From Paraburkholderia sp. BL10I2N1 (GTDB taxonomy: Bacteria > Pseudomonadota > Gammaproteobacteria > Burkholderiales > Burkholderiaceae), in assembly GCF_004361815.1 (NCBI RefSeq), contig NZ_SNWA01000002.1, forward strand, positions 3,348,001 to 3,412,000: DNA of 64,000 bases, read 5' to 3'. The notes beneath the pieces were generated by a model. It made no database searches and was not told the DNA's origin. It saw only the letters and a program-made list of their open reading frames with translations. A program made the position numbers and the translations under genes. Shown here piece after piece: positions 1-64,000 of the stretch; the stretch's first letter is position 1; each line of letters opens with the position of its first letter.

Positions 1-319
1 GGCCAAACGGCCGCGTGGGGTCGTATGTGTGGCGCACGAGGTGCACGGTAGCAAGAATGTCCTGCACGACGTCCTCGACGGCGTCCGGACGGACGCCGTG
101 GCGGCTCGCGACGCCCCGCAGATACGGCGTGATGCTTTGCAGCAGCCGGCGGTAGGCGTCGCGATCGCCTCGCTGCGCGTGCGCCATCAATACGGACCAG
201 TCGGGCGAGCCGTCGGGACGAGTTGCTTCATCACGTGTGGCGTCCGGCGGCTGAGTGCCTGCCGGCGAAGACCGGACCAGACGGATGTGCGTGGCGCGGC
301 GGTGTCGGAAGTCGGACAT
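1..319 (-). CDS. ECF sigma factor, partial (SigF-like, divergent from bufferin operon)
   Basis: Reading the minus strand from the ATG at 319 gives about 106 codons that run off the left edge. After a variable N-terminus the protein has a sigma-70 region 2 core with YLRGVASRHG followed by AVEDVVQDILATVH, the region that binds core polymerase and melts the -10 element. Region 4 lies outside the window. It is divergent from the DUF2282/DUF692/DUF2063/DoxX operon, and in Caulobacter the ECF factor SigF controls exactly this type of operon. A SigF-type promoter lies in the shared intergenic region, which supports the assignment. An anti-sigma factor (NrsF/DUF1109) would be expected just to the left but cannot be seen. 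Confidence 0.85.
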   Translation of the reverse strand, partial: MSDFRHRRATHIRLVRSSPAGTQPPDATRDEATRPDGSPDWSVLMAHAQRGDRDAYRRLLQSITPYLRGVASRHGVRPDAVEDVVQDILATVHLVRHTYDPTRPFG

Positions 320-371
320 CGTTGCAATTAGTGGAGGAGGCAAGCGGCGCGAAAAAATCCCGGCACGCCGC

Positions 372-397
372 GTAACCTTTGGCCGCGCCGGACCGAA
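372..397 (+). promoter_or_regulatory. SigF-type ECF promoter of the bufferin operon
   Basis: GTAACC at 372-377, exactly 16 bases, then CGAA at 394-397. This equals the GTAACC-N16-CGAA motif published for Caulobacter SigF, and it sits 50 bp before the bufA start with the SigF-like gene on the other side. The motif is seen directly; the activity is inferred. Confidence 0.75.
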
Positions 398-446
398 CTT
401 GCTTACAGGGTCGCGTGTTCGCGATCCCACCCTTGGAGAAGATACT

Positions 447-758
447 ATGAGCAAGTCCGCTTTGACCATTTCGTCGCTGTCGGCAGCAGTCGGCATGGCG
501 CTCGCGATGCAGGCGCTGCCCGCGCAGGCGCAGGGCATGGGTAATCCGCCGCAGGTCGTGAAAGACAACATGGCGAGGATGGCGCAGAACCACCTCGAGA
601 AATGCTACGGGGTCAACGCGGCAGCCAGGAACGACTGCGCCGAAGGCGCGCATTCGTGTGCCGGCCAGGCCTCGCAGGCGCGTGATCCGAAGTCATTCGT
701 ATTACTGCCGGCAGGCGATTGCAGCAAGATCGCGGGTGGGCAGTCGAAGGCAGGCTGA
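447..758 (+). CDS. bufA: Bufferin precursor peptide (DUF2282, BufA)
   Basis: A 103-residue precursor with a Sec-type signal peptide (residues 1 to about 29, ending AQAQ) and four cysteines at 53, 64, 71 and 92 in the family contexts EKCYG, NDCAEG, HSCAGQ and GDCSK. In characterised bufferins the BufB/BufC enzyme pair converts cysteines to thiooxazole heterocycles, giving a periplasmic copper-binding metallophore. The ATG at 447 has a GGAGAA ribosome site 7 bases upstream and is the first start giving a signal peptide. It is the first gene of a tight operon (8 bp to bufB). The assignment is firm from the cysteine pattern and the neighbours; copper as the ligand is family knowledge. Confidence 0.9.
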   Translation: MSKSALTISSLSAAVGMALAMQALPAQAQGMGNPPQVVKDNMARMAQNHLEKCYGVNAAARNDCAEGAHSCAGQASQARDPKSFVLLPAGDCSKIAGGQSKAG

Positions 759-766
759 GAGCCGCT

Positions 767-1663
767 ATGACCATGAGCGCAACAGTGACCCCGCCACGCA
801 CGCCAGCCAGCCAGATGCCCGCCAGGGCCGGTGTGGGCCTGCGCTTTTGCCATCATCGGACCGTGCTCGACGAACGCCCGGCGGTGGCGTGGTTCGAGGT
901 GCATACCGAGAATTACATGGGCGGCGTTCCGGGCACGCGCGACCTGGATGCCATTCGCCGCGACTATCCGGTTTCCCTGCACGGCGTGGGCCTCTCCCTC
1001 GGCAGCGCCGACGGGCTGGACGCCGCGCATCTGGCCCGCGTGTGCGAGGTCGCGGCGCGCGTACAGCCCGGCCTCGTCTCCGAGCACCTGGCCTGGAGCG
1101 TGGCGGGTGGTACCTACCTTGCAGATCTGTTGCCGTTGCCGCTGACCGAAGAAGCGCTCGACGTCGTTTGCCGGCATGTCGATCAGGTGCAGACGGCGCT
1201 TGGCCGGCAGATTCTGGTGGAAAACCCGTCCACCTATCTCCGCTTTGCGCATTCGACGATTCCGGAATGGGAGTTCCTCGCGCAGGTCGCACAACGCACG
1301 GGTTGTGGAATCCTGTGTGACGTGAACAACATCTACGTCAGCGCGTGCAATCACGGCTGGGATCCTGGTACTTATCTTGCAGCGCTGCCGCCGATGGCCG
1401 TCGGCGAAATCCATCTTGCCGGCCACAGTGTGAGGCAACTCGACAACGGCAGCACGTTGCGCATCGACGATCACGGCTCGCGTGTCGCGCCGGAAGTCTG
1501 GGCACTGTACCAAGCGGCGTTGAACCGCTTTGGACCCGTGCCGACGCTGATCGAATGGGACACCGATATGCCATCTCTCGAAGTTCTCATCGATGAAGCT
1601 GCAACGGCAGAATCGGCCCTGGAGGCGGTTCGACATGAATACGCGTACGCCCTCGCTGACTGA
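767..1663 (+). CDS. bufB: MNIO-family peptide-modifying enzyme (DUF692, BufB)
   Basis: A 298-residue DUF692 protein, a TIM-barrel multinuclear non-heme iron oxidase that installs the cysteine modification on BufA. Family motifs in order are GLRFCHH, WFEVHTENYMG, LHGVGLSLG, VSEHLAWS, LVENPSTYL, CDVNNIYVSACNH, EIHLAGHS and LIEWDTDMP, which carry the His, Glu, Asn and Asp iron ligands. The ATG at 767 lies 8 bp after the bufA stop. An in-frame TTG at 719 would overlap bufA and gives an N-terminus unlike the family. A second ATG at 773 is also possible. Overlaps bufC by 29 bp. Confidence 0.92.
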   Translation: MTMSATVTPPRTPASQMPARAGVGLRFCHHRTVLDERPAVAWFEVHTENYMGGVPGTRDLDAIRRDYPVSLHGVGLSLGSADGLDAAHLARVCEVAARVQPGLVSEHLAWSVAGGTYLADLLPLPLTEEALDVVCRHVDQVQTALGRQILVENPSTYLRFAHSTIPEWEFLAQVAQRTGCGILCDVNNIYVSACNHGWDPGTYLAALPPMAVGEIHLAGHSVRQLDNGSTLRIDDHGSRVAPEVWALYQAALNRFGPVPTLIEWDTDMPSLEVLIDEAATAESALEAVRHEYAYALAD

Positions 1664-2447
1664 ACTGCAACAGGCCATGCGACAGAGCCTGCTGCACCAT
1701 GAGCACGACGATGTGGCGGCCGTCGTGCTCGCAGATGGGCTCGACCCGCAGGCACGTCTGAACATCTACCGGAACACGGCAGCAGGCGTGCTGGTCAATG
1801 CGCTGCGTCTCGCCTTTCCTTGCCTGCAGCGTCTCGTTGGCACGGACTTTTTCGAAGGCGCCGCGCGCCTCTTCTGCACTGCTGCACCGCCGCGCAGCGC
1901 GTGGCTCGATGAATTCGGCGCAGCGTTTCCAGAATTCCTCGCGCAGATGCCGCAAATCGCCTCGGTGCCGTACGTGGCCGACGTTGCCCGGCTCGAATGG
2001 CAGGTGAATTGCGTGCTGCACGCGCCTGACGTTGCGCCGCTCGATCTTGCGTGTCTCGCACAACTCGACGAGGATGCGCTTGGCGCGCTGCGGTTGCGAC
2101 CTCATCCGGCCGCGCGCCTGCTGCGCTGCGAGTATCCCGCTGACGTCGTCTGGCGCGCCGTGCTCGAACAGGACGATCGTGCCCTGGGTGCGATCCAGCT
2201 CGCGGACGGACCCGTGCACCTGCTCGTGCAACGCGTGACAGAAGGCGTGGATACGCTCCGTTTGAGCGTTGGAGAGTGGCGCATCAGCGCCGCGCTTTTT
2301 GCGGGCGAGGCTGTCGGCGATGCGCTGGCTTGCGCTCCCGAAGCGGACGGGTATGCGCTCGTCGGCGCATACCTTGCGCGGAGATGCTTCGCTCAGGGGT
2401 TACCGCCTGCTAGCCACAGTCTGGTCGACGAAGGATCACCATCATGA
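1635..2447 (+). CDS. bufC: Bufferin maturation partner (DUF2063, BufC)
   Basis: A 270-residue DUF2063 protein with the typical start (SLTELQQAMRQSLL), the segment RLNIYRNTAAGVLVNALRLAFPCLQRLVG and a carboxy-terminal winged-helix-like region. In bufferin systems BufC binds the precursor and presents it to BufB. The start at 1635 lies inside bufB and follows a GGAGGCGG ribosome site at 1621, so translation is probably coupled. The stop overlaps the bufD start as ATGA. Confidence 0.9.
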   Translation: MNTRTPSLTELQQAMRQSLLHHEHDDVAAVVLADGLDPQARLNIYRNTAAGVLVNALRLAFPCLQRLVGTDFFEGAARLFCTAAPPRSAWLDEFGAAFPEFLAQMPQIASVPYVADVARLEWQVNCVLHAPDVAPLDLACLAQLDEDALGALRLRPHPAARLLRCEYPADVVWRAVLEQDDRALGAIQLADGPVHLLVQRVTEGVDTLRLSVGEWRISAALFAGEAVGDALACAPEADGYALVGAYLARRCFAQGLPPASHSLVDEGSPS

Positions 2448-2932
2448 CTCGCCTCTCTCATGCGGCTGACACTCGGGCGCCTGCCCGCAACGGTTACCTG
2501 CGCGCAGTGCGGATGCTGGAACGCGTGCCTTACTGGCTGCTGGCCATCCCGCTGCGCCTCGCGGTTGCGACAGTCTTCTGGAATTCGGCGATGACCAAGC
2601 TCGCCGACTGGAACGCAGCGCTTGAACTGTTTCGCGAGGAATACAAGGTGCCGGTGCTGCCGCCGGATGTGGCTGCGCACATCGCCGTGTCGATAGAACT
2701 GAGCACGCCGGTGTTGCTGGTGCTCGGCCTGGGCGTCAGGCCTGCAACATTGGTGCTGCTCGGGATGACCTTGGTGATTGAGATATTTGTCTATCCGCAG
2801 GCGTGGCCGACGCATATTCAGTGGGCAGCCATGTTGCTCGTCCTGCTCTGCCGGGGCGCGGGGGCATTGTCGCTGGACCATCTGATACGTCAGCGATGGG
2901 GGAGGGTGGCTTCGTCGGAGCTCGACCTTTAG
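2444..2932 (+). CDS. bufD: DoxX-family membrane protein (BufD)
   Basis: A 162-residue DoxX-family integral membrane protein with about four hydrophobic segments, including YWLLAIPLRLAVATVFWNS, STPVLLVLGLGV and WAAMLLVLLCRGAGALSLD. It overlaps bufC by four bases. DoxX proteins accompany many DUF2282/DUF692 operons; the role is uncertain and may be a redox or quinone-linked function in the membrane. Last gene of the operon. Confidence 0.85.
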   Translation: MTRLSHAADTRAPARNGYLRAVRMLERVPYWLLAIPLRLAVATVFWNSAMTKLADWNAALELFREEYKVPVLPPDVAAHIAVSIELSTPVLLVLGLGVRPATLVLLGMTLVIEIFVYPQAWPTHIQWAAMLLVLLCRGAGALSLDHLIRQRWGRVASSELDL

Positions 2933-3524
2933 CCGCTTGTCACGGAGCAGGTGAACGTTGTTTGCTGGCCCGATTCGGTTGCATGGGCGGCCGAAAACGA
3001 CCCTGAAGAGACAATCGACCTCCGACTGCCCGCCTTCCGCTCAAAGGCGTACAGCGAACATATTTAGAAAATTAGCTCGGAGAGGTGTCCGTCGGCTGCT
3101 GCGGCCGACTGGCGTATTCGCTGCTGCGGAAAACATCTGCTCCATCAACGGGCTTTATCGCCGCCGGAGTCCATTGACCGATCAGCGCCCGCATCTTCCG
3201 CGCTGCTATCGGCAACGCAGGTGATCGATTTTAAGCGTGATTCGAACCGTCATGCGTGCTCGAACCCGTAAGACGGGTGACACGATGAAGGTGGCTGCCC
3301 GGCTGTCCGAAAATGACAAACGGTTGTCCGGATCTGACCGAGCCAAGACCGTCAACACCGCGTCATCATGCAAGGTGCTGGCAGGCGTGCTGACGCGTCC
3401 TGTTCAGCAGAGGGACATCTACGCCGTCCGGGAACTCCTCGTTTGACGCGCTCCGAAAACGCGTTGCCCGACGATAATCGCCGGGCGGCTTTCAACTTCT
3501 TCGTCACGCTGGGTACTAGAACGA
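2933..3524. other. Intergenic region before the DUF1254 gene
   Basis: About 590 bp with no convincing gene. The short open frames here lack ribosome sites and family features. It holds the paired operator at 3303-3344 and so the promoter region of the DUF1254 gene. Confidence 0.6.
3303..3344 (+). promoter_or_regulatory. Paired 21-bp direct-repeat operator for the AraC regulator (copy 1)
   Basis: Half-sites CTGTCCGAAAATGAC at 3303-3317 and TTGTCCGGATCTGAC at 3324-3338 repeat with a 21-bp period (two helical turns), as usual for AraC-family dimers. The whole 42-bp block matches the block at 6211-6252 at 32 of 42 positions by hand alignment. It lies about 190 bp before the DUF1254 gene. Confidence 0.65.
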
Positions 3525-5027
3525 ATGACTAGTCGACTTAAACTCCGAATTGCGGTGCCGATTGCCTTTGTTACTTTCGTCGGAATCGTCAGTCTTATAA
3601 ATTTGCCCTATTGGCTGGCGTTCAAAAACGGGGTGCAAGCTTATCTATACGCGTATCCATTGATCACAATGGACATGACGAAGCGCGTAATGACCGCGCC
3701 CGCCCCGATGACCGAGGGTGACGTACATCGCAAACCCGGAACTGGTCCGGCTAATCAGTTCAGTCACGTAAGGGCATTTCCCGACAATACATTCAAAGAC
3801 GTTGTCGCTCCCAATGCCGATACACTGTACAGCATCGCCTGGCTTGAGCTGAAGGCGGAGCCAATGGTGCTCAGCATGCCGGACATGCACGGTCGATGGG
3901 TGCTGATGGAGGTCCTGGACGCCTGGACAAACGCGTTCGCGTCCCTAGGCACCCGCCAATATGGTGGTGAGCCGAAGCAGTACCTGATCTCCGGGCCAGG
4001 TTGGAACGGAGCCGTACCAGAAGGGATGATCCAGGTAAAGTCACCCACTGCCATGAACTGGATCATTGGCCGCACCTATACGCGCGATCCCGCAGATTTT
4101 GCTGCGGTACACCAGGTTCAGGCCCAATACCATTTGGTCCCGCTTTCGAGGTTTCTGCAGCATCAGGAAAATGATGCCGCGACGGCTCACACTGATGTGT
4201 CGATCGATACCCAAACACCCGTTGTGACGCAGGTCGCTCGCCTGAATGCACAGGACTACTTTTCGCGTATGTCCATGCTGATGGGAGACAATCCGCCAAG
4301 TCGAGCGGACGCGGCTATGGTGGAGAAACTTCGCCACCTCGGCATTGAACCGGGTATGCCCCTCGTCTGGAAGCGGATGGACCCGACGACACGCCGCGCT
4401 CTCGAAGATTCGGTCTGGTTTGTGCGGGCGTTGTTCGACGCGAGATCGCCGGGAACCCAAGGTCTGCCAGATACCAATCCAGTAGAACGTGCGTTGTTCA
4501 GCGCGACGACATCGGCAATGGACAAAGTCCTGCTCAATGTCCGCAATGGCTGGCGGATTCCGCTGAACCTGGGGCAATACGAGACACACTATCCTCTACG
4601 CGCCATTGTGAGCCTTGTTGGGTTCGGAGCGAACGGGCCGAAGGATGCGGTCTACCCCATGACCGCGATTGACGCAAAGGGGAATCCGCTAACCGGAGAA
4701 ACCCGGTACGTTCTGCATTTCGACCGCGACAAGCTACCGCCCGCGAAGGCATTCTGGTCGCTCACGATGTATGACGACAGGATGTTCTTTGTCGATAATC
4801 CCATCAGACGATACGCAATTGGCGATCGCGACGCTTTGCACTTCAATCCCGATGGTTCGCTTGATCTATGGCTTCAACATTCGCGGCCCAGCGACGAAAA
4901 AGTGTCGAACTGGCTCCCGGCCCCCCCGGGTCGATTCAAACTCATGCTGCGCCTATACGACCCCAAGGCGGAGGTTCTTGACGGGAAATGGGTTCCCCCG
5001 TCCGTTCAGCAGCTGACAAACGGGTAA
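3525..5027 (+). CDS. DUF1254/DUF1214 domain protein
   Basis: 500 residues. One N-terminal membrane segment (about residues 9-31, IAVPIAFVTFVGIVSLINLP) is followed by a DUF1254 domain (YLYAYPLITMDMTKRV ... VVAPNADTLYSIAWLEL) and a C-terminal DUF1214 domain (GNPLTGETRYVLHFD, FWSLTMYDD, YAIGDRD). The family is widespread and sometimes labelled cell-envelope protein; its biochemistry is not settled. The gene stands alone on the plus strand but shares a near-identical operator with the cupin operon at 6365, so I infer it belongs to the same regulon. Confidence 0.88.
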   Translation: MTSRLKLRIAVPIAFVTFVGIVSLINLPYWLAFKNGVQAYLYAYPLITMDMTKRVMTAPAPMTEGDVHRKPGTGPANQFSHVRAFPDNTFKDVVAPNADTLYSIAWLELKAEPMVLSMPDMHGRWVLMEVLDAWTNAFASLGTRQYGGEPKQYLISGPGWNGAVPEGMIQVKSPTAMNWIIGRTYTRDPADFAAVHQVQAQYHLVPLSRFLQHQENDAATAHTDVSIDTQTPVVTQVARLNAQDYFSRMSMLMGDNPPSRADAAMVEKLRHLGIEPGMPLVWKRMDPTTRRALEDSVWFVRALFDARSPGTQGLPDTNPVERALFSATTSAMDKVLLNVRNGWRIPLNLGQYETHYPLRAIVSLVGFGANGPKDAVYPMTAIDAKGNPLTGETRYVLHFDRDKLPPAKAFWSLTMYDDRMFFVDNPIRRYAIGDRDALHFNPDGSLDLWLQHSRPSDEKVSNWLPAPPGRFKLMLRLYDPKAEVLDGKWVPPSVQQLTNG

Positions 5028-5132
5028 TTATTGCTGCGGTGGAACGGCGAGTGAACCTCTCGCCGCAGCTGTCAGGAAGTGCCGCGCAGCACAACGTCGT
5101 GGATGTGGCGTGTGCGGCACCGCGTCCGGTAT

Positions 5133-6170
5133 CTAATGTGATCGTTGGGATCGATGCGATTCAGCGTAACCAGTGGGACTGATGCCCTTGTAACGGCGGA
5201 ACCCCCGGCTGAAATTGGCGATGTCCGTAAAGCCAAGCCGGAAAGCAATTTGTGAAACCGTCAATTCGCCGGCCTCCAGAAGTTCGCATGCACGCTCAAA
5301 TCGAACACGCTGCGAAACATCGCGAAAACTTAAGCCCTCCCGACTGAGGTAGCGGCTGATCGTACGCGACGTGATATTTAGCGAGCGTGCCACATCCTCA
5401 AGCGTGAGCTGCAGATTCTCACTCTCGCGCACCATCATCGTGACGAACTCGCCCCACTCGCCTCGCCGGGGCGATCTGCGAGACAGTACTTCGCACTGGG
5501 CCTCTGCCTGTCGTACGACGCGCTCGTCCGCCATGGGTAGTGGCTTGTCCAGCATATCAGTCGAGATTCTGACGGTCACGCCGGGTACCCGCGATCCGCC
5601 GAAGTGAAAGCGCGCCGGTGCGTTCCCGTGATAACGGTGGGCATGAGGCGGTGCCTCCATCGAGAGATAAATGTCGTAGCCTTCGTTGTCCGTTCCCAGG
5701 AGCATCTGGGCTTGCACATGGAACGACATCGCTAGCGCTTCGAGGAAAAACTGCAGCGTGCGGTTGTGCATCACCGCGGAGGGCGTAAATGCGATTTCTG
5801 CGTATTTTCCGCGCCGCTCGTAGCGCATCGTGAAAATCGGAACGATCAGGTGATAAAAGCGCACCGCGAGCCGCAGAATCTGGTCGACGTTTCGGCTGCT
5901 GAGCAGCGCGTAGCCAAGCGGGCCGTGTGAATTGAGGCGTACCTGTCGTCCCAGTTCGTAGCCGAGGTCATTACGCCCAGTTATCCGGGATGCGACGTCA
6001 ATGAGGGCTTCAAGCTCGGTGATCGTGAGCGTGCCCTCCGGGTCCTCGAGAGCCTGCACATTGATGTTCGCGTTCGCGAGCAAGCGCTCGTAGTCGGGAG
6101 TGTGTGCACGCAGGATCTCTCCAATCACCGCGTAGTAGCGACTGGGAACACGGTCCGCAGTGATGCCCAC
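5133..6170 (-). CDS. AraC-family regulator (Arabinose_bd type)
   Basis: 345 residues. The N-terminal ligand-binding domain is of the OruR/ArgR-like class (Arabinose_bd) with EALIDVASRITGRNDLGYELG and GPLGYALLSSRNVDQILRLA. The C-terminal double helix-turn-helix begins at LTLEDVARSLNITSRTISRYL and ends with the signature QIAFRLGFTDIANFSRGFRR. It is divergent from the cupin-SDR-ligase-porin operon across 194 bp that hold a paired direct repeat. A second copy of that repeat precedes the DUF1254 gene. It probably activates both units in response to the substrate of the pathway, which is unknown. Confidence 0.9.
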   Translation of the reverse strand: MGITADRVPSRYYAVIGEILRAHTPDYERLLANANINVQALEDPEGTLTITELEALIDVASRITGRNDLGYELGRQVRLNSHGPLGYALLSSRNVDQILRLAVRFYHLIVPIFTMRYERRGKYAEIAFTPSAVMHNRTLQFFLEALAMSFHVQAQMLLGTDNEGYDIYLSMEAPPHAHRYHGNAPARFHFGGSRVPGVTVRISTDMLDKPLPMADERVVRQAEAQCEVLSRRSPRRGEWGEFVTMMVRESENLQLTLEDVARSLNITSRTISRYLSREGLSFRDVSQRVRFERACELLEAGELTVSQIAFRLGFTDIANFSRGFRRYKGISPTGYAESHRSQRSH

Positions 6171-6210
6171 AAATTGTCTCCGTATCTGGTCTGATTGCCA
6201 AATATTTCAC

Positions 6211-6252
6211 CTGTCTGAAAGTGACAAGCAGGTGTCTCATTCTGACCAAGCC
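6211..6252 (+). promoter_or_regulatory. Paired 21-bp direct-repeat operator for the AraC regulator (copy 2)
   Basis: Half-sites CTGTCTGAAAGTGAC at 6211-6225 and GTGTCTCATTCTGAC at 6232-6246, 21-bp period, in the divergent araC/cupin intergenic region. It is the counterpart of the block at 3303-3344 in sequence, spacing and order of half-sites. Confidence 0.7.
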
Positions 6253-6364
6253 AGCGATGCTATTCAAGCTCGATCATGTCGTTACGCAAGCACAGCGGGG
6301 CACATCGTACGGATAAAGGTGTTCCGCGTGATAGCGCTGATAACCCTGATCTGGAGACTCAAGC

Positions 6365-6838
6365 ATGTTTTATGAAAAAGTGGCCACCGAGTGCATTGAT
6401 GATGCGTCGATTCCGTGGGTACCGTTTGCGCCGTACTCGACTGATGTCCTCGTGAAGTACTTCAAGCTCGACCCCACACGCGGCGAAACAATCACGCTTC
6501 TGAAGGCACCCGCGGGCGTACAGATGCCGAAGCACCACCACACCGGCACGGTCATCGTCTACACGATAAAGGGTCGCTGGAAATATGCCGAGCATGACTG
6601 GGTCGCTGGTCCGGGCAGCATCGTTTTCGAAACGGCCGGTTCCAGTCACACGCCGCTGGCCTTGCCCGGCGATGACGAGATCATCGCGCTGAACATCGTC
6701 CAGGGCGATCTCCTCTACCTGAACGACAACGATCAGGTGATCGCGAAGGAAAACTGGAAGACAGGCATGGAGCGCTATCTCGCGTACTGCGAGGCAAACC
6801 GCCTGATCCCCAAGGACCTGACGGCATTCGGTGGTTGA
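6365..6838 (+). CDS. Cupin protein, 2,4'-dihydroxyacetophenone dioxygenase-like
   Basis: 157 residues forming a single cupin barrel. Motif 1 is KHHHTGTVIVYTIKGRW (histidine cluster plus the following residues as metal ligands) and motif 2 lies near FETAGSSHTPLALPGDDE. Its layout resembles 2,4'-dihydroxyacetophenone dioxygenase and ChrR-type cupins, which bind one iron or zinc. In the former the reaction is oxygen-dependent carbon-carbon cleavage of an aromatic hydroxyketone. First gene of an operon with SDR, acyl-CoA ligase and porin, which fits a catabolic oxygenase, but the substrate is not shown by sequence. Confidence 0.8.
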   Translation: MFYEKVATECIDDASIPWVPFAPYSTDVLVKYFKLDPTRGETITLLKAPAGVQMPKHHHTGTVIVYTIKGRWKYAEHDWVAGPGSIVFETAGSSHTPLALPGDDEIIALNIVQGDLLYLNDNDQVIAKENWKTGMERYLAYCEANRLIPKDLTAFGG

Positions 6839-6913
6839 CCGCACGCTGGTCGGCGCGCCGCAAATCCTTACGGCCGCCTGCCGACCGGCGGCTCAAGTTC
6901 GCTAGTTCATGAG

Positions 6914-7759
6914 ATGCATATGAAAATCAGTAATTTGCGGGGTAAGCAGGTCCTTGTTACGGGCGCTGCAGCGGGCATCGGCTACGCAACCGCACTGGCG
7001 TTCGCGCGGCGAGGCGCAAATCTCGTCATCACCGATATTGATGAGCGGCGGCTGGACGCGGCGCGCAAGGCGATCGACGAGCTGGGCGTTCACTGCTTTG
7101 CCAGGATAGCCGACGTTTCGAACCAAGCCACCATGCAGGCCTTCGCCGATGCCGTCCACGATCAGGTGGGCGCCGTAGACGTCCTTGTCAACAACGCAGG
7201 CATCGGCTATCTGGGGCCGTTTATCGGCAGCCCGCTCGAATCATGGAACCGCACGTTTGGCGTCAACGTGATGGGGGTGGTGCACGGCTGCCATTACTTC
7301 CTGCCAAGGATGATCGCGGCCGGCGGTTGTAGGCGGATTGTCAACGTCGCCTCGCTGGCGGCGATTGCGCCGGCACCGAACATGAGCGCGTATGCGGCGA
7401 CAAAATCCGCCGTTCTGGGATTCTCGGACGTGCTGACGATGGAACTGAAAATCGCCGGGACTTCAGTTGGCGTTACCACTGTGTGTCCGGGGGTTATCAA
7501 CACCGATATCACCAGTTCGCGTGCCAACGTCGCAGACGCAATCAGCGACGCGCAGTTGTCCACACTTCAGGCCTACTACCGGAAGAACGGGGCAAGTGCC
7601 GATCTCGTCGCCGGTGCGATCGTCAATGCCGTGATGGCCGGAGAGGCGATCGTGCTGGTCGGGCCATTCGCGCGCCTCATGTACAACGCGAAGCGGCTGT
7701 CACGCCGTCTGGTCGAAAAGCTGATGCTCGCCGAGGCAAAGAAGCTCGGCTACTCGTAA
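6914..7759 (+). CDS. Short-chain dehydrogenase/reductase (SDR)
   Basis: 281 residues of a classical SDR. It has the NAD(P)-binding TGAAAGIG near residue 16, the DIDE acidic turn, NNAGIGY, the catalytic serine in NVASLAAIAP and YAATK with the catalytic Tyr and Lys. The C-terminus is longer than in minimal SDRs and basic (YNAKRLSRRLVEKLML), possibly membrane-associated. A second ATG at 6920 is equally usable. It is 75 bp after the cupin gene and probably oxidises or reduces an alcohol/ketone intermediate of the same pathway. Confidence 0.9.
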   Translation: MHMKISNLRGKQVLVTGAAAGIGYATALAFARRGANLVITDIDERRLDAARKAIDELGVHCFARIADVSNQATMQAFADAVHDQVGAVDVLVNNAGIGYLGPFIGSPLESWNRTFGVNVMGVVHGCHYFLPRMIAAGGCRRIVNVASLAAIAPAPNMSAYAATKSAVLGFSDVLTMELKIAGTSVGVTTVCPGVINTDITSSRANVADAISDAQLSTLQAYYRKNGASADLVAGAIVNAVMAGEAIVLVGPFARLMYNAKRLSRRLVEKLMLAEAKKLGYS

Positions 7760-7873
7760 CACTCGCAATCGGAGGACTCCGCTAACCGGGCGCCGCAAGG
7801 ACGCACGTCGATGGCCTCGTCCTCGGAGCGCGGTGTCGCCTCGCGACTCCGCTTTAGAGAATGGACTGCCGAA

Positions 7874-9514
7874 ATGAACGGTTTGATGCTGCAAAAGCAG
7901 TTGCTGATTTCCTCGCTGATCGTGCACGCCGATCGCCATCATGGCGATACGGAGATCGTGTCACGCCGGGTAGAGGGTGACATCCATCGCTACACCTTCC
8001 GCGACTGTCACCGCCGCGCCCGGCAGATGGCCAATGCGCTGACCCGTCTCGGCGTCAAGGAGTCCGACCGCATCGGCACGCTGGCGTGGAACGGCTATCG
8101 CCACATGGAGCTGTACTACAGCATATCCGGCATGGGCGCAGTGATGCATACGATCAATCCGCGCCTGCACGCAGACCAGATCGCCTACATCATCGACCAT
8201 GCGGAGGACCAGTATCTGTTCTTCGACCTGACGTTCCTGCCACTGGTCAAGGCCATTGCCGCCCGCTGCAAGACGGTCAAGGCGTTCATCGCGATGACCG
8301 ACCTCGCACATATGCCGCGGGATACTGGCATCGTCAACCTGCTGTGCTACGAGGATCTGCTTGAGCGGAGTTCCGCCACTTACGCGTGGCCGAACTTCGA
8401 CGAGGATTCCGCCTGTACGCTGTGCTACACGTCGGGCACGACGGGAAACCCGAAGGGCGTGCTGTACTCCCATCGCTCGGCGCTGCTGCACACCTATGCC
8501 GCAGCCTTGCCGGATGCGCTGAACTGCTCGGCGCGCGACGTGATCCTGCCGGTGGTGCCGATGTTCCATGTCAACGCCTGGGGCCTCCCGTACGTCGCGT
8601 GCATGGTCGGGGCCAAGCTGGTTTTCCCCGGTCCCGGGCTGGATGGCGAATCGCTGCACGAGCTTCTTGAAGCCGAGCAGGTGACATTTGCGGCCGGCGT
8701 GCCAACCGTATGGCAAGGCCTGCTGACCCACCTCGAACAGGCCGGCCTGAAGTTCTCGACCCTGAAGCGCACCGTCGTTGGCGGCGCAGCCTGTCCGCCC
8801 GCCATGCTGCACAGGTTTCAGGATGGCTACGGCGTTGAGGTATTGCACGCGTGGGGCATGACCGAACTGAGTCCGCTCGGGACGGTCGGCGCACTGAAAC
8901 ACAAACACCTGGCGATGCGCCAGGAAGACCGTTGCGCTGTGCAGTCGAAGCAAGGTCGTGCCGTGTTTGGCGTCGATATGAAAATCATCGGCGCAGACGG
9001 TCAGGAACTGCCATGGGATGGCGCGACTTCAGGCGACCTGCTGGTGCGCGGCCCATGGGTGGTGCGCAACTACTTCCGGAACGAGGGCGGAAACCCGCTG
9101 CGCATCGATGCCGATACGCATGGCTGGTTCCCGACCGGCGATGTCGCGACCATCGATGCTGACGGCTTCATGCAGATCACGGATCGCAGCAAGGACGTGA
9201 TCAAGTCCGGCGGCGAGTGGATCAGCTCGATCGAAATCGAGAACATTGCAGCGGCGCACCCCGCGATAGCGAGTGCGGCCTGCATTGCGGCAAGGCATCC
9301 GAAGTGGGATGAGCGGCCGCTGCTAGTCGCCGTGAAAGTGCCCGATGCACAGGTGACGGCAGAGCAATTGCTGGCGTTCCTCGAAGGAAAAATCGCGAAG
9401 TGGTGGACCCCCGACGCCGTCGTATTTGTCGATGCGGTGCCCCTGGGCGCCACCGGCAAGGTGCTGAAAAACCAGTTGCGCGAAGAGTTTCAGGACTATC
9501 TGCTGCCCTCGTGA
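7874..9514 (+). CDS. AMP-dependent acyl-CoA synthetase/ligase
   Basis: 546 residues of the ANL superfamily, medium/long-chain fatty-acid CoA ligase type. Motifs in order: the P-loop YTSGTTGNPKGV, HAWGMTELSPLG, GWFPTGDVATID, the hinge ITDRSKDVIKSGGEWIS and the catalytic lysine region GATGKVLKNQLRE. It activates a carboxylate with ATP and CoA. The chosen ATG at 7874 gives the family-typical start MNGLMLQKQLLISSL; an in-frame ATG at 7811 with AAGGA upstream would add 21 residues that look like leader. Third gene of the operon. Confidence 0.92.
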   Translation: MNGLMLQKQLLISSLIVHADRHHGDTEIVSRRVEGDIHRYTFRDCHRRARQMANALTRLGVKESDRIGTLAWNGYRHMELYYSISGMGAVMHTINPRLHADQIAYIIDHAEDQYLFFDLTFLPLVKAIAARCKTVKAFIAMTDLAHMPRDTGIVNLLCYEDLLERSSATYAWPNFDEDSACTLCYTSGTTGNPKGVLYSHRSALLHTYAAALPDALNCSARDVILPVVPMFHVNAWGLPYVACMVGAKLVFPGPGLDGESLHELLEAEQVTFAAGVPTVWQGLLTHLEQAGLKFSTLKRTVVGGAACPPAMLHRFQDGYGVEVLHAWGMTELSPLGTVGALKHKHLAMRQEDRCAVQSKQGRAVFGVDMKIIGADGQELPWDGATSGDLLVRGPWVVRNYFRNEGGNPLRIDADTHGWFPTGDVATIDADGFMQITDRSKDVIKSGGEWISSIEIENIAAAHPAIASAACIAARHPKWDERPLLVAVKVPDAQVTAEQLLAFLEGKIAKWWTPDAVVFVDAVPLGATGKVLKNQLREEFQDYLLPS

Positions 9515-9589
9515 ACGGGCAGGCCTGTTGTGTTGAGCATGGACGTAGGTCGTTACGGGTTGTTTTAGAGCTATAAAACTGGAGACGCA

Positions 9590-10735
9590 ATGAAACTGAA
9601 ATGGGTAGCGGCGGCCGCGTTGGCTGCAGTCGGCGGCACGGCGCACGCGCAATCATCGGTGACGCTGTATGGCGTCACCGATTCGGGGCTGTTATATCAA
9701 AGCACGGCGGCGGCCTCGTTTAATCCTAAAGCGCCCAACCTGGGCGCGGTATATCGCTACAAGGATGGCGGTATCTACTCGAGTATCTGGGGCATGAAGG
9801 GTACCGAGGATATTGGCGGTGGCTATCACGTCAACTTCAGGCTGCAAGGGTCGTTCGACAGCGGCACGGGCAAGTTTGGTCTCGCCGATACGGCGGGCGC
9901 CACTGCAATCTTCAACCAGGTGGCGACTGTCGGCGTGTCCAGCCCGTTCGGCTCCGTCACAGCCGGGCGGCAGATCGTGCCGATGGCCTACGCCATGGCT
10001 GAGACCGACGTTCGTTCGGCGAATTACTTCGGCAGCATCCTGACCGCGTGGATCGGCATGAACACCGCGGCAGGATGGCCCGGCACCAGCACCAACGGGC
10101 CGATCGGCGCGCTGTACGACAGCAATGCGATCGTCTATGAGTCGCCGAAATTCCACGGCGCGAGCGCTTTGCTCGAATACGCGCCCGGCGGCGTCGCGGG
10201 GAGCTTCCAGGGCGGCACGCGTGAGTCGGCGGTGCTGAAGTACTCGAACTATGGGCTTAACCTGTCCGCCGTGTACTACAGCGGACATGACACCAACCCT
10301 GGTCCGACGAGCATCGCCACCGGTCTCCAGAACAACCGCTTCTGGTATCTTGGGGCGAAATATACGACGCTCAATGGCATCTCGATGTCCGCGTCGTACA
10401 GCAACGGCGCGAACCCGGCTGCGAAGAGCGCATCGAATCCTTTTGGTGGCACGAGCCTTGACATGTATTCAGCCGGTCTCGGCTATCAGGTGTCGGCGGC
10501 GTTGAAGGTCACCAGCGGCGTCTATTACCTGAAGGACAGGAACAACTCGGACAACAAATCGCTCGAGGTTGCCGGGGGCGCGGAGTACAGCCTGTCCAAG
10601 AGTACGGTGGTCTACGGCCAGGTGGGTTGGGTCAATAACCATGGCGATATGACCCAGACGATTGCGTACGGCCAGCCAGCCGCGCCAGGAATGGGGACCA
10701 CGGCGGTCATGCTGGGCCTGCGTCACGCCTTCTGA
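9590..10735 (+). CDS. Gram-negative trimeric porin
   Basis: 381 residues. Cleavable signal peptide ending AHAQ, mature start SSVTLYGVTDSGLLYQ, alternating beta-strand pattern throughout and a C-terminal phenylalanine (LGLRHAF) recognised by the BAM complex. This is the Burkholderia OmpC-like porin family of 16-stranded barrels. Good ribosome site (GGAG) before the ATG. It sits 75 bp after the CoA ligase and probably provides outer-membrane entry for the substrate of the cluster. Confidence 0.93.
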   Translation: MKLKWVAAAALAAVGGTAHAQSSVTLYGVTDSGLLYQSTAAASFNPKAPNLGAVYRYKDGGIYSSIWGMKGTEDIGGGYHVNFRLQGSFDSGTGKFGLADTAGATAIFNQVATVGVSSPFGSVTAGRQIVPMAYAMAETDVRSANYFGSILTAWIGMNTAAGWPGTSTNGPIGALYDSNAIVYESPKFHGASALLEYAPGGVAGSFQGGTRESAVLKYSNYGLNLSAVYYSGHDTNPGPTSIATGLQNNRFWYLGAKYTTLNGISMSASYSNGANPAAKSASNPFGGTSLDMYSAGLGYQVSAALKVTSGVYYLKDRNNSDNKSLEVAGGAEYSLSKSTVVYGQVGWVNNHGDMTQTIAYGQPAAPGMGTTAVMLGLRHAF

Positions 10736-11107
10736 TCGATCCGGAAAGTGGCCCGCGCGCAACTGTTGGACGCGGGACCCGTCGCCTATTCGCTAAAACG
10801 CTCGGCTCGTTTTTCACACGAGTGTGGCCATGAGATTGCCACCTCGGACATGGCGCGCAAAACGATGCAGTGCCTTATAGACTGTGCGCTATCAAAAGAG
10901 CCTCAGCGGTGGGTTCGGCCGTGGTGGCGGCGCCATGCGAATCCCAGCAGATGTCCCCTTTATGGCGAACTCCGGACGCTCGGAAGCGTAGATTTACCGA
11001 TCCTCCAACGGCGGCTAGTGGCCCGGAGTCAGCCGGATGACGTTCGCTTTGGAGCGTGCTTGCGTTCAGCAGAAGTAGACTTTTGGGTGGTATCTGTGCG
11101 AGTGCTA
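10736..11107. other. Intergenic region between porin and glutaminase genes
   Basis: About 370 bp between convergent genes. Open frames on both strands lack ribosome sites and family features. I see no clear gene or strong terminator. Confidence 0.5.
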
Positions 11108-12022
11108 TCAAAAAATCGACTGCCTGGTAAGCGTGGTCAACCATTCCAATGACAGCGTGCCGGCCAGCGAATTACCATTCGCGTCCAGCCCGGGCGACCA
11201 GACGCACACCGCCATCTCGCCCGGCAGCACCGCGACGATCCCGCCGCCGACGCCGCTTTTCGCCGGCAAGCCGACGCGATAGACGAAGTCGCCGGCTGCG
11301 TCGTAGGTGCCGCAGGTCAGCATCAGCGCTGACAGCCGCTTGGCGGAACTGGCATCGACGATACGCTCGCCGGTCGACGGCACCACGCCATGGTTGGAAA
11401 GGAAGAGTGCCGCCTTCGCGAGTTCCACGCAACTCATCGAGATTGCGCACTGCCGGCAGTACGCATCCACGACGACTTCGGGCGGCATCTCCAGATTGCC
11501 GAAGCTCGCCATGAAGTGCGCCATCGCGCGATTGCGGTGCGCGTGCTGCAGCTCCGATTGCGCGACCTGTATGTCGTAGCCGATGCCGCGCTCTCCCGTC
11601 AGCCGCCGGATGAATTCCACTTGCGCGGTTTCCGCCTGCACGAAGCGGCGGCACAGAACATCGGTTACGACGAGCGCGCCGGCGTTGATGAACGGATTGC
11701 GCGGTTTGCCCTGTTCGGCTTCGAGTTGCACGAGCGAGTTGAACGCCGTTCCCGACGGCTCGCGCCCGACACGCTGCCAGAGCGCGTCGCCGAGCAGCTG
11801 GAAGGCCATGGTGCAGGCGAACAGTTTCGAAATGCTCTGGATCGAGAAGCGCGTATCAGCCTCGCCGGTGCGGAAAACGTCGCCTGCGATGGTGACGACC
11901 GCCATGCCGAACCGGTCGGCGGAAATTTTCGCCAGTTCGGGGATGTAATCAGCCACGCGGCCCGTTCCGAGCCAGGGTTTGAGATCGTGATGGATCTGTT
12001 CGAGGATGCCTGAATAGTTCAT
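11108..12022 (-). CDS. glsA: Glutaminase A
   Basis: 304 residues, the usual length of bacterial serine-dependent glutaminase, which hydrolyses glutamine to glutamate and ammonia. The family start YIPELAKISADRFGMAVV is followed by the Ser-xx-Lys nucleophile motif SIQSISKLF. NPFINAGALV, NRAMAHFMASFGN, YCRQCAISMSC and GLPAKSGVGGGI complete the signature. It is monocistronic and divergent from an AraC-type regulator. Confidence 0.95.
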   Translation of the reverse strand: MNYSGILEQIHHDLKPWLGTGRVADYIPELAKISADRFGMAVVTIAGDVFRTGEADTRFSIQSISKLFACTMAFQLLGDALWQRVGREPSGTAFNSLVQLEAEQGKPRNPFINAGALVVTDVLCRRFVQAETAQVEFIRRLTGERGIGYDIQVAQSELQHAHRNRAMAHFMASFGNLEMPPEVVVDAYCRQCAISMSCVELAKAALFLSNHGVVPSTGERIVDASSAKRLSALMLTCGTYDAAGDFVYRVGLPAKSGVGGGIVAVLPGEMAVCVWSPGLDANGNSLAGTLSLEWLTTLTRQSIF

Positions 12023-12146
12023 GAGATGGGTTGCGACTCTAGTGACAGTGCGCGTGTCAGACGCCGCTCTGCGGCGCCTGCACGCGGGCGCTTCGCGTGC
12101 TAATCTGGCTCCGTTTTAACATTTTTTACGGCAAAACGGACAATCA

Positions 12147-12896
12147 ATGAACGTCATCGATCAGGATGCGGACGGCGGTGCCGTGTTTGTCCTGTCGGAA
12201 CTGTATGAGTCCGCCGAGGAGATGTGGCACGCGAATCCGCGTGCCCGGCTCATCGTCGCCGGTGACACGGTACTGACCCTGCACACGGAAACCGGCCGAC
12301 TGGTCGCGCCACCGAAGTGCGCGGTGTGGGTATTGCCGGGTACGCTGCATCGGGTGTCGTCGACAGTGGGCGTGGCTTTGCGCTCGCTGTACGCCGACGC
12401 CGATGTCGACGTGGTGCCGTCAGGCTGTTGCGTCGTGGCGGTCGATTCTCTGGCGGATGTGCTGCTGACGGAGGCGGCCACATTCGGCGCTGGTTATGCG
12501 CCGGACGGACCGCAGGCGCGTATCGTGCGCGTGCTACTCGACCATCTTCCGCATCTGGCCGTCGTGCCGCTCTCGTTGAACTGGCCGCAGGATCCGCGTA
12601 CCCAGCACATCGCCGACGCGCTGGTGGCCGACCCGGCGGACACCGGCGTACTCGACGACTTCTCGAGCGCGGCGGGCGTGACTGCGCGCACGGCGGCACG
12701 GCTCTTCGTCAAGGAAACCGGGTTGACGTTCGGCCAGTGGCGACAGCAGCTGCGGTTACTGATTGCGCTGGAACAGCTCGGCTCCGGCGAGAGCGTCACG
12801 CAGGTCGCGCTCAGGGTGGGCTACCACGACGTATCGTCGTTCATCGCGGTATTCCGGCAGGCGCTGGGCGAGACACCTGCGCGGTATTTCCGCTGA
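12147..12896 (+). CDS. AraC-family regulator with cupin sensor
   Basis: 249 residues. The N-terminal cupin-like sensor (about 1-110, with WHANPRARLIVAGDTVLTLHT and LPGTLHRV) precedes a double helix-turn-helix ending in QVALRVGYHDVSSFIAVFRQALGETPARYF. Divergent from glsA and convergent with a DHA2 exporter 32 bp away. Regulators of this small cupin-AraC type often control a neighbouring exporter, so the exporter is the likely target; no operator is obvious. Confidence 0.9.
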   Translation: MNVIDQDADGGAVFVLSELYESAEEMWHANPRARLIVAGDTVLTLHTETGRLVAPPKCAVWVLPGTLHRVSSTVGVALRSLYADADVDVVPSGCCVVAVDSLADVLLTEAATFGAGYAPDGPQARIVRVLLDHLPHLAVVPLSLNWPQDPRTQHIADALVADPADTGVLDDFSSAAGVTARTAARLFVKETGLTFGQWRQQLRLLIALEQLGSGESVTQVALRVGYHDVSSFIAVFRQALGETPARYFR

Positions 12897-12928
12897 CGTG
12901 CCGTCCGGCGGACGGGGCGGGTCAGATC

Positions 12929-14530
12929 TCAATGCGCGCCGGCTGCGCCCGGCCCGCTGCCGCCTTTGGCCGGCTTCGTGATCCAGATCAGCGGAATGAT
13001 CAGAATAAAAATGATCGCCGACACATAGAAGATGTCGTTCAGTCCCATCATCGCGGCCTGCGTGTTCAGCTGAAAATCGAACAGCGCGTGCGCCGACGGC
13101 GTGTTCAGATGCAGCAGCGATTGTGTGGTGTCCATCTGCTGGGTGAACGTCGGGTTGTTGAGCGACGCCTGTTCGGTGAGCCGTTCGTGATGCAGCACCG
13201 TCCGGTTGTTCCACGCATTGCCCGCAATCGACGTTCCCACGGCGCCGCAGAACACCCGCACGAAGTTCGACAGCCCCGCCGCGGCCGGTATCTTCTGCGG
13301 CGGTTGGCCGGACAGGATGATCGCCGTCAGCGGGACGAAGAACATCGCCATCGGGATGCCCTGCAGCAGCGTCGGCAGCACGAGGTGCCACGTGTCGATC
13401 TCGATCACGTACTTCGAGCGCATGTAAAAGACGATCGCAAAGCCGACGAACGCGAGCGTGGCGATGATCCGCGCGTCGGAGCGTGGCAGCACGCGCCCCA
13501 TCACCGGCGCAAGAATCACTGCGAAAATGCCGAGCGGCGCGGTGACGAGACCGGCATCGACCGAACGGTAGTTCAGGTATTCCTGCATCCATTGCGGCAG
13601 CAGCACGAGGTTGCCGAAGAACACGCCGTACGCGACGGAAATTGCGATCGTCCCGCCGAGAAAGTTGCGCTGCGTGAAAAGCCGCAGATCGACGATCGGA
13701 TTCTCTTCAGTGAGCTCCCAGACAAGGAAGAACGCGAAACTGATCACCGCCGTAATACCGAGCGTGACGATCACCGGCGACGAGAACCAGTCGAGATCCT
13801 TGCCTTTGTCGAGCATGACCTGTAGCGATGCAACCCACGCGATCAGGAGCCCCAGCCCGACCACGTCGATCGGCAGTTTTCTGGTGGGCGTTTCGCGGTT
13901 CCGGTAGATCATCCACGTGACGCCCGCGGCGAAGATGCCGACCGGAATGTTGATGTAGAAAATCCACGACCACGAATAGCTGTCGGTGATCCAGCCGCCG
14001 AGCGCAGGCCCGGCAATCGGGCCGACCGTGGCGGTCATGGCCCAGAGCGCGAGCGCGGTCGATGATTTTTCCTTCGACCATGAACTGAGCAGGATCGCCT
14101 GCGACAGCGGAATCAGCGGACCGGCCACCGCGCCTTGCAGAACACGGGAGACGAGCAGGATCGGCAGGGTCGGCGCCACGCCGCACAGCCACGACGCCAG
14201 CACGAACATCAGGATCGCGCCGACGAACAGCCTGATCTGGCCGAGACGCTGCGTGAGCCAGCCAGTGAGCGGAATCGACACGGCGTTGGCTGCCGCGAAC
14301 ACCGTGATGACCCAGGTGCCTTCGTCGACCGAGACGCCGAGGTTTCCCGAGATCGTCGGAATCGCGACGTTCGCGATCGACGTGTCCAGCACGTTCATGA
14401 AGGTGGCGAGCGCGACCGCGATGGTCGCCAGCACGAGCTGGCCGCCATGCAATGGAGGCGGGGGCGCGGGAAGGGCGGGCGGATTCCGGGTGCCTTCGGG
14501 ACGACCGGGTGCGGACGGTGGCTGGCTCAA
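12929..14530 (-). CDS. DHA2 family MFS exporter (EmrB/QacA type)
   Basis: 533 residues with about 14 hydrophobic segments. Motif D1 is LDTSIANVAIPTISG, motif A lies around GWLTQRLGQIR, and motif C is GPALGGWITDSYSWSWIFYINIP. It expels drugs or toxic metabolites by proton antiport across the inner membrane. I prefer the TTG at 14530 because GGAGAA lies 6 bases upstream; an in-frame ATG at 14563 has no ribosome site. No EmrA or outer-membrane partner lies beside it. Confidence 0.9.
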   Translation of the reverse strand: MSQPPSAPGRPEGTRNPPALPAPPPPLHGGQLVLATIAVALATFMNVLDTSIANVAIPTISGNLGVSVDEGTWVITVFAAANAVSIPLTGWLTQRLGQIRLFVGAILMFVLASWLCGVAPTLPILLVSRVLQGAVAGPLIPLSQAILLSSWSKEKSSTALALWAMTATVGPIAGPALGGWITDSYSWSWIFYINIPVGIFAAGVTWMIYRNRETPTRKLPIDVVGLGLLIAWVASLQVMLDKGKDLDWFSSPVIVTLGITAVISFAFFLVWELTEENPIVDLRLFTQRNFLGGTIAISVAYGVFFGNLVLLPQWMQEYLNYRSVDAGLVTAPLGIFAVILAPVMGRVLPRSDARIIATLAFVGFAIVFYMRSKYVIEIDTWHLVLPTLLQGIPMAMFFVPLTAIILSGQPPQKIPAAAGLSNFVRVFCGAVGTSIAGNAWNNRTVLHHERLTEQASLNNPTFTQQMDTTQSLLHLNTPSAHALFDFQLNTQAAMMGLNDIFYVSAIIFILIIPLIWITKPAKGGSGPGAAGAH

Positions 14531-14807
14531 GCAATTCTCCGGATCGGGCCTGCCACGGTGCATGCGGCGCGGGCGGTCAGACGGTCAAACGGCTTGGGAG
14601 AGGATACCTTCATTCGTGCGCCGATGCCGTCGAACACGGCATTGAACGGGCGGCATGGGCATTCTCCCGCAGCGCGATCACGATGCAGAAGGTATGCTCG
14701 CGGCATCGCACTTGATGCGTCTTGTAGCGCACCCCGGATGTGCTCGCGGACCCGCCCGCGACGCAGCCGGGAGCCCCCGAAAAACCTCACCAGCAGAGGA
14801 CCCCAAC

Positions 14808-15467
14808 ATGGCCTGGGAGCAGTTCGAACATGGCTGGCGGCTCGAGCCGGCCAACGCACCGGCGCAATCGCTCGTTGTGCTGATGCATGGCGTAGGCAGC
14901 AATGCGCGCGACCTTGTGCCGCTCGCGGATGTCTGGCGCCAATCCCTGCCGTCGACGGCCTTCGCCTCGCTCGACGGCGGTGAGCCGTTCGATGGCGGGT
15001 TCGGCGGCCGGCAGTGGTTTAGTGTGCGTAACGTGGATAAAAGTCTGCGTGCGGAGCGCGTCGCCGATGCGTGGCCTGCGGTCGAAAGGATCCTGACGAC
15101 CGAACTCGCGCACTGGCATCTCGATTTTACGCAACTGGCGCTAGTCGGCTTTTCGCAGGGATCCATCATGGCGATGCATCACGTCGCGACGAATCCGCAG
15201 GGCGCGGCGGCCGTGGTGGCCTATTCGGGACGGCTGGCATCGCGGGTAACCGCGAAAAGTCGGACGCCGCTCACGCTGATCCATGGCGAAGCCGATCCGG
15301 TCATTCCAGCGCAGGAACTGGAGCGCGCCGCGCTCGCTTTCAGCGACGCAGGATTCGCCGTCGAGGCCTACGCGTTACCGGGCGTCGGTCATGCGATTTC
15401 GGCGGACGGCGTCGCACTGGGGCGCGATGCATTGATGCGGGCGTTCGCTGGGCCGGCGCGCGGCTGA
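14808..15467 (+). CDS. Carboxylesterase/phospholipase-type alpha/beta hydrolase
   Basis: 219 residues of the small carboxylesterase (YpfH/dienelactone-hydrolase-like) family. Oxyanion region HGVGSNARDLVPL, nucleophile elbow GFSQGS, catalytic Asp in HGEADPVIP and His in PGVGHAI. The ATG at 14808 follows AGAGGA at 14794. Cytoplasmic, no signal peptide; hydrolyses short-chain carboxyl esters. Stands alone. Confidence 0.88.
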   Translation: MAWEQFEHGWRLEPANAPAQSLVVLMHGVGSNARDLVPLADVWRQSLPSTAFASLDGGEPFDGGFGGRQWFSVRNVDKSLRAERVADAWPAVERILTTELAHWHLDFTQLALVGFSQGSIMAMHHVATNPQGAAAVVAYSGRLASRVTAKSRTPLTLIHGEADPVIPAQELERAALAFSDAGFAVEAYALPGVGHAISADGVALGRDALMRAFAGPARG

Positions 15468-15689
15468 TTGCGTTTGGCTGCGTCCGGCTGCGTTTGATCT
15501 TTTGTGACCATCTGTAATGTCAGACAAAGCCTAAAGATTTAGGCGTGGGTGCCGTTAATGGTTCAATAGCCGCGAAAAAAGCACCCGACGCGCCGATCGA
15601 CGTTGTGCCCGCCAAGGCGCGACACGTTGCCGGGGAGACCATTTGTGCAGGCCCGGCAACGGGCGGCACCGAAACCAGTAGAGCCGCCC

Positions 15690-16736
15690 ATGGCCAGAGC
15701 GATGCCGCAACCTTCATTTTTCAAACGTCTGTTCAGCCACGACGTGGCAGTGGACCTCGGCACGGCCAACACGCTCATCTATACGCACGATCAGGGCATC
15801 GTGCTCAACCAGCCCTCGGTAGTCTGCTTCCAGAAGCACGCGACGGTCGGGCGCGAACGCGTCGCGGCCGTCGGCAAGGAAGCCAAGCAACTGCTCGGAC
15901 GGGTGCCGGTCAACCTTGAAGCGGTGCGGCCGATGCGGCACGGCGTCATCGCCAACTTCGCCGCCGCCGAACACATGATCCGGCAGTTCGTCGACATGTC
16001 GAGCACCCGTTCACGTCTCGGCCGGCGTCCGTCGTTCACGATCTGCGTGCCGGCCGGCGCGACCCAGGTCGAGCGGCGTGCGATTCGCGAGGCGGCCATC
16101 GCGGCCGGCGGGTGGAAAGTGAACCTGATCGGCGAATCGCTCGCGTCGGCAGTGGGCGCCGGTTTGCCGGTATCGGAGGCGACCGGCTCGATGGTCGTCG
16201 ATATCGGCGGCGGCACGACCGAAGTCGGCGTGATCGCGCTGGGCGGCATGGCGTATAGCGGTTCCATCCGCGTCGGTGGTGACCAGTTCGATCTGGCAAT
16301 CGTCAACTACGTCCGAAATGTCTACGGCGTGGTGCTCGGCGACCAGACTGCCGAGCATGTGAAAAAGACCATCGGCACGGCGATTCGCGACGTGCCCACC
16401 GAACGCATGAACGCAACCGGGCGCAGTCTCGACGACGGCCTGCCGCGCACCGTCCAGCTGACCAATCACGATATCGCGGAAGCCATCGCGTCGCCGCTCG
16501 CCCATGTGATCGGCGCGGTGAAGGCGGCGCTCGAATCGGCGCCGCCGGAACTCGTCACGGATATCGCGGACGCCGGTATCGTACTGACGGGTGGCGGCTC
16601 GCTGCTGGGTAATCTGGACCGCTGTGTGTCCGACCAGATCGGTCTCGATGTGCGGCTTGCCGACGAGCCGCTGACGTGCGCCGTGCGTGGCGCCGGCGCA
16701 GCCTCCGCTGTGCTCGATCCGCACGCGTTCGACTGA
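15690..16736 (+). CDS. MreB-family actin-like protein (paralogue outside an mre operon)
   Basis: 348 residues, the standard MreB length. N-terminal amphipathic stretch FFKRLFSHD, phosphate-1 loop VAVDLGTANTLIY, phosphate-2 loop VVDIGGGTTEVGVIALGG, adenosine motif IVLTGGGSLLGNLD. MreB forms membrane filaments that guide lateral wall synthesis. No mreC, mreD or mrdA lies beside it, and Burkholderiales normally carry mreB at the head of such a cluster, so this is probably a second copy. The start at 15690 gives the family N-terminus; the ATG at 15702 is also possible. Confidence 0.9.
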   Translation: MARAMPQPSFFKRLFSHDVAVDLGTANTLIYTHDQGIVLNQPSVVCFQKHATVGRERVAAVGKEAKQLLGRVPVNLEAVRPMRHGVIANFAAAEHMIRQFVDMSSTRSRLGRRPSFTICVPAGATQVERRAIREAAIAAGGWKVNLIGESLASAVGAGLPVSEATGSMVVDIGGGTTEVGVIALGGMAYSGSIRVGGDQFDLAIVNYVRNVYGVVLGDQTAEHVKKTIGTAIRDVPTERMNATGRSLDDGLPRTVQLTNHDIAEAIASPLAHVIGAVKAALESAPPELVTDIADAGIVLTGGGSLLGNLDRCVSDQIGLDVRLADEPLTCAVRGAGAASAVLDPHAFD

Positions 16737-16767
16737 TGCAGGGCGCGGCGGCAGCCGCGAATCCAGT

Positions 16768-16794
16768 CATTCCGGCCATTCCCGCCATTCCCGC
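16768..16794 (+). repeat. 9-bp tandem repeat, three copies
   Basis: CATTCCGGC at 16768, then CATTCCCGC twice, in the gap after the MreB-like gene. Confidence 0.8.
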
Positions 16795-16953
16795 GCGCCG
16801 GCCGCCCGGCGAACCCGGACCGGCTGTGTAACAATGCTGCCTTGCTGAGTACATCCGCCGTCGTGCGCGATGAGCCTGACCGCCGCCGCCCGGCAAGTGG
16901 CGACTCCGGTTTCAATCTGCTCGCCCTCCGCACAGGCGCAGCGGCGCTGCCTG

Positions 16954-16983
16954 CGTCTCTGTCTGGGTCTCTGTCTCTGTCTC
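16954..16983 (+). repeat. Hexanucleotide tandem repeat (GTCTCT type), five copies
   Basis: GTCTCT, GTCTGG, GTCTCT, GTCTCT, GTCTCC in succession, ending 13 bp before the likely GTG start of the next hydrolase gene. Six-base units would not change the reading frame if the region were translated. Confidence 0.8.
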
Positions 16984-16995
16984 CACCTTTCTTCC

Positions 16996-17853
16996 GTGAC
17001 GCATTCCGATCCCGTTTCCTCGTCGTCGTTCATCGAATTGCAGAATGGTCTGCGTATGCCGTACGTCGTTCAAGGCGATGGTGAGTTGCTGCTGTTCGTG
17101 CATGGTTCGTTGTGCGACTACCGCTACTGGCAGCCGCAGGTATCCGGGCTGTCGAAGCACTATCAATGCGTCGCGGTCAGTCTCACGCATTACTGGCCCG
17201 CTGCCGGCACGCCCGCCGACATGCCATTCAGCTGGAGCCGGCATGCTGACGAGGTCGCTGAATTCATCAGGCGTTTCGGCGCGGGGCCGGCTCATGTGGT
17301 GGGTCACTCGCGTGGCGGGTGCGTGACGTTTCATTGTGCGCGGCGTCATCCGCGGCAGGTTCGCACGCTGACGCTGGCCGATCCCGGCGGCCCACTACAG
17401 GTCGCGGGCCGGCCGCCCGCGAAGTTGCCGGAGCCCGTCAACGCGCTGCGCGCCCGCGCAGCGCAATTGATCGAAGAAGGCGACCTCGATGCCGGCCTGC
17501 AACTCTTCGTCGATTCAGTCAGCCGTCCCGGTTTCTGGGCGAAGAGCACGGCGGCCTTCCAGCGAATGGCGATCGACAACGCGCACACGCTGGCGCGTCA
17601 GTTCCGCGACCCATTGCCGCCGTACACGCCAGAAGAGGCCGCCCAGGTGCGCTGCCCCGTGTTGCTGGTCGATGGTGAGAAAAGTCCGCTCATGTTCCGC
17701 CGCACTGCCGAAACGCTCGCGTCCTGGCTGCCCGATGCCCGGCGCCAGACGGTGAATGGCGCGTCGCACGGCATGAATCTCGCGCATCCGGCGGCGTTCA
17801 ACCGCTACGTCGACGAATTCATCCGGAGCGCTGGCGAAGGCCGCGCAGGCTGA
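16996..17853 (+). CDS. Alpha/beta-hydrolase fold protein
   Basis: 285 residues from the GTG at 16996. Oxyanion motif LLFVHGSLCDYRYW, nucleophile elbow VGHSRGG, catalytic Asp near LLVDGEKS and His in NGASHGMNLAHP. The substrate cannot be told. An in-frame ATG at 16870 would add 42 residues, largely low-complexity Leu/Cys encoded by a GTCTCT repeat, so I treat that part as leader DNA; the start is uncertain. Confidence 0.85.
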   Translation: MTHSDPVSSSSFIELQNGLRMPYVVQGDGELLLFVHGSLCDYRYWQPQVSGLSKHYQCVAVSLTHYWPAAGTPADMPFSWSRHADEVAEFIRRFGAGPAHVVGHSRGGCVTFHCARRHPRQVRTLTLADPGGPLQVAGRPPAKLPEPVNALRARAAQLIEEGDLDAGLQLFVDSVSRPGFWAKSTAAFQRMAIDNAHTLARQFRDPLPPYTPEEAAQVRCPVLLVDGEKSPLMFRRTAETLASWLPDARRQTVNGASHGMNLAHPAAFNRYVDEFIRSAGEGRAG

Positions 17854-18055
17854 GGTTCCGCCCCGGTTTGCGGCGTGCGCGGGCGCTATGACGCGGTGAA
17901 AACCCGATGAATGTTGCTGACGCCGAGATGGATTGTTGCGTTCCATCGACGCAATTAATCGCGTTCCGAGCCGTAGAATGCGTTGCCAGAGCCGGTGCAT
18001 GCCCCTCATGCGAACCGGCACTCGTGCGATGACACAGTGAAAAGGACACGCGCAG

Positions 18056-19360
18056 ATGAACAACTCGACCACACACGCAATACTGAAGTTTTCCGACAGC
18101 GATCAGACGGTCGAATTGCCGGTCTACAAGGGCACGATGGGCCCTGACGTCATCGACATCCGCAAACTGTACGGCCAGACCGGCAAATTCACTTACGATC
18201 CGGGCTTCATGTCGACGGCGGCGTGTAATTCGGCGCTCACGTACATCGACGGCGACAAGGGTGAACTGCTGTATCGCGGCTACCCGATCGACAATCTCGC
18301 GCAGAGCGCCGACTTCCTCGAAACCTGCTACCTGCTGCTGAAGGGCGAGCTGCCGAACGCGAAGCAGAAGAAAGAATTCGTCGACACCGTCAAGCAGCAC
18401 ACAATGGTGCACGAGCAGATGCAGTTCTTCTTCCGAGGCTTCCGCCGCGATGCGCACCCGATGGCGATTCTGGTCGCTGCGGTCGGCGCACTGTCGGCCT
18501 TCTATCACGACTCGCTCGACATCAATAATGCGCGTCACCGCGAAGTGTCGCAGATCCGCATGATCGCGAAGCTGCCGACGCTCGTCGCGATGGCGTACAA
18601 GTACAGCATCGGCCAGCCGTTCGTGTATCCGAAGAACGACCTGTCGTACAGCGCGAACTTCATGCGCATGATGTTCTCGACGCCTGCTGAAGAGTACAAG
18701 GTCAACGACGTGCTGGTGCGCGCGCTCGACCGCATCCTGATCCTGCACGCGGACCACGAACAGAACGCTTCGACCTCGACCGTGCGTCTGGCCGGTTCGT
18801 CGGGCGCCAATCCGTTTGCATGTATCGCCGCGGGTATTGCCTGTCTGTGGGGCCCGGCGCACGGTGGTGCGAACGAAGCCGCGCTGAACATGCTGGAAGA
18901 AATCGGCTCGGTCGACAACATTCCCGAGTTCATCAGGCAGGTGAAGGACAAGAACTCGGGCGTGAAGCTGATGGGCTTCGGTCACCGTGTGTACAAGAAC
19001 TACGATCCGCGTGCGAAGCTGATGCGCGAAACGTGCCACGAAGTGCTCGAAGAACTGGGCCTGCACGACGACCCGCTGTTCAAGCTGGCCATGGCGCTCG
19101 AAAAGATCGCGCTGGAAGACGAATACTTCGTGTCGCGCAAGCTGTACCCGAACGTCGATTTCTACTCGGGCATCGTGCAGCGCGCGCTGGGCATTCCGAC
19201 GTCGATGTTCACGTGCATCTTCGCGATGGCACGCACGGTCGGCTGGATCGGTCAGTGGAACGAGATGATTGCCGATCCGGAGCAGAAGATTGGCCGTCCG
19301 CGTCAGCTTTTCGTCGGCGAAACGCCGCGTGAAGCAAAGTCGATTGCAAAGCGCGCTTAA
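18056..19360 (+). CDS. gltA: Citrate synthase (type II)
   Basis: 434 residues, full length for the hexameric, NADH-sensitive proteobacterial enzyme that condenses oxaloacetate with acetyl-CoA. Catalytic His in [13 protein letters not shown], second His in [15 protein letters not shown] and Asp in the NVDFYSG segment. AAAGGA lies just upstream. It stands alone and has its own terminator. In many Burkholderia gltA follows the sdh genes, so this may be a second copy or a moved gene; the window cannot decide. Confidence 0.96.
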
Positions 19361-19400
19361 ACAGTTATCGCACTTCAATCGCGCTTTCGGGCCTCAACAG

Positions 19401-19437
19401 ACGGGCGCTTTTTCCGTGAACAGGGAAAAGCGCCCGT
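19401..19437 (+). terminator. Strong hairpin after gltA
   Basis: Arms 19401-19415 (ACGGGCGCTTTTTCC) and 19423-19437 (GGGAAAAGCGCCCGT) pair over 15 positions with one wobble and a 7-base loop, 40 bp past the gltA stop. The U-run lies in the stem rather than after it. Confidence 0.75.
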
Positions 19438-19638
19438 TGTCATCTGTACTTGGCGCGCGCCCGTGCGGGACGCCGCGGCGGGAAACGCGCCTGCTGGCAC
19501 ACTCGATGCAGTGTTGCCTCGTCCGCTACTCCCGTAGCCTGAACGCAGCACCATTCAGGTTGCGCGGCCGCTCTAAACTCGTGCGATCGCCGAAGACCTT
19601 CTACAATCGGTACGAAGCCAACTGGAAGGAGCAAGCTG

Positions 19639-21921
19639 ATGCAGGATCCAGAAGCACTCGGTGGACTGACCCATGCAGGCAAGCCGGACCTGACGGCGCC
19701 GGATCCGGACGCCGTATTCATCCCGACTGAAAATCTGAACGTCGCCAGCGCGAACCAGTACGTGCTGAAATCGGGCGACACATTCATCGTCAACGATCCG
19801 CTCGGCGACATCACAGGCCGCGACGACGGCCTGTTCGTCAACGATATGCGCGTGCTGTCCGGCTTGCGGCTCACCTTTGGCGGCCGTGCCCCCTCGCTGC
19901 TGTCTGGCAGCGTCAGCAGCGACAACACCGCGTTCACCGCGCACCTGACAAACCGGCCGCTGCCGCCGCTCGGCGGCACGAGTACGCCGGAAGGCGTGAT
20001 CCACGTCCAACGCATCCGCGTGCTGTCAGGCACCGTGCTGAACGAAGCAATCGAATTGACCAACTACGGCACGAGCGATGCAGTGGTGCCCCTGTCGATC
20101 TCGTTCTCGAGCGACTTTCGCGACATGTTCGAGGTGCGCGGTCTGAAACGGCCGAAGCAGGGCACGATCAAGGCGCCGCGCATCGAGAATGGCGAAGTGC
20201 TGCTCGAGTACGTTGGTCTCGACGACGTCACGCGCGGCGTGCGCCTTGCGTTTTCGCCGGCCCCGCCCAAACTGCTCGCGGATCGCGCGGACTATTCGGT
20301 GAACCTGCCCGCACAGGCATGCGTATCGATCTATCTGTCGGTGGCGGTACAGGTGCGGGGCCGCGATGCGTCGTCGCGTGGCGTCGATGTTTCGCAGCCG
20401 ACGCACGGCGTAAGTGAAGCGCATCTGTCGCAGATCGATACCGCGCGTCCGCGCGTCGGCCGGGCCGCAGTGCGCGCAGCGCTCGTCGACGCTCACCTGG
20501 TGATGCGCGAACGCCGCCGGGCAACCGCCCGCGTGCGCTCGAGCAATCCGCTCTTCAATGCATGGATCGACCGCTCGCTTGCCGACCTTGGTCTGCTGAC
20601 CACCGATCTCGCCACGGGCCCGTATCCGTATGCAGGCATTCCGTGGTTCTCGACACCGTTTGGCCGCGACGCCGTCATTACGTCGTTGCAGACGTTGTGG
20701 CTGCAACCAGGGCTTGCGGGTGGCGTGCTGCGTTTTCTTGCCGAGCATCAGGCGCGCGAGGATTCCGCGTTTCGCGACGCCGCGCCCGGCAAGATCATGC
20801 ATGAGATGCGCAAGGGCGAGATGGCCGCTACCGGCGAAGTCCCGTTCGCGCTGTATTACGGTGGCGTCGACACCACGCCGCTCTTTATCGTGCTGGCAGG
20901 CGCTTACGTCGCGCGCACGGGCGATACGGGGCTCGTCGACGAATTGTGGCCCGCGTTGCAACGCGCGGCGCAGTGGGTCGCGGGCGTGTGCGACAGGAAC
21001 CGTCTGGGGCTGCTCGACTATCAGCGCGCCTCCGACGGTGGTCTGGCGAACCAGGGCTGGAAGGACAGTCACGATTCGGTTTTTCACGCGGATGGCCACT
21101 TTCCGGACGGGCCGATCGCGCTCGTCGAAGTGCAAGCCTACGCGAGCGCCGCATTCGACACGATGGCGCATTTCGCCACGTTGCGCGACCAGCATGACGA
21201 CGCCGCGCGCTACGCAAAGCGCGCAACGTCGATTCGCGCGTGCGTCGAAGAGAAATACTGGATGGAAGATTCGAGCTTCTACGGCATCGCGCTCGACGGT
21301 CGCGGCGAACTGTGTCGCGTGCTCGCATCGAACGCGGGACATCTGCTGGCGTTCGGGCTGCCTTCGAAGGAGCGTGGCGAGGCGGTCGCGCGCGGGCTCG
21401 AATCGACGCTCTTTCACACGGGCTGGGGCGTACGCACGCTCGCGGCGGGTCAGGCGCGCTTCAATCCGATGGCCTATCACAACGGCTCGGTCTGGCCGCA
21501 CGACAACGCATTGTGTGCGCGCGGCCTCGCGCGCTACGGCGCAAAGGCGGCGGCCGTGCGCCTGTTGCAGGCGCTGTTCCAGGCGGCCGTCAATTTCGAC
21601 ATGCGCCTGCCCGAACTCTTCTGCGGTTTTCCGCGCCGGCGGGGCGAGCCGCCGACTGCGTATCCGGTCGCCTGCCTGCCGCAGGCGTGGGCCGCAGGAT
21701 CGCCGTTCATGATGCTCGAAGCGTGTCTCGGCCTCACGATTGATGCCGCGAAACGCGAGGTCATCATCGAACAGCCGATGCTGCCGGAAGGTATCGACTG
21801 GCTCGAAGTCGGCGATCTGCGGGTGGGCGATTCGACGGTGTCGATCACGTTCAGGCGTGTGGCCGGCAAGGTGGTCGCGTCCGCGGAGCAGGGCGATGTG
21901 AGGGTGATCGCGTTGCTGTAG
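19639..21921 (+). CDS. Amylo-alpha-1,6-glucosidase / glycogen debranching-type enzyme
   Basis: 760 residues. The N-terminal glycogen-debranching N domain (about 40-245, LKSGDTFIVNDPLGDITG, DGLFVNDMRVLSGL) is followed by a GH63/GH133-like (alpha/alpha)6 barrel with GIPWFSTPFGRDAVITSLQ, NQGWKDSHDSVFHADG, NAGHLLAFGLPS and YHNGSVWPHDNAL carrying the likely catalytic acids. A GGAAGGAG ribosome site precedes the ATG. It acts on alpha-1,6 branches or a related glucoside; the true substrate in this family is often unproven. An RpiR-type sugar-phosphate regulator follows. Confidence 0.9.
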   Translation: MQDPEALGGLTHAGKPDLTAPDPDAVFIPTENLNVASANQYVLKSGDTFIVNDPLGDITGRDDGLFVNDMRVLSGLRLTFGGRAPSLLSGSVSSDNTAFTAHLTNRPLPPLGGTSTPEGVIHVQRIRVLSGTVLNEAIELTNYGTSDAVVPLSISFSSDFRDMFEVRGLKRPKQGTIKAPRIENGEVLLEYVGLDDVTRGVRLAFSPAPPKLLADRADYSVNLPAQACVSIYLSVAVQVRGRDASSRGVDVSQPTHGVSEAHLSQIDTARPRVGRAAVRAALVDAHLVMRERRRATARVRSSNPLFNAWIDRSLADLGLLTTDLATGPYPYAGIPWFSTPFGRDAVITSLQTLWLQPGLAGGVLRFLAEHQAREDSAFRDAAPGKIMHEMRKGEMAATGEVPFALYYGGVDTTPLFIVLAGAYVARTGDTGLVDELWPALQRAAQWVAGVCDRNRLGLLDYQRASDGGLANQGWKDSHDSVFHADGHFPDGPIALVEVQAYASAAFDTMAHFATLRDQHDDAARYAKRATSIRACVEEKYWMEDSSFYGIALDGRGELCRVLASNAGHLLAFGLPSKERGEAVARGLESTLFHTGWGVRTLAAGQARFNPMAYHNGSVWPHDNALCARGLARYGAKAAAVRLLQALFQAAVNFDMRLPELFCGFPRRRGEPPTAYPVACLPQAWAAGSPFMMLEACLGLTIDAAKREVIIEQPMLPEGIDWLEVGDLRVGDSTVSITFRRVAGKVVASAEQGDVRVIALL

Positions 21922-21961
21922 AAACCAGGGTCGCGTGCGATGCATCGGGTGGTAACATTTG

Positions 21962-21997
21962 CGGTTAAACCTTGTCGTCTAAGTTGTTGTTTAACCG
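21962..21997 (+). promoter_or_regulatory. Inverted repeat before the RpiR gene
   Basis: CGGTTAAAC (21962-21970) and GTTTAACCG (21989-21997) form a perfect 9-bp inverted repeat with an 18-bp spacer, ending 28 bp before the RpiR start. A candidate autoregulatory operator. Confidence 0.5.
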
Positions 21998-22025
21998 ATC
22001 GCCAACCTCGTTCCTGGTACATCGC

Positions 22026-22886
22026 ATGCCCGACAGTTTTGACCAGCTTGCCGCCCTGATCCGGGCGCGCTTCTCCGAACTGAGTCCGCAATTCCAGACG
22101 GGGGCGGCATTCCTGCTCGATCACCCGGACGAAGTCGCGGTCTCGTCGATGCGCAAGGTGGCCGAGCGTGCACTGGTGCAGCCGGCGTCGCTCGTGCGGC
22201 TGTCGCAGCAACTCGGCTTTCCCGGCTGGAACGAACTGCGCGATCTGTTCGTCGCCCGGGTGCGTACACGGCCGGAGCCGCTTACGAGCCGTGCACGTTC
22301 GCTCGTCAAAACCAACGCGCGGGACGCGCTGGCGCAGGATCTGCTCGTCGCGCAACAACACAACCTTGAACTGACCGCCGCGCACAACGCCCGCGTGACA
22401 GTCGAAGCGGCGCGCGTGCTGCGCCGCGCGCAGCATGTGCATGTCGCGGGATTTCGCTCATGCTATGCGGTCGCGTTCGGGCTGGTGTACGGCTACCGGC
22501 TGTTCCGCTCGTCAGTGTCGCTTTTGACGGGCGAGGCCGGCACGCTCGAGATGCAACTGCGCGGCATCGATCGGGATAGTGCCACGATCGTCATCAGCTT
22601 CGCGCCGTATTCGGTCGAAGCGGTGCGCGTTGCGGAGGCAGCGCTCGAGAAGGGCAGCAAGCTGATTGCGATCACCGACAGCGCCGTTTCCCCCATCGCG
22701 CTGAACGCCGACAAGGTGCTGATCTTTTCGCACGAGAGTCCTTCGTTCTTTCCTTCGCTCGTCGCGGCGACGGCAATTGCGGAATCGCTTGTCGCCCATC
22801 TGCTCGCGCTCGAAGGTGCGGGCGCCGTCGAACAACTCGAGAAGGTGGAGCGCTCGCTGCATTCCAGAGGCGCGTACGTGACCTGA
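22026..22886 (+). CDS. RpiR-family regulator (HTH_6 plus SIS)
   Basis: 286 residues. The N-terminal HTH (FLLDHPDEVAVSSMRKVAERALVQPASLVRLSQQLGFPGWNELRDL) is typical of RpiR/HexR proteins. The C-terminal SIS sugar-phosphate domain contains VHVAGFRSCYAVAFGLVYGYRLF and ITDSAVSPIALNADKVL. It likely binds a sugar phosphate and represses or activates carbohydrate genes, perhaps the debranching gene just upstream. The ATG at 22026 is the family start; upstream in-frame codons overlap the inverted repeat. Confidence 0.9.
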   Translation: MPDSFDQLAALIRARFSELSPQFQTGAAFLLDHPDEVAVSSMRKVAERALVQPASLVRLSQQLGFPGWNELRDLFVARVRTRPEPLTSRARSLVKTNARDALAQDLLVAQQHNLELTAAHNARVTVEAARVLRRAQHVHVAGFRSCYAVAFGLVYGYRLFRSSVSLLTGEAGTLEMQLRGIDRDSATIVISFAPYSVEAVRVAEAALEKGSKLIAITDSAVSPIALNADKVLIFSHESPSFFPSLVAATAIAESLVAHLLALEGAGAVEQLEKVERSLHSRGAYVT

Positions 22887-22937
22887 TCCCTGCCCGGTCA
22901 CGGCGGTGGATCGCGTCTCTGCGTGCCGCATCCATTT

Positions 22938-22967
22938 TTGACAACATATGTTGTTGTAATGTATAAA
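22938..22967 (+). promoter_or_regulatory. Sigma-70 promoter with overlapping palindrome
   Basis: TTGACA (22938-22943), an 18-bp spacer and TATAAA (22962-22967). A perfect 14-bp palindrome ACAACATATGTTGT (22941-22954) overlaps the -35 element, so a repressor there would block the promoter. It points to the CMD gene about 160 bp downstream. Confidence 0.6.
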
Positions 22968-23129
22968 TGTGCATCGCGTGTTGATGGTGCGGCAGTGTTC
23001 AACCGCAGGCGCTGCCGTCTATCTGAAGCGGGTGTGACATCGGCAGGTTGATGGGCAAGCATCGCGGATACGTCGGGGCCACGTCGATCGCACCGCGATG
23101 CGCGTTGAACCGTTACGAGGAGCCTGGCA

Positions 23130-23684
23130 GTGACCGATCGTTTACCTCCCTTCGACCCGTCGCAAGCGACGCCGGAACAGAAAGCCGTGCTGGACGAGAT
23201 CCTGTCGGGGCCGCGCGGCAATCTGAACGGGCCTTTCCTCGGCTGGATTCACAGCCCGGAACTCGCGCAGCACGCGCAGCGGCTGGGTGCGTTCTGCCGC
23301 TATGAGACGGGCTTGCCGCTGCGTCTTTCGGAACTGGCGATCCTCGTGACGGCTCAGCGCTGGCAGGCTCAGGCAGAGTGGTACATCCACTATCCGATCG
23401 CGCTGAAGGCCGGCGTGCCGGAAGCGGTGGCTGAAGCCATCCGCCAGGGCCAGCGGCCGTCCATGGCCGATCCCGACGATGCATTGATCTTCGATTTCGC
23501 AAGCGAGCTTTACGACGAGAAACGCGTGTCGGACGCGACGTATGCGAAAACGGTCGCGCGCTTTGGGCATGGAGTGACGATCAATCTCGTCGCACTGCTT
23601 GGTTATTACGCGCTCGTTGCGATGACGCTGAACGTGTTCGGCATGCGAGCAGAGGGGCAGGAGACGTTGCCGTTTGCGGAGTAG
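23130..23684 (+). CDS. Carboxymuconolactone decarboxylase (CMD) family protein
   Basis: 184 residues of the AhpD/CMD-like helical family: RGNLNGPFLGWIHSPELAQHAQRLGAF, LSELAILVTAQRWQAQAEWYIH. The CxxC pair of AhpD is absent, so it is of the gamma-CMD-like rather than the peroxidase type. GTG start with GAGGAG upstream. No protocatechuate pathway genes lie nearby, so the true substrate is open. Confidence 0.85.
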   Translation: MTDRLPPFDPSQATPEQKAVLDEILSGPRGNLNGPFLGWIHSPELAQHAQRLGAFCRYETGLPLRLSELAILVTAQRWQAQAEWYIHYPIALKAGVPEAVAEAIRQGQRPSMADPDDALIFDFASELYDEKRVSDATYAKTVARFGHGVTINLVALLGYYALVAMTLNVFGMRAEGQETLPFAE

Positions 23685-23751
23685 CGACAGGTGCCTGCTT
23701 AACGTGCATGCACGCGGCTCCCACGCGCGTGAGGTAGAGAGCAGGCGGATG

Positions 23752-25059
23752 TTATCGGCCACCTTCCACCAGCCGTTTTGCTGCAGCGAGTTCCGCATGT
23801 TCAAATGCCGGCTCGAACTCGGCGACTTCGCGCGCCGTCATGCCCACGTGCGGCGTGCGCGCATCATCACGCCAGTTCAATACTGCACGGTACACAGATG
23901 CCAGTACGTCGAGCGCTTCCGGACGCGTCAAATGAAAATGCCGGGCAGCGCCGAGCGCTTCTTCGATGGAGCCGCTCGGCCCCGAATCTTCGGTCAGCCA
24001 CGTCTTGAGTTCCCGATCCTTGTCGGGCATCGGATTGATGTCGAAGGCCGGGGCAAGACGCCACTGGCCGTGGCCAACGTGCAGGAAACCATGATTTTGC
24101 AAATGATCGTCGACATTGGTGATCAGTATGCTGAACACGATGCGACGCCACAGCTCAGCGAGATCGCGCCGGGGGGTATCGCTCACGACAAGAATGCGCT
24201 CCGCGATCTCGGTGTAGGCGTGGTCTTCCTCGCGCGACGCCTGCAGCATCGATGCCGCCGACAGGTACGGAATCCGTCCTCCATTGTGGCGGTCGAAGCG
24301 GCGCACGAGCGCAACCGGGATTCCGTCGGAAAGTACGATGCGTGCGTCGGAGGCCTCGATACCGGCCTTGCGTGCGAGACGTAGCGCCATCACTTCTGCC
24401 CGCGTGACGGCGCGTTCATCGCTGATGCTGGGGAATTTGCCTATCGCGAGATGGCCATCGTCGTCGATGATCGTGCATTTGGGCCGCATGCCGCCGAGCG
24501 ATGTGCCGCGGCCACGCAGATAGCGCAGGTCAGCCTCGGTTTCCGTGCCGCGTTCGATCGCCTGGGACGCCCCCAGCAATTGCGACAACTCGAGCAGGGG
24601 AGGCGCGCGACGACCGCCGTCTTCCATCGTGCGCAGGAATCCGCCGTGGTCGTCTGCGAAACGGATCGCGCCGATACGACTTTCGTCGTCCACACCCAGA
24701 AGGTAGTCCATCTCCGTCAGCGCACCGCCGACGAACGATACGCCTTGGTCGAGTGCCAGCTTGCGCCGCTTCGCATGGTCGCGTGCAATAACCCGGCAAC
24801 CCCAGCCATCAGGCTCGGTATCCGCAAAAGCGAAGTGAAACACTGAATCGCTTCTGGTCGACGCCTTGCGGAACTGGCGTTCCGTCGTCAACGCGAGATC
24901 GGGTGAGATGTTGAAGCTGCTTTTGTTTTGCAGCCAGCTAGGCGCGTAGGCGAATGCCGAACTCTCGCGAGCCCCTTGTCTCGCGTAGGCCAACTGACCG
25001 AGTGGCAGCGCAGATGCCCCTAGCGCCACGCGCACGACACGCTCGACGGGCGGCGCCAT
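23752..25059 (-). CDS. hipA: HipA-family serine/threonine kinase toxin
   Basis: 435 residues, full HipA length. The N-subdomain and Gly-rich loop region (RGTSLGGMRPKCTIID) are followed by the catalytic loop NVDDHLQNHGFL and the magnesium-binding AFDINP. Related HipA kinases phosphorylate GltX or other targets and cause growth arrest or persistence. Its start overlaps the hipB stop by one base, giving a hipBA operon with antitoxin first. All kinase motifs look intact. Confidence 0.9.
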   Translation of the reverse strand: MAPPVERVVRVALGASALPLGQLAYARQGARESSAFAYAPSWLQNKSSFNISPDLALTTERQFRKASTRSDSVFHFAFADTEPDGWGCRVIARDHAKRRKLALDQGVSFVGGALTEMDYLLGVDDESRIGAIRFADDHGGFLRTMEDGGRRAPPLLELSQLLGASQAIERGTETEADLRYLRGRGTSLGGMRPKCTIIDDDGHLAIGKFPSISDERAVTRAEVMALRLARKAGIEASDARIVLSDGIPVALVRRFDRHNGGRIPYLSAASMLQASREEDHAYTEIAERILVVSDTPRRDLAELWRRIVFSILITNVDDHLQNHGFLHVGHGQWRLAPAFDINPMPDKDRELKTWLTEDSGPSGSIEEALGAARHFHLTRPEALDVLASVYRAVLNWRDDARTPHVGMTAREVAEFEPAFEHAELAAAKRLVEGGR

Positions 25060-25430
25060 CAGATTACCCCGGCTGGCGAGGTATCTTTCCGGCGGCGAAT
25101 CCGCTTGGGGACCGCCTGATCCATCAGGCCCAGGCCGACGTCGTCCCTGGCCGTGTCCAGCAGGTTTGCAAGGCGGTCGAGTTCGTTCAGAACGAAGATC
25201 GCCGTTGCAATGGTTCCGACTGCCACCGTCGGGTCGCCTTTTTCCAGTCGCTGCAAGGTCTTGAGCGACACATTGAGCCGCTCAGCCATCGACTGGGTGG
25301 AAATGTGGCGGCGGCGACGCGCCAACGAGATATCGTGCCCGAGTTTCTCGAGGCCCCGGCGAACGGGGAGCGGTAGCCGCTCGCTGATCGAGGCCTTAAA
25401 TGACTCATTAGGGGCGTTTTCGAGTTTCAT
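25059..25430 (-). CDS. hipB: HipB-like antitoxin (XRE helix-turn-helix)
   Basis: 123 residues. The XRE-type HTH lies mid-protein (ISLARRRRHISTQSMAERLNVSLKTLQRLEKGDPTVAVGTIATAIFVL). The N-terminus is longer than in E. coli HipB. It neutralises HipA and represses its own operon. Three GTGACC-containing boxes lie at the start codon and within 110 bp upstream. Confidence 0.88.
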   Translation of the reverse strand: MKLENAPNESFKASISERLPLPVRRGLEKLGHDISLARRRRHISTQSMAERLNVSLKTLQRLEKGDPTVAVGTIATAIFVLNELDRLANLLDTARDDVGLGLMDQAVPKRIRRRKDTSPAGVI

Positions 25431-25534
25431 GTGACCGATTATAGATCAAGGAACGCGGTGATGCCAGTGCGGTTCATTTTATGGATTCATATGTGACCTT
25501 TAAGCGATATAAGAGGTCTTAAGTGACCGATAAT
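25431..25534 (-). promoter_or_regulatory. Repeated GTGACC boxes at the hipBA promoter
   Basis: GTGACCGATTAT (25431-25442), GTGACCTT (25493-25500) and GTGACCGATAAT (25523-25534). The outer two agree at 11 of 12 bases. A TATAAT-like -10 on the minus strand overlaps the first box just before the hipB start. These are probable HipB operators. Confidence 0.5.
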
Positions 25535-25587
25535 GTCTGCTGTGGGGTGAGTGCACCAACGCTCTGCGCGCCCGAAAATCACATGAA

Positions 25588-25622
25588 AAACGCCCCGACT
25601 GGCGCTGCCAGCCGGGGCGTTT
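25588..25622 (-). terminator. Intrinsic terminator of the DUF4148 gene
   Basis: Arms AAACGCCCCG (25588-25597) and CGGGGCGTTT (25613-25622) with a nested CTGGC/GCCAG stem. On the minus strand it is followed by a run of T. It could also serve the plus strand. Confidence 0.8.
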
Positions 25623-25664
25623 CTCTTGAGTCTGATGCTTTGCTGCTTGAACCTACGCCTGGAC

Positions 25665-25976
25665 TTACTGCCCGCGATAGGTCGAGAAGATCGGGTTTTC
25701 GACTGTCGGGCGGGCACCCGCTTGCAACGTCCCGGTGTTCACGCCACCGACTGCTTCGGCTTGTCGCGGCGTAACCGAGTCCGGGGTTGAGGTTTGCGCC
25801 GCGTACAGCTTCGGGTAAGTCGTGTCGTTCTGGTTAAGCAGGCCGGCCTTTTGCGCTTCGACAACCTCGGCGCGAACCTGGGCGCGGGTCACCGGGCCAT
25901 TCGATTGCTGCGCGAACGAGACCGCCGGAATAGCGAGAACCGATGCAATGAGTGCTGCGGAAAGAACTGACTTCAT
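25665..25976 (-). CDS. DUF4148 periplasmic protein
   Basis: 103 residues. Signal peptide 1-22 (ends VSFA), then the DUF4148 core PVTRAQVRAEVVEAQKAGLLN and a C-terminal region rich in Thr, Ala and Gly. The family is abundant in Burkholderiales and its function is unknown. GGAGG lies 5 bases before the ATG. Single gene with its own terminator. Confidence 0.9.
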   Translation of the reverse strand: MKSVLSAALIASVLAIPAVSFAQQSNGPVTRAQVRAEVVEAQKAGLLNQNDTTYPKLYAAQTSTPDSVTPRQAEAVGGVNTGTLQAGARPTVENPIFSTYRGQ

Positions 25977-26360
25977 GACAACCTCCGAGGTTTGATTATT
26001 GGTTCTTTGCGGCTTAATCGCCTTGCCTGAACCGTTGAATCAAGTTTATTCCTCGTCTCATGGGTGATAAATCACGATTTTAGATATGAATTATTGCGAA
26101 TTTTGATGAAATAGCTGGTGGGTTCGAAAGCGCGGCATGGCAGGCGGAGTATGCAACGGCATCTGCCCTGGCCTTTCACCTCACCTTCACTGCGCTGACA
26201 CTGCGAACAGCCTATGATGAAAGCCGGTCCACGCCCGCGCCTGTCGCGAAGCGCGGCGCACGTGACGCATGCCGAACCGCAAACCTCTCGGGCGAGACCG
26301 TTGCACCCGGCATGAAGGCGGCATCACGGCTGCGCAGACAGGGCACAACAGGAGAAGACG
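25977..26360. other. Divergent intergenic region DUF4148/osmC
   Basis: About 380 bp holding both promoters. An AT-rich part lies near 26040-26110. I see no gene and no clear operator. Confidence 0.5.
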
Positions 26361-26786
26361 ATGAAGCGTAAGGCATCAGCAGTCTGGCAAGGTGGCCTGC
26401 AGGACGGCAAAGGCTCGATCTCCACCGATAGCGGCGTACTCAAGGACACCCAGTATTCGTTTGCAACGCGCTTCGAAAGCGGCATCGGCACGAACCCTGA
26501 AGAACTGATCGCAGCGGCGCACGCGGGCTGCTTCTCCATGGCGCTCTCGGCCGAATTGGGGAAGGCCGGCATCAAGCCCGAACGCATCGGCACGACCGCC
26601 ACGGTCACGCTCGACAAGTCCGATGGCGGCTTCGCAATTACGGCGGTTCATCTCGACGTGAACGTCAAGATTCCGGGCGGCGACAAGGCCGCATTCGACA
26701 AGGCCACTGCCGACGCCAAAGCAGGTTGCCCGGTATCGAAGGTGCTGAACGCCACCATCACGATGGAGGCGAAGCTCGAAACCTGA
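26361..26786 (+). CDS. osmC: OsmC-family peroxiredoxin
   Basis: 141 residues. The two redox cysteines are Cys57 (HAGCFSMAL) and Cys123 (AGCPVSKVL), with the family start KASAVWQGGLQDGKGSIST and NPEELIAAAHAGC. It reduces organic hydroperoxides in the cytoplasm. Monocistronic, with an AGGAGA ribosome site. Confidence 0.93.
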   Translation: MKRKASAVWQGGLQDGKGSISTDSGVLKDTQYSFATRFESGIGTNPEELIAAAHAGCFSMALSAELGKAGIKPERIGTTATVTLDKSDGGFAITAVHLDVNVKIPGGDKAAFDKATADAKAGCPVSKVLNATITMEAKLET

Positions 26787-26889
26787 GCGCGGCCAGTCGT
26801 ACCTGTCAGGTCGACTGTTCGCGAAAGCGTCGCAGACGTGGGGCAGGTGCCAGCTCTTTTGCCTCACGTCAAAAAGCGGGCTTGAATTC

Positions 26890-26905
26890 TTGAACGATTG
26901 GTCAT
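26890..26905 (+). promoter_or_regulatory. TetR operator, copy 1
   Basis: TTGAACGATTGGTCAT, ending 11 bp before the tetR start. It matches the 16-mer at 27556-27571 at 14 of 16 positions. Confidence 0.65.
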
Positions 26906-26916
26906 AATATCGATCA

Positions 26917-27537
26917 ATGGACAAGCCCGCCGCTTCGAAAAAATCTGCCGCTGCCCGCGGCCGCCCACGCGAGTTCGATACGGAAACCGTGCTGGCGAAC
27001 GCGAGCGAGGTGTTCTGGAAGCACGGCTATCACGCCACCTCGATCGATGACCTTTGCAAGGCCACCGGCGTGCTGCGCGGCAGCCTGTACGGTGTATTCG
27101 GCGACAAGCACAGCATCATGCTGGCGGCGCTGGATCATTACGCAGATGGTTCGGTTGCGCGGCTCGTCGAGCGCCTCAATGCCAACGTTCCGCCGGAAGA
27201 GGCATTGCGTAACGCACTGATGCACTACGCCCGGGCCGCTTCGGCGCTGAGCGGACAACGTGGCTGCTTCATCACGAACGCCACCCTTGAAATGCTGCCG
27301 GGCGATGAGGTGCTACGTGCACGCATCGAATCGATCCAGCGCCGTACCGCCACCTTGCTGGCAGCCGCGGTCATCCGCGGGCAGGCCAGTGGCGCATTCA
27401 GTTCCAGTCTCGATGAAAAAGCCGTCGGCGATTTTCTGCTGTGTATCACGCAAGGCTTGCGTGTACTCGGCAAAGTGCCGCGGGACGAAGCTCAGCTGAG
27501 CGCCATCGTCGATCTGGCGATGCGCGCGTTGGTCTGA
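26917..27537 (+). CDS. TetR/AcrR-family regulator
   Basis: 206 residues. The N-terminal HTH is ETVLANASEVFWKHGYHATSIDDLCKATGVLRGSLYGVFGDKHSIM, and the C-terminal ligand domain is of the YsiA/TetR_C type (RGCFITNATLEML). Immediately upstream of an MFS exporter; the same 16-bp box lies before both genes, so it probably represses itself and the exporter. Confidence 0.92.
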   Translation: MDKPAASKKSAAARGRPREFDTETVLANASEVFWKHGYHATSIDDLCKATGVLRGSLYGVFGDKHSIMLAALDHYADGSVARLVERLNANVPPEEALRNALMHYARAASALSGQRGCFITNATLEMLPGDEVLRARIESIQRRTATLLAAAVIRGQASGAFSSSLDEKAVGDFLLCITQGLRVLGKVPRDEAQLSAIVDLAMRALV

Positions 27538-27555
27538 AATTTTTTTGGATAATTG

Positions 27556-27571
27556 TTGAACGATCAGTCAT
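27556..27571 (+). promoter_or_regulatory. TetR operator, copy 2
   Basis: TTGAACGATCAGTCAT lies between tetR and the MFS gene, the partner of the box at 26890. It overlaps a possible upstream ATG at 27570 of the MFS gene, which argues for the ATG at 27606 as the true start. Confidence 0.65.
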
Positions 27572-27605
27572 GAATAGTGAATGCCTGAAGTCCGCCAGAG
27601 TGGGT

Positions 27606-29081
27606 ATGACAGAGTCAGCAACCAGCCCGTTCGTGGCAGGCGCGCCGCCTGCCGCGTCTCCCCAGCGTTTCGAGCGCCAGGGACTCGCGCTGGCCGTGCT
27701 CTTCATCGGCGCGTTTCTGGCGCCACTCGATTACTTCATCGTTAACCTGGCGCTGCCATCGATTCATGCCGGCCTTGGCGCCACCGACGCGCAGCTGCAA
27801 CTGATTGTCTCGGCGTACGCGTCGGCCTACGCGGTTTTGCTGATTACGGGCGGACGGCTTGGCGACCTGTTCGGCCGCAAGCGGATGTTCATGGCCGGCA
27901 TGGCGGGGTTTGTGATCGCGTCGGCGTTGTGCGGCTTCGCGACGAGCGGCCACGCGCTCGTGCTCTCCCGGATCGTTCAGGGGATTGCGGCGGCCGTGAT
28001 GGCGCCACAGGTGCTCGCCACGATCCGGGCCGTCGTTCCGGCGCACCAGCAGACCAAAGTGATGAGCTTCTACGGCTTTGTGTTCGGACTCTCGTCGATC
28101 GCGGGCCAGCTCGGCGGCGGCGCCCTGATCACTTACCATCCGTTCGGCCTCGACTGGCGAATCATCTTTTTGATCAACATCCCGGTTGGGCTGGTTGCGT
28201 TCTTCGGAACGTGGAAGTTCGTGCCGGAAAGTCAGCCGGCTGTTCGCACGGGTGTCGACTTGAAGGGGGTCGCGCTGCTGTCGCTGCTGCTGTTGCTGAT
28301 CATCTATCCGATGACTCACGGGCGGGAAGCCGGCTGGCCCGCATGGACGTTCATGATGTTCGCGCTTAGCCTGCCCGTGCTGGCGTTATTCATCGCGACG
28401 GAACGCGGGATCGAGCGCGCAGGCGGCCACCCGCTCGTCGATCTCCAGTTGTTCCGCAACCCGGCTTTTGCGATCGGCCTGGTGCTCGCATTCCTGTTCT
28501 ATTGTGAAAGCGCATTTTTCCTGACTTACGGTATCTATCTGCAAACCGGCCTGCGCTGGACACCGCTCGAGTCGGGCATCGCCATCATGCCGTTCGCGGC
28601 GGGTTTCATCGTCGGTCCGTTGCTGTCGCCGGTTGTCGTGCGGCATATCGGTGCCCACGTCCTGACGCTCGGGTTCTCGATGCTGGCGGTCGGTTTTTCT
28701 GTGACGACATGGGCCGCTGGCCAGAGCGCCTTGCCCGATCTGATCTTTTACGTGAGCCTCGTGTGCGCCGGCATCGGACACGGTCTCGTGCTGCCTTCGC
28801 TCATGCGCATCGTGCTCGCCGAAGTCGTGCCGGAGAAGGCCGGGTTGGCATCGGGCGTCGTCTCGTCGACGCTGCAGATAGGCGCCGCGTTCGGCACGGC
28901 CGCGATCAGCGGCGCGTTCTTCGGTGTTCTGGGCCAGCGCGCGACGCCAGAGGCATACGCCCAGGCCTTCCAGTTCTGTATCGGCATCACCGCGGCGTTG
29001 CTGGTCGCTTGCATTGGTTTGAGCGTGCTGCTGGTGAGACATCAGCGTGCTGTGCTGCAGCGAGCCCAGCCCGATCGCTAA
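27606..29081 (+). CDS. DHA2-type MFS exporter
   Basis: 491 residues with about 14 membrane segments. Motif D1 LDYFIVNLALPSIHAGLG, motif A GRLGDLFGRKRMF, motif C region GLSSIAGQLGGGALI. Inner-membrane proton-driven exporter, probably for a toxic compound sensed by the adjacent TetR protein. The ATG at 27606 has AGAGTGGG upstream; the in-frame ATG at 27570 overlaps the operator. Confidence 0.9.
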   Translation: MTESATSPFVAGAPPAASPQRFERQGLALAVLFIGAFLAPLDYFIVNLALPSIHAGLGATDAQLQLIVSAYASAYAVLLITGGRLGDLFGRKRMFMAGMAGFVIASALCGFATSGHALVLSRIVQGIAAAVMAPQVLATIRAVVPAHQQTKVMSFYGFVFGLSSIAGQLGGGALITYHPFGLDWRIIFLINIPVGLVAFFGTWKFVPESQPAVRTGVDLKGVALLSLLLLLIIYPMTHGREAGWPAWTFMMFALSLPVLALFIATERGIERAGGHPLVDLQLFRNPAFAIGLVLAFLFYCESAFFLTYGIYLQTGLRWTPLESGIAIMPFAAGFIVGPLLSPVVVRHIGAHVLTLGFSMLAVGFSVTTWAAGQSALPDLIFYVSLVCAGIGHGLVLPSLMRIVLAEVVPEKAGLASGVVSSTLQIGAAFGTAAISGAFFGVLGQRATPEAYAQAFQFCIGITAALLVACIGLSVLLVRHQRAVLQRAQPDR

Positions 29082-29742
29082 CGGGCGTGTTGCAGTGTTC
29101 CTCCGCGAATACTGCAATGCGGAAACGTTTTCAGCGTTTCATCTAATCAAATAATGGCGGTTTGCTGCGATCATTGATGCACCATGTATTTATGGGTGAT
29201 GAAAAAGAGGGTATCTATTCAAAATAATATCGATTTCATGGCCGTCTGGTTTCGCATGTCTGACAAATGGCGGTAGTGTGTTTTACGACTTTAAAAAGTA
29301 ACCAGGTGGTTTGTTTTTATTCTGGCGGTGCTAGACAGATAAGCCGTGCGGCGGTGCGTCACAGGTCTGGGGCGTGGCGGAGGGCTAATCCACGCAGCAA
29401 TAAAACCGTATCTTTAAAAATCACTTGCTTCAAATAAATTCAATTGTTAATCTTGACTCGTCTTTTAAATCGCTCGCCTATCCGGTGGTTGTGAGTCCGG
29501 CGATAAACAGTTTTGCGGTCGAAATGTGGGTTATCCCTGGCAGTCGGTCGCTTCCTGGTTTTCATCATCGGCATTCACCGGTTTTCTGGTTCGGGCGTTT
29601 CCGACCTCGCTGTCAACTGTGTTGTTAGCCCATTTTTTGAGGCTGACGGATAGTCTGTCTTGCCGCGCGGTTGTTGCCATAACGGCGCAAGCCGCGGCCA
29701 GGGACAGCAGGGGCGCAATGATGCTTTCGTACCGGGGATCCC
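29082..29742. other. AT-rich intergenic stretch
   Basis: About 660 bp without a convincing gene, clearly richer in A and T than its surroundings, especially 29130-29480. Short open frames here have no ribosome site. It may hold a promoter, an H-NS-bound region or an unrecognised small RNA; nothing definite is visible. Confidence 0.5.
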
Positions 29743-30030
29743 ATGCTGACCGCTACCTTCGACACATCTGACACGCCGCAAACCGCCTCATTCAGCGTTG
29801 GCGACGTGGTGACGCTGAGGTCAGGCGGCCCACGCATGACGGTGACGCACGTCGGTCCCGTCGCGTTGGTCGAAGGCGACTGGCTCGTGTGCCAGTGGTT
29901 CGACGATGATGGCGAACTGCGCCAGGAACTGTTCGAGCCAGACAGGGTGCGGCTCGAACCGCGCTCCATTCCGGCGGGCTCGGTGCAGTTGCAGAAATTC
30001 GCCCGCTTCGGATATTCCGGACGCGCGTGA
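29743..30030 (+). CDS. DUF2158 (YodC-like) small protein
   Basis: 95 residues. Core FSVGDVVTLRSGGPRMTVTHV, LVCQWFDDDGELRQELFEPDRVRLE, a small SH3-like fold of unknown function. The predicted GGGGAT ribosome site is weak. Single gene. Confidence 0.8.
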   Translation: MLTATFDTSDTPQTASFSVGDVVTLRSGGPRMTVTHVGPVALVEGDWLVCQWFDDDGELRQELFEPDRVRLEPRSIPAGSVQLQKFARFGYSGRA

Positions 30031-30155
30031 CACCAGGGTTCACGCTCCGCTTCAGTTCTGCAGCACGGCTGCATTGACACAGCCGCGGTAAATCCGCGCT
30101 TTAGATGCGGCCGCTGCACCATGGCACGCGGCACTCAATCTCCGGCAATCGCAGA

Positions 30156-30788
30156 CTAACGACGCGCCTCGGTCGCCATCCGCACGGCGAGGCCGGCGAG
30201 CACGGTGCCCATCAACCAGCGCTGGATGACGACCCATGTCGGACGCCTGGCAAGGAATGTGGCGATCGACCCTGCCGTCACCGCAACGATCGAATTGATC
30301 GTCAGACTGAGCGCGACCTGCACGACCCCAAGTGTCAGCGATTGACCGAGCACACTGCCGTGCTCCGGATCGATGAATTGCGGCAGCAGCGACAGATACA
30401 GCACCGCGATCTTCGGATTCAGCAGGTTGGTGACAAAGCCCATCGTAAACAGCTTGCGCGGACTGTCGGCGGGCAGGTCGCGCACCTGGAACGGCGAGCG
30501 GCCGCCGGGCTTCACGGCCTGCCATGCAAGCCAGAGCAGATACAATGCGCCGCCAAAGCGCAACGTGTCATAAGCGAATGGCACTGCCAGCAGCAGCGCC
30601 GTGATTCCGAACGCTGCGGACAGCATATAGAACAGGAAGCCGAGCGCGACGCCGCCAAGAGAAATCAGACCGGCGGTGCGCCCCTGGCAGATAGAGCGGG
30701 AAATCAGATAGATCATGTTCGGGCCTGGCGTGAGCGCCATCCCGAGCGCGACGAGTGCGAAGGTCAGCAGACTGGAAGTGTGCGGCAT
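30156..30788 (-). CDS. LysE-family amino-acid/metabolite exporter
   Basis: 210 residues with six hydrophobic segments. The LysE/RhtB N-terminal signature is LTPGPNMIYLISRSICQGRTAGLISLGGVALGF, with NLLNPKIAVLYLSLLPQF in the middle. It exports an amino acid or homoserine lactone-like compound. The ATG at 30788 is chosen since it starts the first membrane helix; an ATG at 30848 would add 20 unconserved residues. Confidence 0.9.
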   Translation of the reverse strand: MPHTSSLLTFALVALGMALTPGPNMIYLISRSICQGRTAGLISLGGVALGFLFYMLSAAFGITALLLAVPFAYDTLRFGGALYLLWLAWQAVKPGGRSPFQVRDLPADSPRKLFTMGFVTNLLNPKIAVLYLSLLPQFIDPEHGSVLGQSLTLGVVQVALSLTINSIVAVTAGSIATFLARRPTWVVIQRWLMGTVLAGLAVRMATEARR

Positions 30789-30961
30789 TGCAGGGTTCCG
30801 TAGAGGTTGATCCAGGTTGATCAGGCAATGCCCAGGCGCGCGGCGCAACGCGAGCGGGCTCGCGGTCCACGTTCCCCGATGGTGTTTCCATCTTCAGCGC
30901 CAGTTACGCGGACCGGGTGATTATATCCACGGCGCAGGAAGACGCGCACCCGGCGTCCATG

Positions 30962-32116
30962 TCAGCGGCGCAGCGGCCGGAAGAAGCGGCGGATTTCTTC
31001 GGCGAGCAAGGCCGGTTGTTCCATCGCGGCAAAGTGGCCGCCGCGCGGCATGTCGGCCCATTGCGCCACCTCGAACACGCGTTCGATCCACGACCGCGGC
31101 GGCCGGCTGATCTCCTTCGGAAAACGTGCAAAGCCGAGCGGCGGGCGCACGCGCTGGCCGGTTGCAAAACGCAGCGGCTGCTGACGCATCTCCCAATAGA
31201 AGCGCATTGACGAACCGATGGTTTGCGTATGCCAGTAGAGCGACAGGTTCGTCAGCAGTTCGTCCTTCGAGAACTTGCTCTCGACGTCGCCATTGCAATC
31301 GCTCCACGCACGGAATTTCTCGACGAGCCAGGCGGCGAGACCAGCAGGCGAATCGTTCAGCGCCGTGGCGAGCGTTTGCGGCTTTGTGCTGTGCACGTGC
31401 GCGTAACCGCCTTCGAGTGCGGTCCAAGCCGCCTTTGCATCAAGGAACGCCTGCTCCTTTCCCGAGACGGGCGGATCGTCCATGGTGAGTGGCGGCTCGT
31501 ACGAACCCGGCAGATAATTCAGGTGCAGGCCGTCGACTTGTTGCGGATGCCGGTACGCAAGGGCGATCGAAACCGCAGCGCCGAGATCGCCGCCTTGCGC
31601 GCCGAAATGCTCGTATCCGAGCCCGCGCATCAATTCGACCCATAGGTCGGCGGTCGCAAAGGCAGAGATGCCGGACTTCACGGGGCGCTCCGAAAAACCG
31701 AAGCCGGGCAGCGAGGGCACAACGACATCGAACGCATCGGACGGGTCCGCGCCGACCGACGCCGGATCGCACAGATGAGGCAGCAGGTCCAGGAATTCGA
31801 TGAACGACCCGGGCCAGCCGTGCGTGATGACGAGCGGGTAGGGCCGCGGCCCGACGCCATGGCGATGCAGGAAGTGCATATTCAGCCCGCCGACCCGCGC
31901 CATGAATTGCGGCTCGCGGTTTAGCCGTCGCTCCGCGGCGCGCCAGTCGTAACCCGTCGCCCAGTAGTCGGCCAGTTCGCGAAGATAGGCAGGATCGACG
32001 CCGAGCGCCCAGGGTGCGCCGTCATAGTGATCGGGCCAGCGCGTATGCTTCAGACGCGCGCTGAGCGCGACGAGCTGTGTGTCGGGTACGGTGATCTCGA
32101 AGGGCGTCACCTGCAT
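30962..32116 (-). CDS. Epoxide hydrolase (EHN domain)
   Basis: 384 residues. The N-terminal EHN domain (FEITVPDTQLVALSARLKHTRWP) is followed by an alpha/beta hydrolase: oxyanion HGWPGSFIEFLDLLPHL, nucleophile Asp in GAQGGDLGAAVS, and the catalytic His near PRGGHFAAMEQP. It hydrolyses epoxides to diols, as in microsomal-type epoxide hydrolases. The C-terminal lid is complete, so it is full length. Confidence 0.92.
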   Translation of the reverse strand: MQVTPFEITVPDTQLVALSARLKHTRWPDHYDGAPWALGVDPAYLRELADYWATGYDWRAAERRLNREPQFMARVGGLNMHFLHRHGVGPRPYPLVITHGWPGSFIEFLDLLPHLCDPASVGADPSDAFDVVVPSLPGFGFSERPVKSGISAFATADLWVELMRGLGYEHFGAQGGDLGAAVSIALAYRHPQQVDGLHLNYLPGSYEPPLTMDDPPVSGKEQAFLDAKAAWTALEGGYAHVHSTKPQTLATALNDSPAGLAAWLVEKFRAWSDCNGDVESKFSKDELLTNLSLYWHTQTIGSSMRFYWEMRQQPLRFATGQRVRPPLGFARFPKEISRPPRSWIERVFEVAQWADMPRGGHFAAMEQPALLAEEIRRFFRPLRR

Positions 32117-32144
32117 CGCACGATTCTCCTGTCAGTTGCACGTT

Positions 32145-32474
32145 TCATTTCCTGGGTCTTTCGCTCTCTTCGCGCGCTGCATTGCGTGTGGCGCGCGCCC
32201 GCACGCGTGCGGCAAGCTGCGTCGAGAATACGCGAAGCACGACGTTGCGGCGGTTCGCGACGACTTCGCCTGCAACGTTCCCGGGCGGATCGGGTTGCAG
32301 CGCCCAGAACAACGCGAGCAGCCAGCCGAATACCGTCCAGCCGAGGCAGGCGTTGAAGAGCGCGATAACCAGAAGGTCGTGGCGCTTGCGCCGGTCCGCA
32401 AGAATCGACGGCAGGAAGTAGAGCGCGAGTGCGAGCCCCGCCGCGATGACCTGAACCACGATGTTGCCACCCAT
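32145..32474 (-). CDS. Superinfection immunity-family membrane protein
   Basis: 109 residues from the ATG at 32474, which has GGAG 7 bases upstream; an in-frame start at 32570 lacks one. Two membrane helices with FLPSILADRRKRHDLLVIALFNACLGWTVFGW match the Imm_superinfect (phage T4 Imm-like) family. It sits 28 bp after the epoxide hydrolase gene start. A phage-exclusion role is only inferred from the family name. Confidence 0.82.
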   Translation of the reverse strand: MGGNIVVQVIAAGLALALYFLPSILADRRKRHDLLVIALFNACLGWTVFGWLLALFWALQPDPPGNVAGEVVANRRNVVLRVFSTQLAARVRARATRNAAREESERPRK

Positions 32475-32637
32475 GAGAGGCTCCTGATGGCGTAGGGCGT
32501 AGGGCGTATCGTCCGATTGTCGCTCGAATGAAAGAATCGCGCAGCTTCCCGTTTGACGCCAGTCGGCCATCCGGCCAGTGCCGGGCGTTCCTGAACGGGT
32601 CTATCATTGTCGTTTTGAACGTAATGGACCCGCCACC

Positions 32638-34101
32638 ATGATCTCTGACGACACCGCCCAGCACGCTCAACAGATTAATCACGATGCGCTTCGTGAATTC
32701 GTCGACCGCAAGTGGAACGACGAGATCGTACCGGCGCTCACTGACTATATTGCGGTGCCCGCGAAGAGCCCCGCTTTCGATCCCGACTGGGCGGAACACG
32801 GCTTCATCGAGCGCGTGGTAACCGACGCGGCGCAATGGGCAGAGCAACAACCCGTGCGCGGTCTGAAACTTGAAATCGTTCGCCTCCCGGGCCGCACGCC
32901 GGTGATTTTCTTCGAAACGCCGGCAACGCGTTCAAACAGCACCGACACGATCGTGCTGTATGGGCACCTCGACAAGCAGCCGGAATTTGCAGGCTGGCGC
33001 AACGACCTCGGGCCGTGGACGCCGAAGTTCGAAGACGGCAAGCTCTACGGCCGTGGCGGCGCGGACGATGGCTACGCAATCTACGCGAGCCTCACCGCGC
33101 TGGCGGCGCTCGACGCACAGGGCATCGAACGCCCGCGCTGCGTCGGCATCATCGAAACCTGCGAGGAGTCCGGCAGCTACGATCTGCTGCCCTATGTCGA
33201 CGCATTGCGTGACCGCCTCGGCAAGGTCGGACTGGTCGTCTGCCTCGATTCGGGCGCCGGTAACTATGACCAGCTCTGGCTCACCACGTCGTTGCGCGGC
33301 CTCGTCGCGGGCGACCTCGAAGTGCAGGTGCTCGACGAAGGCATTCACTCGGGCGGATACGGTGGCATTGCGCCGTCGAGCTTCCGCATCATGCGGCAAC
33401 TGTTCGAGCGGCTCGAAGATGCTTCGACAGGCAATCTGCTGCCGAAGGGTTTTCATTGCCCGATTCCGCCGAACCGCCTGCTCGAAGCCGGGGCCACAGC
33501 CCACATCATGGGCGACGACGTATGGAAAAAATTGCCGTGGGCGTGCGGCCAGGATGGCCGTCAGGTATTGCCTACGACGACGGATCCCCAAGAGGCGCTG
33601 CTGAATTCGACATGGCGTCCGTCGCTGTCTGTCACGGGTGCATCGGGTCTGCCTTCGCTTGCCGATGCGGGCAACGTGCTGCGACCGCGCACCGCGTTCA
33701 AGCTTTCGCTGCGGCTGCCTCCGCTGATCGACGCGGTGAAGGCTGTCGCCAAACTAAAGGCGCTGCTCGAATTCGATCCGCCGTACAACGCGAAGGTGAC
33801 GTTCAAGCCGGATCCGGGCGCGGCAACCGGCTGGAGCGCGCCCGACCTTGCCCCGTGGCTTGCGTCGGCGCTCAACGGCGCGTCGCTGCAACACTACGGC
33901 GCGGACTGTGCGTACATGGGGCAGGGCGGTACGATCCCCTTGATGAACGTGTTGCAGGAGGGTTTCCCGAGTTCGCAGTTCATGGTGTGCGGCGTGCTCG
34001 GGCCGAAGTCGAACGCGCATGGGCCGAATGAATTCCTCCACGTTCCATATGCGAAGAAGCTCACTGCGACCGTCGCGGAAGTCATTGCCGCCGCGCCCTG
34101 A
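32638..34101 (+). CDS. M20-family metallopeptidase (dipeptidase)
   Basis: 487 residues. Metal-binding motifs of M20/ArgE-DapE peptidases: LYGHLDKQP (His and Asp), GRGGADDGYA (bridging Asp), ETCEESGS (catalytic Glu pair), CLDSGAG, and the last His in HGPNEFLHV. A dimerisation domain lies in the middle. It likely cleaves dipeptides or related amides. The ATG at 32638 is chosen; upstream in-frame codons look like leader. Confidence 0.9.
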   Translation: MISDDTAQHAQQINHDALREFVDRKWNDEIVPALTDYIAVPAKSPAFDPDWAEHGFIERVVTDAAQWAEQQPVRGLKLEIVRLPGRTPVIFFETPATRSNSTDTIVLYGHLDKQPEFAGWRNDLGPWTPKFEDGKLYGRGGADDGYAIYASLTALAALDAQGIERPRCVGIIETCEESGSYDLLPYVDALRDRLGKVGLVVCLDSGAGNYDQLWLTTSLRGLVAGDLEVQVLDEGIHSGGYGGIAPSSFRIMRQLFERLEDASTGNLLPKGFHCPIPPNRLLEAGATAHIMGDDVWKKLPWACGQDGRQVLPTTTDPQEALLNSTWRPSLSVTGASGLPSLADAGNVLRPRTAFKLSLRLPPLIDAVKAVAKLKALLEFDPPYNAKVTFKPDPGAATGWSAPDLAPWLASALNGASLQHYGADCAYMGQGGTIPLMNVLQEGFPSSQFMVCGVLGPKSNAHGPNEFLHVPYAKKLTATVAEVIAAAP

Positions 34102-34181
34102 GCGGCGCGCATGACGTCAGGTCCAGACGAACCTGGTGCATCACGCATCCCACGTCTCTTTTTTGCGAGTCAAGCCGACGC

Positions 34182-35303
34182 ATGAACGACCAGTACGCTA
34201 CCCAGTCAATGTCCCTCCGCATCGCGGCCGGTCAACTTCACGCCTTCGTGCGGGCGATCTGGGAACAGGCGGGTAGCGCGCCGCGCGAGGCGGAACTGGT
34301 CGCCGATCACCTCGTCGCGTCAAATCTGACCGGGCACGACTCGCATGGCGTGGGCATGATCCCGCGCTATGTCGCATCGCTGCGCGAAGGCGAACTGCAA
34401 CTGAACCAGCATGCGGATGTGGTGCGGGATGCGGGCGCCGTGCTGACCGTTGAAGGCGGCAAAGGCTTCGGTCAGGTTGTGGCCTTCGAGGCGATGGAAC
34501 TCGGCATCGAGCGCGCAACGAAGCTGGGCCTGTGCGCGGTCGGACTGCGCGGAGCGCATCACATTGGGCGCATCGGACACTGGGCTGAGCAATGCGCGAA
34601 GGCAGGGCTCGTGTCCTTCCATTTTGTCAACGTGGCGGGCGATCCGTTGGTCGCTCCGTTTGGAGGCGCTGACCGGCGCATCGGCACCAATCCGTTTTGC
34701 GCGGCGTTTCCCAGCACCGGCAGGCCGCCACTTGTTCTCGATTTCGCGACGAGTGCGATCGCCTACGGCAAGGCGCGTGTCGCCTATAACCAGGGTAAGC
34801 GCACGCCGGTTGGAACATTGATCGACCACGAAGGGCGTCCGAGTATCGAACCGAAGGTGATGATGGAGGAGCCCTTCGGCTCATTGATGCCAATGGGCGG
34901 CCACAAAGGCTTCGGGCTCGCGGCGATGTGCGAGATATTCGGTGGCGCTCTGTCTGGCGGCTATACGACACATTCCGGCTCGCTTCAGAACACCAGCGCG
35001 ATCATCAACTGCATGCTGTCGGTGATCCTCGATCCCAAGGCGCTCGATGCGCCCAACGCCGGGGCCGAAGCGGACGCGTTCGTCGAATGGGTCAAGGCGT
35101 CTCCACTTGCGGCTGGGACCGATCGCATCTACGCGCCAGGTGAACCAGAACTGGCGATGCGGGCTGAACGCGGCGAGAAGGGCGTGCCGGTTGATCTTGC
35201 GACGTGGCAGCAGATCCTCGACGCCGCGCGCGACTCCGGCATGCCGGCGGCAGACATCGAAGCGTGGTCCCGGGGGGCGCGGTCGAGTCATGGCGTGAGG
35301 TGA
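34182..35303 (+). CDS. Ldh2/malate dehydrogenase-type oxidoreductase
   Basis: 373 residues of the Ldh2 (YiaK/YbiC/delta1-piperideine-2-carboxylate reductase) family: SNLTGHDSHGVGMIPRYV, RGAHHIGRIGHWAEQCA, GTNPFCAAFP and PMGGHKGFGLAAMCEI. It uses NAD(P)H to interconvert 2-oxo and 2-hydroxy (or imino) acids. It follows the M20 peptidase by 80 bp and may be co-transcribed. Confidence 0.9.
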   Translation: MNDQYATQSMSLRIAAGQLHAFVRAIWEQAGSAPREAELVADHLVASNLTGHDSHGVGMIPRYVASLREGELQLNQHADVVRDAGAVLTVEGGKGFGQVVAFEAMELGIERATKLGLCAVGLRGAHHIGRIGHWAEQCAKAGLVSFHFVNVAGDPLVAPFGGADRRIGTNPFCAAFPSTGRPPLVLDFATSAIAYGKARVAYNQGKRTPVGTLIDHEGRPSIEPKVMMEEPFGSLMPMGGHKGFGLAAMCEIFGGALSGGYTTHSGSLQNTSAIINCMLSVILDPKALDAPNAGAEADAFVEWVKASPLAAGTDRIYAPGEPELAMRAERGEKGVPVDLATWQQILDAARDSGMPAADIEAWSRGARSSHGVR

Positions 35304-35868
35304 ACGTTGTTGAAAAACGCGCCTTTCAGCTGCGCACGGCTCGCTGCGTGAGACTGCTCGAATCGTTGTTTAAATTGTATTAGTTGTATTAGTTGTATCA
35401 GTCCGGTCTGCCGCATTTCATGGGCACGCACGGTCGTGTGCGGACTTGTCCCCTTGCGGTTAGAGATCGGCAATTTTTGCTCGATATGCTCCATGATCAA
35501 AAATCACACTCAGTGCTTCGATTGCGGAGACACCAGAGCAAAAAAAGCGCGCGGATTCCTTATGCAAATCGAATAAAAAGTAATCGCTGGTGTGAAGCAA
35601 GCCCCATCGCCTTCCAGAGTAGACCCACGATTCGTTCCTTGAGCGGCCTCTCTAGCGCCGCAACCCACGCATCCGACCCCCTGCCCCGGTCCGCAATCGT
35701 TTGCGCGCCCGGCACCCGCCCACCAACTGCAAAAACGCATACACCTTCAAGAGCAAAACGCATATAGCGATTTGCATTTTTCTGTTGCCAATCGCGCCCC
35801 ACGGAATTCAGGTCTGTTTTAGGCTCGTATTGCTTTACCTGTGTATAAAAACTTGTTAAGGACCGAAA
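35304..35868. other. Intergenic region before rpfF
   Basis: About 565 bp. A 9-bp tandem repeat lies at 35375-35401. A TATAAA-like -10 lies at 35844. Otherwise no gene is supported. Confidence 0.55.
35375..35401 (+). repeat. 9-bp tandem repeat, three copies
   Basis: TTGTATTAG, TTGTATTAG, TTGTATCAG in succession. Confidence 0.85.
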
Positions 35869-36756
35869 ATGAATCTCCGTCACCATCACGCCTGCCGTCC
35901 GTTTCTCGAAGCGGGCAATCTGTCACAAATTTCCGCTTACTACGAAGAAGGCCGCAATGTCATGTGGATGATGTTGCGTGCACAGCCACGGCCATGTTTC
36001 AACATTGAGGTGGTCCATGACATCCTTGCGCTCGCGCGTTCGGCACGCGAGTCCGGTTTGCCGATCGACTTCTGGGTGACGGGCTCGCTGATTCCGACGA
36101 TGTACAACGTCGGAGGCGATCTCGACTTCTTCTCTGATGCTATCCGCACGGGCAAGCGTGAAGCACTGATGTCATATGCGCGTTCATGCGTCGATTGCGT
36201 GCATGCCGCGGCGCGTGGCTTCGATACCGGCGCGATCTCGATTGCGATGGTCGAGGGCACGGCACTGGGCGGTGGCTTTGAAGCAGCGCTTGCGCACCAT
36301 TTTCTGCTGGCGCAGAACGATGCGCGCATGGGCTTCCCTGAAATTGCGTTCAATCTGTTCCCGGGCATGGGCGGTTATTCGCTCGTCGCACGCAAGGGGG
36401 GCATGCGGCTTGCCGAGGAACTGATCGGAGGCGGCGAATCGCATACGGCGGAATGGCACGCATCGAGGGGGCTCGTCGATCAACTGTTCGAACCGGGCGA
36501 CGCGTACATCGCGACGCGCACTTTCATCGACACGATGCGTCCGAAGCTGAACGGCATCCGGGCGATGGTGCGTGCGCGTCAGCGGGTGCTGCAACTGTCG
36601 CGCGCGGAGCTGATGGAGATCACGGAAGACTGGGTCGAGTCGGCCTTCACGATCGAGGAAAAAGACCTCGCGTATATGGAGCGCCTCGTGATGCTGCAGA
36701 ACCGGCGCTCGTCCAATCTGCGTACGAGCCCGGAGCCCAGTATGAATGTTGCCTGA
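35869..36756 (+). CDS. rpfF: RpfF-type DSF/BDSF synthase (crotonase fold)
   Basis: 295 residues. A crotonase-family enzyme with the RpfF-specific FWVTGSLIPTMYNVGGDLDFF and the two catalytic glutamates in MVEGTALGGGFEAALA and MGFPEIAFNLFPGMGGYS. Burkholderia RpfF makes cis-2-dodecenoic acid (BDSF) from 3-hydroxydodecanoyl-ACP, with dehydratase and thioesterase activities. A convergent rpfR lies 45 bp away, the standard pairing. AAGGA ribosome site at 35860. Confidence 0.93.
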   Translation: MNLRHHHACRPFLEAGNLSQISAYYEEGRNVMWMMLRAQPRPCFNIEVVHDILALARSARESGLPIDFWVTGSLIPTMYNVGGDLDFFSDAIRTGKREALMSYARSCVDCVHAAARGFDTGAISIAMVEGTALGGGFEAALAHHFLLAQNDARMGFPEIAFNLFPGMGGYSLVARKGGMRLAEELIGGGESHTAEWHASRGLVDQLFEPGDAYIATRTFIDTMRPKLNGIRAMVRARQRVLQLSRAELMEITEDWVESAFTIEEKDLAYMERLVMLQNRRSSNLRTSPEPSMNVA

Positions 36757-36801
36757 TGGTGTGGTTGTGGAAGTAGCGTGAAAAACAGCAATTGCGGAAG
36801 A

Positions 36802-38805
36802 TCAGGCAAGCAGTCTGATCTTCTGCCGGTCCCGCAGCCACTGCTCGAATTGCGCAGCCGGCATAGGCCGGCCGTACAGGAAGCCTTGTACATAGTCCAC
36901 TCCGAGTCCTTTCATGAAGAGCTCTTCGGTTTCGTTCTCGATGCCTTCGGCGACCACCTTGAAATCCAGTTCCTGCGCCACCGCGACCATCGAACGCACG
37001 AGCGCCTGAGCTTTCACGTCCGCGTTGATCGAGCGCACGAAACTGCGATCCAGCTTGATTACGTCGAGCGGAATCCGGCCGAGCTGCGAGAGTGACGAGT
37101 AGCCGGTGCCGAAGTCGTCGAGGTGCACCTGGGCACCGAGTTCGCGGAACTGCGTGATGAGGTCGATAGCGGCGGCTTCGTCTTCGATCAGGCAGCTTTC
37201 GGTCAGCTCCAGATCGATCAGGCACGTGTCGAGATTCGCGCGCTGCAGCGCCTCGCTGAAATGCCGGACGACGGCCGTGTCGACCAGCTGGCGAGCCGAC
37301 ACGTTAATGGCGACGCGCAGATCGAGCCCTTGCCGCTGCCATTCTGCGGCCTGCAATGCGGCGGTCTGCATGACCCAGCGGCCGAGCGGCCCGATCAGGC
37401 CCGACTCTTCCGCGTAACGGATGAACTCGGTCGGCAGGATCTGGCCGCGCTCCGGCGAGTTCCAGCGCACCAGCGCTTCGACACCCTCTACGGTGCCCGT
37501 GGCGAGCGCGAGCTTCGGTTGGTAGTGGAGCGTGAACTGGCCTTCGTCGAGCCCGCGCCGCAGGTTGGTGTCGAGCCACATGTACTCGGCAACCTTGCGG
37601 TCCATTTCCGGCGAGAACACGCGGCAGGTGCGCTTGCCTTCGTCCTTCGCGACGTACATCGCGGTGTCGGCGGAGCGGATCACCGATTCGAGGCTGTCAC
37701 CGTGTTCGGGGTACAGCGAAATACCGATCGAGCAGCCGGTGTAGACCTCGACCAGTCCGAGGCTGAACGGTCTGCGCAGGCGTTCGAGGATGCGCGCGGC
37801 GGTGGCTTCGAGCAACTCGCGCGTCGCACCGGTCATGAGGACGATGAATTCGTCGCCGCCGAGGCGTGCAATGGTCTCGCTTTCGCCGAGACAGCCATGG
37901 ATCGCAGCGGACACATCCTTGATCAGCCGGTCGCCGAACACGTGGCCGTAGTGGTCGTTGACTTTCTTGAAGTTGTCGAGATCGAGAAACAGGATGCCGA
38001 CCGAGGTGCCTTCTTCCGCCGCTTCGATCGCCGCGCGGATCTTGTCCTGGATCGCATTGCGGTTCGGCAGGCCGGTGAGCGAATCGGTATTCGCCAGTTC
38101 CGACAGGCGCGCCTGCGCACGGCGTTCTTCGGTAATGTCGGTGCCTGCGCAGATCAGGAAGCGCTCGTCGACGCCGCTGCCGCTTTTCACGAACTTGTTG
38201 CGAAACAGGAACAGGCGTTCGCCGTGAACGGTCTTGACGACCCGTTCGACTTCATAGGACACGCCGCGATTGAAGAAACCGCTGATGTTGTAGCTCGACG
38301 CCGCGCCGTCTTCGGACGACATGAAGAGGGTCCAGACGTTGCGGCCGATCACATCTTCTTCCTTCATGCCGGACAGTTCTTCGGCGAGCCGGTTGAAGCG
38401 CTGGATCCGGCCGTTCTGGTCGACGATCACGACGAGGGAATTGACCTCCGACACGACGTGCTCGGCAAACGAGAGGCCGTGCACGAGGTCTCGCGCAACG
38501 GATTCGGTATCGGCGTAGGCGGATGCGGTGCCGGCCCATGACTTGCTGTTGAGCTTCTTGCCAACCAGATGCAGGCGCAAAGGTTCGCCAAACAGTTTGA
38601 TGTCGAGTGTGAGGTGCGACGTAATGCCAGTGAGCCGGCGGATCTGCCCGGCCTGCTGGCCGGTGAGGGTGATCGCGACGTCGGCCGGGCCCGGCCCCGT
38701 GTCGGCGGTCAGTTCAAGCGCGTTGCTATCGCTCGACAGGCGCCAGCACGGACTGCTCGTGCCGAAGTGCGCATAGAGCGTCTGATGTTGCTGGTCGTCG
38801 TTCAT
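36802..38805 (-). CDS. rpfR: RpfR, BDSF receptor with PAS-GGDEF-EAL domains
   Basis: 667 residues. The N-terminal RpfF-interaction domain (about 1-95) is followed by a PAS domain that binds BDSF (about 105-220), GGDEF (RLGGDEFIVL) and EAL (EGVEALVRW, NVSARQL, ELTES, DDFGTGYSSL, VAEGIENE). All EAL metal and c-di-GMP residues are present, so it should be an active phosphodiesterase, raised by BDSF. The GGDEF motif is also intact, so cyclase activity is possible. The ATG at 38805 has GGGGGA upstream. Confidence 0.94.
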   Translation of the reverse strand: MNDDQQHQTLYAHFGTSSPCWRLSSDSNALELTADTGPGPADVAITLTGQQAGQIRRLTGITSHLTLDIKLFGEPLRLHLVGKKLNSKSWAGTASAYADTESVARDLVHGLSFAEHVVSEVNSLVVIVDQNGRIQRFNRLAEELSGMKEEDVIGRNVWTLFMSSEDGAASSYNISGFFNRGVSYEVERVVKTVHGERLFLFRNKFVKSGSGVDERFLICAGTDITEERRAQARLSELANTDSLTGLPNRNAIQDKIRAAIEAAEEGTSVGILFLDLDNFKKVNDHYGHVFGDRLIKDVSAAIHGCLGESETIARLGGDEFIVLMTGATRELLEATAARILERLRRPFSLGLVEVYTGCSIGISLYPEHGDSLESVIRSADTAMYVAKDEGKRTCRVFSPEMDRKVAEYMWLDTNLRRGLDEGQFTLHYQPKLALATGTVEGVEALVRWNSPERGQILPTEFIRYAEESGLIGPLGRWVMQTAALQAAEWQRQGLDLRVAINVSARQLVDTAVVRHFSEALQRANLDTCLIDLELTESCLIEDEAAAIDLITQFRELGAQVHLDDFGTGYSSLSQLGRIPLDVIKLDRSFVRSINADVKAQALVRSMVAVAQELDFKVVAEGIENETEELFMKGLGVDYVQGFLYGRPMPAAQFEQWLRDRQKIRLLA

Positions 38806-39104
38806 GGCGTCCCCCGGGCAGGCTGAGCCGTCAGGCCTGCTATTGACGCAGGCGAGTTGTCGGGCGGCAAACGGTCTTCCGTCGAAGGTTGGCTTCATTG
38901 TATCCACGCGGCCGGATTGCGGGCTTCGCACGAGTTAACGGCTGTCTGCATCGATTCTTTAATGACTGTTCATTTTAACGCCTGCGTATTGTAAGCTGAC
39001 CAGAATGTCGTGTATGCGTAGCGCATAGTCGGTTGTGCAGGCGGGACAGGCGGCGCTCCGCGGGGTCCAGCGCGAGGCGAAAGGGCTTCGGCCGCTACCG
39101 TGGG

Positions 39105-42100
39105 TCAGTAGCGCCTCGTCAATCGCATCCGCGCCTGCTCCCTGATATCGGCATCGAGCGTGGCCGGGAAGTCGAACGAACTGGCCACGAGCGTCGCGAC
39201 TGGCACCCCGTCGCGATACAGCACGCGATTGCCGCTCACTGCCGGCACCTTGTCTCCCGGCAACAGGGTGCCGACGAGGTTCAACGGATCCGTGGCCGAC
39301 ACGCAGACAAACGCGCCGTCGTTCGCATGTCGGCGCACTTCGCGCAGCAGGGGGATCGCCTCGGGCAGGGCGAACTGCTCGCCAGCCAGCCCGTTGACGA
39401 AGCGGCCGCCGCGCACAAGCCCGCGCGCCTCCAGCTTTTGCAGCATGCGCAGCAGTTCGCCCCAGGGCGGCAGCCAGTCGGCTTCGCGTTCGAGCAGACG
39501 CCAGAACACGACGCCATATCGGCGCAGCAACGTCATTGCGATGTGTTCGAGCACGTCGGGATCGGTCGGCGGCGGGCGGTGGGTGGAAGAAGAGGAGGCT
39601 GCGTCAGCCGAAGCGGCCGGCCGGCGCCGCACCAGTGCCCAGCGTCCCGCATCGTCCATCCCGCCGATCAGCGCACCGGCGCCGCGCGGACGCCGGCTTC
39701 CGTAGTACGCGTTGCGCTTTGCCACGGGCTTGAGCAGAGCGCGCAATCCAGCGAAGCTGTCCGAATTCACGAGCCCTGCCGCAACCAGTTCGCCCAGCGC
39801 GTTTTCGAGTTCGATCTTCAGTATCCGCGCTTCCGACAGCAGTTCGTCGAAGAACATCGCGCCGTGCGCGGCGAGCACGTCGTACACCTGCTGGGCGCGC
39901 GCGGAAAGCTCGGGCAATTTCGACTGGTCGATCAGCGCGCTCCACATGCCGACATGACGCCGCGGCAGCAACACGATCGGCGTGCTGCGAACCGGCGCAC
40001 TGGCAGCGCGCGACCGTTCCGTCAAACGCGTCCACACCACCTTGCCCGAGCGGCATAGTTCATCGAGCGACGTGATCGAATAGTCCTTGAGACGGGCCGG
40101 CAGGATGTCTTCTTCCCATGCGCCCGCGGCCGCCTGAAAACCCTCGAGCTGATCGACGACCGCAGCGAGCGCATCGCGTCCTTCGCCGCGGGTGTCGGGC
40201 GTCAGGTGTTGCCATGCGAACAGGAAGCGCATGAAGTCGTGCCTCTCCACCGGCTCGATCTCGCGACGCAGACGCTTCACCGTATAGCGGTTGATGCGCG
40301 CGAGCAGATGCCGTTCGCACCATTGCTCTTCGGTGGCGCCGGGTGTGAAGCGGCCGCGCATCACATAGCCTTGCGCTTCGAGTTGCGTCAAGGCCTGCGT
40401 CACCGACGCAACCGGCAACGCCAGCGCGCCTGCGATCTGTGTCACGGGCGACGGGCCGAACCCGGTCATGCGCGCGCGGATCAGCTCAACCAGGGCTTCG
40501 TCTTCGTTCCACGCTTCCGTAAAGCCTCTCGGCGCGCGCAGGGACGGCTCCACCGGCGCGTCGGGGAAGAGCGCGCGCAGGCAGGTCAGACGCTCGGCCG
40601 GCAGCCAGAGCGCGTTGTCGGCGGCCACCTGCATGCGGGTGGCGCGGCCGCCTGTAGCCAGCGCTTCCAGCCATGCGGGCCAGCCGACGTTGCGCTGCGC
40701 TTCCGCTTCGGTGATGCACGCGAGGCCGGTCAGCGCCTCGTGCATTTCGTCGGCGCCCAGGGCTTGCGGCCACGCTTCGTCGCGCACGCTCGCGATCGCT
40801 TCGGGGTCGAGCGCGCCGAGATCGTCGGCGGAAGCGGGATCGGTCCAGCGGCGATTGAGCACGGCCTGGGTGCGGCGCTCTTCGAGGGGCGCATCGTCGA
40901 GATACGCATAGGGCTTCGCGGTCAGGATCTCGGCGGCAAGGGGCGAAGGCGCCGGCAGATCGCGCGCAACCAGCGTCACGTTGCCCTGTTCGATCCGGCG
41001 TAGCAGGCGCAGCCAGCCATCGGTGTCCATCGCTTCATGCAGACAGTCGTCGACCGTCTGGTCGACGAGCGGATGATTCGGCAATTCGCGTTCGCCGACG
41101 ATGTTCTCCAGACACGCCGCCTGATCCGGAAACACTGCCGCGAGCAGATCGTCGCTGCGCATGCGCTGGATCTGCGGCGCGGTCTTGCGCCCGCCGCTAT
41201 AACGCGGCAGCGCGAGCGCGGTCGTCGCATTCCAGCGCCAGCGCACACCGAACAGCGGTGCATCGAGCAGCGCCTGGATCAGCAGGTGTTCGGCCGTATT
41301 CGAATGCAGATAGCGCCAGACTTCATGGAGCGCGAAGCTGTGGCTGCCGGTCAGCGACAGGATGATCGCGTCCTCGGTCGCCGCCGCCTGCAACTCGAAA
41401 TTGAACGTGCGGCAGAAGCGTTTGCGCAGCGCGAGGCCCCACGCGCGGTTCAGGCGGCTGCCGAACGGTGCGTGAATCACGAGCTGCGTACCGCCGGATT
41501 CGTCGAAGAAGCGCTCCATCACAAGCGTGTCCTGCGTCGGCAGCACGCTCAGCGCGGAACGCGCGCGGGCCAGATACTCGACGATCTGCCGGGCGGCCGT
41601 CTCGTCGATGCCGATGTGCTCCATCAGCCAGTCGATCGCGTGTTCGATGTGCGCCGCGAGCATGGCCGGGGCCGTGAGTTCGGTGACTGCGGCGCCGCCG
41701 TCGGATTGCCCATCCGCAAGATCCGCAACGGCCGCAACCGGCTGTCCGGCGAACGCAGGTTCAGATGCTTGCATTAGCAACCGGTCGATCTGCGCGCGCA
41801 GGCGCGCAACTCCCATCGACAGTTCGTCACTCCGTCCCGGCGCCTCACCGAGCCAGAACGGAATGTTCGGCGACTGTCCGTGCGCATCCTCGACGCGCAC
41901 GCGCCCCGTTTCCACGCGAAGGATCCGGTACGACGCATTGCCGAGCTGGAACACATCGCCGGCAAGACTTTCGACTGCGAAATCCTCGTTGACGGTGCCG
42001 ATGTTGACGCCTTGCGGTTCGAGCACCACCGCGTAATCCGCGTTCTCGGGAATCGTGCCGCCCGACGTGACGGCGACCAGCCTGCTGCCGCGCCGTCCGC

Positions 42101-43607
42101 GCAGCATCCCTCCCACGACGTCACGATGCACGTACGCAGCACGCGGCCCGTGGCGGCTCGTATAGCCTTCCGCGAGCATGCGCAGTACGGCATCGTACTG
42201 CTCGCGCGTGAGGTCCGCGTAGGGCGCCGCGTGCCGCACGAGATCGAACAGCGCATCCTCGCTCCATTCCTGGCTTGCCACCTCGGCAGTGATTTGCTGC
42301 GCGAGCACGTCGAGCGGCGCGCGCGGGATCTCGAGCGTATCGAGTTCGCCGCGCCGCACGCAGTCGAGAAGCGCGGCGCATTCGATCAGGTCATCGCGCG
42401 AGGTCGGAAAGAGCCGGCCTTTCGGCATGCCGCCGACCTGGTGCCCGGAACGCCCGACACGCTGCAAGAATGCCGCAATGCCGCGCGGCGAACCCATCTG
42501 GCAGACTAGATCGACGTCGCCGATATCGATGCCCAGTTCAAGCGACGCAGTCGCAATCAGCACGCGCAATTCGCCGCGCTTGAGCTTTTGTTCGGCGTCG
42601 AAGCGATGTTCCTTCGACATGCTGCCGTGATGCGCGGCCACCGCTTCCTTGCCGAGCCGTTCCGTCAGATGCCGCGACGCGCGTTCGGCCATCCGGCGCG
42701 TGTTGACGAAGACGAGTGTCGTCCGATGCAGTGCCACCAGTTCCGCGAGCCGGTCGTAGACACGGTCCCACACTTCGTTCGGCATCACCGCTTCGAGCGG
42801 TACGGGTGGCAGTTCGAGCGCGAGATCGCGGGCCCGCACATGGCCTACATCGATGATCGCGCAAGCGGAGGGCGCGTCGTCGCTGGGGCTGGCGCCGCCG
42901 GTCAGAAAGCGCGCGACGGCCGCAACCGGCTTTTGTGTCGCCGACAGGCCGATGCGCGGCAGGCGCCGGCGACACAGCGCGTCGAGCCGTTCAAGACTGA
43001 GCGACAGATGACTGCCGCGCTTGCTGCCCGCGATCGCGTGGATTTCGTCGACGATCACCGTGCGTGTAGTCGACAGCATGCGTCGACCGGAGTCTGAACC
43101 GAGCAGCACGTATAACGATTCCGGCGTCGTGACGAGAATGTGCGGCGCGCGCTTGCGCAGCGCGTTGCGCTCCTGCTGCGTGGTGTCGCCGGTGCGCACG
43201 GCGGTGCGGATATCGAGCGCCGGCAGGCCGCGTTCGGCGAGCTCGTTCGCGATGCCTTCCAGCGGCGTCTGCAGGTTGATCCGGATGTCGTTGGAGAGCG
43301 CCTTCAGCGGCGAAACGTAGACGACGAGGGTCGCGTCGGGCAGTGCGCCGTCGTTGGCGAGGCCCTGCTTGACCAGTTCATCGATGGCCGACAGAAACGC
43401 CGTGAGCGTCTTGCCGGAGCCCGTCGGCGCGGCGACGAGCGTTGGGCGGCCGCGGCGGATCTCCGGCCAGGCGGCGGTCTGGGCGTCGGTGGGGGCGGGG
43501 AAGGTTTTCAGGAACCAGGCGGCGACGGCCGGATGGAAATCGGCCAGCACGCCGGCTGCTGGGGAGCCGGAGGTCATGGAACTGCAATTGGGGGCGCGAC
43601 GTGCCAT
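39105..43607 (-). CDS. lhr: Lhr, very large superfamily-2 DNA helicase
   Basis: 1500 residues, the normal full Lhr length. The N-terminal helicase core has Walker [15 protein letters not shown], motif [11 protein letters not shown] and motif [14 protein letters not shown], followed by the winged-helix and Lhr-specific C-terminal domains, the last third rich in Arg and Ala. Lhr translocates on single-stranded DNA and unwinds RNA:DNA hybrids in repair. Starts at 43607 and 43577 are both possible; the latter gives the more conserved N-terminus. Single gene. Confidence 0.93.
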
Positions 43608-43969
43608 TTCCAGAGGGCGTCTCGACGCCCGTCCGTTCGGTGGTCAAGTGGAAAGTCTCGCAGGTTTTGACGAGGCGTGCCAGGCGTGTGGTTTTCAGTA
43701 GCCTTTCACGCTTATCGTGCGTCTGAAGAATCGCGATGGTTGCAGTATCGTCGCAGGCTCACCATCCGCGATGGAGCACTGACCATGCGAGACAACCAGC
43801 TTGGCCGTACCGGTGCCCGTCAACAATGATCGCAATCTCATCGGGACCCGCCTCGGGTCTGTTGGCGTCTGTCGCGAGGACCGCGACATCTGGGGGTTCC
43901 GGTATGGGCGCTACCGGGACGGGTTGGACTGCCCACGTGCCATCGATATAAACGGCCTGACTACGGACC
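43608..43969. other. Region between lhr and the next small gene
   Basis: About 360 bp with overlapping open frames on both strands (one at 43759-44028 on the minus strand) but no ribosome site or family feature that I would trust. No gene called. Confidence 0.4.
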
Positions 43970-44287
43970 ATGCCAGACGCTTCGCCCCGCAATTCAGATG
44001 TCAGCTCTCCCCACGACCGTATCGCCATTCTCGAAGATCTGCTCGCTTTTCACTGCGAGCGGAATATGCACGGGGTCGATGCGATATTCGGGATGGTTGC
44101 CTGGCTTGAGTGCGGCAAGAGACCAGACCTTTGCGTCGAGGGACTACGCTCAAGAATCCAGTATGCGCAGGTCGGCCTGACCCGGCTCGCGCATGAGCTG
44201 GCAATCAGCAACCTCGACACTGACGCTACGCGGGCGGCGATACTGCGCTCGTCGTTTGTCGCATCGCACCCGGAACCGCTGTCGTGA
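43970..44287 (+). CDS. Hypothetical protein
   Basis: 105 residues with a steady amphipathic-helical look (DRIAILEDLLAFHCERN, FGMVAWLECGK, YAQVGLTRLAHELAI). No family is recognised. A weak ACGGA precedes the ATG. It could be a real small protein or chance. Confidence 0.35.
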   Translation: MPDASPRNSDVSSPHDRIAILEDLLAFHCERNMHGVDAIFGMVAWLECGKRPDLCVEGLRSRIQYAQVGLTRLAHELAISNLDTDATRAAILRSSFVASHPEPLS

Positions 44288-44358
44288 ATCCCGATTGCGG
44301 GGATGCGGTGCCATGTCCTGCATGAATGCCGGGCGATAAAGCATCGGGAGGCAGGCGC

Positions 44359-44508
44359 ATGGACGAAGTCGCGGTGATCCTGCTCGCGGGGGCAGCGGTC
44401 GTAACATTGCTGCCGGCGACATTCATTGTCGGCGTAGTCATGTTCACACGACGTGACGGTGCACCACCCAGTCCAGACTTACTCCGATTATTCAGGATTG
44501 CTTCTTGA
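44359..44508 (+). CDS. Small membrane protein, hypothetical
   Basis: 49 residues with one long membrane helix (AVILLAGAAVVTLLPATFIVGVVMF) and a short basic tail. A strong GGGAGG at 44346-44351 lies 7 bases before the ATG, supporting this start over the in-frame ATG at 44326. No family recognised. Confidence 0.45.
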   Translation: MDEVAVILLAGAAVVTLLPATFIVGVVMFTRRDGAPPSPDLLRLFRIAS

Positions 44509-44761
44509 AACAGCAAAACCGACAGAAAACGCCGATAGCATGATTTATACATAACGCATCAATTTCGCTCATCACCCAAATTCATCCCAATAAATAGAAA
44601 AAATGCTATTTATCGTTGTTTGACTAAATTGTTGGGAATTCCAGACGCCCTCGGGAAGTTGATTTGACGTTTATCTCGCACTACTTCCTAAGCCGGACGA
44701 GCCGGAACCAAACAGGTAGTACGATGCGTAGCCATATAGCCAGCCGATGCCGAAGTGAACC

Positions 44762-46276
44762 ATGAAGGCCGATCTGATTGAGCGTTACGCGGCGAATTTG
44801 CACGGCGTGCTGTCGTGCTTTGACCGAATCCTGATCACGGGCACGCTGCCTGGCGCGTGCTACGCAGCGGGCATGACGAGTTTTCTGAACGCCAACGGCA
44901 TTCGCCTATTCGACTACGCCAGGTTCGCCGAACCGCTGCGCGAACGCATCCGTGTGCGCGCGCAAGAGGTCTGCGCTGCCGCCGGCATCGAGATTGAGCA
45001 CGTCAACAAGAGCCACATCCGCAAGGAAGATCTGGTGGCACGCGTGCTGCAGGGGCGTGGCGATGCACCCGGGCTGGTGCACGTCATCTCGGCGATGGAG
45101 GCCTGCCCGAGCTACAAGCCGTGGCACGACAAGAGCAGCGGCAAGACCTACCTGCGCCCCGAGACGGGCAAGTGTCTGCACTACTACTTCTACTTCATCG
45201 ATGACGAACTCGGGCTGTGCTACCTCAGGGTCCCGACCTGGGCACCGTTCGGCTTGCAGTTCTACTGCAATGGCCACGGCGCCGTGGCCCGTGCGCTCAA
45301 GCGCGAGGGCATCGGGTTCGTGCAGGCCGACAACGCCTTTTTGCGCATTGCCGATATGGACCGTGCACAGGCCATCGCCGACGCGCTGAGCCCCGATATG
45401 CTGCATGAGCGACTGGACCGCTACGCGCAGTGGCTGTGCCCGGTGCTCGACGTGTTCGGCCAGACCTACCACTGGAGCCTGCGGCAGGCCGAGTATTCCA
45501 CTGACCTGATGTTCCGCAGCCAACAGACGCTGGTGCCGCTGTACGACGTGCTGTCGCGTCAGGCGGTGCTGGCCGCGCACGCCGGGAAAGTAGCCGGCTT
45601 CCTGGGCAAGAAGGTCACGCCGCAATTGGCGCAGGAGATCGGCTCGCGGCTGTCCACCCGCATCGAGGGACGCTGCATCAAGCACCATATGGGCGTTGCC
45701 AGCGTCAAGGTTTACGACAAGTTCTCCCATGTGTTGCGGATAGAAACCACCATCAACGACGTGAGCTTCTTCAAACACCACCGCAAGGTGGAACACAGGA
45801 ATGGCCAAAGCACCTACGAACTCGCAGCGTTGAGGAAAACCATCTACAGCCTGTTCGACCTGCGCGAGATCATGCTGGGCTGCAACCAGCGCTACCTCGC
45901 GTTTTTGTCGAGTCTGGATGACCCCAGCGCAGGTGAGCGCGACCTTCAACGTTTGAGCCAGTCCCGCGTGGGCAGTAATGAGCGCAGGGTCAAAGGACTC
46001 AACTTCTTCAACGGCGGCGAGCAAGCACTGCTGCGTGCCTTGCAGCGCGGCGAGTTCAACGTGCATGGCCTGCGCCGTGCCGATCTGGCCAGGCATGTGG
46101 ACATGAGCGCCCCGGTGCTGTCCCGACAGCTCTCGCGACTGCGCACACTCGGCTTGATCAAGAAGGTGGCCCATACCTACCGCTACTACCTCACGCGTCT
46201 GGGCCGCGCCGCCATCGCTGCTGCCTGTTCTCTCACCCGTTTCAACATCGTTCCAATTCTGGCCGCAGCACACTGA
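44762..46276 (+). CDS. Conserved winged-helix protein, probable mobile-element protein
   Basis: 504 residues. Conserved N-terminal block (LHGVLSCFDRILITGTLPGACYAAGM), ALVHVISAMEACPSYKPW-like and LHYYFYFIDDELGLCYLRVPTWAPFGLQFYCNGH blocks, VYDKFSHVLRIETTINDVSFFKHHRKVEHRNG, and a C-terminal winged helix (DLARHVDMSAPVLSRQLSRLRTLGLIKKV). Relatives are often called MarR regulator because of this last domain, which I think is misleading: the protein is far longer than MarR. Its function is unknown. It is flanked by a direct repeat, see the mobile element entry. Confidence 0.8.
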   Translation: MKADLIERYAANLHGVLSCFDRILITGTLPGACYAAGMTSFLNANGIRLFDYARFAEPLRERIRVRAQEVCAAAGIEIEHVNKSHIRKEDLVARVLQGRGDAPGLVHVISAMEACPSYKPWHDKSSGKTYLRPETGKCLHYYFYFIDDELGLCYLRVPTWAPFGLQFYCNGHGAVARALKREGIGFVQADNAFLRIADMDRAQAIADALSPDMLHERLDRYAQWLCPVLDVFGQTYHWSLRQAEYSTDLMFRSQQTLVPLYDVLSRQAVLAAHAGKVAGFLGKKVTPQLAQEIGSRLSTRIEGRCIKHHMGVASVKVYDKFSHVLRIETTINDVSFFKHHRKVEHRNGQSTYELAALRKTIYSLFDLREIMLGCNQRYLAFLSSLDDPSAGERDLQRLSQSRVGSNERRVKGLNFFNGGEQALLRALQRGEFNVHGLRRADLARHVDMSAPVLSRQLSRLRTLGLIKKVAHTYRYYLTRLGRAAIAAACSLTRFNIVPILAAAH

Positions 46277-46310
46277 AGTCTTCTCACAAATCGCGAAGAC
46301 TTAACTTTTT
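46276..46310 (+). terminator. Hairpin terminator after the 504-codon gene
   Basis: Arms AAGTCTTC (46276-46283) and GAAGACTT (46295-46302) with an 11-base loop, followed by AACTTTTT. The stem begins at the last base of the stop codon. Confidence 0.65.
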
Positions 46311-46400
46311 AGTTACTAAATTGCGATCTCGCCCGAAATTGCGAATGCGACGCGTAGCTTCGAATCCCGCGGTTTCGCTTGTTCCTCTCAACGAACCGGT

Positions 46401-48779
46401 ATGCGTATGAATGCTGTAACGAAGTCTCTGACGGATGTGTTGCGCCATCCGAGCGCGCGCCTGACCCAGCGTCTGCGGATCTGGCTCGGTACGCTTGATC
46501 TCGGCCTCGACGTGCTCGACTTCAAGGTGCGCGCGGGCCTCTGCAATGACTATACGGTCGATATAACGGTTACGTCGTCGCAGCTGGATATCGACGGCAA
46601 GCGCTGCGTCGGGAGGCGGGCGGGGCTACAGATTGACGAACTGGCGACGGTCCCTTCGGTAAGCTATATCGATCCTGTCAACCATGAAGCGGCCACCTTC
46701 AACGGAGTCGTCACGCGCTGGAAACGTATCCGTGTGAGCCGCGACGAGGCCGCCTACCAGCTGCGAATCGAGCCACGCTTCGCAGCCCTGCTCAAGCAGA
46801 TAGTCAAGTCCGAGACGTTCAGGGACAAGACGTTTCAGGAGATCGTCACCGAGCTCGTTGTCGACCGGAAAAACTTCGACCCCTTCGATATCGAGTTCCA
46901 TCTCGAAGGGGCGCAGGAGAAATTCGAACAGGTCGTCATGTACGAGGAGTCGGTGTGGGCGTTTATTGTCAGGCACGCCAGGCGCAAAGGAATTTTCTGG
47001 TCTACAAACAGGGACGCGGCAAGGAAGGCAAGCTCGACACCCTCGTATTTTACGGACAACCCGCGCGGCTATATCCGCTCGCTTGAGCTTCCACTCATGC
47101 CGGATTCCGGCCTGACGGGCAACTGGCACGAGGCGGTACTCAAGGTCAACGAAAAGCGTACGCTGGTCGCGGCCTGCATCGAGCTTTGGGAGCGCAACTA
47201 TCGGACGCCCGAGGACCAGTTACGGGCGACGGCGAACGTCTCCGATGACGCTGACGACCGCTCGGTATTCGGGCAGATCAGTCGCAGCGCGGAATTCCAT
47301 CTGACGCCGGAACAGGGCGAAGCACTCGCGCAGGTGCGGCGTGACGAGCAGATCGCGCGGCAGGCGACGCTGTCGGGCACGACCAACGCGAAGGGTGTAG
47401 TACCGGGCGTCGTCGTAAAGCTGACCAATACGAAGGTCGCAAGCGCCGAATATGGCTTCGTGATTACTTCGATGAAGATGAAGGGCAGCCGTACGAAACC
47501 GGCCTACACAAAGTTCAAGGCGATGCCCGCGCACCTCGCCTACCGGCCCGAGTTCGTATACGAGCGGGACTGGAGATTTCTGAATGGCCCCGTCGTCGGC
47601 GTTGTCACGACATTTGATACCGCGCCTTACGCGTGTCTCGACGAGTTCGGGCGCTATCCCGTCCTTCCGAAATTTCTCCAGGGTTCGGCGAGCACCGAAA
47701 AGCAGGTCCTTTATCTGCGCCTCCTGCGTCCGTCGTCGTCCTATCAGGGCGGCTTTCACTCGCCACTGCTCCCGACGACCGAAGTCCTGCTCGAAGCCGC
47801 CCACAACGATGTGGACCGCCTTCACATATCCGGTGCCCTGCACGACTATTCGCACCCTGACGTCGTACACGGCGCACAGGCGATGTTCAGCTATGCAATC
47901 TGGCGCTCGCCGCTACGCGGCGCGGAGATCGTCTTTAACGATCTGAAGGACAAGGAAAGCGCGCGCATCGCGACGGTGTACAGCCAGTCGGCGGTGAACC
48001 AGGGCTACCTGCTCAACAGCAAAAAGCTCCTGCGGGGTGAAGGATCAGAAATTACGACCCAGGGCTGGGGCACGATGCGAGCCGCCAAGGGGCTGTTCTT
48101 CTCGGCGGACGCGGCGGCCGGGGCCGATACGCCGCACCTTGAGATGCCCGCAGCCGTCGCGCAACTCAAGGCGGCATTGCAACGTGTAACGGACCTTGCG
48201 GCGGCGACGGCGCAGGCCGGGGCCGACCCTGCCGACCGGGTCACGCAGGCGGCGCTCGTCGACGGCCTGAACCAGCTTCGCGATGCGGGACTGCTCGCCA
48301 GCGCTCCGGGCGGCATGGCGTTCGTAACGCCGAAATCGGCGCAGCACTCGGCGGGCCAGAACGTGATCGTCACCGCGGGTCAGGACATGGACGTCAGCGT
48401 CGTGAAGCGTCTGCGCATGGTAGCGGGTGACCTGATTTCGTTATGCGCGCACAGACTCGGCATCAACCTGACCGCCGCTAAGGGCAAGTTTACGGCTGCG
48501 GCGCTGACGGACGGGATGGATCTGTTCGCGCAGAAGCAGTTGCGTGTCGCGAGTGAGAGCGCGGACGTTCAGGTCGCGGCGAAGTCGAAAATCACGCTGA
48601 ACAGCGGCGGGGCGTCATTGGTGATTGAAAACGGCAACATGACTTTTCACTGTCCTGGTGCGTTCACGATCAAGGCCGGCTCGTTCACGTTTGTGGGACC
48701 CGACAACGTACCCGCCGTACTGCCCGTCCTGCCGAAAGGCGACCTGACGCTCAATGAGCGGTACTCCCATACGAACTGA
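46401..48779 (+). CDS. vgrG: VgrG spike protein of type VI secretion (with DUF2345)
   Basis: 792 residues. N-terminal gp27-like half, gp5-OB region near 400-500 and a DUF2345 beta-helix about 560-720 (VTAGQDMDVSVVKRLRMVAGDLISLCA). It forms the trimeric tip on which the effector rides. Residues 201-217 (STNRDAARKASSTPSYF) fit no VgrG. The frame one base over reads FYKQGRGKEGKLDTLVF-like sequence, so a one-base loss near 47000 and a one-base gain in the TTTT at 47048-47051 compensate each other. Starts at 46401 or 46407. First gene of the T6SS operon. Confidence 0.92.
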   Translation: MRMNAVTKSLTDVLRHPSARLTQRLRIWLGTLDLGLDVLDFKVRAGLCNDYTVDITVTSSQLDIDGKRCVGRRAGLQIDELATVPSVSYIDPVNHEAATFNGVVTRWKRIRVSRDEAAYQLRIEPRFAALLKQIVKSETFRDKTFQEIVTELVVDRKNFDPFDIEFHLEGAQEKFEQVVMYEESVWAFIVRHARRKGIFWSTNRDAARKASSTPSYFTDNPRGYIRSLELPLMPDSGLTGNWHEAVLKVNEKRTLVAACIELWERNYRTPEDQLRATANVSDDADDRSVFGQISRSAEFHLTPEQGEALAQVRRDEQIARQATLSGTTNAKGVVPGVVVKLTNTKVASAEYGFVITSMKMKGSRTKPAYTKFKAMPAHLAYRPEFVYERDWRFLNGPVVGVVTTFDTAPYACLDEFGRYPVLPKFLQGSASTEKQVLYLRLLRPSSSYQGGFHSPLLPTTEVLLEAAHNDVDRLHISGALHDYSHPDVVHGAQAMFSYAIWRSPLRGAEIVFNDLKDKESARIATVYSQSAVNQGYLLNSKKLLRGEGSEITTQGWGTMRAAKGLFFSADAAAGADTPHLEMPAAVAQLKAALQRVTDLAAATAQAGADPADRVTQAALVDGLNQLRDAGLLASAPGGMAFVTPKSAQHSAGQNVIVTAGQDMDVSVVKRLRMVAGDLISLCAHRLGINLTAAKGKFTAAALTDGMDLFAQKQLRVASESADVQVAAKSKITLNSGGASLVIENGNMTFHCPGAFTIKAGSFTFVGPDNVPAVLPVLPKGDLTLNERYSHTN

Positions 48780-48785
48780 CACCTC

Positions 48786-51131
48786 ATGATTATCAGCCCC
48801 CCGTTTCTGCCTGAATCTGGCCTCACTGCTACCGACGGATCGAAGCCCGACCCCATGATGGACGCGGTCGACAAGTTCGAACTCGCGCACGGCATCTACC
48901 CGATCGCCTTCGACCGGCGCTGGCATTGCGGCGTCCATCTCGCACCCCACGACCATGGTCCTGTCTATGCGATCGCCGATGGCGAGGTCGTCGCGTACCG
49001 GGTCTGCCAGCACGCGATTGACTCGGGCAATGGCAACGCGGGCTTCGTCCTGCTCAGGCACTCGACCGAAACGGGCGATGGTCGCAAACTGACGTTCTAT
49101 TCGCTCTATATGCATCTGCTGCCGCTCGCGGAGTACCAGCCGTTCGGGCACGACGGGAGACGACTGCCCGAGTTCCTCCGGAAACCTACTGGCCAGGTTG
49201 CCCAGGGTGCCGTGGAACCAGCGGTCGCTGGCGGCGACAACACGGTGCGACGCAAGGACGTCATCGGATTTCTCGGGCGTTATGACAGCGTGACCTACAC
49301 GCACTTCGAGATCTTCACGACGCCGGCCGATTTCGATGCGTACTTCGGCCATACGCAGCTTGGCAACGCCGCGCCGGACACACCGACAGGTTCGGACTGC
49401 TGGGGGCACACGTACTACACGATCCCTGCGGGGCAGCAGTTCTACGCGCTCCCTCCGGGAACGGACGCGCACAACAAATTACACGGTATCAAGTTCGAGA
49501 CGCGGCAGGCGGGGACGAATACGCCGCCGCTCGTCGTCGAGACGTACTTCAGCAAGGGAGCGAAATATACCAACGTCTGGAGCGTCGAGGCGGACGGTTC
49601 GCGTACGCAGCTGACGGAGTCACCGGTGTGCGAGGCCGATTACGAATACGATCTTTATCACCGAGCGACGGCGCTCTACGGCACCTGTCCGAGCGACGGC
49701 TACGAGATGCTACGTTTCGGGCGCATCCTCTCGACGCCCGCAACCCTCGCCGGCGCAGCCTGTGCGACGTGGGTACAAGTGACCTACGCTGCGGGAAAGC
49801 AAGGCTATATCAATATCAACAACGCGGCGATCAAGAAGCTGTCCGACGCGGATTTCCCGTCGTTCATGGGCTTGCAAAAGCTCAGCGACGGCAATACGCC
49901 CTTCAGCAGCGACGGCTTGTGCGATATCGACGCGCTCAAGAAACTCGTCAAGGATGCTGCGGACAGCGCACAGCCTACGGTCTCGACACAAACGACAGAA
50001 GTACAAAAGGCAGACGAGCTTTCGGGCTACGTCAGGAGCCACGATGGTGTACGCCACGCTCTCCGCGGATTTATCTGCAACGCCCCCAGCGAATGGGATG
50101 GTACGAACAACCAGACGCGTTACGCAAAGCTGCTCGACGAGGGCGGTTTCTATTACGGCAACGAGCAGGGCTACAACAAGTTCATCAATTACCTCAAGGA
50201 AATCCAGTTCTGCGATACGACCGGCTTGCCCGCCGGGCAGAAGCTCTGGTTCTTCCATCCACTCGCGTTCATCCGGCATTTCAGGAAGTGCGGATGGTTG
50301 AGCAAGGACGAGTTTAAGCAGATCTACTCGGATAGGCGCTACAGTAGAAATCAGCGACCATCTCCGGATCAATTGCGTAATACCTACTTGAGGCCGCTAA
50401 ATCTGGCAGTACGAAAATTTGGTTTAACGTCCCCCGTTCGGCTTGCCCATTATCTTGGCCAAGGTGCCGTTGAAAGCGCATGGCTCGCATCGATGCAGGA
50501 AACGAGCATGCTAGGGCACCTCGAAAGTGATGGATTTCATGGAACGGTGATAAATCCGGCGTCGGAAGTTGCAGAATCCACGTTGGGACATTGGTACGGT
50601 CAGATTCCTACTGAGGACGATGCTTGGTTCCGCTCGGTAAAATTCAACAGACACGGGGTGCGCATTACGGGTTCATACGACTGGCAGAACGGCAACTGCG
50701 ATCGAGAAGATTCCCAAAAGTTTCGAGGGCGGGGTTTCAAGCAGCTTACTGGGCGAAGCAATTACGCAGATTACTGGACGTTCAAGGGGTGGATTTTGAG
50801 TACGTCGTTTACCGCATCATGGTGGACCGACCCAGCGTATATTGCGCACAATCGCAGCGGTATGACAAAAAAACCCGCGATGATTGATGCCCCTCAGAGA
50901 GTTGCCCTTCCTGAGAATAGTCTGGATAGCGGGGGATTTTATTTGCGATTCGAAAGGCCAAAAGTGACTAGACGTATCGACATGGATTCTTCGCAACCGG
51001 CTATCTCTGATTCGGACAAGCAAAAAGAACGGCAAATCTCGCGCGACGTTACATATGCGATTAATGGTGGTTATATTGACTGGGAGCGACGGCTTGATTT
51101 CACTCGTTCTGCTAAAGAAATTATTTCGTGA
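48786..51131 (+). CDS. T6SS effector, M23-like and GH19-like peptidoglycan hydrolase
   Basis: 781 residues, no signal peptide. The N-terminal LytM/M23-like fold (about 40-180) has HxGxH at His47/His51, His110 in LYMHL and His173-x-Glu175 in THFEIF. Canonical LytM uses H-xxx-D and HxH, so the ligand set is altered. The C-terminal region (about 510-700) is lysozyme/chitinase-like, with RLAHYLGQGAVESAW and KFRGRGFKQLTGRSNYADYW. A VgrG 6 bp upstream and a secreted protein downstream mark it as a wall-attacking effector. DNA from about 50335 is lower in GC than before. Confidence 0.85.
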   Translation: MIISPPFLPESGLTATDGSKPDPMMDAVDKFELAHGIYPIAFDRRWHCGVHLAPHDHGPVYAIADGEVVAYRVCQHAIDSGNGNAGFVLLRHSTETGDGRKLTFYSLYMHLLPLAEYQPFGHDGRRLPEFLRKPTGQVAQGAVEPAVAGGDNTVRRKDVIGFLGRYDSVTYTHFEIFTTPADFDAYFGHTQLGNAAPDTPTGSDCWGHTYYTIPAGQQFYALPPGTDAHNKLHGIKFETRQAGTNTPPLVVETYFSKGAKYTNVWSVEADGSRTQLTESPVCEADYEYDLYHRATALYGTCPSDGYEMLRFGRILSTPATLAGAACATWVQVTYAAGKQGYININNAAIKKLSDADFPSFMGLQKLSDGNTPFSSDGLCDIDALKKLVKDAADSAQPTVSTQTTEVQKADELSGYVRSHDGVRHALRGFICNAPSEWDGTNNQTRYAKLLDEGGFYYGNEQGYNKFINYLKEIQFCDTTGLPAGQKLWFFHPLAFIRHFRKCGWLSKDEFKQIYSDRRYSRNQRPSPDQLRNTYLRPLNLAVRKFGLTSPVRLAHYLGQGAVESAWLASMQETSMLGHLESDGFHGTVINPASEVAESTLGHWYGQIPTEDDAWFRSVKFNRHGVRITGSYDWQNGNCDREDSQKFRGRGFKQLTGRSNYADYWTFKGWILSTSFTASWWTDPAYIAHNRSGMTKKPAMIDAPQRVALPENSLDSGGFYLRFERPKVTRRIDMDSSQPAISDSDKQKERQISRDVTYAINGGYIDWERRLDFTRSAKEIIS

Positions 51132-51141
51132 GAGTTCGGAA

Positions 51142-51759
51142 ATGCCTAGAATCGGATGGGGTTTGGTTGTGCTGGCATCAGTCTTTCTCGCAGGAGCCGC
51201 TCACGCAGATGATACCTATGAGGTAGCTGGTTCCTCAATTACAATCGACAACTCTAGAAAGTGCTCACTTGACAAGCCTCCGCTTTATGCAATCGAGAGT
51301 TTCGACAAATCGGCGGTAATGGTCTCAGAAACTGGCTATATCCCAAAACAGGATCTAGCCACTTGTCAAGCTGGGCGGGTAGTCCACGTCCTCTCGATCC
51401 CGTCAAATGTGGGGGTACTGTCCGACATAAATCTCTCAAAGGATATTTATGTTGCCCTCGATTTTGTTAGCGTGCGGCCATTCACATATCTGGCTACTGT
51501 TGCACGTATCGGAACATCGCGAAACCTTGTGTCGATAAGGGGGGCGTATATTCCGGGCCGGAGACTTAGTGAACTGAGGGAATCCGCTTTTGGTGGTAGC
51601 GGCGAGGCGGGGACTGCGATTATCTCTCCCAATGGACGCTATGCCGCGCCAAGCGGCGAAATGGACTGTTCACAAGACGCCTATCCGGGCGTGTGGGACG
51701 TTCGGGGCAACCGACGTGTCGTAGCGACGGACGACGCCTGCGCGGCGCTCTTTAAATGA
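51142..51759 (+). CDS. Secreted probable immunity protein
   Basis: 205 residues with a Sec signal peptide (MPRIGWGLVVLASVFLAGAAHA). The mature part has paired cysteines (KCSLD, ATCQAG, MDCSQ, DDACAAL) and no recognised family. It starts 10 bp after the effector stop, lies between effector and PAAR, and is exported to the compartment where a peptidoglycan hydrolase acts, so an immunity role is inferred. Low GC like the effector tail, then rising near 51590. Confidence 0.65.
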   Translation: MPRIGWGLVVLASVFLAGAAHADDTYEVAGSSITIDNSRKCSLDKPPLYAIESFDKSAVMVSETGYIPKQDLATCQAGRVVHVLSIPSNVGVLSDINLSKDIYVALDFVSVRPFTYLATVARIGTSRNLVSIRGAYIPGRRLSELRESAFGGSGEAGTAIISPNGRYAAPSGEMDCSQDAYPGVWDVRGNRRVVATDDACAALFK

Positions 51760-51774
51760 AACGAATCCCTCGAA

Positions 51775-52035
51775 ATGAAATCTCCGATCCGAAAAGGCGA
51801 CGAACTCGAACACGGCGGCGAAGTGACGGGCGGCTCGCCCTGGACCAACTTCATGGGCCGCCCGCTCGCCCGAAAGGGTGACACGGCTATCTGCAACCAG
51901 CACGGCCCGACCGTCATAGACGAAGGTTACGCGCGGTTTCCCGACCGTAATGGCACGGAGGTCGCCTTCCATCATTACCGCTGCGCGTGCGGTTGCCGGC
52001 TGATCTCGTCGCTTCAGAACGTCAATATCGAGTAA
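51775..52035 (+). CDS. PAAR-repeat tip protein
   Basis: 86 residues. PAAR features: MKSPIRKGDELEHGGEVTGGSPW, GRPLARKGDTAICNQHGPTVIDEGY and CGCRL near the end. PAAR sharpens the VgrG spike and carries cargo. The stop TAA shares bases with the next ATG (TAATG). Confidence 0.9.
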   Translation: MKSPIRKGDELEHGGEVTGGSPWTNFMGRPLARKGDTAICNQHGPTVIDEGYARFPDRNGTEVAFHHYRCACGCRLISSLQNVNIE

Positions 52036-53342
52036 TGCCGGTCGACCTTTCTTTAGCGGGACGCCCTAGCGCCTACCCGCGCCGCCCCCGGTTCTGGCCG
52101 TGGTGGTTCTGCATCTGGCTCGCCTGCAACGTATTCGGCGTTGCCATTGCCATGCTGCTCTGGCCGAAAGGCCAGCCAGCAAGCGGAGGATGGTTCTGGT
52201 TCTGTTTCGTTGGCGCTCCTAACGGTACGTTCCTGATCCTGTTGGCTATCGAGCGGGCCGGTTACGAGGGGCTCTGGTACCGGGCGCACTGGCGCAACCA
52301 TCATCGCAGCCGGTGGCTGACGGCGCGACTACGCACGGCGCAGAAGCCGCTTCAGGTGCTCGGCGTCGGGTGCTGTTTGCCGCTTGGCAAACAGACGCTT
52401 GCGGACGCGATTGCCGCCGGGAAACGCCTGCCTGCTGCGCAGATACCGCGTACCGGCTCGGAACTCGTCTTTCACGCCCGCTTCGAGGACGCGAACTGGA
52501 TGGTCGACGAGCCCGCTACGTCTGGCCTCGAACTCGGCGAACAAAGCATTGAGGCGGAACAGGCAACGAAGCAGGTTTCGCTGCTGACGCTCAAGATTGC
52601 CCAGGCGCTTGAGCCGCTGAAGCCGGGGCTGCTCGCCCTGACAAGCTACGAGCGGGTCTGGTGGCCGCAGGTACGCGTACTGAGCGCCTACGGCAGGGAG
52701 CAGGCCGACGTCGCGCGGGTGGTCGAGGCGCTACACATCGCGGGCCTGCCGCCACTCGCGGTCCAGGCGGTACCAGCTTCGGACGGGTTGATCGTCGCCG
52801 ATGCGTGGCTCGACGCGAAGGAGACGCGCCCGCTGCTCGTCGTAGCGATCGCATGGCATGAGGCTGGTCCACCCGAGGGCAGCGCCGAGGGATGCGTCGC
52901 CGTGCTCCTGACGGCGGGATATTTCCGGCTGCCGGAAACGGTCAAGGTCGCCGCGCTACTGCACCGTCCTGTCGCCGGGCTCGCAGACGAAGTCGAATAC
53001 GGCTTCGCGAATGCTGCGGTATGGGGCAAGGCTGACTTCGCCTCGATCGTACGCGCGTGGATAACCCGTCCTGTAGACGGATGCGACAAGGCGCTACGCC
53101 GGGCCCATATGGATGTCATTGCGAAAGACGAGGCGCAGCGGCGGCCCGACCGTGTCGTCGGCGACCTCGGCGACGGCAACGGCTGGCTCTCCATCGCAGC
53201 GGCTATCGAATCAGGCGCCGCAGACGGCGCGCAACTGATCATCGACGGCGTACAGTCCGCGCTCCTGCACGTAACGCCTGCAACAATAGATAACAACCGG
53301 AATACTGATGACAGACCCCAGGCTTACCCTGCGCTCGCTTGA
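52035..53342 (+). CDS. T6SS-linked membrane protein of unknown function
   Basis: 435 residues. Two N-terminal membrane segments (about 22-42, WWFCIWLACNVFGVAIAMLLW, and 50-72) and a long cytoplasmic or periplasmic domain without a family I recognise. Overlaps tssM by 35 bp and starts within the PAAR stop, so it is translationally coupled inside the T6SS operon. Its constant position suggests a part in assembly or effector loading, but that is inference. Confidence 0.75.
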   Translation: MPVDLSLAGRPSAYPRRPRFWPWWFCIWLACNVFGVAIAMLLWPKGQPASGGWFWFCFVGAPNGTFLILLAIERAGYEGLWYRAHWRNHHRSRWLTARLRTAQKPLQVLGVGCCLPLGKQTLADAIAAGKRLPAAQIPRTGSELVFHARFEDANWMVDEPATSGLELGEQSIEAEQATKQVSLLTLKIAQALEPLKPGLLALTSYERVWWPQVRVLSAYGREQADVARVVEALHIAGLPPLAVQAVPASDGLIVADAWLDAKETRPLLVVAIAWHEAGPPEGSAEGCVAVLLTAGYFRLPETVKVAALLHRPVAGLADEVEYGFANAAVWGKADFASIVRAWITRPVDGCDKALRRAHMDVIAKDEAQRRPDRVVGDLGDGNGWLSIAAAIESGAADGAQLIIDGVQSALLHVTPATIDNNRNTDDRPQAYPALA

Positions 53343-56300
53343 GCCCGTGACCACAACGGAGGAATCCCCGCCATCGAGCCGTGTGGCGATCTGGGGGGTA
53401 CCCGTCGCGGCCCTGATCGTCGCCGTGCTTGCAATCGGCATCGTATCGCTGCGCGGTGACCTGGTTGGCGTAACCGCGGGCGAGTCACGACTAAAAGCGA
53501 TTATCGCCATTCTCGTAACTTTCGCGGTCGTCGTCGTCGCTCACCTCGTCCTGTTCGCGACCGGCGCTTACAACTTCGCGGGGCGGCTCTTCCGCAGCGA
53601 GACCGGCGACCGCACGAAGGCGGCGAAACCACTCAAGCGCGACGCCCGTCTGCAACGCATCTACGAGGAACTGCGCGTCTCGCAGGGCTGGTTCTGGCGT
53701 CACCGCCTGCGCTGGCTGCTGGTGAATGGCACGGACGAACGCATCGATCAGATAGTGCCCGGTCTCAAGCAGGCGGGCGTTATGCATGTGGACGAAACCA
53801 TCCTCGTGCATGTATCGCCGGAAGGGATCGAGGCGCAGAAGTGGCTCGGCCAGCTCCGCCAGTTGCGCCGCCGCTGCCCGGTTGATGGCGTCGTTCACGT
53901 CGCGGGCGCGGACGATACGGATACCGAACTGCCCCGCGCACTCTCAGGTATCGGCACGGCGCTCGGCTGGGCCGCGCCCGTTACGTTCCTTCATCTGGTC
54001 GAGGCAAAGGGTAGCCCGTCCGAGCGCTTCGATGCCGTCGGCGCGTTCATGCCGAACGATTCGCGCAGACAGGCGGCGGCCGTCGCCAGACTGCCGGAGC
54101 TGCTGAACGAGGTCGAGCAGCGGTCTGCGGACGCGGGCATACACCTTTGCACCCGGAACAACCTTCGGGTGACCTGGCTGATGGAAGTCTCGAAGTATGT
54201 CGGCGACCATTGCGAGCGCATCGTCGATGGCCTTCGGGGACTGGCTGCGTCGAACTGGCTGCACGCGCCGCTCGCGGGCGTCATGTTCGCGCCGGTTTTT
54301 TCGGGGCAGACTGTCTCGCCGATACCCGTTGTCAACGGCGACGGGATACCCGGCGAGCCTGTCGACACACCGACAGCGGCAGTACCGGTCACGCGCGAGC
54401 AGCCCGCCGCGTTGCTGCCGGTGTGGCGCGAAATCGCGGCGGGGTCGCCCAACTACCGGGGCCGGCGCGTCGGCTTCTACTGGCCCAATGCGCTCGCCAC
54501 TCTCGTCACGGCCGCGGCGATCGCGTGGTGCGTGTGGATGACGGTGTCCTTCATCGGCAACCGGCAGCTTGCGCGCGAGGCAAATCAGACAGCGCAGACC
54601 GCTGTCGAGGCAAAACCGCAAACCGCCGAATCCTGGCGCGACCAGCTCGCGCTCCAACTACTGATGGAACAGCTCGAATACCGAGAGCAGCACGGCGCGC
54701 CGTGGTACCTGCGCGCGGGCCTTTCGCGCAACGATGACATCCTTGCGGCGCTCTGGCAGCCGTACCGGGTCGCCGCGACGCAGAACATGCAGGCGCCAGT
54801 AGTGCAAACCATCACTGACCTGCTCAAGGCCGCAGGCGAAGCCCGCGCCGATGCACTGCAATCGCAGGATACGCGCGGCAGCACCTATAGGGCGCTCAAG
54901 ACCTACCTGATGCTCGGCGACCCCGCCCACGCCGATGCGACGTTCCTCCGACGCACACTCGTTGCCCTGTGGCGACGTCCGGTGGACATGTCCGAAGGCG
55001 AGCGCGACGATACGGGCCGCCGGCTTGCAGCCTTCTATGCGGATCATCTGAAGGCTCACCCTGAATGGCGCATCACGCCCGACAGCAGCCTCGTGAGCAC
55101 TACCCGCAACATGCTGGTCACGCAGATGGGACTCGCCTCAGCCGACGACACCGTGTACCAGAGCATCCTCGACGAGGTCAAAGGTAAATATGCCGATGCA
55201 TCGCTCCAGACGCTGCTCAACGGTGCGGACGCACGCGGGATGTTCACGACGTCGCAGACGGTGCCGGGCATCTACACGCGTGCCGCCTGGGACGGCATGA
55301 TCGCGGACGCTATCGACAGGACCGCAAGCGAGCGACGCGTGAGCGGCGACTGGGTGCTGACCGGCGCGCAACCATCACAGACCATCGGTGACACCCTCGC
55401 ACAGGGGGCGGTCCGCACCGGCGCCGCCATTGACGAAAAGCGCACTGCGGAGCAACTGAAGCAGCGCCTCACCGCGCGCTACTTCGCGGAATACACGGCG
55501 GCCTGGCAGACCCTGCTCAACAGCCTCCAGTGGCAGCCAGCGCCGAACCTGAACGGCTCAATCGACCAGCTCACGCGCCTCGCCGACGCGCAGACCTCGC
55601 CGCTGATCGCGCTGATGAAGTCGGTGCAGTATCAGGCAGAGGCGGGACGGCCATCGCAGGCGCTGACCGATACGCTGGTCCGCAAGGCACAAAGTCTGAT
55701 CGGCAACGACGACAACGCGCAGGCACCGACCGTCAATCCGCTGGACAAATCATTCGGCCCGCTACTCGCATTGATGGGCGAGACCGGCACTCCCCCGGCC
55801 TCCGGTAACGTCAAGGGCAACACGTCGGCGAATGTCGCGCTCAGCGGCGTAAGCCTGTCCCGCTATCTCACTGCGGTCACGACGATGCGTCTGAAGCTTC
55901 AGCAGATCGCGGGGAGTCCCGACGCACAGGCGATGGCGCGCTCACTCGCGCAGGCAGTATTTCAGGGCAAGCTCTCTGAGTTGTCGCAGGCACGCGATGA
56001 CGCGGCGCTGACAGCCGCAAGTCTCGGCTCCGCATGGGCGGGCTTCGGCAACGCGGCGTTTGCGCGGCCGCCCGAAGCCGCGTGGCAGACGATCCTGCAA
56101 CCGGCCGCGGCCAGCCTGAACGAGGCGTGGCGCGCGAGCGTCGCCGCGCCGTTCAATGCCGCGATGAGCGGACGTTATCCGTTTTTCGACACGCAGGCCG
56201 ATGCGTCTTTCGCCGAACTCGGGCGCTTCGTCCGTCCCGACACTGGCCTGATCGCCCGTTTCATCTCGACGCAACTCGCGGGCGTACTGAAGCTCGAAGG

Positions 56301-56862
56301 TGATCACTGGATACCGAACGAACTCGCACCACAGGCACTCCAGTTCGATCCGAAGTTCCTTGCAGGCCTGCGCCAGCTATCGACGGTCGGAGCGCAGCTC
56401 TACATGAAGGGCGATGCGAACGAGCACTTCGAGATGATGGCCTTGCCGACGCCGAACGTGACGCGCTCGGAACTGTCGGTCGACGGCAGGCAGATCGTCT
56501 ATTTCAACCAGCAGGAAAGCTGGACGCCGCTCGCATGGCCCGGTGACGGCCTGAACGGGCATGCGGGTCTGACGTGGCAGACACTCAACGCGGGCCTGAG
56601 GCAGGCGTTCGATTCGACGGGAGACTGGGCATTCCTGCGCCTGCTCGCAAAAGCCGATGTGAAGCAGCTAGACAGTACCCGCTACCAGCTCACGTGGAAC
56701 GATGCGAATGGCGACCCGTTGCGCTACGTGCTGCGTGCGCAGGTCGGAGCCGGTCCGCTCGAACTGTTGAAGCTGCGCGGGTTCCAGATGCCCGAAAGGA
56801 TTTTTGTGGTCGGCAAGGCTGGTGCCGCACCGATGCTTCCTCCCTTGCCACCGGAATTGTAA
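53308..56862 (+). CDS. tssM: TssM/IcmF-like membrane protein lacking the P-loop
   Basis: 1184 residues. Membrane segments near 28-48, 64-88 and 398-415, then a large periplasmic domain with ImcF-related and C-terminal IcmF regions (IVYFNQQESWTPLAWPGDG). In standard TssM the segment after the second membrane helix carries a Walker A GxxGxGKT; here it reads WLLVNGTDERIDQIVPGLKQ, so no nucleotide-binding site remains. TssM spans the envelope with TssJ and TssL. Confidence 0.88.
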   Translation: MTDPRLTLRSLEPVTTTEESPPSSRVAIWGVPVAALIVAVLAIGIVSLRGDLVGVTAGESRLKAIIAILVTFAVVVVAHLVLFATGAYNFAGRLFRSETGDRTKAAKPLKRDARLQRIYEELRVSQGWFWRHRLRWLLVNGTDERIDQIVPGLKQAGVMHVDETILVHVSPEGIEAQKWLGQLRQLRRRCPVDGVVHVAGADDTDTELPRALSGIGTALGWAAPVTFLHLVEAKGSPSERFDAVGAFMPNDSRRQAAAVARLPELLNEVEQRSADAGIHLCTRNNLRVTWLMEVSKYVGDHCERIVDGLRGLAASNWLHAPLAGVMFAPVFSGQTVSPIPVVNGDGIPGEPVDTPTAAVPVTREQPAALLPVWREIAAGSPNYRGRRVGFYWPNALATLVTAAAIAWCVWMTVSFIGNRQLAREANQTAQTAVEAKPQTAESWRDQLALQLLMEQLEYREQHGAPWYLRAGLSRNDDILAALWQPYRVAATQNMQAPVVQTITDLLKAAGEARADALQSQDTRGSTYRALKTYLMLGDPAHADATFLRRTLVALWRRPVDMSEGERDDTGRRLAAFYADHLKAHPEWRITPDSSLVSTTRNMLVTQMGLASADDTVYQSILDEVKGKYADASLQTLLNGADARGMFTTSQTVPGIYTRAAWDGMIADAIDRTASERRVSGDWVLTGAQPSQTIGDTLAQGAVRTGAAIDEKRTAEQLKQRLTARYFAEYTAAWQTLLNSLQWQPAPNLNGSIDQLTRLADAQTSPLIALMKSVQYQAEAGRPSQALTDTLVRKAQSLIGNDDNAQAPTVNPLDKSFGPLLALMGETGTPPASGNVKGNTSANVALSGVSLSRYLTAVTTMRLKLQQIAGSPDAQAMARSLAQAVFQGKLSELSQARDDAALTAASLGSAWAGFGNAAFARPPEAAWQTILQPAAASLNEAWRASVAAPFNAAMSGRYPFFDTQADASFAELGRFVRPDTGLIARFISTQLAGVLKLEGDHWIPNELAPQALQFDPKFLAGLRQLSTVGAQLYMKGDANEHFEMMALPTPNVTRSELSVDGRQIVYFNQQESWTPLAWPGDGLNGHAGLTWQTLNAGLRQAFDSTGDWAFLRLLAKADVKQLDSTRYQLTWNDANGDPLRYVLRAQVGAGPLELLKLRGFQMPERIFVVGKAGAAPMLPPLPPEL

Positions 56863-56864
56863 CC

Positions 56865-58724
56865 ATGACCGCGCCCTGGAAGAAAAACCCGACTGAGCAC
56901 GAGAATCCGTTCCTCAGGTACTACGACGAAGAGATGCGCTATCTGCGCGAGGCAGGCCGCGAGTTCGCGCAGGCGCATCCTGAAGCCGCGCGTCGCATGG
57001 GGATGCTTTACGGCGAACCCGAGGGGGCTGTCCGTGCGGCCAACGAAGCCTTTGCATTTCTCTCGGCGCGGCTACGCATGAAGCTCGACGACGGCATGCC
57101 CGAAGTGACTGACGCGCTGCTCGATAACCTCTATGAGTACGCTGCGCGCGCCATTCCGTCGCTTTCGATCATCGAATGCACGCCGCTGAACCGAACGGGC
57201 GCAACTGCGGTGCCGATCCCCGCCGGGGCCGTCGTACGCTCAGCGCCCGTCGGTCCCGATAAGGTTCAGTGCGTGTACCGGACGACGCAGCCCGTCGAGC
57301 TGTTGCCGCTCTCGGTAGAGGACGCGGTCGCCGCCGTACGCGCCGACGGGCGTACGGTCATCCGCCTGACGTTTGGTCTCTGGCTCGGGGAGCAGCGCGA
57401 GCGCATGGACCTGTCACGTATCCGCCTGTACCTGCATGGCGACCGGCCCGCTGCCGCCGCGCTCTACGCGGCGCTAACGCGGCAGGTCGCGTCAATCGGG
57501 CTGCGCTTGCCGTCGGTACGCGACGGCGCCTTGCAGCCGCTGGACGGGATGCATTTCGAAACCGCAGGCTTCGGCCCGTCGACGCGGCTCTGGCCAGTCA
57601 CAGACGCGAAGCGCGACGGGCAACTGGACCGCGAGCAAACGATGCTGGAGTATTTTGTGTTCCCGCAGAAGTTTCACTTCGTCGACCTGTGCGGGTTCGA
57701 TGCTGCGGCGCTGCCGGCGGGTGAAACGCAGATGACCTTCGAGATTGAACTCGACGCCCGGATGCCAGGCGACTATCCCGTCAGCCGCGAGAATTTCCGC
57801 CTGTTCTGCACGCCTGTCATCAACCTGTTCGAGGTCGATGCGTTGCCGCTGGAACCTGTCGGCTGGCACGACAGGGAGCACTGCATCCGCGTACAGCCTG
57901 GCATCGCTTCTCATGTCGAGCCGTACGATGTACTCGCGGTGACCGCCGCCGACCCGGAGGACAGCGCACGGCACGACTACCGAGCCTTTACGAGTTTCCG
58001 GCATCGTGGCGGGGCGTTGCGTTACGAAAAGCCTGAGCGCTACTTCCATACGTCGACGCGGTTCGGTCCGCTCGGGCGGGAACTATGGGTCACGCTGGCG
58101 GGTCAGCTATGGGCCGGAACGTACCGGCACGCAGAGAACGACGAGGACCGTCCCGATCCGGACCGCTACCTGACGGTACGGGCGCTCGCCAACAACGGGC
58201 GGCTGCCGCGCATGGCGCTGGCCGAGGCGACGATTACCGAAACCGTCTCGGGTTTCACCGGGATTGCATCGGTGCGCAACCTCACGGCACCGTCCATGCC
58301 GCTCTATCCGCCGCGCTATTACCCGGGCTACGACTGGCGCGTATTGGGCCACTTTACGGCGGGTGGCGCGAACGAACTGAACCGGATTCATATGGAGGGC
58401 GCACCGGCGCTGCGTGAGACGCTGGAACTCTACGACTGGACGCCAGACGACGGGGTTTCGCGTCGTATCGACGCGATCAGGGACGTACGTTTCTCTGAGA
58501 AGCAGAAGGTGGAGCGGGCATACGTACAGCGTATTGCGTGCGCACATGTCGAACTCGATGCGACCGCGTTCGACGGGCCGGGCGATGCTGCGCTATTTGG
58601 TGACGTGCTCAATCACTTTCTGGGGCGTTACGCGAGCTTTCACGTGTCCATGCAACTGGTACTGAGCATCGATGGCAAGGAGACCGTCTATCCGCGCATC
58701 GACTTCGGGGGAGCACCTTTCTGA
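56865..58724 (+). CDS. tssF: TssF baseplate protein
   Basis: 619 residues. Family features: FLRYYDEEMRYLREAGREFAQAHPEAARRM, FLSARLRMKLDDGMPEVTDALLDNLY, and the end VSMQLVLSIDGKETVYPR. It is a wedge component that normally works with TssG and TssE. No tssG is present. The ATG at 56865 follows tssM by 2 bp. Confidence 0.9.
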   Translation: MTAPWKKNPTEHENPFLRYYDEEMRYLREAGREFAQAHPEAARRMGMLYGEPEGAVRAANEAFAFLSARLRMKLDDGMPEVTDALLDNLYEYAARAIPSLSIIECTPLNRTGATAVPIPAGAVVRSAPVGPDKVQCVYRTTQPVELLPLSVEDAVAAVRADGRTVIRLTFGLWLGEQRERMDLSRIRLYLHGDRPAAAALYAALTRQVASIGLRLPSVRDGALQPLDGMHFETAGFGPSTRLWPVTDAKRDGQLDREQTMLEYFVFPQKFHFVDLCGFDAAALPAGETQMTFEIELDARMPGDYPVSRENFRLFCTPVINLFEVDALPLEPVGWHDREHCIRVQPGIASHVEPYDVLAVTAADPEDSARHDYRAFTSFRHRGGALRYEKPERYFHTSTRFGPLGRELWVTLAGQLWAGTYRHAENDEDRPDPDRYLTVRALANNGRLPRMALAEATITETVSGFTGIASVRNLTAPSMPLYPPRYYPGYDWRVLGHFTAGGANELNRIHMEGAPALRETLELYDWTPDDGVSRRIDAIRDVRFSEKQKVERAYVQRIACAHVELDATAFDGPGDAALFGDVLNHFLGRYASFHVSMQLVLSIDGKETVYPRIDFGGAPF

Positions 58725-59242
58725 TGAGTGTCGGGATTTTGCGGGGCGCCCTCGGCGTGGGCCTCGCGCTTGCCGTCTCGGCATGCGGGACGTGGCAGTC
58801 GGTGAAGGACGGGACCGTGAACGCCACGCGCGCGGTATTCGAGACGAAGGTCAAGGAGATGAACCTCGTCGTGGTAGCGCGCGGTGCGCTCAATCAGGAC
58901 GCGGGCGGCGCGTCCCTACCGGTCCTACTGCGTATCTATCAGCTCAGGGACGACAAGCCCTTTGCAACAGCAAGCTACGCACAACTGCTCGGCGGGAACG
59001 ACGCGCTAAAGGCTGCCACGCTCTGGAGTCGGGATATAACGCTCGGACCAGGCCAGACGCTGTTGGTATCCGAACCGATGGACGAGGCGGCGAGCTACGT
59101 AGCCGTGGCGGCATTCTTTCGCGATACGGCTGGCGCAGAGTGGTCGGTCCTGATCCCGAAAGCGCAATGGAAAAAGACCGACCCGGTACGGCTGGTCGCG
59201 GCAGAGCGCAGTCTCGAGCTCGACACGGCGCGGCAAAAATGA
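58724..59242 (+). CDS. tssJ: TssJ outer-membrane lipoprotein
   Basis: 172 residues. Lipobox LAVSACG with Cys21 as the lipidated residue, then the transthyretin-like TssJ fold (PVLLRIYQLRDDKPFATASYAQLLG ... VAAFFRDTAGAEWSVLIP). It anchors TssM to the outer membrane. The start overlaps the tssF stop (TGATG). Confidence 0.9.
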   Translation: MSVGILRGALGVGLALAVSACGTWQSVKDGTVNATRAVFETKVKEMNLVVVARGALNQDAGGASLPVLLRIYQLRDDKPFATASYAQLLGGNDALKAATLWSRDITLGPGQTLLVSEPMDEAASYVAVAAFFRDTAGAEWSVLIPKAQWKKTDPVRLVAAERSLELDTARQK

Positions 59243-59252
59243 GAAAGCTCCG

Positions 59253-59465
59253 CTACGCTTCGCGAAAGACTTCGTCGAATACGACGCAGAGGTCGTCGCC
59301 CCTGCACGGACGGCTCCCGTACCAGGCCTCGGCGCGGCGAGCGTAAGTCGCCGCGTTCGCGGCCCATGGTTCTCCACGGCGGCGCGCTTCAGCAGATACC
59401 TGGTCTCCGAGCGTCGAATGCCGGAACAGTTCGCCCGTTATCCGGTTACGCAAAATCCTGCTCAT
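59253..59465 (-). CDS. Small hypothetical protein
   Basis: 70 residues from the ATG at 59465, preceded by a strong GGAGG. Sequence ILRNRITGELFRHSTLGD, AAYARRAEAWYG-like, no family recognised. An in-frame open stretch at 59462-59671 on the same strand ends as ATGA on this start, suggesting coupling, though the upstream part has no clear start. It sits at the T6SS boundary on the opposite strand to tssJ. Confidence 0.5.
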   Translation of the reverse strand: MSRILRNRITGELFRHSTLGDQVSAEARRRGEPWAANAATYARRAEAWYGSRPCRGDDLCVVFDEVFREA

Positions 59466-59628
59466 GACCCCTCCTGCTCGTGCTGCTCGCCGGAGACGAA
59501 CGACGGATCGGCGGGCATTGAACCGACGAGCGCGGTGCGCGCGAGCCGGGCAATCGAGGACAGCGAACCGTGTGCGAGCGGCGCTTCGGCTAACCATGAC
59601 GTCCTGCTTCGAGATAAAGCACAGGCCG

Positions 59629-59811
59629 ATCCTGTCCTTTTCGGAGAGGCTGATCGACAACATTGCGGCAACCCGGGTCGAGCTGAATGTCGACGAACTG
59701 GCGAGGCTCGACGAAGTCAGCCGCCTGCCTTCCGAGTATCCGGGATGGATGCTCGAGCGTCAGGGTGAGCCACGTCGTGAACAGTTGGCACAGACGCGCC
59801 ACGCGGGCTGA
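59629..59811 (+). pseudogene. C-terminal remnant of an aldo/keto reductase
   Basis: About 60 codons that read DNIAATRVELNVDELARLDEVSRLPSEYPGWMLERQG, the typical end of an aldo/keto reductase. The catalytic barrel is missing. The break lies at about 59629, close to the right end of the T6SS genes. Confidence 0.75.
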
Positions 59812-59901
59812 ACGGCGCACCTGTTGAGGCGTGTTATTGGGGTGCCTGTTAGCGCGTCGGCGCGGGCATCGGAACGTTCATGGCGAGGCACATGGCAAGG
59901 T

Positions 59902-60462
59902 TCATCGCCGCGCCAGCCAGAGTGTTTCGATACGGGAGATCACCAGGGAGACGAAGAGCGCGCTGACCGTGCCCAGCGTCACTTCGCCAAGCCGCGTCAA
60001 TGCGATATCCCACGGCGCCCCGATGCCGGGCACGAGCAACATGATGGTGGCTGTAATGCCGCCCAGACGCGCCGCGCTGCCCACATTGACGCACCAGCAG
60101 ACGACGATCGCCACCGCGACGGCCGTCACGTAGGCGATCAGATAGCCCCCGCCCAGCATCGCGCCGGCGAGCCCGCAGACACCGCCGACCATCGCGCCGA
60201 TGAACTGGTCGCGCGACAGATTCTGGGTATCGGCATAGCTATGCTGTGACACGGCAATCGCGGTGATCGCGGCCCAGAACGCCTGCTCGGGGTGCAGCGC
60301 GCGGGCGATCAGGTACGCCATCGTCGCGCCGCCGACTGCCTGTAGCGCCATCATCCCGCCTTCGAAGACACGCTCGCTGAGCGGCTGCGCCTTGAACATA
60401 TCGAGAAGCGAGCGGGCGGCGAGTTTGCGATCGGCGCGGGTCGTTTCGTTGGACTGCGTCAT
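59902..60462 (-). CDS. FUSC-family membrane protein
   Basis: 186 residues with about five hydrophobic segments (EGGMMALQAVGGATMAYLIARAL, FWAAITAIAVSQ, GAMVGGVCGLAGAML, GGYLIAYVTAVAVAIVVCWC). It resembles short FUSC proteins (fusaric acid/aromatic acid efflux) and is shorter than full FUSC proteins. The start overlaps the stop of the degraded antiporter gene as ATGA, so the two were once one operon. Confidence 0.75.
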   Translation of the reverse strand: MTQSNETTRADRKLAARSLLDMFKAQPLSERVFEGGMMALQAVGGATMAYLIARALHPEQAFWAAITAIAVSQHSYADTQNLSRDQFIGAMVGGVCGLAGAMLGGGYLIAYVTAVAVAIVVCWCVNVGSAARLGGITATIMLLVPGIGAPWDIALTRLGEVTLGTVSALFVSLVISRIETLWLARR

Positions 60463-60906
60463 CGTGTCGTTTCTCCGAAGCCATTTCGATGTTCATCGCG
60501 GCGCAGGTGGTGATACCAGCTTTTGAGCGGCGTAGCCGGGATGCCGTGAACGACTACCGAAGCCGCCATCACCGCGAGCGCCAGCGGGACGAGCGGCATG
60601 ATGACGGTCGGGCTGCCGTGTTCGAGTGCGTAGGTCAGGTAATAGAACGAACCGGAGCCACGAATGCCGGACCAGCTCATCAGGCGACGCCGTGGCGGCG
60701 ACGTGCTGGAGCCAGGCAGCGAAAGCTCGGCGCCTCGGGCCGCACCAGCACGAAAAGCACGACGCCAGGCGCGATGCTTTGCCATGTGAAGAGCGGTACG
60801 CGCAACGTTGCCAGCACGTGCCCACGATAATCATGATCGCCATTTCGGCAATCCGTTCCAGTTTGATCGTAAAGCCGAGCACCGATTCTGCCATGAATGC
60901 GTGCAC
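60459..60906 (-). pseudogene. C-terminal remnant of a CPA1 (NhaP-type) cation/proton antiporter, frameshifted
   Basis: Antiporter sequence continues over three frames: AFMAESVLGFTIKLERIAEM, then VPLFTWQSIAPGVVLFVLVRP, then LMSWSGIRGSGSFYYLTYAL and LALAVMAASVVVHGIPATPL. At least two frameshifts separate them, and the N-terminal half is absent. The gene is non-functional as it stands. Confidence 0.8.
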
Positions 60907-61081
60907 CTATCTGACGTAGCCGTTCTCCCGTGCTCATAGCAATTTTTACGGGCGCACCCACGTTCGGATAAGGCGGCACGGGAAAGCAGCGGCAAGGACG
61001 CGCAGGCACGATACCTGCATGTGAAGGTGGAACCGCAGCGATGCGGCTGATTGAACTCCAACCTGACTCAAGGAGCTTGGA

Positions 61082-61531
61082 ATGACCACGAACATTATTT
61101 CTGAACTGAATGATCTCGTCGAGACGTCAAAGGATGGAGAGAAGGGCTTTCGCAAGGCAGCGGAAGATGCACATCACGCACAACTCAAGTCGCTGTTCCT
61201 GAGCCGCGCCGATGACTGCGCGCAAGGCGCCCGCGAGCTGCAGGACACCGTGCTCCAGCTTGGCGGCAAGCCGGAAACCGGAGGCTCGATGTCAGGTGCG
61301 CTGCATCGCGGGTGGGTCGATGTGAAATCGGCGGTCATTTCCCGAAGCGATTTCGACATCCTCGCGGAGTGCGAGAAAGGTGAAGACGTCGCCGAGAAGC
61401 GCTATCACGACGCGCTTGAAAAGGATCTTCCCATCGACGTGCGGGCGATTGTCGAGCGCCAGTATCTAGGGGTATTGCAGAATCACGACCGCGTCCGCGA
61501 TCTGCGGGATCAATACGGCGCAATGAGGTAA
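61082..61531 (+). CDS. PA2169-family four-helix protein (DUF2383)
   Basis: 149 residues, all helical, with ISELNDLVETSKDGEKGFRKAAEDAH and YLGVLQNHDRVRDLRDQYG. DUF2383 proteins are ferritin-like bundles, often induced by stress; function unknown. AAGGAG ribosome site. Confidence 0.88.
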   Translation: MTTNIISELNDLVETSKDGEKGFRKAAEDAHHAQLKSLFLSRADDCAQGARELQDTVLQLGGKPETGGSMSGALHRGWVDVKSAVISRSDFDILAECEKGEDVAEKRYHDALEKDLPIDVRAIVERQYLGVLQNHDRVRDLRDQYGAMR

Positions 61532-61797
61532 TCGGGTCCGGGCGGACAGCGGCCCGTGACTGGCGACGGCTTCGGCCGATAACCGGCCTTCGCGCGACGG
61601 CCCGAAAGACGAAGCAGCGGGGGGCCACTTTTTTTCCGGCGGCTTGTAAAAATGGCGGCGGTCGAATGACACAAAGCTGTCCAGCGGGCATCCAAAGTGC
61701 TGTAAAAGCAGTGACGTGCGAGAACTGGTACGGGCTTTGCTGGATTTGGCGAAAACCTGTCGTGCCTGAACCAGACTCTTCACAGGATCACCCTACA

Positions 61798-63276
61798 ATG
61801 CCGCCTTCCATCGAGCTAAGCACCCGGCAGTCATTTGCACTGACGCCTCGCCTGCAGCAGTCGGTCCGGTTGCTGCAACTGTCTTCGCTTGAATTCCAGC
61901 AGGAACTGCGCACGGCACTCGACACCAATCCGTTCCTCGAATACGACGCGTCGCAAACCGAAGACGTTGCACTTGCAACGGATAGTCCACCTGCTTCCGA
62001 GGAAGCACGCGAGGAAACAGGCATGTCCGCGCCTGCCAGCGCGGCAGAGTTTGCCGGGTCGCCTGCGCAGGAAAGTGCGGATGCGCCGCTGCCCGACGAG
62101 ATGGGCGGCGATTACGGCGGCGATTCGTTCGCACGCGGCTCGTCGCGTCACAACGACGATAGCGAAGGAAGCGATCCCGCCGACTGGGCGCGTGCCCAGC
62201 CGACCCTTCACGAGCAGCTGCATCAGGCACTGTGTCTGTATCCGCTGAATCAACGCGACCGGGAGGTGGCGCGTCTCATCATCGAGTCGCTCGACGACGA
62301 CGGCTATCTGCGCCAGGATCTCGTGGACCTCGTCGACGTCGTCGACGCCGAGCCGCGCCTCACCGAAGCGGAACTGCTGGTGGCGCTGCGGCTCGTGCAG
62401 TCGCTGGACCGGCCAGGGCTCGCTGCCCGCTCGCTGTCCGAATGTCTGAAGCTGCAACTGGACGCGATGGACGACATACCCGGTCGCGACGTCGCGCTGC
62501 GGGTCGTCGAACATCATCTCGAACGGCTTGCGCGCCGCGAGCAGGCGGAACTGGAAAAGCAGATCGGCTGCAGCGCGGGCGAGTTGCGGATTGCCTGCGC
62601 ACTCGTGCGCAAGCTGGACCCCAGGCCGGGCAATTTTTACGGATACGCCGCAGATAGCTACGTCGTGCCGGACGTGATCGTGCGCCAGATGCGCAACAAG
62701 TGGGTCGTGACAATCAACCCGGCGGTGATGCCGCGTGCGCGCATCCATCGAAAGTACGCTGAGCTGTTTGCGCAGTCAGCCGGTGCCAGCCGCTCGCCGC
62801 TCGCGCAACAATTGCAGGAAGCGCGCTGGTTGATTCGCAACGCGCAGCAGCGCTTCGACACGATCCAGCGGGTCGCCGAATGCATCGTCGCGCATCAGCG
62901 GGTCTTCTTCCAGTACGGCGAAATCGCGTTGAAGCCGCTCGGGCTGCGCGATGTGGCGGACGAACTCGGTCTGCATGAATCGACCATTTCGCGTGCGACG
63001 GGCAACAAATATATGGCGACGCCGCGCGGTATTTTCGAGTTCAAGCATTTCTTCCCGCGCGAACTCAGTACCGAGAGCGGCGGCACCTGCTCGGCTGCTG
63101 CCGTGCGTGCGTTGCTCAAGGAAATGATTGCTGCTGAAAATGCGAGCGATCCGCTTTCCGACGTTACGCTGGCAAGGATGCTCGCGGATCAGGGCGTGCT
63201 TGTCGCGCGCCGCACGGTCGCGAAGTACCGACATCTGATGAAAGTACCGCCTGCGGAATTGCGCCGGCAGATGTAG
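61798..63276 (+). CDS. rpoN: RNA polymerase sigma-54 factor
   Basis: 492 residues. The glutamine-rich region I (ELSTRQSFALTPRLQQSVRLLQLSSLEFQQEL), an acidic region II, the core-binding region, the HTH (ESTISRATGNKYMATPRGIFEFKHFF) and an RpoN box (ARRTVAKYRH). The usual box ends KYRE; here the last residue is His. The gene lacks the usual lptB/hpf neighbours, so it is probably the second rpoN found in many Burkholderiales. Start at 61798; an in-frame start at 61666 would add 44 unconserved residues. Confidence 0.93.
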   Translation: MPPSIELSTRQSFALTPRLQQSVRLLQLSSLEFQQELRTALDTNPFLEYDASQTEDVALATDSPPASEEAREETGMSAPASAAEFAGSPAQESADAPLPDEMGGDYGGDSFARGSSRHNDDSEGSDPADWARAQPTLHEQLHQALCLYPLNQRDREVARLIIESLDDDGYLRQDLVDLVDVVDAEPRLTEAELLVALRLVQSLDRPGLAARSLSECLKLQLDAMDDIPGRDVALRVVEHHLERLARREQAELEKQIGCSAGELRIACALVRKLDPRPGNFYGYAADSYVVPDVIVRQMRNKWVVTINPAVMPRARIHRKYAELFAQSAGASRSPLAQQLQEARWLIRNAQQRFDTIQRVAECIVAHQRVFFQYGEIALKPLGLRDVADELGLHESTISRATGNKYMATPRGIFEFKHFFPRELSTESGGTCSAAAVRALLKEMIAAENASDPLSDVTLARMLADQGVLVARRTVAKYRHLMKVPPAELRRQM

Positions 63277-63345
63277 GGGCGTGCGGTATCGATTGCGGCG
63301 GCGCATTCACGGGCGCCGCCAGCCGGGTGGCTTGATTCGCTGCGC

Positions 63346-63777
63346 TTACGCTGCTGTCCCTGAAAGCGCGGCGACAATCCGTGCGGCGATTTCACGGAGT
63401 TTTTCGGGGTCGGCGGGGACGGCGCCGTGAGGCCTCAACGTCTCGCCTTCGCGCCGGGGAATGATGTGAAAATGAACATGCGGCACCGTTTGCCCCGCCG
63501 CGCGTCCGTTGAACTGGGCGATGAGCACACCCGGTGGATTCAGCGCCGCCTTGACCGCCTTCGCTACGAGTTGTGTCGTGCGGATACACGCCGCGGCGCC
63601 GTCTTCGGAGAGGTCGAATATCTCGGCGGCTGCTTCTCTGGGCAGAACGAGGACGTGTCCGTCAGCCTGCGGCATGATGTCCATGATTGCGACAGTCAGT
63701 TCGTCCTCGTACACCTTGATGCCAGGCAACTCGCCGCGCAGAATGCGGGCAAACGGGTTCTGCGGGTCATATTCCAC
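63346..63777 (-). CDS. HIT-family nucleotide hydrolase
   Basis: 143 residues, HinT/Fhit-like. Catalytic triad motif VPHVHFHIIPR, and VLVLPREAAAEIFDLSED in the N-terminal part. It hydrolyses nucleoside phosphoramidates or dinucleotides. Convergent with rpoN. Confidence 0.92.
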   Translation of the reverse strand: MEYDPQNPFARILRGELPGIKVYEDELTVAIMDIMPQADGHVLVLPREAAAEIFDLSEDGAAACIRTTQLVAKAVKAALNPPGVLIAQFNGRAAGQTVPHVHFHIIPRREGETLRPHGAVPADPEKLREIAARIVAALSGTAA

Positions 63778-63866
63778 GGTGATCCTCCAGCGCGTTACGG
63801 TTTCTTTTGATGCCGCTTTTGATTCGCCGAATTGTAGCGGACGCGGGGCCTTGCGACGCGAACCGT

Positions 63867-64000
63867 TCAGGGACGTGCGCCCAGTGCCTGGTACAAGGCC
63901 GCCGTGTCGGCGTAACGTTGCGCCGCAGCTTTCACGCGATCGAGTGAGGTCTGCAGTTCCTGACGCTGCGTGTCGAGTAAGGTCAACTGACTGACGCCGC
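63867..64000 (-). CDS. Outer-membrane efflux protein (TolC/OprM family), partial
   Basis: The last 44 codons on the minus strand: GVSQLTLLDTQRQELQTSLD, then RYADTAALYQALGARP and stop at 63867. The LLDTQR and LYQALG pattern is the C-terminal end of RND outer-membrane factors (NodT/OprM). The rest lies beyond the right edge. Confidence 0.8.
   Translation of the reverse strand, partial: GVSQLTLLDTQRQELQTSLDRVKAAAQRYADTAALYQALGARP

Follow-up and report, generated by a model that had tools for sequence, protein, structure and literature searches.

The 504-codon gene under study, which lies in a 64,000-nucleotide stretch of Paraburkholderia DNA (the window), belongs to a real and recently active insertion sequence, and this element appears to encode a transposase from a class with no previous link to transposition. 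We propose, with a probability of roughly three in four, that it is an autonomous single-gene insertion sequence whose protein combines a Rep_trans-like (TBP-fold) tyrosine endonuclease with a MarR-like DNA-binding domain, and that it would move by a single-stranded route.

Copies, boundaries, and empty sites of the element

A search of the host genome with positions 44600-46345 of the window recovered 16 matches on three contigs, comprising 11 full-length copies (that of the window included) and five fragments. Relative to the window copy, six of the other ten full copies show no internal differences, and the remaining four show 1, 1, 2, and 3. The full copies are thus near-identical, sit at sites unrelated to one another, and are sharp-ended, on which grounds we take them to be a recently active mobile element, bearing out the first-pass annotation in its suggestion of a mobile element, for which identical copies in the genome had been named as a check. 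Their comparison indicates boundaries between CCTA and AGCCGG (44690/44691) on the left and directly after ACTA (46318/46319) on the right; the ends were set 3' of these tetramers, and any point inside the common CTA fits equally well. When the flanks are compared, the sequence common to the copies begins with CCT(AAGCC) at the left junction and stops with TTACTA at the right one. The left end (CCTAAGCC...) and the right end (...TTAGTTACTA) are not inverted copies of each other. The full copy with three internal differences (L019) is missing its last six bases; a 3' fragment (L021) lacks the same six and has an identical right flank, and probably either one duplicates the region of the other or a further element truncated the two alike. 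MITEs were sought in the host genome, and the 13 left and 11 right ends found all fall within copies or fragments already known.

For 10 of the 11 full copies, the two flanks were joined and compared with 144 genomes of the genus (own included), and junction-spanning relatives were recovered for six copies among the loci fetched. At the window site, three such loci have an uninterrupted flank with one CCTTA at the position of the element (72-74% identity, covering positions 221 through 595-597 of the joined 600-base flanks). The other five sites are L011, with four spanning matches; L012, with two loci that represent a single place (93% across 600 bases); L013, with 30 matches, some from loci fetched twice; L016, with 29; and L018, with one, a 94% paralogue in the host genome carrying CCTGG. 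At site L016, one relative (L265) has an intact 350-aa open reading frame that reads as a LysR-type regulator. Site L014 is resembled by a short repeat of 47-58 bases (six matches in one locus), and L010, L015, and L017 had no junction-spanning match among the loci fetched. The junction-spanning sequences have a single CCTA-like stretch each, indicating that insertion adds no duplication beyond the CTA common to both ends.

To the right of the element, a VgrG-type gene (Phage_GPD, T6SS_Vgr, DUF2345; window 46401-48779) starts 82 bp past its end; hence, the insertion is directly upstream of this gene and could affect its expression. On the left lies a gene for a large Lhr-type helicase of 1500 aa (39105-43607).

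Table 1. Features of the insertion sequence in window coordinates
Feature	Position	Strand	Basis or remark
Insertion sequence, 1628 bp	44691..46318	+	11 full copies, 10 with both ends intact
Left flanking target tetramer CCTA	44687..44690	+	CCT at the left junction of every copy; CCTA at 52 of 56 left ends of relatives
Left-end hairpin CCGG-ACGAG-CCGG	44693..44705	+	Compensatory changes; 98.8% of cells paired
Gene of 504-aa putative transposase	44762..46276	+	Only ORF this long conserved across relatives
Predicted TBP-fold, Rep_trans-like domain (codons 1-394)	44762..45943	+	Fold matches, conservation
Candidate metal ligands D21, E244, E328; candidate nucleophile Y318	within codons 1-394		Conservation and fold matches
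MarR-like winged helix (codons 392-504)	45935..46273	+	
Right subterminal inverted repeat AAGTCTTC-N11-GAAGACTT	46275..46301	+	Overlaps the stop codon
Right terminus TTAGTTACTA, last tetramer ACTA	46309..46318	+	Copy comparison; 44 of 49 right ends of relatives fit T[A/T]AG-NN(N)-tetramer

A predicted Rep_trans-like nuclease fused to a winged helix

The gene and its C-terminal winged helix were both recovered as first annotated, with the winged helix accounting for about the last 110 of the 504 residues and the remainder having another predicted fold. The structure model suggests a TBP-fold domain plus a MarR-like winged helix, and its fold matches include solved Rep_trans rolling-circle initiators. 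HUH, RNase-H-like, and recombinase folds are absent among the fold matches listed, a list that by itself leaves such folds possible, and a structure search of BFVD returned TBP-fold and unnamed proteins with low TM-scores. Pfam matches for 57 members of the family are to HTH domains only; in the case of the window protein, the MarR matches lie below the cut-off and HTH_5 lies just above its own. No transposase family was matched in Pfam, NCBIfam, or PHROGs, and the profile searches gave no match to serine-recombinase, IS110, or DDE families. The MarR/ArsR regulators are small winged-helix proteins, and the likeness of the element protein to them is confined to its C-terminal domain.

Across the 57 sequences, K316-x-Y318-x-K320 and R326-x-E328 are invariant, and no H-x-H occurs among the invariant residues. 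In a wider comparison, nine active-site-type residues are kept down to 26% identity. The Rep_trans initiators and relaxases (PF02486; pT181-type Rep, MOBT relaxases) have a TBP-like fold, which the model suggests for the element protein, and share with it a tyrosine between basic residues on strand 10, an RxE on strand 11, and an acidic residue on each of strands 1 and 6. The element protein matches this motif in its catalytic-type tyrosine, the lysine two residues on, and the RxE on the next strand, and has Q242-x-E244 at the place of the RxD of Rep_trans motif I. It differs in this QxE, in its C-terminal winged helix, in mobilizing a 1.6-kb element rather than a replicon, and in showing no detectable sequence similarity: PF02486 is absent from the families found for the 57 members at E <= 0.01, and none emerged from a profile-profile comparison against 30 Rep_trans sequences. 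A Rep_trans-like tyrosine endonuclease is the best reading of the protein, whose catalytic activity we infer.

Another parallel is offered by the Rep-Arvir proteins (DUF7845, PF25227) of archaeal viruses and plasmids, which couple a Rep_trans-like TBP fold with a MarR-like winged helix, as is predicted for the element protein; a report on the archaeal virus initiators describes the same two-domain layout and a tie to Rep_trans at the structure level only (PMC13107129, 2026). The Rep-Arvir model of that paper and the element-protein model both match the BFVD protein A0A2N9QVX7 (TM-score 0.22), and the one Rep-Arvir member compared had no sequence similarity to the element protein. Unlike the element, Rep-Arvir is archaeal and acts in replication, not transposition.

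Termini and target tetramers across relatives

Left ends were recognized by the pattern CC[T/C][A/G][A/G][G/C], with pairing not required, in 55 of the 63 loci tabulated. With the window copy (n=56), the consensus is a flanking CCTA followed by A[G/C]-stem-N5-stem-AA, and the flanks other than CCTA are CCTG and CCCA, two each. Across relatives, both sides have changed at three of the four pairs of the left stem, and pairing reaches the level given in Table 1 against 1.3-48.1% for slid controls and 94.3% for shuffles; one of five measures, further pair types, is not above shuffles (305 of 500 reached it). These compensatory changes support the left hairpin. The right ends that fit the motif in Table 1 do so in the fuller form T[A/T]AG-NN(N)-[N][C/T]TA, with terminal tetramers of ACTA (35), CCTA (6), ATTA (2), and CTTA (1) and a following base of A (34), G (5), C (4), or T (1). 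A general right-end hairpin is absent or different in most of the 19 relatives folded.

Two further subfamilies have their own target. Three copies of one, 34-35% identical to the Dorea protein, have CATA in the left flank and again at the terminus, and their left hairpin is 6 bp long; two Caballeronia copies of the other, about 26% identical to the window protein, have TCTA in both places and a left hairpin of 5 bp. Flank and terminal tetramers agree or nearly agree in all three subfamilies (CCTA, CATA, TCTA). We also observed that a copy of a 50%-identical relative (L315, genome G424) adjoins the end of a tandem array of CCCTATC/CCCTATT units, in each of which the CCTA target occurs, and that the right end of another relative (L089) continues into about nine repeats of AAGTACCT, its own terminal motif.

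Proposed mechanism and its alternatives

Rep_trans chemistry (a nick with a 5'-phosphotyrosine), taken with these ends, points to movement like that of IS200/IS605 or of IS91. Under the mechanism that we propose, the protein would bind the left hairpin and the right end, and Y318, aided by a metal that D21, E244, and E328 coordinate, would cut one strand at each end (3' of CCTA on the left, 3' of ACTA on the right), whereby the 5'-phosphotyrosine would form. Joining of the two ends of the element might then yield a single-stranded circle, with the donor resealed, and the same cut in a target CCTA would let the element enter 3' of it with no target duplication. The sequences themselves establish the mobility, the ends, the target tetramer, the lack of any duplication beyond the common CTA, the left hairpin, and the conserved residues, while catalysis, strandedness, the circle, and the fate of the donor copy are the parts that we infer.

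Elements of the IS200/IS605 group insert 3' of a short tetramer without target duplication and have subterminal hairpins. As far as the DNA goes, our element is similar: it inserts 3' of CCTA, makes no duplication, and has a subterminal hairpin at the left end and, in some members only, at the right. The proteins differ, in that the IS200/IS605 transposases are HUH Y1 enzymes, those of IS200 type being about 150 aa long, whereas the element protein has no conserved H-x-H, a TBP-like fold in the model, and 504 aa. IS608 is known for a replication-strand preference, and none was seen here among 40 loci, of which 15 with strong skew were counted and 25 with weak skew left out. The coding strand was the C-rich strand in 11 of the 15, and CCTAA itself favors that strand by 123 to 62 at these loci (binomial p 0.79); three of the 15 are CATA-subfamily loci, for which CCTAA is the wrong yardstick, leaving 8 of 12 without them. 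For the chromosomal full copies of the host genome, coarse sampled skew gave an apparent bias (seven of nine), and local skew gave five of nine.

A possible though unlikely variant is that the same Rep_trans-like enzyme works by IS91-like rolling circle (copy-out) from one end instead of excising an IS200/IS605-like circle. IS91, ISCR, and Helitrons have neither inverted repeats nor target duplication, and their transposase is akin to a replication initiator type, as is the case for our element and its initiator-type protein; Rep_trans enzymes are themselves rolling-circle initiators (the relevant parts of PMC5714925). However, 10 of the 11 full copies have a precise end on either side, and none of the copies in the host genome runs past its right end into the flank. 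The HUH Y2 enzymes of those elements also belong to a different nuclease superfamily, and no transposase family match, of IS91 type included, was obtained for the element protein.

Improbable, too, is double-strand recombination at a common core of 2-3 bp (CT or CTA), which would resemble IS607 or IS110 in formal terms, with the enzyme chemistry left unspecified. As CTA is common to flank and terminus, a crossover anywhere in it fits all junctions; nevertheless, there is no serine-recombinase or IS110 family match, the predicted fold is TBP-like, and the ends are asymmetric, with a hairpin on one side. It is very improbable that the protein is a regulator or passenger and that the element is moved in trans by the transposase of another system. 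While the winged helix alone matches known families and is echoed in the regulator names given by sources, the protein is encoded by the only long conserved gene of an element whose ends stay the same from phylum to phylum, and the three subfamilies differ in concert in target tetramer, hairpin, and protein.

Finally, a 9-bp target duplication with ends at 44623 and 46323, as first annotated, is refuted: the perfect repeat ACTAAATTG does occur exactly twice in the window, at 44623 and 46315 (0.12 expected), but its right copy is the terminal ACTA plus five flank bases, its left copy (44623-44631) is 59 bp upstream of and outside the element, the other copies share nothing left of CCT, and the three insertion-free relatives of the window site (L254-L256) have homologous ordinary flank there, reading ACAAAAACG. 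The comparison of copies and the empty sites thus rule the duplication out, and the repeat is due to chance. An empty site with a single ACTAAATTG had been named as proof of insertion; empty sites do exist, with one CCT(A/T)A in place of a ACTAAATTG left from two. The annotated absence of a DDE motif and terminal inverted repeats stands, and none of the three hallmarks of DDE-type elements (DDE transposase, terminal inverted repeats, target duplication) was found.

Distribution and implications

Of 7999 candidates scored in a protein search, 7869 were matches at E <= 0.001, and a search from a diverged relative matched all 8000 scored. Among the best 120 of the 7869, several sit on contigs of 1.61-1.64 kb, as is expected of a repeat assembling alone. 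When each species was represented by one genome, a scan yielded 182 relatives, of which 80 were kept; these, as labelled in their records and many of them metagenome bins, fall in Proteobacteria, Bacteroidota, Bacillota, Chloroflexota, Planctomycetota, Nitrospirota, Acidobacteria, and others. Several copies each are present in Dorea, Lachnospiraceae A4, a Rhodocyclaceae bin, and an Anaerolineales bin; a single open frame of 1075 aa in one Dorea copy suggested an intein, but the extra stretch is just a run of N. With any match in 10 of 144 genomes of the host genus and in 7 of 274 of a class sample (own included in both), the distribution is patchy. Plasmid pOLGA1 of P. phytofirmans OLGA172 carries a match, as does the same position on a replicon of a same-genus genome (G091). 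The R. koreensis copies lie within long inverted repeats at plasmid ends and yielded no element ends; a 26%-identical relative (L250, NZ_CP070610.1) is in long inverted repeats (3284 bp, 99.9%) near both ends of a linear Rhodococcus plasmid.

Where sources name the relatives, it is as ArsR/MarR regulator or hypothetical, in keeping with the first-pass annotation, which describes the relatives as multicopy and called MarR regulators; databases see at most the winged helix, and the family may have been overlooked for this reason. The relevant part of a 2017 review gives plasmid and phage replication and conjugal transfer as the roles of Rep_trans and places transposition under IS91 and Helitrons (PMC5714925). 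A literature search, with preprints and most subscription journals outside its scope, found no description of the element or of a Rep_trans-like transposase. The placement outside known IS classes accordingly holds as far as this search and the Pfam, NCBIfam, and PHROGs models reach, ISfinder not being covered.

We lean toward the view that TBP-fold (Rep_trans-like) tyrosine transposases constitute a further major transposase class, a very large cross-phylum family of single-gene elements in which every subfamily has a target tetramer of its own, to which its right terminus corresponds. If so, thousands of proteins filed as regulators or hypothetical would be transposases, and annotation, mobile-element counts, and surveys of regulators would change. 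Rep_trans-type nucleases, known from replication and conjugation, would then act in transposition too and parallel the HUH transposons there, and these small one-protein systems, with their short subfamily-specific targets, would make the coding of target choice testable.
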